Assembly (NCBI RefSeq): GCF_032854445.1
Contig: NC_088305.1
Coordinates: 27,366,628-27,430,627 of the forward strand
Source of the DNA: Liolophura sinensis
Taxonomy: Eukaryota; Mollusca; Polyplacophora; Chitonida; Chitonidae
DNA length: 64,000 nucleotides
Reading direction: 5' to 3'
How positions within the stretch are numbered: position 1 is the first letter of the stretch; each line of letters opens with the position of its first letter. Below, piece by piece: positions 1 through 64,000 of this stretch. The position numbers and the translations under genes were made by a program. The notes beneath the pieces were generated by a model that made no database searches, had not been told where the DNA came from, and saw nothing but the letters and a program-made list of their open reading frames with translations.

Positions 1-248
1 CAATCACCTCCCCCCCCACCCACACCCTTCGCCCTCCCTGTGACTCTTAGCCCTCCATAATCCTCTTATCACCAGCATAGCTTTACACAGAAAACTGGTG
101 TTGTTTCCAGTTTGGACCAGATTTTTTGTCTGTGGTTAAACATAATTAACACCCACAGCGTAACAGCTGCTCATTGTAACGAGCGCGACCGCAGTTGAGT
201 CCCTTGACTCCTTCTCTAACTCCGGGAGGCTGAAACAGCGTCGCAGCA

Positions 249-3512
<3,264 letters not shown>

Positions 3513-3628
3513 GGCAGCTTCCACTGTACAAGAATACTGATCTGAAAATAGGTGCCTTTCAGAGACGAGAATTTTTGTTATTTTCACAAGGCAATTACCA
3601 CTGGTTGATACACTGCAAAGCTAGTTTT

Positions 3629-3634
3629 AAATAA
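3629..3634 (+). promoter_or_regulatory. Candidate SPR polyadenylation signal
   Basis: First AATAAA downstream of the SPR stop, 117 bp past it. Plausible by position only; no transcript evidence. Confidence 0.5.
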
Positions 3635-4517
3635 ATGGTAAAATTTTTTAGCCGTGATTTAGAAGGCTTGTTTTCTTTGTCTTATGGGCTAGAATAGTGA
3701 AGTGGTCAAAAAAATGAATTTACTGCATGTTAGTAATGCTGAATTATTGTAAGGGTGCAAAATACAATGCTCTTCTGAAATGCTTGACAGTTATCAGACA
3801 GTGAAAAAGTGTGATGGAAGATGTAAGTCACTTCATCTGTAGCAATAATAATTTTAGTTTTGAGTTTGTTAAACTTGCCAAAACTGTGACTATATTAAAG
3901 GTACTTTAATGTATTTACATATCTTCCATAATATGTAATTTTAGAGGTGATAATAGTGGTTGAGAGAGTTGATAGAAAATCGAAAAAATAATATGTGGAC
4001 AGTTGAGTATAAATTTTCATCATTACATTTATCTTGTTATTCAGAGGATCATTTCAGTTATGTTTTCTTTTTAGTACATTTTAAAAATGTGAAATAGAAA
4101 AGGCAATTTAAAATTATATTGAAACCACTTTTTGTAATACTTTAACAAGGTCACCGAGACTTTTTGCTCAGAGCTGTGCTAATGAACCTTTGGGTAACAC
4201 AAGATTTATATGCTGGACAGTTTAATGACATTTGTAGTAAGTTGAACTTCTGTATTTTTGAAAATTAACATACTGTTAATTTATATTAACTACATATATT
4301 ATATTGTTTACTACATATATTAAACAGGGTTTCTTGAAGTTAAATGGAACTGACCACAATGTGTGTACATGTTTTGTTGTGATTATACTTGATGATGGAC
4401 ACTTTGCATGGTCTTAATTTGTGCATTAATTAGAATGTCTTAACAGATTTTTTACTAGCTTTCTAACTACAGGTGGAGATATTGCTGTATATTTATGTCC
4501 AGGTTTTATTTGCAAAG

Positions 4518-4748
4518 TGGGGGCCTCCATGGTTGAGGTGGTTAGCATGCCAGCCCAGCACATTGACCCAGGAACCTCTCACCAATGCAGATGCTGTGAG
4601 TTCAAGTCCAGCCCATGCTGACTTCCTCTCCGGCCGTATCTGGGATGGTCATGGGTTTCCCCCCAGGCTCTGCCTGTTTTTCTCCCACAGTAGTGGTGCG
4701 CATGGTTGTATAAGTGAAACACCAGTCAAAAACACAAATTAAATAAAT
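4518..4748 (+). mobile_element. tRNA-derived SINE (family A)
   Basis: Intergenic copy between SPR and GLB1. Head TGGTTGAGGTGGTTAGCATG, B-box region GTGAGTTCAAGTCCAGC, body with the GGGTTTCC block, and a 3' end of CACCAGTCAAA... AAATAAATA. Moderately diverged. Confidence 0.85.
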
Positions 4749-7206
4749 ACGTGTAAATACTTGCAAAATTAAATCTACAGCCTACTTTGTCATGTCCAGC
4801 ATGGTAGTGTCAACTAAGCCTTAGGCATTTATTTAATATAATTTTGAACAAAAGGAACATGGGATTCGGGACAAAGTTGGATCTGTTGTTTAGTGTGAAA
4901 TACAAAATATTATTCCAACATCTCAGATTCATTATAATGGCTGATCATAAGTACTATATACTTACCATTACTTTGACTTGAATAACTCCAGGTAGATCAA
5001 AGCCTGATGGATTTGTGCCATGTAATGTTTTACCTTTTTCTGTAAAATATATACTTTCTGTGTTTGCTATGTATCAGGTTTTACTGAATATCCCAAGTTG
5101 TGATACTGAATTGTTTTTTGTAGTGTTTATATGTTTAATATCTAGTCACAAGAGATTTACTTGACCAGAAGACATTGGTTGGTAACTATTTCACCTTCGA
5201 CATGTTGTTGTTGTAATGCCATTCCATGATAAAGCACTCCTGAAATGGCCAACACCCGAGTGAAATTTGATTTGTTGCATGCTAATTGGCAGACTGAAAC
5301 ATTTTAAATTTTGTCACAGAGGTTTAAGAATTACTGCTTTTATTGAGGTTATTTGTAGATCTTTTTTTCTGATGCCATAATTATACCAATGGTCTTCAAT
5401 TCCTATTTTTGCTAAAAGTTATTGTAACCATAAAGCTTACATATTATTTTAGAAAATAGTATCCATATATTGGTCTATACATGTAAAATATGTAATTCAT
5501 TTTTAATTGTATGTTATTTTAAAAGAATACTCTTTGCGAGACTTACAAATGTATTTCCTCTACTTAGGGAAGGTTGTTAGAACCTCCTTAAGCCTAATGT
5601 AATGTCCTCTCTTTTTGTGCTTTACACGCATTTACAATATTACATATCAAAATATAGTCAAGCTTATCATAGTATGAATTCACACTGAATTATCAAACAG
5701 TGTGTATATAATAATCAATAAGCTTTAACTTTTTACCCTGGACATTTTGCATTTTCATTTGTTTGTTTTTTGTACATGTATATTAAAATACATGTATATT
5801 AAAAAGCTCTTTTAACTTCATCATTGAAATGTGTAGGCTGCAATGACAAAATCATGTCTCCAAAAAATAGTTTGGTTTTCTTTTCCAATTGTGTAGGAAC
5901 ATACATATTCTTTAAGCCTCAGAATGGGTTAATTGAATATCTGACACTCCAGTGTCTCATGCAGTTGTTTATTATGTGGTGTGTGCTTGTAGATGCAAGT
6001 AGATAATATACAGATAGTGCATGCTGTGGAGAGGGACATCAGGAATTGTCAGTTTGAGAGAAATGGTAATCAACGAGGGCCGAGATGAAAGCCATAACCA
6101 CCATCCAGTTGTTTACTTTACAAACAAGCAGACACCAGAGCTCTCGAAGGGAGATAAGTGCTGTGGAATAAACACATGTGATTGTTGGATATTCTTGTGA
6201 ATGTTGGATAATACTTTGTGGGCGTAACGTTACATTTCTTGGCGCGCATGATCATTGTATATCATGTCTTGGGGAATATCATGTGACCGTCTCTCGACCA
6301 GTGGAAACCAAGAATTACCGTATGAGATAATAATTACTGTTAGGTTATTGTTGGTTTTGTACAATATAAAGCAATATCACACAAGCAATAATAATTCTTT
6401 GTCTTCATTGTTTATGGCTCATACCACATGCATGTGCATTATGATTAATACTTTGCTTTACATACGATAAATAAATTTAAAAAAACTCAGAAATTGTATT
6501 TGTTTTTCTTTTATTTAAATGTACCAAATACACATACAGATGGCATTTGCCTGGTTACATTCATAGTTCTCAGAGTTACCATTGTTACGTATGCCGATAT
6601 ACATGTATACCTAGACCGATACAAGGTTTGAATTTATTGTTTTGAAGGAAATCAAATCATGTTGAATATGAGTGTACATACATGACAAAAGGGATTAAGA
6701 TATTTCCTGAAATACACTGTGTTCATGACTGAAGATGTGGTTGTATTTGTCATCTCCTTTTAACTCTGTCCATTTTTATCAAGATGGTCTCAAATATAAG
6801 TGGCTTATGCTTCAGTGAATTTCTGTGGAAGACACCATGCAGACAGGAAACTTCACCAGTCAGCAATAATGACATTAAGTGTATACCTTAATGATAAGCA
6901 CTATAGCTCTAATGCTGGAAACTGGGAGACAATGGGAAGCAATGTCCCATGACCAACAAACAGCATAGCACCATCTGGATGTTGTGTAAGGGAAGATAAC
7001 TCTGTGATATCACTCATTGATATTGCACATTGAATTATATACCTATGGATTATCCTCCGTTAGACGACATCCTGATGTTGCTATAACTACGGTTATTGGC
7101 TGCAAATGAATATTGTTTTGGCACAGGTATGGAAACAATTTATCTTGCATTAAGTCAGGAGTCTCCTGAGACAACAGGCAAAGTACTGAATGGCTCACCC
7201 TGTATA
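4749..7206. other. AT-rich intergenic stretch, no gene seen
   Basis: No convincing exon, RNA gene or recognisable element. Short open frames here lack domains, codon pattern or flanking splice signals. A tandem pair of TACATGTATATTAAAA words lies near 5773-5804. Confidence 0.6.
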
Positions 7207-7466
7207 TTTTATTTATTTATTTATTTGATTGGTGTTTTACGCCCCTACTCAAGAATATTTCACTTATATGATGGCGGCCATCATTATGGTGGGAGGAAAC
7301 TAGGGGAAACCCACGATCATCAGCAGGTTGCTGGCAGACCTTCCCCCGTACGGCCGGGGAGGAAGCCAGCATAAACTGAACTTGAACTCACAGTGACTGC
7401 AATGGTGAGAGGCTTCTGGGTCATTACGCTGCGCTAGCACGCTATCCAACTGAGCCAGGAGGCCCC
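7207..7466 (-). mobile_element. tRNA-derived SINE (family A), near full length
   Basis: Reverse-strand copy. On the + strand it starts with (TTTA)n, continues as GATTGGTGTTTTACGCC... and ends in the reverse complement of the tRNA-like head (AACTGAGCCAGGAGGCCCC). The B-box region reads TGAACTCACAGTGACTGC on the + strand. Confidence 0.88.
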
Positions 7467-7530
7467 TCACCCCTTATGAAACAGGCAGCAATCATGTTAC
7501 TGAAAAGTGTTTGATATAGCATTATAGCAT

Positions 7531-7935
7531 TAAAGAAAAAGACCTCTAAAAATCGAAGTAGGCATCACTAAACAGACCACTTAAAACTATGCATAAATTT
7601 ATTTTCATTTACTTTTTAGGATTTTTGTGAAATTTGTGCTCAACCATTTGAATTCTAAGGTGGGCTTTATGGACCGTACTATCACAGGTTAGGAATTCTA
7701 ATGTCACAGGGAAGTTTATCCAATCTAATCACGGACATTGATTGGTTGGAACAACTCTTTTTACGTATGAGTAAAAGATTACTGAAATAATGTTCCTGAA
7801 TATTCCTTCCTTCTGGTGATCATCGGGACAAAAAGGTGATGTGACGTCAGAGTTCCTAGATACGGTCAGTATGGCTCATAAAGCCCACCATAGTATTCAC
7901 ATACTTGAACACCTTTCAACACATTTCAATGCTGA
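7531..7935. mobile_element. Long-TIR MITE-like palindrome, copy 1
   Basis: About 400 bp whose two halves are imperfect inverted copies: GGTGGGCTTTATGG near 7661 against CATAAAGCCCACCATAG near 7879. The central half contains TGACGTCA (7842-7849). The whole unit is also an inverted copy of 8700-9127. No coding sequence is seen. The outer right boundary is uncertain. Structure fits a non-autonomous foldback/MITE DNA element. Confidence 0.7.
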
Positions 7936-8699
7936 GCGTCAAGTGATGCAGCAGCAAGTACCTTTCTAAAGTCTTTCGTATGACCAAACCTGGGTTTAAT
8001 TTCAGGGTCTACCGACAGCATTAGTACAGGCAAACGAATGAGCATGGTGCGCAAATGTGTCACAGATGTGTCACAATGTGTCACAGATGTGTCAAAATTG
8101 GTGGAACTTAGAGATCCTGTGGTGTGAAGCTAAAGTGGTTCAAAGTGAGTTTCAAAACTTTTTGAAGACCCCACCTTCACTGTTCTTGGGCCTAACGTCT
8201 GGTGGCACATGTGGTACATGTAGTTAGCACGGGGATATTCCCTAGTCATACATGAAGTTTTGTACAGATAACTCACCTTTCAGCAATATAATGTACACAC
8301 AGAGCCGAGCCTCTGGCACATGAAAATGGTGCGCATCATGTAAGTAAGTTTATCCTGAGATAGAACTGTAACACTTCAGCGGATACCTCACAAACATCCT
8401 GACGTAAAGCTACAGCCCATCAAGCAAGAGACATGACCTTGCTGACTTTCTCGTCTGGTATCCATGTGACCTAACTAAATTAGGGCCTAAGACTTTTTGA
8501 TTCCTTGGAGATGACCCCCTTCACTGGCTGTTTTTTTTTTACTCTCAAATTGATCTCAAATCCGCCCACATGTTGTGTAAATCTGAGTCTACATGTACTT
8601 TCTGCCAAATTACCTGGTGATTCAGTGACCTTTCTTCATTATCAGTTCTCAATTTCTAAATGTCAATTAGATCATGCTTTAATAAATTAATAGAAAGCT

Positions 8700-9127
8700 A
8701 AAATATGAAGTAAGGTTCAAAATAAAGACAACTGCGTACATATACTTTCACTTATTTTTTCAGATTTTTTTTAAAGAGTGTTTAAAGGCATTCAAATATT
8801 TGAAAACTATGGTGGGTTTGCATCAGCCATACTGACAGCATCTAGGAACTCTTGACGTCACATCACCTCTTTTCGACATGATTTCAGTAATCTTTCATTC
8901 ATGGGTAAAAACATTCAGTCTCGTGATTAGAGTTGGATAAACTTCATGTGACATAAAGAGTTCCAAACCTCTGAGAGTATGGTCCATAAAGCCTATCTTA
9001 GAAGTCAAATGTCTGAGTGCCTTTTGCCTCTTTTCACAAAAATCTAGATAAATAAATGAAAGTATACTTATGCATAGTTTTACATAATCTACTGAGTGAT
9101 CGACTTTTAGAGGCCTTTCCCTTTAAA
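8700..9127. mobile_element. Long-TIR MITE-like palindrome, copy 2
   Basis: Second copy of the element at 7531-7935, in inverted arrangement. Its own halves are inverted copies: TATACTTTCACTTATTTTTT near 8741 against the complement of AAATAAATGAAAGTATACTT near 9051. The core again carries TGACGTCA (8853-8860) and the TCTAGGAACTCTTGACGTCA block. It ends near TTTTAGAGGCCTTTCC. The 770 bp between the two copies shows nothing recognisable beyond a short GTGTCACA repeat near 8058-8092. Confidence 0.7.
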
Positions 9128-9146
9128 GCCAATCTAAACCCTTGTT

Positions 9147-9256
9147 TTTATTTATTTATTTATTTACTTGATTGATGTTTTAGGCCCTATTCAAGAATAT
9201 TTTACTTCTCCATATCAGGATTATGGTGGGAGGAAACCGGACAGGGCCTGGTGGAA
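9147..9256 (-). mobile_element. SINE family A, truncated
   Basis: Only the 3' part of the element (tail plus distal body, + strand TTTATTTATT... GATTATGGTGGGAGGAAACC). The tRNA-like head is missing, as in incomplete retrotransposition. Confidence 0.75.
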
Positions 9257-10292
9257 ACACCCCTTGTTTTTACCAATTCCATGACAAATTTCACTTTGAC
9301 TGGCCTTTCATTTCATTAAGGTTTCTAAATTATACTGGATATGTCATATCATCAGCCTTGCAAACTGTTCCAAATGAGTGAAATAAAATTTATGCCAAAC
9401 ACAACAGTAAATGAATTTCTTTTACCACAGTCACCATTTCTAAATAATTTGACAAAATTTAAATACATGACTGTAATGTCTAAGTTTTAGGCCGCATTGA
9501 TACCCCTTACTGGTTATGTAACATGAGCTAGTCCGACTCCATGGGGACTAGCAGGGAGTCCGCCATCATGAAAAGAAGCCTGAATACAGCCGTCATTGTG
9601 TGCCACTAAACAAACTGTTTTTATATGTCTATGCACAAATAATTAAGACATTATAATGATTTCATACATTTATTTCACACAGACAATAAACTCAATACCC
9701 CAATACACTGAAAGCCCATCATTGTATAATTAATGAAATACAGACAACATAATCTTACAAACTGAAACATTTGCATGTCGACAAATAATGACAATATGAC
9801 ATGTTATAACTTTACAGTCTTACAAGATGCTATTCTTCATATACATGTACATATAAAAAGGCAGGCCTAGTCACATTATTCCACCGCAAACTGAAGAAAA
9901 GATTTTGATTTTTATGTTGAAATTCTTAAACCTTGCTCAATCTTTCTTAAAATTCTAAAATATTTCATTTTTCTTCCAACAGGTACCTTAGGCCTAAGCC
10001 CTACCACAATTTGACAAGAAGAGAGATATTGAATTTAGTATTTAAATTCAGCATAATTTGATGTATAACAATTTAACCCCCAATACATTTCATGAATTAC
10101 ATCTTTATATGAAATAAGGAATAAATAATTTTAGCCAAAAAAAAAACAATATAATAAATTTGGAAACGAACAACAGGAATTTGTATTTGATGTACCATTA
10201 AACATTCAGTCACAACAGTCACTGTTCAACAACAACATAAAAACAAAACAAATCAATACAAAACCATATAACAATTATTAAAAAAACTTACT

Positions 10293-10298
10293 TTTATT
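10293..10298 (-). promoter_or_regulatory. Candidate GLB1 polyadenylation signal
   Basis: AATAAA on the minus strand (TTTATT on +), 221 bp beyond the GLB1 stop. Another occurs at 9669-9674, so the 3' UTR end is not settled; 9260-10518 contains no other feature I can support. Confidence 0.35.
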
Positions 10299-10518
10299 CC
10301 TTAATCACAGGAATCAAGTCCCTGTAATATTTTCAACAGTTTTAAAACAAAAATTTAACAAAAAATATAAAAAATGTCTTAATAATCTTAGGTTCAAAAG
10401 TGTACCCACCTCTATGCATGGCGATGGACAGCCATCGACGCCATGATGTAAACATAGTTTGAAATGGTCTGAAACAATTGTTTTTTAAGTGTAGAAAGAC
10501 CTAAAACAGTCATAATCA

Positions 10519-13500
10519 TCAGTGTTCTCTGTTCCAATCAAATGCCCACGAGTATTTTTTCTTTGACGACTCTGATAAGGTGCCACTGACTTTTTTGTCC
10601 AGGAATGGTTTATCTACGAATGTCACAGAACAGTCTAAAGAATCTGCACAAGGTGCATTTTCCACCTCAAACAATACGACTGTATTGGACTCCGGATATG
10701 GTTTGAGTACAGATTTTGGGACGAAGAGCGTGACCTGAGGCCCACGGGTCGGCCAGTATCGACCCAGGTTAAATCCATTAATAAAGGCATGTCCCTGTGA
10801 AAAGAACAAACGAAAAATTGAAAAGAAGGATCAAAGACAGCTTCTTAATTTGGATGCCTTCTTCAACTTCACCCTCTGGATTAGCATACCATGAAATTGT
10901 TAAAATACATCCAAAATTAGTCTACACATGCAATTTAATAATGTGGCGACTGAGGTACTGGACCAGCAAGGATATTACCTCAGATTGATTCAGTAATTTC
11001 ACACATTTCCAGCATTGAATTAATCAAGATAAATATATCATTGCTCTGTCATTTTAATTTGGTCATTTACAGCTGTAATTCTGGGAACCAATTAATAAGG
11101 GTATGAAGAAAACTGCCTGCATGTGATTTTGTGCTCACACCAGAACCAGTCGCAATATATCAACCAGTCTTTGTGCTTATCCCTGAAGGCTGAAGTGATC
11201 GTATTTCAGGCCAAAGTATAGAAAACACATTCCATGACTTTATTTGAAAATTCAAATATTTCAGGTTTTACTCTATGCTCAAAAGCAATCCATTCACATC
11301 ACTCGAGTTAATGGGTAGAGGAAACCTTAAAATCAAGGCCCAATAGTAACCAAAATGGTTTGGTAAATTTCAATTAAGTACGTATGTGCTTAAGTTGTAT
11401 GGGCATTGCTTGCTGATTGCTTAAGCTGTATGGGCATTGCTTGTTGATTGCTTAAGCTGTATGGCCATTGTTTGCTGATTGCTGAAGCTGTATGGGCATT
11501 GCTTGCTGATTGCTTAAGCTGTATGGGCATTGCCTGCTGATTGCTTAAGCTGTATGGGCATTGCTTGCTGATTGCTTAAGCTGTATGGGCATTGCTTGTT
11601 GATTGTTTCAGCTGTATGGGCATTGCTTGCTGATTGCTTCAGCTGTATGGGCATTGCTTGATGATTTCAAATATGATTTTCATATTTGTTTGTTTTGTCT
11701 TTTGTCACCATTTTTTCTTCCACTGACTGAAGTTATCCTTTACACTGATCACAAATACAGTGGACTTACCTTTGAAAATGGCCGGGGGTCTAAGAATGTG
11801 TCAACAGGCATCTGAGTACCCGGGACATCAAAACTGCCCATCCAAAATGATGGCTTATACTGGATATATTTCACGGGCGACTTGTTCATCAGCTCAACTG
11901 GCCTCAACCTACAAGACAGGCAAAACCAAAATAAAGCAATCATTAAAAGTGTACCATACTGATCTAACAGTTTATTATTTATTATTTAATTTATTTCAAT
12001 CAGTGCTTTTTTTTCTCTTTAATATGCATCTACAGTCATCTTCACAAAATTTCATAAATAAAACTTCTTTTGATGCAGAAAACTTATGGCCAGGTGGGAG
12101 GAAATCATGCTCTGAAATTTACGACTCTCCACAGATTGCTGGTAGACCTTCTCACATATGGCCGCACAGCAAGCCAGCATGAGACCTGAACTCACAGCAA
12201 CTGCACTGGAGAGAGGCTCCTTTGTCATTGTTGCTGAGGCACTAACCACCTCGGCCACGGATGCTCGCCCCCTCCCCTCCCCCCCAAACTCCTGCGAACA
12301 CAAATTTGACTTGAGTCTCATGCCTTGCTGTAGTATGAGCCAAGTTATATCAATACACGTATAATACAGAAAAGTCACAAATCTTTGTATTGCAGAACTG
12401 GCATGGGCCAAATTCACTGAAAACTGCCTCTGCAATTCCATATAATACAACCTTCAAGCAAATGGTTTACTGTTTTTGTCAATAAATGTAAAAATGAGCA
12501 ATTGATTTATGTTTAATAATTTCAATTCATGGCCATTTGTGTTTTAAATGTCTTTTTATAGCAAACAAACTTCCTCAGATCTTACTTGGAGGGAACATCA
12601 TCTGTTGAGTTGACGACCATGTCCACATACAGTGGATACATCTCCCAGTCTTCCAGCAACTTTCCACCCAAAGTTACGTTACAAATCAGACCCTGGAACC
12701 AAAGGAAACAGTTAACCATCTCTAGACAGAAGTTTATGTCACACAATCCTATATGTTCACATCTGTACTTCTTTTGTCAGCAAGAAAACACACAAAGCCA
12801 TCTTATAATCATTTATTTATTTGACTGATGTTTTACGCCATACTCAAGAATACCGGGCCGATCCAGGGGGAAACGCATGGTCATCCACAGGTTGCTGCAA
12901 GACCTTCCGACTCATGACTGGAGACAAAGTCAGCATGAGCAGGACATGAACTCACAGTGATCACATTGGATAGAGGCTCCTGAGTCATTGCAATTTGATC
13001 TTCCCCACAGATTTTTGACAGCTACATGCATGTACATATCAATGATGACGTCCTGACTGCAGGCTACTTTATGTCCAGATTGACCGCTGGGATCTTCAGA
13101 AAACTGTACTTTAAAACCGTTTTTACCCCCCTCCCCCGCCCAACACACACAGACACACTAAAGGCTGCTGAGAATTTTTTCTATACTGTTATACATTATT
13201 ACCCATCCGCAACTGCATATTAAGAAATAAACACGAAACCCTTTCATGTATCCTCTCAACACCTGTGAAATATGTTCCCTTTGGCCTTATGAATTAGATA
13301 TATTATGGTTTATGTGGATAACACCTAACTTTATACAGTCTTATACAGAACACACATCAGTTATAATACCTTGCTGTTGTTGACCATAGCAGACCCAAAA
13401 TTAATATGGCCTAGATTTTCCACAATGATAGTTAGGGCATCCCCCTCTCGGGCAGTCACTGTGATGTTCGTCACGTTATCACGCGTAGCGATTCCTTGGA

Positions 13501-16500
13501 ACATCTGCAAGATCGATTCAAGAACATTCTCTCCTTTCTGCTATTCAGTTAACACATGATTTTATTTACTCATTTATTTGATAATGTAATCATTTATTTA
13601 TTTGATTGGTGTTTTACGCCGTACTCTAGAATATTTCACTTATACAACGGCAGCCAGCATTATGGTGGGAGGAAACCGGCCAGAGCACCGGCAAAACCTA
13701 CAACCATCCACAGGTTGCTGCAGACCTACCCACATACAACTGTGGAGGAAACCAGCATGAGCTGGATTTGAACTCACAGCGACCACACTGGTGAGAGGCT
13801 CAAGGGTCATTGCACCACACTGGCCATTGTTCTCATGTCTGAGGTTAGCTCAAGTTGCACCTTTATGGCAGGAAGTTTGTCAAGCACCACACAAAGTGTA
13901 ATGGTTTCCTCAGGGTTCCTTCATCCATAAAAAGTCATATAAATAAAATTACCTTAAACATTTTGCCTCAAAGGTACTAATACAGATTCTAATAAACTTT
14001 GCCTTTGGACTGAAAACTTACATTTTTCAAGCGAAGATATCAAAATAACCCTCAAAAGCCCCTTACTAAGATCAATGGAGCTCTTAAACTCTGGGAAAAA
14101 CAAGTCACTCAGTCACAGAATACAGTGTATTCTTCAAAATACCAATAGAGTAAATAGATTTATGCCAGGGTCTATGATATCTGCAGCAAGATTTATCCAG
14201 AATAAAGAAAATCAAAACTATGTGTTGTGTATCATACCGTACAGCACAACTGATTTTACCTTAAAAAAACAAGGTTATTAAGAGATTGAATAGGTTTAGG
14301 AAATTAGATGAAACCAGACACTCACGGATCCCACATAGACGTAACCACGATCCCGCACACAGTCCAATGCAAGCACAGCTGATGTGAAGTTAGAAGTCAA
14401 TATGGTCCTGTATTGGATGTAGACGTATGTCTGAAAAACAAGGGAGGTAACTGATGGAAAAAAAACAAGGGAGATAACTGACGGAAAAAAACAATATCAA
14501 ATCATGCATATCATGTTTTTTATGAGCTGATTTTATTAACAAATATTGAGTTTAACCTAAGACAAATCACAACTTTGGTATACCCAATCGAATCAAACAG
14601 AGAATTCCCACCAATTTTTTTGAAAATGCTGGTACATTTATTCAAACTTAAATTTGCATTTGCATTTAACTGGCTGTTTATATCAAATTGCTCCATCAGC
14701 TATATTTATGATCAATCTGGTCATTAATGACACAATATCCTACACACTTGTATAAATCAACATCTATTCCTATAGTGCCAGCATGTTCAAGTTTCTGTAG
14801 TACCTTGATTCCTCAACCATTTCGCATATAAAAGAGCAACTTCAGTGAAATATATGCACATTTTTAATTTGCTTTTGGGGACAAAACTACATCGATCTGA
14901 TTTGCCAGTTTCAGGGCTCCACAAAAAGTATAATTTCATCAACACATAAAACTGTCTTCAGAATATTCTTGAATAAACACCTTGCAAACATGCGAAGAGG
15001 TTGAAGAATTACAGTACAATGCATGTTCAAGTTGATGAACACTATGAACTGTGTTGAAAAAAATGTCTGGCAATCTGACTTGTGACGGACTAACAGACTA
15101 ACAGACCGAGGCCGGCAGACAAGGTGTAAACCTATGCTCTACTTCAATATTGGTAGGGGCTAATAACTTTAGTGGTTACCTCTCCTGTCCCTACTTGCTC
15201 CAGAGTCAAAGGATACCGTGATTTGACTGGCTGACCAAAACTCCCAGCAGCGATGGCCTCAGCTAATGACATTTGCTGAAATCAAAAGTGAAAGTGAACG
15301 TATCTTGATCTGTGCCATGACCTTATTCTTTTTCTAACAGACTTTACGGACAAAGATAACCTAATAATTTTGCTGACTTTCTCCATGCATAAAGTATAAG
15401 ATGAATGACCGGATTCAGAAAAATGCATTTTTTTTTTAAATCTTCTCCCATTATGTGCTTTAAAATTACTCACAATCAAAAAAAAAACAACAAAAACATT
15501 AACTTGCAATTGATTGAATGTCATTTTGTAAAAAACAAACAAGTACAAGGTTACAGACATACAAGGTCAAAGACAAAAAAGGTATCGTATTATAAATATG
15601 TATTAAATTGAAACATCGCACAAGTAAAAATGAAGTTAAACATCAAGTGTAGTTTTGCTTTAAGGGGTCAAAAAGAACCACAAAATGCAGGACTTTGTGT
15701 TTCTTGTGCTTCCATAGAGTTCAAATAACGATGCCAAAATGATCTGAAGTTGGATCAGATTTACTTACAAACTCCATATGCACTTTCCCATAGTAGCCTT
15801 TGGTTGTGGATGGAGGGATTGGTACAGATGGGATTTTCCTGTACTGAAATCCAGGGAAATAAAACAAAAACGAAAATACATGGGAGCATACCTTAGTTCA
15901 GTTGGAAAAACTTTAAACATCACATGAAAAGGAGGTCTGGCGCAACCTGCAGATGGTCGAGGGTTTTACCCGGGCTTTGCCTGGTTTCCTCCAACCATAA
16001 CTCTGGTTGCCGTCATATAAGTGAAATGTTCTTGAGTATGCCGTAAAACACCAATCAAATAAATAAATAAATTACTAGTAAAGGTACTCTAACACCATGA
16101 ACACTATTGGGCTCTTTCCCTACAAACCTAAGTTGTTTTGACAGCTATCACTGTTGATATTACTGCTGGTCACTTCATTTCCTGACTGACAACTGTGTAT
16201 TTTTAAACTGTAGTTTTAAGAAGAAAGCACAAAATCTGTTGTTTTTTTTACTTTCATATGTTAGGATGCATCTTAAACTTCATATTAAAAAAATATAAAC
16301 CAATCATTTATTTAAACAAAAATATCATTTAATTCAACTCAGTTTGCTTTTGTCTTTGATTCCTGATCATGTAAGGGATATTACACTTTATTACATTTTA
16401 TTACAATTTACCAACATAAATGTCATAAAATAATAGTTAAGGGGTTACAACATTTTTCCAGTGGGGTATCATCATACCTTTCAAGCAAACATGATCTAGG

Positions 16501-19500
16501 ATCAATAGAGCTCCCATAATCAAGCCAAATCGGAGCCTTGTCATAGGTGAAATTTTAATTGGGTAGTTTCAAGTTTGAGCTCTTTAATGGCTAAATTTAG
16601 GTACAAAAAGCCCTACTGTATCATGTTTCTTGTCAAAAATGTTAGGCAACTGTTATTATTGATCACATTTACTAAAATATAGGCGTTCAGAAAAACTTTC
16701 ACAAAAGGTAATTTAGAGTACACAAACACATGGAGAAAATTGAGAAACTGAATGTTTTTGAAGTTCCTAACAGAAAAGAGGTGTCATTTGTTCCTCTGGA
16801 ACATGGCAAGATAATCGATAGGTAAACTAATGTCAACAAAGCTTGGCTGAGATTTTTCCTACGTCACAAAGAGTCTGAACTTGAAACTCCGCTATTCATT
16901 CACAATAAATAAATAAATAAATTAACAAATAACGGATACAGTGTCTGCGTCTTACTCTAGAAATCACATCTCGTATCTGCTTGTACTTCTCTGTGATGTC
17001 ACCAGCCTCTGTTAATGGAGCGTCATAGTCGTAGCTCGTGATGTGGGACTGTATCGGAGAGTAATTGGCACCTAGAGAGAGGAGAGAGTCAAGGACTGTA
17101 TCGGACAGTAATTGGCACCTAGAGAGAGGAGAGAGTCAAGGACTGTATCGGAGAGTAATTGGCACCTAGAGAGAGGAGAGAGTCAAGGACTGTATCGGAG
17201 TGTAATTGGCACCTAGAGAGAGGAGAGAGTCAAGGACTGTATCGGAGAGTAATTGGCACCTAGAGAGAGGAGAGAGTCAAGGACTGTATCGGAGAGTAAT
17301 TGGCACCTAGAGAGAGGAGAGAGTCAAGGACTGTATCGGAAAGTAATTGGCACCTAGAGAGAGGAGAGAGTCAAGGACTGTATCGGACAGTAATTGGCAC
17401 CTAGAGAGAGGAGAGAGTCAAGGACTGTATCGGAGAGTAATTGGCACCTAGAGAGAGGAGCGAGTCAAGGACTGTATCGGAGAGTAAATGGCACCTAGAG
17501 AGAGGAGCGAGTCAAGGACTGTATCGGAGAGTAATTGGCACCTAGAGAGAGGAGAGAGTCAAGGACTGTATCGGAGAGTAATTGGCACCTAGAGAGAGGA
17601 GAGAGTCAAGGACTGTATCGGAGAGTAATTGGCACCTAGAGAGAGGAGAGAGTCAAGGACTGTAACGGAGAGTAATTGGCACCTAGAGAGAGGAGAGAGT
17701 CAAGGACTGTATCGGAGAGTAATTGGCACCTAGAGAGAGGAGAGAGTCAAGATTTGCACAGTTACCTACTGCACATAACCCTGCATGGGGATGTAGGTTC
17801 AATACCAACATGGGTCACGATAAAGAATTCAAAACTTAGTGTGCATACAATGAAAGAAATGTCCAATTATTAGATTACCAAAATGCTGCGTTTAAGCTTC
17901 CAACAAATTCTCTACATACATCGAGCATGTACCAATAAAATGCTCGAGAGTCCAGATGCACGTCAATGTTAACAGACGTAAGGTCATGTATGTCTAATTC
18001 GTGAACCTTTTCAACCTCCTCTGCAACCAATGTTTTGAAACATTCTCAGAGAACAATGGAGTAAGGGGAAATAATTTTCAATAGCCTCATGAAGCATCTT
18101 CAGTCACACAAACAAATAATTTTTAGTGTCATTTTCATTATAACTGTATGCAAAAATTCCACTGCTAAAAAAAGAGCTTTAGTGTTTGAAAAGGTTGAAG
18201 ATTTACAGTACATACAATTCCAGAAACACCTACCATTTGTGTAGCCAAAATTAGTGCCACCATGGTACATATATCTGAAAGACAAAAATTGACTATACTG
18301 AAAATTCAATTTCGATTTTTGGTCACATTTTTTTTGAATTTATAATTCAACATTTTGAAGTTGTAAAGTTGTAGAAGATAAAAACAATCAGACCTTCTCT
18401 CCAGCTCATCTAAAGCATTGTTCTCAGTATCTGCCAATCAAACGTTTATGTCACCACCTACATGTTGACATCAGCTTCAGCCTTCAACACCACTTACATG
18501 TTGACATCAGCTTCAGCCTTCAACACCACCTACATGTTGACATTAGCCTCACCCATGACAACCACTTACATGTTGACACCAGCCTCACCTTTGTCACCAC
18601 CTACATGCTGACATCAGCTTCAGCCTTCAACACCACCTACATGTTGACATTAGCCTCACCCATGACAACCACTTACATGTTGACACCAGCCTCACCTTTG
18701 TCACCACCTACATGCTGACATCAGCTTCAGCCTTCAACACCACCTACATGTTGACATTGGCCTCAGCCTTGACAACCACTTACATGTTGACACCAGCCTC
18801 ACCTTCGTCACCACCTACATGATGACATCAGCTTCAGCCTTCAACACCACCTACATGTTGACATTGGCCTCAGCCTTGACAACCACTTACATGTTGACAC
18901 CAGCCTCACCTTCGTCACCACCTACATGATGACATCAGCTTCAGCCTTCAACACCACTTACATGTTGACATTGGCCTCCGCTTGTAACATCAGATCCAAA
19001 GAATAGGCAAACGCGGAGCCGTTGACTCGGGCAAACTCTTGACCCCAGTGGTCAAGCCAGCCTGCATAAAACTCTGAGCACACCTGAAAAAAGGTTATTA
19101 AATGGTTCAGACATTAGTTTCAAAATCTGTGTTTCTGGCAGGGGCCAGAAGGTGATAAATAAGATGAAGTTAAATGACCTGAAATGCTGATTTTTTACAA
19201 ATTCCTAAAGTTTAAGGTATTACAGGGGACTGAAACTATCAGAATTGTAATCGTAATGGTTCGACATATTCTGATTACTTTTCCAGAAAGAATTTCTGAC
19301 TTTATTTTCATTTCTTTTTTAATGGTAAAATCTTATTCAAGGTCTAAGGTTTAAATGTGTTTTCTTTTCACCTCAACGACTGAAGTGTTTGCTAACGAAT
19401 AGCTTATATCAGCTATGACATCACTGCAAAAATATCAATTATATTTTTTAAAAACTTTCACAAAAACCTTTTGAAGGTCAAGTGCTAGTATTGTATTTAA

Positions 19501-22500
19501 GAAATAAAGGGTTGTATTTTTTGCAGTAAAATGCCTGAGATATATGTATGCCGAAAATATATACATGTACAGGAATGGCCACTTTTCTGGCTATATCTCA
19601 GGCATTTTAATACGACTAAAAGCAAACATTTGTTTCTATTTTAACACACCCAAATTTCACCAAATTTTAATCATTCGTTGTATCTTGAATCCGTTCGTTT
19701 ACAAAACCACCAACTCTGTACCTTTTTATACTTACCAAAGGCCCTTTTGGTTCAAACTTCCTTTGACTGATTTTAAAAACACCAGCAGGGTTTACTGTCC
19801 AACAAGAGAAAGAAAAAGACTGTATAAAAGAACACTTTTGATCAAATGCATATATGAATGGATAAATCATAACATATAAACCTTACAAATCATACTAGCA
19901 CCTTTTTACATTTGTGATGTTACGTAAACAAGATATTGCATTTCAAATTTAGCTTGAGATTTTAAAAAAATTAAGCACTGCCATATCTGTATTATCAGTT
20001 TTAATCAATCATGTACTAATCAATTACCATTTCATATAACAGGAACGAAACTGTTTCCCCTGATGTCATGCAAAACCTGTTTGGCCCGTAGTCACATGCG
20101 CATGGCTGTGGTATGCGCGATGCAGTATTGTGCTTCCAGTTACTCTAACATGGTGTATCATATGGCCTCATACTCAATTCATGATTATAAGTCGATTTAT
20201 GCAATTACCACGAAAAATTGTCGTCTCTGTTCAGGCCTCTTAATGTTTCCACCCTTTACTTTCAAATTTCGATGGAGAATTTCTGCTCAATTTAATTTTG
20301 AAAAAACAACAGTGCATTACACTGAAAACCCCTCGACCATAGGTCAAAATGTTTTCAAGGAAATGGATGGATGGGCTGTTCAACTGATGGAGTGTTTGCT
20401 GGGAAATGATAGATGAATGAACAGACATATTGTCTCAGTCTGATTGTTCGGGCGATTGGTCAAGGAACACTAAAATTGATTTTTTTTTTTTTTTTTTTTT
20501 GATTGGTGTTTTACGCCATACTCAAGAATATTTCACTTATACGACGGCGGCCAGCATTATGGTGGGTGGAAACCGGGCAGAGCCCGGGGGAAACCCACGA
20601 CCATCCGCAGGTTGCTGGCAGACCTTCTCACGTACGGCCGCCAGCATGAGCTGCACTAAAATTGAACAGGGCTCAGCTACATTCCTACATGTAGGTTATA
20701 TGTTATGTTTGTTAAGTTATATTTGGTTACAAATTTCAACAGACGTCATGGTAAGATTAATGCCTTTCATACAATTTAACTTTAATGGCACCAAAGACCT
20801 TGAAAAAATGAGGTCAAGGTCACTGAAACTCTATACGCTTTTTCCTCATGACACATTGCAGATGTGGTGTAAGTTTGGTGAACTTCGAATAACTGATCAG
20901 GAGACATCGGGTAAACAAGAAAAAATGGATGCCCGACTACCAATACCGGCCGAGGGGTGAAAAAAAAAATGTTAATTTCATCAAGTTCATTTGAAATGTG
21001 ATTTACACCCAAATCAATGTGAATTTTACTTCAATGGAAAAATGTCAGTTACGTAGGTTGAAATACTGAGGGCAAACACTCAGTATTGCTTCCATGTGGA
21101 AGTATATACCTGCCTACTTACATGAGATGCCGAAGTCCACTGTGGCGTAAAGCCCTTGCAGTGTTCCGCATTTTAAGTACGACACTCCAGCCCCATCTGT
21201 CGTGAATAAGACAATGTTGTCACCAAGGAGAGCCCGGAATTTCTTCTCTAGGTATCTCAAATAGTCATAGTCACAGGCGAAATAACTGCCATACTCATTT
21301 TCAACCTGGTGAAGAACAAGAAAACATAAAATAGTACAGCCTCATTTATGACATGATTAGGCAAATGCTAGAAGAGGTCAAGTTTTGGGTGGTGGTGCTT
21401 GGCAGGAGGCGAGATTGTCTTTTTTTTTAACTTAAGAAACAATATTTATTTATTTACTTATTTGACTGGAGCTTTAGGACATACCCCCCCGGGTACTCAA
21501 GAATATTTCACTTACGAGTCAACCGCAGTATTACGGTGAGAGAAAAACTGGCAGAAGGACAAGAATTAGGAGGAAGTTGATACAAAGTATATAGGCCTAT
21601 GTATGTATGCTTGAGGTTTACTGTCATACTTAACAATTTTTCAGTCATATGATGATGAGGAGTCATTAGGTGTGCGTACATAAACTGTTGTGTTCCTGTG
21701 GCAAGGTGAGTCCATGGTGTCAATGTGCTGCCGCCACTGAAGTATCATGCCTAAGACACCAGACATGACACCCCAAACCAGTCTCATTATACTTGACAGC
21801 GGGTTAACCAGTTCTATTTCCTTGCTCTAACGTCTGAGTGCTGAGCGAGACAGCAACATGCACCGTATTTGAATTCTTTCGTATGACCCGACCAGATTGA
21901 TACAAAGTAAACAGCATCACCATCAGGACATTAAAAGACTTCTGTAATTTTCTACCCTGTGTAACCACGGTTTGCTATAATTACCTGTACAGTGATGATG
22001 GGCCCTCCGTTACTGTACAGGTAAGGGCGGACAATGGGTAACAAGACATTCAGCCATCTGTCTACAGCCGCAATATAGTCTGCAGATAGAAAATATGAAG
22101 GAAAATATATGTCCACATTAAGCAAAGTAACTTTTTTTTACCATTACCGTTTCTTGATTTCATATTTTATAAAGAACAAGATAAACCTGACCCCCAACAG
22201 TGAAGAAGCTACATGTAAGAGCTGTAAATCACCCTCATCAATCTACCAGTCAACTAAGCAAAAGCAATTACATGAAAGTGTCAAATATAAGAATCATATC
22301 TAAGTGTCAAATTTCAGCATCATTAAAGTGTACGAACTAAGTTTCAAATCTAAACACTGCATCGAGTCAAATCTATTAAGCAGGATATCAAGGTGTCAAA
22401 TCTTAAGCATATTGTATCAAAGTGTCAATCTAAGCATATCATATTAAAACTTCAAATGTATGAGTCCAAGCTAGGCCTCTAATCAAAGTGTTCAATCTAA

Positions 22501-25500
22501 GCACAAAATCAAAGTGCCAAATCAAAGCAGCATGTCAAAGAGTGAAATGTAAATGTAAATGTAAGTATCATAACAAATCATGAAATCTAAGCATCATGTC
22601 AAAGTGCCAAATCTAAGTAACAATCAAAATGTCAAATTTAAACATCATATCAATGTGTTAAATTTAAGTATAATATTACAGTGTCAAATATAAGCATAAC
22701 ATTAAAGTGTCAAATCTAAGCAGTATGTTAAAGTGTCAAACCTAAGCAATATATCAAAATTTCAAATTAAAGCCTTAAATCAAAGTGCAAAACAACATAA
22801 AAACAACAAAAGCATACACATACATAGTAGTTAAGTTAATAAGAGTATGATGAGAGTCATGCAAAAGAGAAGCTATCACTTTCAATGTGACCCAACTGAA
22901 CTCACCTCGGTCCATTGTCCTTACAACCATATTAGGCGAATCCTTCAACAGCCAAGCAGGCAGGCCACCCTGAACAAGGAATTATACTCATTGGGTTTAT
23001 GCTGTAGGGTTTGTTCTGTATGGTTTATGCTGTATCCTGTGTCAAAGATCTACATGTAGTTTTTCAGCACTGAACAATGTCCTCCAATGTTCTCAGTTTA
23101 TGGACTGAATATACTAGTCTGTCTTTTTATAAATTAATTATCTCAGTATTCAAAATGGTAAATTACAAAATCCTCTTTGGCTAAAATCTTAGGTCATGTC
23201 CTGTTCTTGAAATACATGTAATCCACTTTGAAATTCTGTCTGGAAAAAAATGTAACTGACTTCAACGTTGCACAATTCAGTTCTCGATTTACAAAGTCTT
23301 AACTTTATTTATTTATTTATTTATTTATTTATCTGATAGGTGTTGTACACCATACACAAGAATATTCCGCTTATACGATAGCTCCCAGCATTACAATGAG
23401 AGGACACCAAGCAAAGCTTGGGGGAAACCCCTATAAACTGCTTAAAATATCCTAGCTTTACAATATCAATGATTTATATCATAATCTTACAACATCAACA
23501 CTAAACATCAGCATTCTCTGCACAGTGGGTTCCACACCTGTCATTGTTGGTATGATCACTACAGGCTATTTAATTTTCAGATTGACCACTGGGGCTTCCA
23601 GAAAAGTGTACTTTAATTTTTAGTCCCTGAAAAGGAAGGCTGAAAATGTTTTTTTTTTCGTACTGTTATATATTATTACCTGTCCTAAACTGCGTATTAG
23701 GAAATAAACACACACCGTTTCATGTATAACTGAACAACGTACAAGGCCGAGCATTACAAAAATAACAGTTAAGTGTTAAGCCAGGATTATAAATATGTTC
23801 TCTACGAGTAACTTAACTGACCCTCCAAGATAAAACACTAGTTTACAATGCAGTATTTTATTTGGTTTCAGATAGAACCTTTCTTTCCGTCCTCTCAATA
23901 TTAATTTCTATAAAATCTTAATCTAAAAACCACTGATGACTTTGCCTATTTTAAATGATAGAGTTGTATTACAGCCAACAAAGAGTCTATTTAAGGATAG
24001 CATTATATTATAGCTTTACCTTTAATAATAATAAGAAGTTTTTAAGCTTAAAAGGATAACAGCAAAACAACGTCCAAGCTTATTAAAGCATAATGACTCC
24101 TAATTTTTAACTCCTAATTTTACAAAAATAACAACTTACAATGCCCTAGGTTTTAATACCACAGCAACTTACAAAATCCCACTCAGCACAAATGTATGGT
24201 CCTGGCCTGAGAATGACAACCAGGCCTACATCTTGAGCAATTTGGAGAAACTGCTCAAGATTTCTTTTTCCAGTAAAGTCATAATTCCCTGGAGTCAGCT
24301 CATGGAAATTCCAGGGCACATACCTGAAATTGAAAGTACAAAAGCCCATCGAAAAACTGATGTGGATTTTATTGTGAGAACTAATTTTGAAAACATAATC
24401 TCCTTGGTGGGGCCTCGGTGGCTCAGTTGGTTAGAGCGCTAACGCAGCATAATGACCCAGGAGTCACTCACCAATGCAGTCACTGTGAGTTCAAGTCCAG
24501 CTCATGCTGGCTTCCTCTCCGGCCATACGTGGGAAGGTCTCCCAGCAAACCTGCAGATGGTCGTGGGTTTCCCCCGGGCCCTGCTCAGTTTCCTCCCACC
24601 ATAATGCTGGCTGCTGTCGTACAAGTGAAATATTCTTGTGCAAAACACCAACAAAATAAATAAAAAAATAATCTCATTGGTCAAGGGCTTGTGTCAACAG
24701 CAAGTCCACCACTTTCTGCATGTTTCGCCAGTCAATTCAAGAGGATGCATGAAGCAAAAATTATACTGAACACTACCTAGTACTATTAAAAACACAAAAA
24801 AGGAAGGCTGACATGGAATAGTTTCCACAATATATCAAGATTTGCCTATTAATTACATGCATCTATTCTCAAATTTTTCGGTGCTATTTGGGGTTACAAC
24901 TTGGAGCTTAAAATAATGCTATAGCTCAGAGTATAGTTGCTTTTGATTTCAAGTTGATACATGTGTTTTGGCATAGTTTACCTACATGCAAATGATGGTG
25001 TTCAGTGTCGGGGGTAGAGCCCAGTATATTTTTTTAATTTATTTATTTGACTGATGTTTGATGCCATGATCAAAGAAGTTTTCACTTATACAATGGTGGT
25101 ACCTGGGATATTTATTTATTTACTTATTTGATTGCTGTTTTAATGCCATGATCGAGAATTTTTGACTTAAATATGATGGTGCTCAGGTTCGCCATTCATG
25201 GGTGAATCACCCGCATTTTCAACGTACATGACAAACCTCCCAACTTTAAGCTGAAGTTCAGACAGCAAGAGCAGGATTTGAACACCTGATCTCGTTGGTA
25301 AAGGGTCAGGTACAGCAAACCCTGAATAAATCATTCATGTAAAAAATGCCAGGTCACTTAGATGCTTTAGTACCACAGCCCTGAGAACAGAGGAGACCTA
25401 GGAAGCTCAAAAATGACCTGTCTGAGATTGGGGTTGAACCAAACCTGGTGTCTCCGTCAGGCAATTCAACCACCACTTCAATGCTGACCATTTCTATGGC

Positions 25501-26755
25501 TTAATTGTTAGAGTGTTAACCTCCAAGGCATGAGACCTGGGATAAAACCTTGGTTGGGTCATACCAAAAGCTTTAAAGAGTGGTACTTGTTGATGCCTTG
25601 CTTGACGCACAGCACCACGAGTTTAGAGCAAGGAAACAGGAATTTTTGGCCCAGTGTCAGTATAATGTGACCGGGTGGGGTGTCATGTCTGGTGTCTTTG
25701 GTATGATACTTCAGCACAAGCAGCATTTTGCCAGCTTGGACTCACCCTGCCATAAGAGGACACAGTGTATGTACACATACCTACTGACTCTTTGTCATCA
25801 TATGAACAAAAAATATTTCAGTACGAAGTAAAACTCCACGCATATACACAAAAAACTGCAAAAATTCACAAGCAAAATAAATGTGCTAGCAATACTTACA
25901 CTTGTACCGCATTGAGTCCACCCGCATACATCTTCTCCAGTCTGTCTCTCCAGTAGATCGGCGGTACACGGCTGTAGTGGATACTGCCAGAAATGTAGCG
26001 GAAAGGTTTGCCATCCTTGAGGAAGGTATCGTTATCATAATCTATTACAAAGGATCTCTCCCCTTCGACCTATAATATAAATTGCAATTTGTTCAAATCA
26101 ATGGTCACCTTACTTTAAAACAAAAAAGTGTTATTATAAAATTCTATTTTATATTTAATACTATTTTTAAACCTATGTATTATCGCCACCAATGAAATCC
26201 CTCTGAGTTCAAGTCCAGCTAACGCTGACTTCCTCTCTCTCTTACTGTATGTGGGAAGGTCTATCAACATCCCGCGGATGGTCATGAGTTTCCTGCAGGC
26301 TCTGCCCAGTCACATCCCACCAGCTATAGATTCCAATCATTTCTAACACTGCCAGCTTAAATACAATTTTGACAGGTGAGTTTTGTCATGTTTTGAAGTC
26401 CTGTTCTACACATCATAAAACTTTCTGGTGTTGTGAAATTGTGACTGACAGCGCACGGTGTCCAAGATCATATTGTGACTCGCAATAAACAAAATTTTGT
26501 TTTTACAACACAACTTGTAAACGCAAACGGGCCGTGTTGTAGTTGTTGCAAAGTGCCGCTGCTCTTGGATAGGCTGGATATGCAGTCATTATTTGTTCCT
26601 TCACACTAAAAAACTACATCCACATTATCAGGAGCAGTGGCAAAATCACAGTAAGATGCTTCAAACTAATGCAAAATGCAAACCTTAAGTGCTGACACTG
26701 CCAAGATAACTAAAATCAGAAAGCCAACTGTTCCCGAAAAGCTTTCAATCGCCAT
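10519..26755 (-). CDS. GLB1: Acid beta-galactosidase (GH35), 17 exons, complete
   Basis: Lysosomal exo-glycosidase that removes terminal beta-galactose from gangliosides, glycoproteins and keratan sulfate. Exons 5'->3': 26755-26684, 26069-25900, 24323-24173, 22969-22906, 22079-21985, 21305-21122, 19794-19736, 19083-18962, 18274-18234, 17071-16956, 15843-15769, 15275-15180, 14430-14326, 13504-13370, 12692-12586, 11908-11770, 10794-10519. All junctions are GT-AG with matching phase; the sum is 2007 nt (668 aa; human GLB1 is 677). Seen: signal peptide core [13 protein letters not shown] (residues 11-23); [19 protein letters not shown]; acid/base Glu188 in ENEYG (exon 6); nucleophile Glu269 in SEFYAGW (exon 8); [33 protein letters not shown]; and the C-terminal beta-domain [15 protein letters not shown]. 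The start context is AAAATGG. Exons 8 and 10 abut minisatellites built from their own splice junctions. Exon 7 is small and more diverged; its phase and the following EPKGPL support it. Confidence 0.94.
11389..11665. repeat. 31-bp minisatellite, about 9 copies
   Basis: In the last GLB1 intron. The unit contains GCTGTATGGGCATTGCTTGC followed by TGATTGCTTAA. Copies differ by single bases and the last ones drift (TTTCA for TTTAA). It is about 105 bp from the exon 16 donor and does not include it. Confidence 0.9.
12087..12273 (-). mobile_element. SINE family A, 3'-truncated and diverged
   Basis: In a GLB1 intron. The + strand shows the distal body TGGCCAGGTGGGAGGAAATC, then the CAGATTGCTGGTAGACCTTC block, and ends in the complement of the head (CCTCGGCCACGGATGCTCGC). 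The A/T-rich tail region is degenerate. Confidence 0.75.
12808..12995 (-). mobile_element. SINE family A, internally deleted
   Basis: GLB1 intron. The tail and GACTGATGTTTTACGCC are present. The middle body is deleted so that the tail-proximal part joins CCAGGGGGAAACGCATGG. The B-box region remains (+ strand ATGAACTCACAGTGATCAC). Confidence 0.75.
13045..13252 (+). repeat. Unnamed dispersed repeat, copy 1
   Basis: About 200 bp in a GLB1 intron with a same-orientation relative at 23551-23731. Shared blocks: CAGATTGACCGCTGGG (copy 2 CAGATTGACCACTGGG), GAAAACTGTACTTTAA, TACTGTTATACATTATTACC, GAAATAAACAC and TTTCATGTAT. This copy has a C-rich insertion near 13127-13145. Not a SINE A or B. Confidence 0.7.
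13590..13826 (-). mobile_element. tRNA-derived SINE (family A)
   Basis: Near full length in a GLB1 intron. + strand: TTTATTTATTTGATTGGTGT, TTACGCCGTACTC, AGCATTATGGTGGGAGGAAA, then TTTGAACTCACAGCGACCAC and a decayed head. Confidence 0.85.
15935..16072 (+). mobile_element. SINE family A, 5'-truncated
   Basis: 3' half only (CAACCTGCAGATGGTCG... GCCGTAAAACACCAATCAAA plus TAAA tail), in a GLB1 intron and antisense to the gene. No tRNA-like head. Confidence 0.8.
17049..17756 (-). repeat. 47-bp minisatellite carrying the GLB1 exon 10 acceptor, ~15 copies
   Basis: Tandem array that begins inside GLB1 exon 10 (acceptor at 17072-17073) and runs up-intron. Each unit on the minus strand contains a pyrimidine tract, a TCTCTCTAG acceptor, then the first exon bases GTGCCAATTACTCTCCGATA. 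Copies are nearly identical. Roughly 15 equivalent 3' splice sites thus precede one exon. Only the last gives the correct protein: reading through one unit in the exon frame ends at the TAG of the next acceptor. Confidence 0.92.
18452..18979 (-). repeat. 36-bp minisatellite carrying the GLB1 exon 8 donor
   Basis: Units of 36 bp in a 108-bp higher-order pattern. On the minus strand each includes a version of the exon 8 end (GAGGCCAATGTCAACAT) followed by GTAAGTGGT or GTAGGTGGT. The first unit is the real exon edge (exon 8 is 18962-19083) and the array extends into the intron. Missing the real donor gives ATG TAA, an immediate stop. Confidence 0.9.
19528..19607. repeat. Perfect 16-bp inverted repeat
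   Basis: AAATGCCTGAGATATA at about 19528-19543 and its exact complement at about 19592-19607, 48 bp apart, in GLB1 intron 7. Could be a small hairpin or the ends of a tiny MITE. Confidence 0.6.
20468..20665 (-). mobile_element. Young 5'-truncated SINE (family A) with 12-bp target duplication
   Basis: Flanked by the direct repeat CACTAAAATTGA (20468-20479 and 20654-20665). Between them lie a pure T19-type tract (poly-A on the minus strand) and a little-diverged family A 3' body that stops before the tRNA head. A textbook target-primed insertion. Confidence 0.92.
21446..21556 (-). mobile_element. SINE family A fragment
   Basis: Tail and distal body only, with an inserted C-rich block (ATACCCCCCCGGG) inside the TTACGCC/TACTC junction. 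GLB1 intron. Confidence 0.65.
22275..22785. repeat. Degenerate ~23-bp repeat
   Basis: About 20 poorly conserved copies of a unit like AAGTGTCAAATCTAAGCAT in a GLB1 intron. Period and sequence have drifted, suggesting an old array. Confidence 0.7.
23303..23431 (-). mobile_element. SINE family A fragment
   Basis: (TTTA)7-type tail on the + strand, then GATAGGTGTTGTACACC... GCTTGGGGGAAACCCC; head missing. GLB1 intron. Confidence 0.75.
23551..23731 (+). repeat. Unnamed dispersed repeat, copy 2
   Basis: Partner of 13045-13252, same orientation, 10 kb away within GLB1. Lacks the C-rich insertion of copy 1. Confidence 0.7.
24395..24681 (+). mobile_element. Full-length SINE (family A) with target duplication
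   Basis: Element at 24409-24667 between near-identical direct repeats ATAATCTCCTTGGT (24395-24408) and ATAATCTCATTGGT (24668-24681). It contains GGGGCCTCGGTGGCTCAGTT (A-box region), GTGAGTTCAAGTCCAGCTC (B-box region), the body, and a tail of AAATAAATAAAAAA. A good reference copy for the family. GLB1 intron 2, antisense. Confidence 0.93.
25035..25325 (-). mobile_element. Two nested/adjacent SINE-like fragments with a different head
   Basis: Two tails in a row (TTTATTTGACTGATGTTTGA at about 25042 and TTTATTTACTTATTTGATTG at about 25114). The second body is unlike family A and ends with GCAGGATTTGAACACCTGAT, the complement of a tRNA B-box-like stretch. Probably a third, related SINE type. Confidence 0.6.
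25494..25765 (+). mobile_element. tRNA-headed SINE (family B), copy 1
   Basis: Head TGGCTTAATTGTTAGAGTGT, then GATAAAACCTTGGTTGGGTC, followed by a body shared with 44183-44500 and 55756-56065: GGTACTTGTTGATGCC, GAGCAAGGAAACAGG, CCAGTGTCAGTATAATGTGA and GGGGTGTCATGTCTGGTGTC. No A-rich tail. GLB1 intron 2. Confidence 0.8.
26190..26322 (+). mobile_element. SINE family A fragment
   Basis: From the B-box region (CTGAGTTCAAGTCCAGC) to GTCACATCCCACC; both ends missing. GLB1 intron 1. Confidence 0.7.
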
Positions 26756-26785
26756 TTTGTACCGCCTTCAGTCACACGAGCACAA

Positions 26786-26795
26786 GTCACATGAC
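26786..26795. promoter_or_regulatory. CLEAR-like E-box upstream of GLB1
   Basis: GTCACATGAC, 31 bp before the GLB1 ATG on the minus strand. It differs at one base from the palindromic CLEAR consensus GTCACGTGAC bound by TFEB/MITF factors at lysosomal genes in vertebrates. Position and gene class fit, but a single 10-mer is weak evidence. Confidence 0.4.
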
Positions 26796-27309
26796 ATATT
26801 CTTACAGGAGGTACCCTGCGGTGTATTTCAACGGTCGTAAAAACAGCCATAAATTATTGGTTCTCGCGTGCTTGGTGTCTCTACACCTGCGCATAAACGA
26901 AGCAAATTATTGCTCAGCTGTGTATTTATATTTCTAATTTACATTAGTTATATGAAAGCTTTGGTCACTTTTTAGATGTAGAAACTACCTTCAACGTCGG
27001 AGAATGCTGAAGTTACGATAAGTAATAGGAAAATACAGTAATATCGTTTTTGTTCAAATTGTGAAAAAATTGATCTGATTATCAGACTGAGAATTCTTTT
27101 TGAAATGTTTCATGCCCCGGTATTTTTAGCTCATATTCTTAACAGTATTTATCTTTTCAAAGGACTGTTTTGAAACATGTCCAGTTTTATCTAGTCAGGC
27201 CATGGAGGTAAATATGGACCTGTTTGGTCAGACTGTGTGTATTCTAAAATCATGTGCAATGTTTTGTTATGAACTTTTGTTACATTTGTCAGTTTGATTT
27301 TTAAACAAT

Positions 27310-27382
27310 TTTGGCCGTATCTCGCTATGGTATGACTGAAATATTGCCGATGTGGCGTTAAACCAAAACCGTTCATTCATTC
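27310..27382 (+). repeat. Fragment resembling a mollusc repeat 3' tail
   Basis: TGACTGAAATATTGCCGATG then TGGCGTTAAACC and CATTCATTC. This resembles the 'ATTGCTG..GGCGTTAAA..CACTCA' 3' ends common in molluscan SINE-like repeats. Recognition is from memory of style, so low confidence. Confidence 0.4.
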
Positions 27383-28294
27383 TATAACTGTATTAATCCC
27401 TGTATAGAGTATGTGCCCCGTAGTTATCGCGTTAATCGTGTGAAAAACCACAGCTGTATAATTTTACATGCGTATGCATACTCACCTGTGTTTGACGTAA
27501 ATAAATTATATAGGAGAAAATGATAATCGTCATATGTACGCCAGGGCCCTCGATCGTTGTATGACTCGTGCAGTAAAAGCCTTACTCTCACAACACCAAC
27601 AGGGATCAACCACTAGCCACAGTCTTATATCACCACATTGGGACTGTCCACAACAATGGTACATATCCGTCCTGCTAAACTGGGTATTATTTGGTATTAT
27701 TATATTATATTATATTTGGGGTTTAGCGCGCCTTGGGTGACAGGATTTCGATGATATTTACTGTTTGGTATCTGTTGGTTTGTATTATATGTCAGTTATT
27801 ATTTTATCATCTCCTCTTTCTAGTAGGATGTCAAAAAAGGCAATTCATGGTTCACTAGTTGCCATGGTAGACTGTGTAGCGTCATCAAGATCATTTAACA
27901 CTTGGTGAAAGGATTTTAAATCTCCATGCAAGTTTACTGTTCCAAAGGATGAATCAGTCACGTGAATACCGTTTTAATGACTGTTTCACAGAATCTGAAG
28001 TTGGAACACTGAAATATTGCTGACAATTTTTATATAATTTGGTTTCTAAATAGCCCAACGCCAATTTAGCATATAGGTAAGGGCAAACTTGCTTCTCATA
28101 GCATGCAGTTCCTAGTGTAGATATAAAAAAAAATTCTAGCACCGGAAAGAGTAAAGTCAGAAGAGAAGCGTTCACTGTCACTGGGATCGGGTAGAGTGAT
28201 AACCAGTATGTTAAAGCAGAAGAAGAAAAACTTTCTCTAACGTAAGAAAGTGCATAATTAATAAATAGCTGGGACAGCAATAATAGGCCTAAAT

Positions 28295-28588
28295 GTAAGA
28301 CTAAGGTCCAAATGTAAGACTAAGGTTTAAATGTAAGACTAAGGTCTCAATGTAAGAAATGTAAGACTAAGTTCTAAATGTAAGACTAAGGTTTAAATCT
28401 AAGACTAAGGTCTAAATGTAAGACTAAGGTCTAAATGTAAGAAATGTAAGACTAAGGTCTAAATGTAAGACTAAGGTTTAAATGTAAGACTAAGGTCCAA
28501 ATGTAAGACTAAGGTGTAAATTTAAGACAAAGGTCTAAATGTAAGACTAAGGTCTAAATGTAAGACTAAGTTCTAAATGTAAGACTTG
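28295..28588. repeat. 19-bp minisatellite, about 15 copies
   Basis: Unit AAATGTAAGACTAAGGTCT with occasional partial units (GTAAGAAATGTAAGAC), in the GLB1-KIF5 intergenic region. Confidence 0.92.
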
Positions 28589-28639
28589 ATGCATGGATTA
28601 GGAGCAGAAATACTTCTCCGGCTTCTGTAATTTCCGGTC

Positions 28640-29750
28640 ATTTGTTTACCTTATATAGGCAGTCCATAAATTTGACTACTTTTATATTCAAATTTTGTTT
28701 GAAAGTCTTTCTCAGATCTGCTAAGATTTTTGCCATGTGTTTCAACAAGTTGTTCTATCGGTCTTCAAGTCTTTTTGTCATGGTTTCCCAAAATTTGTTT
28801 GTATGTAATTTCATCTTGAAAGATATCTGAAATTTTGCTTTTGAAAGAGCGTTTGTCGGCTACCTTTATAATTACGTACGTTCTGTCCCGCATATGTTTA
28901 TGAGCTCACCATTCTTTCTTGTTAAGATTGCTTCTTACCTGCTTGCTTTTGTTGGTACCTTTAGGAATATGATTAATTAAGTGTATAAATGTGTCTAATT
29001 GATTGTTTCGGCCTCTTGGGGGACTGAAAGTACCCTTCCTATCACTTATGAAATGTAATCATTTTCAACATTACAAAACTATTCCTGTCGGCGAAGCTTC
29101 CTTTGGCGAAATATCACTCTTCAACTCAGTGGGATTTCCATTAGGAGTATCAGTAAATTTGAGGCCTTTGCTGATTAATTTTACTTCATTTTCAGAAAGA
29201 GTCACTGAAGATGAGTTTATTATCTTTGGGTCTGTCGATGATGGTATCTCTCCTATTGTTTCCACTGGATGCCTGTGTATGGGTTGGTTTCTCTTCTCCT
29301 CTCGCCGTCGTGTGAAAAATGGGTTCTGGGTGAGTAATTTGGATGACGACTGGGTTGTTGCGGGTTTCTCTGTTTGCTTCGGGTCATATTCCCGCCTTTG
29401 AGACTGACGGAACATCCCTATAATCTTTCTGTTTTTTGGGGGTTTTTTCGTGTTTTTTTTTATTGGGCTGAGTTTTTACCACATCAGCGCAGGCTTCATC
29501 CACTGTTCACCTTGAGACGTTGGAAGGCGTGTGGTAGGAGGAATCTTGTCGGACCCAGGCTCGGTGGTTTGGAGTGTCGCTCTGGGATTGGGTATAGTGG
29601 TGATAAATGTATATATATCTTCAATGGAAGGAATGTTTTCAAGCCATACCTTTTTCTTTTGCAATACGATTTTTGACTTTTCTTCGTCCTCAAATATTTC
29701 CATCAGCCAATTTTCAGTGAATTTTGGCGTTTGGCATTTTTTGTATTAAG
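28640..29750 (-). pseudogene. Decayed Penelope-like retroelement fragment
   Basis: Minus-strand reading shows, in order, motifs typical of the N-terminal/early RT part of Penelope-like element proteins: SENEVKLISKGLKFTDTP (about 29130-29185), FSPPRGRNNQLDTFI (about 28985-29035), NLNKKEW (about 28908), VIIKVADK (about 28857-28880; family form IKPADKG) and IYGLPI (about 28655-28672; family form LPKIHK). From FSPPRG onward one frame holds but contains at least three stops (after NKKEW, DKKT and GLPI); upstream parts lie in other frames. The catalytic RT YxDD region and the GIY-YIG endonuclease are absent. It is a dead 5' fragment. The family call rests on remembered motifs. Confidence 0.7.
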
Positions 29751-29923
29751 GTTTCAAAGGCAGTTTGAGATTAGAACATGGCGATCTCACGTTTCGCCGC
29801 TTGTTCGCGGAGACAATAAATTCCAAACTTGACCTTCTCCTTGTGTAGCTCTGTTTAGCGTCGTATTTGTTCCAAACTCCGTCCAGTTCATTCGGTTTCC
29901 TGTATATATGTATAATTGAACGT

Positions 29924-30126
29924 GGATTGCACGATGTAAATGAATGTAGCCAAATGTTATTTATATATGTTCTACGCAAGTATACACACTTGCGTATATA
30001 TTGCGTATTTGCGTATTTATTCACGATAAGTGTATATACTTACGTATTTATTCACGATAAGTGTATATACTTGCGTAGAACATATATAAATAACATTTGG
30101 CTACATTCATTTACACCATGCAATCC
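29924..30126. repeat. Large hairpin: 64-bp inverted repeats, 73-bp loop
   Basis: The arm 29924-29987 (starts GGATTGCA, contains TGTAGCCAAATGTTATTTAT) is matched almost perfectly by the complement of 30061-30126. The loop contains two copies of CGTATTTATTCACGATAAGT. The arms carry no gene. It lies just upstream (minus sense) of the Penelope-like fragment. Confidence 0.9.
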
Positions 30127-30490
30127 ACACAGATACAGACAGACATCACGTGTGCAAGCATGGGCAGTCAGGCATTTAAATGCAGCACATGCTGCTCTAG
30201 TTGACATCCACAAATAGATTTGATCGGATTAAGCGCATTTAACACTCACTGCGTGCGTGAACACAAGCAGAGGTTTCTATACTTGATAAGACCTTTCCAG
30301 TGGGTTACCACGTCCACCCCATCCCATCCTCCACCACCTCTCAACCAACCCCTACCCCACCGTGCACCCATCTCCCTCAACCCCATACACCAACCATCTT
30401 CAGTTTAAACACCATTCAATCTTTATGCACAGGCTCTGGCCGGTGCACGCATGAAGACACCGCCTTGTTTGCTTTTCTTCTTCTTTTTTT

Positions 30491-30493
<3 letters not shown>

Positions 30494-30521
<28 letters not shown>
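30494..30521. repeat. (AT)n microsatellite
   Basis: About 14 TA units, about 780 bp upstream of the kinesin ATG. Confidence 0.95.
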
Positions 30522-30528
<7 letters not shown>

Positions 30529-30974
30529 ATTATTATTTAAACAATTAATGTTTATATACTTATCTATGCCCCAATGTAGCCTTATAATGTAATTTCAGAT
30601 ATGGGTCGAGGACGACGAATTATTATGTCATGATCTGGTAATATGGTGATATTAACAGACTAGGCCTACGTGTGAATGCATATCATGATATTTGCAAAAC
30701 ATATGCAGGTAAATATTGATTTTACCCAGTCAATTAATAATGCAGGTACAGTCTGCGTAATTATATACGCAGACCCGTCTGTGAATATTCAACATTTTAT
30801 TCAATATAAATGCCAAAATGGTTTGATTACTAATTGCTTGTTTTTATTTTTCCTTGTTGTTTTCTTTCTTCAAAATTATCTTTTAACATTTCATATATAA
30901 AAACATTCAACTGAGAGAAGTGAATATCTGCTTTTCTGTTCGAATAGCGAAAACCCCCATCTCGAGCCTCAAGG

Positions 30975-30982
30975 TGACGTCA
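30975..30982. promoter_or_regulatory. Full CRE palindrome upstream of kinesin
   Basis: TGACGTCA, 320 bp before the KIF5 start codon, in sequence consistent with a promoter or 5' UTR. CREB/ATF sites are commonly positioned like this, but function here is untested. Confidence 0.4.
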
Positions 30983-31302
30983 TTTTCTCCACCATTCACA
31001 GCACAAAATGGAAGTAGACAGATAATGTCAATGGATGTCGTGTCGGAATTTTACGTGTAATTGATATTTTGACGGGGTTTTCGTCTCTGATCGCCGATGA
31101 AATCGATCTGTTAAACTTCGGTTTTGGGCTCAGGTGACTAAATCGACGAAAATCCTGCCCGAAACCAGTTATTTTCCAGGCAAAACGTCACCACGGCTGT
31201 TGCCGGTCGGCCATGTTGTAACCAACAGGCAAGCTGCTCGGGTTTATTTTTGACAGAAGCTGTCCAAACATTTGAGGAAATCGACTGATATCTAGTTTTA
31301 AA

Positions 31303-61426
<30,124 letters not shown>

Positions 61427-62750
61427 GTCAGGACTTCTGTATAGCACTTCTATAGTACTGTGTGATAGAAAACAGTCGTAGCAGCCTTGTACTCTGCCAG
61501 TCACACACCTTACAGTACAGTGTGATAGACTAGAGTTGTACTCTACCAGCCACACATCTTACGTCACAGGGTTATAGAATACAGTCGTAGCAGCCATGTA
61601 CTCTGCCAAACACACACCTTACAGTACAGTGTGGTTGATAACAGTCATAACATCGTTACAGTGTACCAGTCAGGCACAGACCTTACAGTAATTTGTGATT
61701 GATTACAATCATAACATCCTTACAGCGTACCAGTCAGGCACAGACCTTTCAGTAATTTGTGATTGATTACAATCATAACATCCTTACAGTGTACCAGTCA
61801 GGCACAGACATTACAGTAATTTGTGGTTGATTACAATTATAACATCCTTACAGCGTAGCAGTCAGGCACAGACATTACAGTAATTTGTGATTGATTACAA
61901 TCATAACATCCTTGCAGCGTACCAGTCAGGCACAGACATTACAGTAACTTGTGATTAATCACAATCATAACATCTTTACAGCGTAGCAGTCAGGCACAGA
62001 CATTACAGTAATTTGTGATTGATTACAATCATAACATCCTTACAGTGTACCAGTCAGGCACAGACCTTACAGTAATTTGTGATTGATTACAATCATAGCA
62101 TCTTTACAGCGTAGCAGTCAGGCACAGACATTACAGTAATTTGTGATTGATTACAATCATAACATCCTTGCAGCGTACCATTCAGGCACAGACATTACAG
62201 TAATTTGTGATTGATTACAATCATAACATCCTTACAGTGTACCAGTCAGGCACAGACATTACAGTAATTTGTGATTGATTACAATTATAACATCCTTACA
62301 GTGTACCAGTCAGGCACAGACATTACAGTAATTTGTGATTGATTACAATCATAACATCCTTGCAGCGTAGCAGTCAGGCACAGACATTACAGTAATTTGT
62401 GATTGATTACAATCATAACATCCTTGCAGCGTAGCAGTCAGGCACAGACATTACAGTAATTTGTGATTGATTACAATCATAACATCCTTACAGCGTAGCA
62501 TTCAGGCACAGACATTACAGTAATTTGTGATTGATTACAATCATAACATCCTTGCAGCGTACCAGTCAGGCACAGACCTTACAGTAATTTGTGATTGATT
62601 ACAATCATAGCATCTTTACAGCGTAGCAGTCAGGCAAAGATATTACAGCAATTTGTGATTGATTACAATCATGACATCCTTACAGCGTAGCAGTCAGGCA
62701 CAGACCTTACAGTAATTTGATTCCCAGTGCAGTACAGTGTGATTGATTAC
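61427..62750 (+). repeat. 64-bp minisatellite after the KIF5 stop, ~17 regular copies
   Basis: Regular units from about 61650 to 62720 (TTACAGTAATTTGTGATTGA, TTACAATCATAACATCCTTA, CAGCGTACCAGTCAGGCACA), preceded by several irregular ones. The irregular ones start right after the last exon and share CCAGTCACA with its end, so this may be a sixth junction-derived array. If exon 23 ends at its TAA, the array lies in the 3' UTR. Confidence 0.9.
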
Positions 62751-62981
62751 AATCATGACATCCCTAGTGTACTAGGTACATGTGCTTAAGTACAGCGTGG
62801 CTGACTTCGGTCATAATATCCCACAATGCACCGGTCTCAGAGAGTAGGGCATTCATCGTCTTCTACAGTGCAGTTTCTAAAATTGCGACATTTACACGAA
62901 ACAGTTTTGTGTAATTCCTTTTTACACCAAAAAATATTACAGTATTTTTACAATTTAGCAATATATTACAATCAAAAATGT

Positions 62982-62987
62982 AATAAA
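62982..62987 (+). promoter_or_regulatory. Candidate KIF5 polyadenylation signal
   Basis: AATAAA about 1.56 kb beyond the TAA at 61424. 62988-64000 has no exon that I can support apart from a short (TG)n at about 63706-63720. Confidence 0.35.
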
Positions 62988-64000
62988 AGAATGCGAAAAG
63001 AAATTGTTACAATGTAGTATAGTCTCACTGGTACACTGAAGTATACTTTTCTTTATAGAAACTACAATACAAAGTGTTGCACTACAGTAGTGATCTAAGT
63101 TTTTACAGTCAGTACTATGTAACTTTTGCAGTTGCAGTCAGTTGTTTTTAAAAATGAATTCCATCCCATGGAACATATTTATTTTCAAGAACAATTCCAA
63201 AGACCTGGTTAGAGAATGTGTAGTGCAGTGCAAGTTTTGGAACATTCATCTGCCGAATATAAAGCTGTTAAGTTACTGTTGTATGACTGAGGCATCTGAG
63301 ATTGCATTGCTTAAGCATGATGTTTTGTTCTTGCAATTTAAATTTGCTTGTGTGATCAAGAAAAATTGGCAGAAATGTTTGTGTGTTTGATACAAGTTTT
63401 GTATCCACAAGACTTCAAGTGACTTGACATACGGCGCAGATGCTTCTAAATGTTGTACAGTTTCGACTGATTTTATTTTTGGCATGTTTGCTTTCATTAG
63501 GTGTTTGCATCCTTGAAGTCATGGCATTAAAAAACGAGCTATTCCTGCAATGTTTTTAATTTATTTTTGTTAACTGTAATTTTCAACAGTCATTCCACGC
63601 TTATCAACTAGTAGGTGAGATATTCTGGGTGTGCACCAAGTCAAATCCTTTAGAAAAATACTACATATATGTGTGTAATGCTTTTGCTTATGATTTTACA
63701 TCCCTGTGTGTGTGTGTGTGTCTTGTTTGCTTACATGTTTGCTTACATGTGGGTTTGAGAGAGTAGGAATTTGTGTTTACTCTATAAAAGAATCTATTTC
63801 TGATTCTCTGTTAAGTCCTAGTTTTATGTGGGTCTATAATCTGTTGTTTGGAGACCCCTTATTTGTTCTGTGAGTGTGGTATAAAAATTGCTACTGTGCA
63901 CATGTAGATGTAATCTAATGATATCCTGGGAAAATTAGGCAGAATATTGAAAATCCAGATATTTGAGGCTCACTATTTGCAAGTCAGCTAAAGGGTTGTT

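What the first reader, a model, noticed from the sequence alone, without database searches (positions are those of the whole stretch)
17049..61426. General pattern: minisatellites nucleate at exon-intron junctions in two unrelated genes
Five arrays of different unit length and sequence (47, 36, 73, ~90 degenerate, ~34 bp) all begin at an exon edge and copy exon end plus splice site; a sixth after the KIF5 stop is possible. Other arrays in the same introns (31, 21, 53, 68 bp) do not. Chance placement at both an AG and several GTs is unlikely. This suggests a process acting at splice junctions, such as template switching during repair at R-loops, or repair using partly spliced or nascent RNA as template. 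It would be a route for intron growth.
Basis: inference. Interest (0 to 1): 0.85.

Follow-up and report, generated by a model that had tools for sequence, protein, structure and literature searches.

The report
Splice junctions copied into intron minisatellites
In this chiton, some tandem repeats inside introns are made of copies of the neighbouring exon's end together with its splice site; the effect is real and widespread, but only up to about three times as frequent as random duplication would predict, so it looks mainly like tolerated duplication rather than a process aimed at splice sites.

Summary
Confirmed: five arrays in the window (47, 36, 73/67, 34 bp and one degenerate) have units holding an exon end plus its splice site, in a beta-galactosidase and a KIF5 gene; the 'sixth' does not. 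Scaffold lengths identify the chiton Liolophura japonica. In genes chosen by protein family, not by repeats, 12 of 393 junctions (kinesin, myosin, kinase exons) carry such arrays: seven donors, five acceptors. So the pattern is widespread. But tandem arrays fill about 17% of non-exon sequence in the kinesin loci, and uniform placement already predicts about 6.7 hits. Further tests disagree: an echo-alignment test gives 1.7 to 2.75 fold (P 0.09 to 0.0004); array-end density and pooled motif tests are not significant. The junction's place in the unit is compatible with uniform, both boundaries are hit, units are contiguous genomic DNA. I favour ordinary tandem duplication; boundary-spanning copies survive because splicing keeps to the exon-proximal site. 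Decoy sites are not purged (215 of 235 copies keep GT or AG). Such arrays are known in amphioxus as 'mirages'; my searches listed none in a mollusc. A splice-directed process is not required, though a two- to three-fold bias near exon edges is not excluded.

The parts
17046..17751 (-). 47-bp array, 15 copies, of a beta-galactosidase acceptor: TTGACTCTCTCCTCTCTCTAG|GTGCCAATTACTCTCCGATACAGTC; the exon-proximal copy at the low-coordinate end is the real acceptor
   Evidence: 14 of 14 further copies keep AG; protein join
18452..18978 (-). 36-bp array (107-bp higher-order unit), 14.8 copies, of a beta-galactosidase exon end plus donor (AACAT|GTAAGTGG)
   Evidence: 14 of 14 further copies keep GT; protein join
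46460..48532 (+). 73/67-bp array of a KIF5 exon end plus donor (GGACAGAG|GTAAGATAGTGTG); donor GT at 46514
   Evidence: 24 of 27 copies keep GT; protein join
48090..48238 (+). second, longer copy of the same exon end at the far side of the array: matches 46410-46558, first 129 bases identical, about 104 of them coding
51535..51880 (+). degenerate array (three further copies, about 76, 122 and 81 bp apart) of a KIF5 exon end plus donor (CATTGTGGGAG...CAAG|GTAA)
57254..57757 (+). 34-bp array, 14.7 copies, of a KIF5 exon end plus donor (GGTCCACAAACAG|GTAAACACACTTGG); donor GT at 57278
   Evidence: 12 of 13 copies keep GT; protein join
61487..62719 (+). 49- and 64-bp arrays after the KIF5 stop; no echo of the exon end found, so not part of the pattern

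Best explanation
These are 'mirage'-type minisatellites. A short stretch of DNA is duplicated in tandem at a nearly arbitrary place (slippage, end-joining or template switching during repair), and some duplications grow into arrays by further slippage or unequal exchange. Duplications inside exons are removed by selection. Those inside introns, and those that span an exon-intron boundary, survive, because the transcript is still spliced at the exon-proximal copy and the other copies leave with the intron. In a genome whose introns are rich in minisatellites, about 3% of the sampled junctions lie inside the first unit of an array. Shown here: the anatomy, the sampled frequency, placement not far from uniform, intact decoy sites. 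Inferred: the duplication chemistry, the selective filter, and that splicing ignores the copies.
For: 12 of 393 sampled junctions against 6.7 expected from uniform seeding. Density of array ends not significantly different across the junction in kinesin loci (P 0.21). Seven donors and five acceptors in the samples; three donors and one acceptor among the four TRF arrays of the window. Exon share of the unit ranges 0.08 to 0.93, not distinguishable from uniform (KS P 0.29, n=12; at least 6 bp of exon was required, so very small shares are excluded). Units are contiguous exon-intron DNA as read by eye. A second exon copy with a new breakpoint lies in the KIF5 array. Splice dinucleotides in copies are about as conserved as other columns, 193 of 219 (88%) against 84%, ten arrays. 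Pooled motif tests: no significant excess.
Against: Echo test, null from kinesin introns: pooled 18 against 7.0 (P 0.0004), 16 against 5.8 (P 0.0004), 12 against 5.5 (P 0.012), 9 against 5.3 (P 0.09) at thresholds 15, 18, 20, 25; sample 2 alone 2.2 to 3.6 fold (P 0.0003 to 0.08), kinesin alone 1.3 to 2.1 fold (P 0.05 to 0.36). Pooled edge profile is higher from -50 to +100 bp than deeper, although sample 2 is truncated there; the kinesin-only version gives P 0.06. CAGGTAAGT alone 5 of 48 against 2 of 90 (P 0.05). Window excess. No RNA data: use of the exon-proximal site rests on reading frames and protein alignments.
Confidence: 0.63

Rival explanations
1. A mutational process acts at or near splice junctions (R-loops, spliceosome-coupled pausing, transcription-replication conflict) and raises tandem duplication there by template switching on DNA.
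For: Echo enrichment 1.7 to 2.75 fold pooled, up to 3.6 fold in sample 2; higher density of array ends from -50 to +100 bp in pooled data; window excess; CAGGTAAGT against its control 5 of 48 and 2 of 90.
Against: Exact-junction density in kinesin loci not significantly above intron (P 0.21); first-unit test P 0.09 and 0.16; pooled motif tests P 0.18 and 0.83; the second motif pair shows nothing, 1 of 90 and 1 of 93; donors and acceptors both affected; phase compatible with uniform.
Confidence: 0.27
2. Repair templated by spliced or nascent RNA copies exon ends into introns.
For: Units contain exon sequence.
Against: Units run on into the adjacent intron in the arrays I read, so spliced RNA is not the template; no systematic search for next-exon sequence was made. 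Nascent RNA is not excluded but not required.
Confidence: 0.03
3. The arrays are functional: copies of splice sites or exon enhancers help or tune splicing and are kept by selection.
For: Copies keep GT or AG (215 of 235; copies were picked by likeness to the real site, which raises this figure).
Against: Splice dinucleotides are hardly more conserved than other columns on the fairer comparison (88% against 84%); arrays sit at unrelated junctions.
Confidence: 0.04
4. Assembly or haplotype artefact.
For: HiFi coverage only 14X (PMC11068029, passage).
Against: Mean HiFi read 8.3 kb against arrays up to about 3.3 kb in the samples (L030); many independent loci with diverged copies.
Confidence: 0.03

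Closest known systems
'Mirage' minisatellites of amphioxus (Adh3, globins BflGb6 and BflGb9, PGBD5, troponin C)
   Same: Tandem units of about 10-160 bp spanning an exon-intron boundary, at either the 5' or the 3' boundary, with AG/GT signals in many copies; reported not to disturb regular splicing (PMC3087553 and PMC3902484, passages read)
   Different: Here in a mollusc, in four gene families (GH35, kinesin, myosin, protein kinase), with a sampled frequency and a test against uniform placement; no RNA evidence here
Intron gain by tandem duplication of AG|GT (Rogers 1989; Zhuo 2007; Gao and Lynch 2009: seen only as citations in PMC3087553)
   Same: Tandem duplication that includes splice signals
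   Different: In the window genes the arrays touch one exon edge only, so they lengthen an existing intron; no new intron shown
Ordinary intron minisatellites
   Same: Same range of unit lengths and copy numbers, same neighbourhood
   Different: The first unit includes an exon end

Membership tests
mirage minisatellite | tandem repeat unit contains an exon-intron boundary | tested here: met
   window arrays; 12 sampled junctions
mirage minisatellite | either 5' or 3' boundary | tested here: met
   7 donors, 5 acceptors in samples
mirage minisatellite | regular splicing not disturbed | not testable with these tools
   no RNA data; joined exons align with solved proteins
mirage minisatellite | length instability between haplotypes or in somatic cells | not tested
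   one haplotype only
mirage minisatellite | described so far in cephalochordates | tested here: not met
   scaffold lengths equal those of Liolophura japonica; no GFP match (whose control rang nowhere). This concerns the host, not the structure
splice-junction-directed process | clear enrichment of zero-distance arrays | tested here: inconclusive
   about 1.2 to 2.75 fold pooled, clearly significant in the echo test only; pooled first-unit test borderline, P 0.04

The most novel reading that the evidence does not exclude
Exon edges, over roughly 50 bp of exon and 100 bp of intron, are two- to three-fold hot spots for tandem duplication in this chiton, through a transcription- or splicing-linked lesion, and mirages are the visible part of it; convergent with amphioxus.
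Probability: 0.27. Interest if true: 0.75.

Novelty: new member of a known kind. Interest (0 to 1): 0.5.

Why it matters
If about 3% of splice junctions are embedded in arrays of mostly intact copies of themselves, this genome is a large natural experiment in splice-site choice: many near-identical donors or acceptors side by side, of which the exon-proximal one must be used. It would also mean that junction-spanning duplication is close to neutral, give a route for intron growth and raw material for intron gain, and extend mirages from amphioxus to molluscs, so that they may be common wherever introns are rich in minisatellites.

Tried and rejected
Amphioxus as the organism was my first guess, from recall of the mirage papers; no GFP-family match (no positive control), a gene order nad3-nad2-cox1-cox2 that I recall as mollusc-type and exact scaffold lengths point to Liolophura japonica.

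My first impression, that many arrays touch exons, was too generous: among the 18 exons I then read, several arrays only come near (three of L001, L009, L013, L014, L015, L033, the second array of L030).

The pseudo-junction null (3.2 to 3.9%, no excess) counted redundant long TRF periods, and the first echo null (12 seen, 12.2 expected at threshold 20) counted places near locus ends; both are biased against enrichment and were replaced. Match-level pattern counts (265 against 158) are dominated by a few large arrays and were replaced by locus counts.

Rule change: my first written rule asked for score at least 120 and 8 bp of exon. Under it three kinesin junctions pass (L003, L024, L032), close to the 2.7 expected at score 150; all six of sample 2 would pass. 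The looser rule (score at least 50, 6 bp) was fixed before sample 2 and applied to both. The twelve hits of the echo test at threshold 20 are not quite the same twelve: L031 drops out (it scores 18) and L101 comes in, which I did not read, nor the other extra hits at 18 (L057, L034, the donor of L064).

Rows dropped: 14 of 132 kinesin matches were not fetched (four of them in the window gene); 49 of 81 myosin and 39 of 138 kinase matches were used (long open frames left out; one myosin row dropped to fit 80 regions). 403 junctions were located, 393 kept after a score and duplicate filter. Junctions were placed by a simple splice-site matrix of my own; four positions were corrected by hand (L015 stopped being a hit; L027, L030 and L031 stayed hits).

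Tried and gave nothing: purging of decoy sites (none seen); an apparent excess of GT/AG retention that nearly vanished on a fairer comparison; the degenerate KIF5 array gave no countable copies, and L031 was not put in.

Full report
What is there. The window is scaffold C11:27366628-27430627 of a 609-Mb genome in 632 contigs. Contig lengths (96,433,062; 32,819,725; 28,395,274; 27,489,247; 25,057,479; N50 37,343,639 = C9) equal those of the chiton Liolophura japonica (PMC11068029, passages). It holds a short-chain dehydrogenase gene (+), a family-35 beta-galactosidase gene (-) and a KIF5 kinesin gene (+). TRF reports 49 rows of tandem repeats.

Observation. Four TRF arrays and one degenerate array have a first unit that lies across an exon-intron boundary, so that the repeat unit is exon end plus splice site. 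One is an acceptor (47 bp) and four are donors (36, 73/67, 34 bp and the degenerate one). Exons joined across the four TRF junctions align with beta-galactosidase (3wf3) and kinesin heavy chains (3kin, 8rhb), which supports the exon-proximal copy as the genuine site. The arrays after the KIF5 stop give no echo of the exon end. The KIF5 73-bp array also has, at its far end, a second and longer copy of the exon end, identical over its first 129 bases.

Independent sample. I chose exons by protein family, without looking at repeats: 118 of 132 kinesin matches in 36 gene spans (177 kb), then 49 of 81 myosin and 39 of 138 kinase matches with 300 bp on each side (69 kb). Of 393 usable junctions, 12 carry a junction array: L003 acceptor, L024 donor, L027 acceptor, L030 donor (6 bp of exon), L031 donor (weak, 2.4 copies), L032 donor; L062 donor, L064 acceptor, L070 donor (115 of 124 bp exonic), L084 acceptor, L085 acceptor, L094 donor. 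I read all twelve sequences. So the pattern is widespread, about 3% of junctions in this sample.

Is it more than chance? Tandem arrays make up 17% of the non-exon sequence of the kinesin spans. If array ends fall uniformly, the first-unit rule predicts 3.06 hits in the kinesin set (6 seen, P 0.09) and 3.60 in the second (6 seen, P 0.16); pooled 12 against 6.66, P 0.04. Under my first, stricter rule the kinesin set has three hits, near expectation. An alignment-based echo test, with a null from kinesin introns, gives pooled 18 against 7.0 (P 0.0004) at threshold 15, 16 against 5.8 (P 0.0004) at 18, 12 against 5.5 (P 0.012) at 20 and 9 against 5.3 (P 0.09) at 25; kinesin loci alone reach 1.3 to 2.1 fold (P 0.05 to 0.36), sample 2 alone 2.2 to 3.6 fold (P 0.0003 to 0.08). 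Sample 2 flanks have a higher array density than the kinesin spans (null rate 0.021 against 0.014), so its ratio is inflated to some degree. The density of exon-facing array ends in kinesin loci, array interiors excluded, is 0.62 per kb in the last 50 bp of exon and 0.37 per kb in intron (P 0.21); from -50 to +100 bp it is 0.58 against 0.35 per kb deeper (P 0.06). Genome patterns: donor 9-mers CAGGTAAGT and AAGGTAAGT lie in arrays of three or more at 6 of 138 loci, their dinucleotide-matched controls at 3 of 183 (P 0.18; with a wider gap 7 of 131 and 5 of 180, P 0.37). The first pair alone gives 5 of 48 against 2 of 90 (P 0.05), the second 1 of 90 against 1 of 93. Patterns with three copies lie at 15 and 7 loci of the same 148 Mb (counted by hand), as expected from locus density (P 0.83). 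The single-motif lists cover only the first hundred places each, starting at one end of C1. The discovery window has 4 against about 0.65 but was selected for it. Together: a real pattern, with an excess of one to three fold that these data cannot settle.

Mechanism. Three features speak for arbitrary seeding. The junction lies at very different places in the unit (exon share 0.08 to 0.93, KS P 0.29). Donors and acceptors are both hit. Units are contiguous genomic DNA in the arrays I read. Copies of the splice site are not purged: 215 of 235 copies in 15 arrays keep GT or AG (copies picked by likeness), and within ten arrays the splice dinucleotide is about as conserved as other columns (88% against 84%). 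Some donor copies score about as well as the real one with a simple matrix of my own (for example 21 of 42 in L024). If such sites are harmless, the exon-proximal site must win; exon definition would explain it (recalled, not tested). Unit lengths are multiples of three in 5 of 16, so use of a copy would usually shift the frame. The duplication chemistry is inferred.

Comparison with the known. [quoted passage not shown] 2002, not held, known through citing papers) and described in globin genes BflGb6 and BflGb9 (PMC3087553, passages) and PGBD5 (PMC3902484, passage). There too both boundaries are hit, many copies keep AG/GT, and regular splicing is reported. The globin authors offered mirages as a route to intron gain. 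My searches for minisatellites at splice sites listed no title or abstract that reports this in a mollusc; passages of two mollusc papers among them did not either. The library holds only open-licence papers, and most listed papers were seen as listings only.

Verdict. Observation confirmed and extended; general pattern real in this genome; a junction-directed process not shown and not excluded. New member of a known kind, apparently in a new phylum, with a sampled estimate of frequency.

Noticed in passing
window 48530-48800, 52880-53150, 7090-7370: Repeated element, by eye, with a tRNA-like head (GTGGCTCAGTTGGTTAGC...) in several places; looks like a SINE family; name not checked.
   Followed up: no
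G000:C99 and C632: Eight mitochondrial COX1 matches, seven of them in C99 at about 15.5-kb steps: C99 looks like a concatemer of the mitochondrial genome.
   Followed up: partly
L070 (C3:25740587-25741381): Myosin exon end of 115 bp copied in a 124-bp unit with nearly no change: a candidate source of alternative or gained exons.
   Followed up: partly
L003 1265-1841: Most of this kinesin intron consists of about 26-bp repeats related to its own acceptor.
   Followed up: partly
window 58969-60565: 68-bp array of 23.5 copies inside a KIF5 intron with no exon sequence seen, the longest purely intronic TRF array of the window.
   Followed up: no
G000:C5:13465676-13476590: Five kinase matches about 2.6 kb apart in long open frames, looks like a recent tandem gene cluster.
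   Followed up: no
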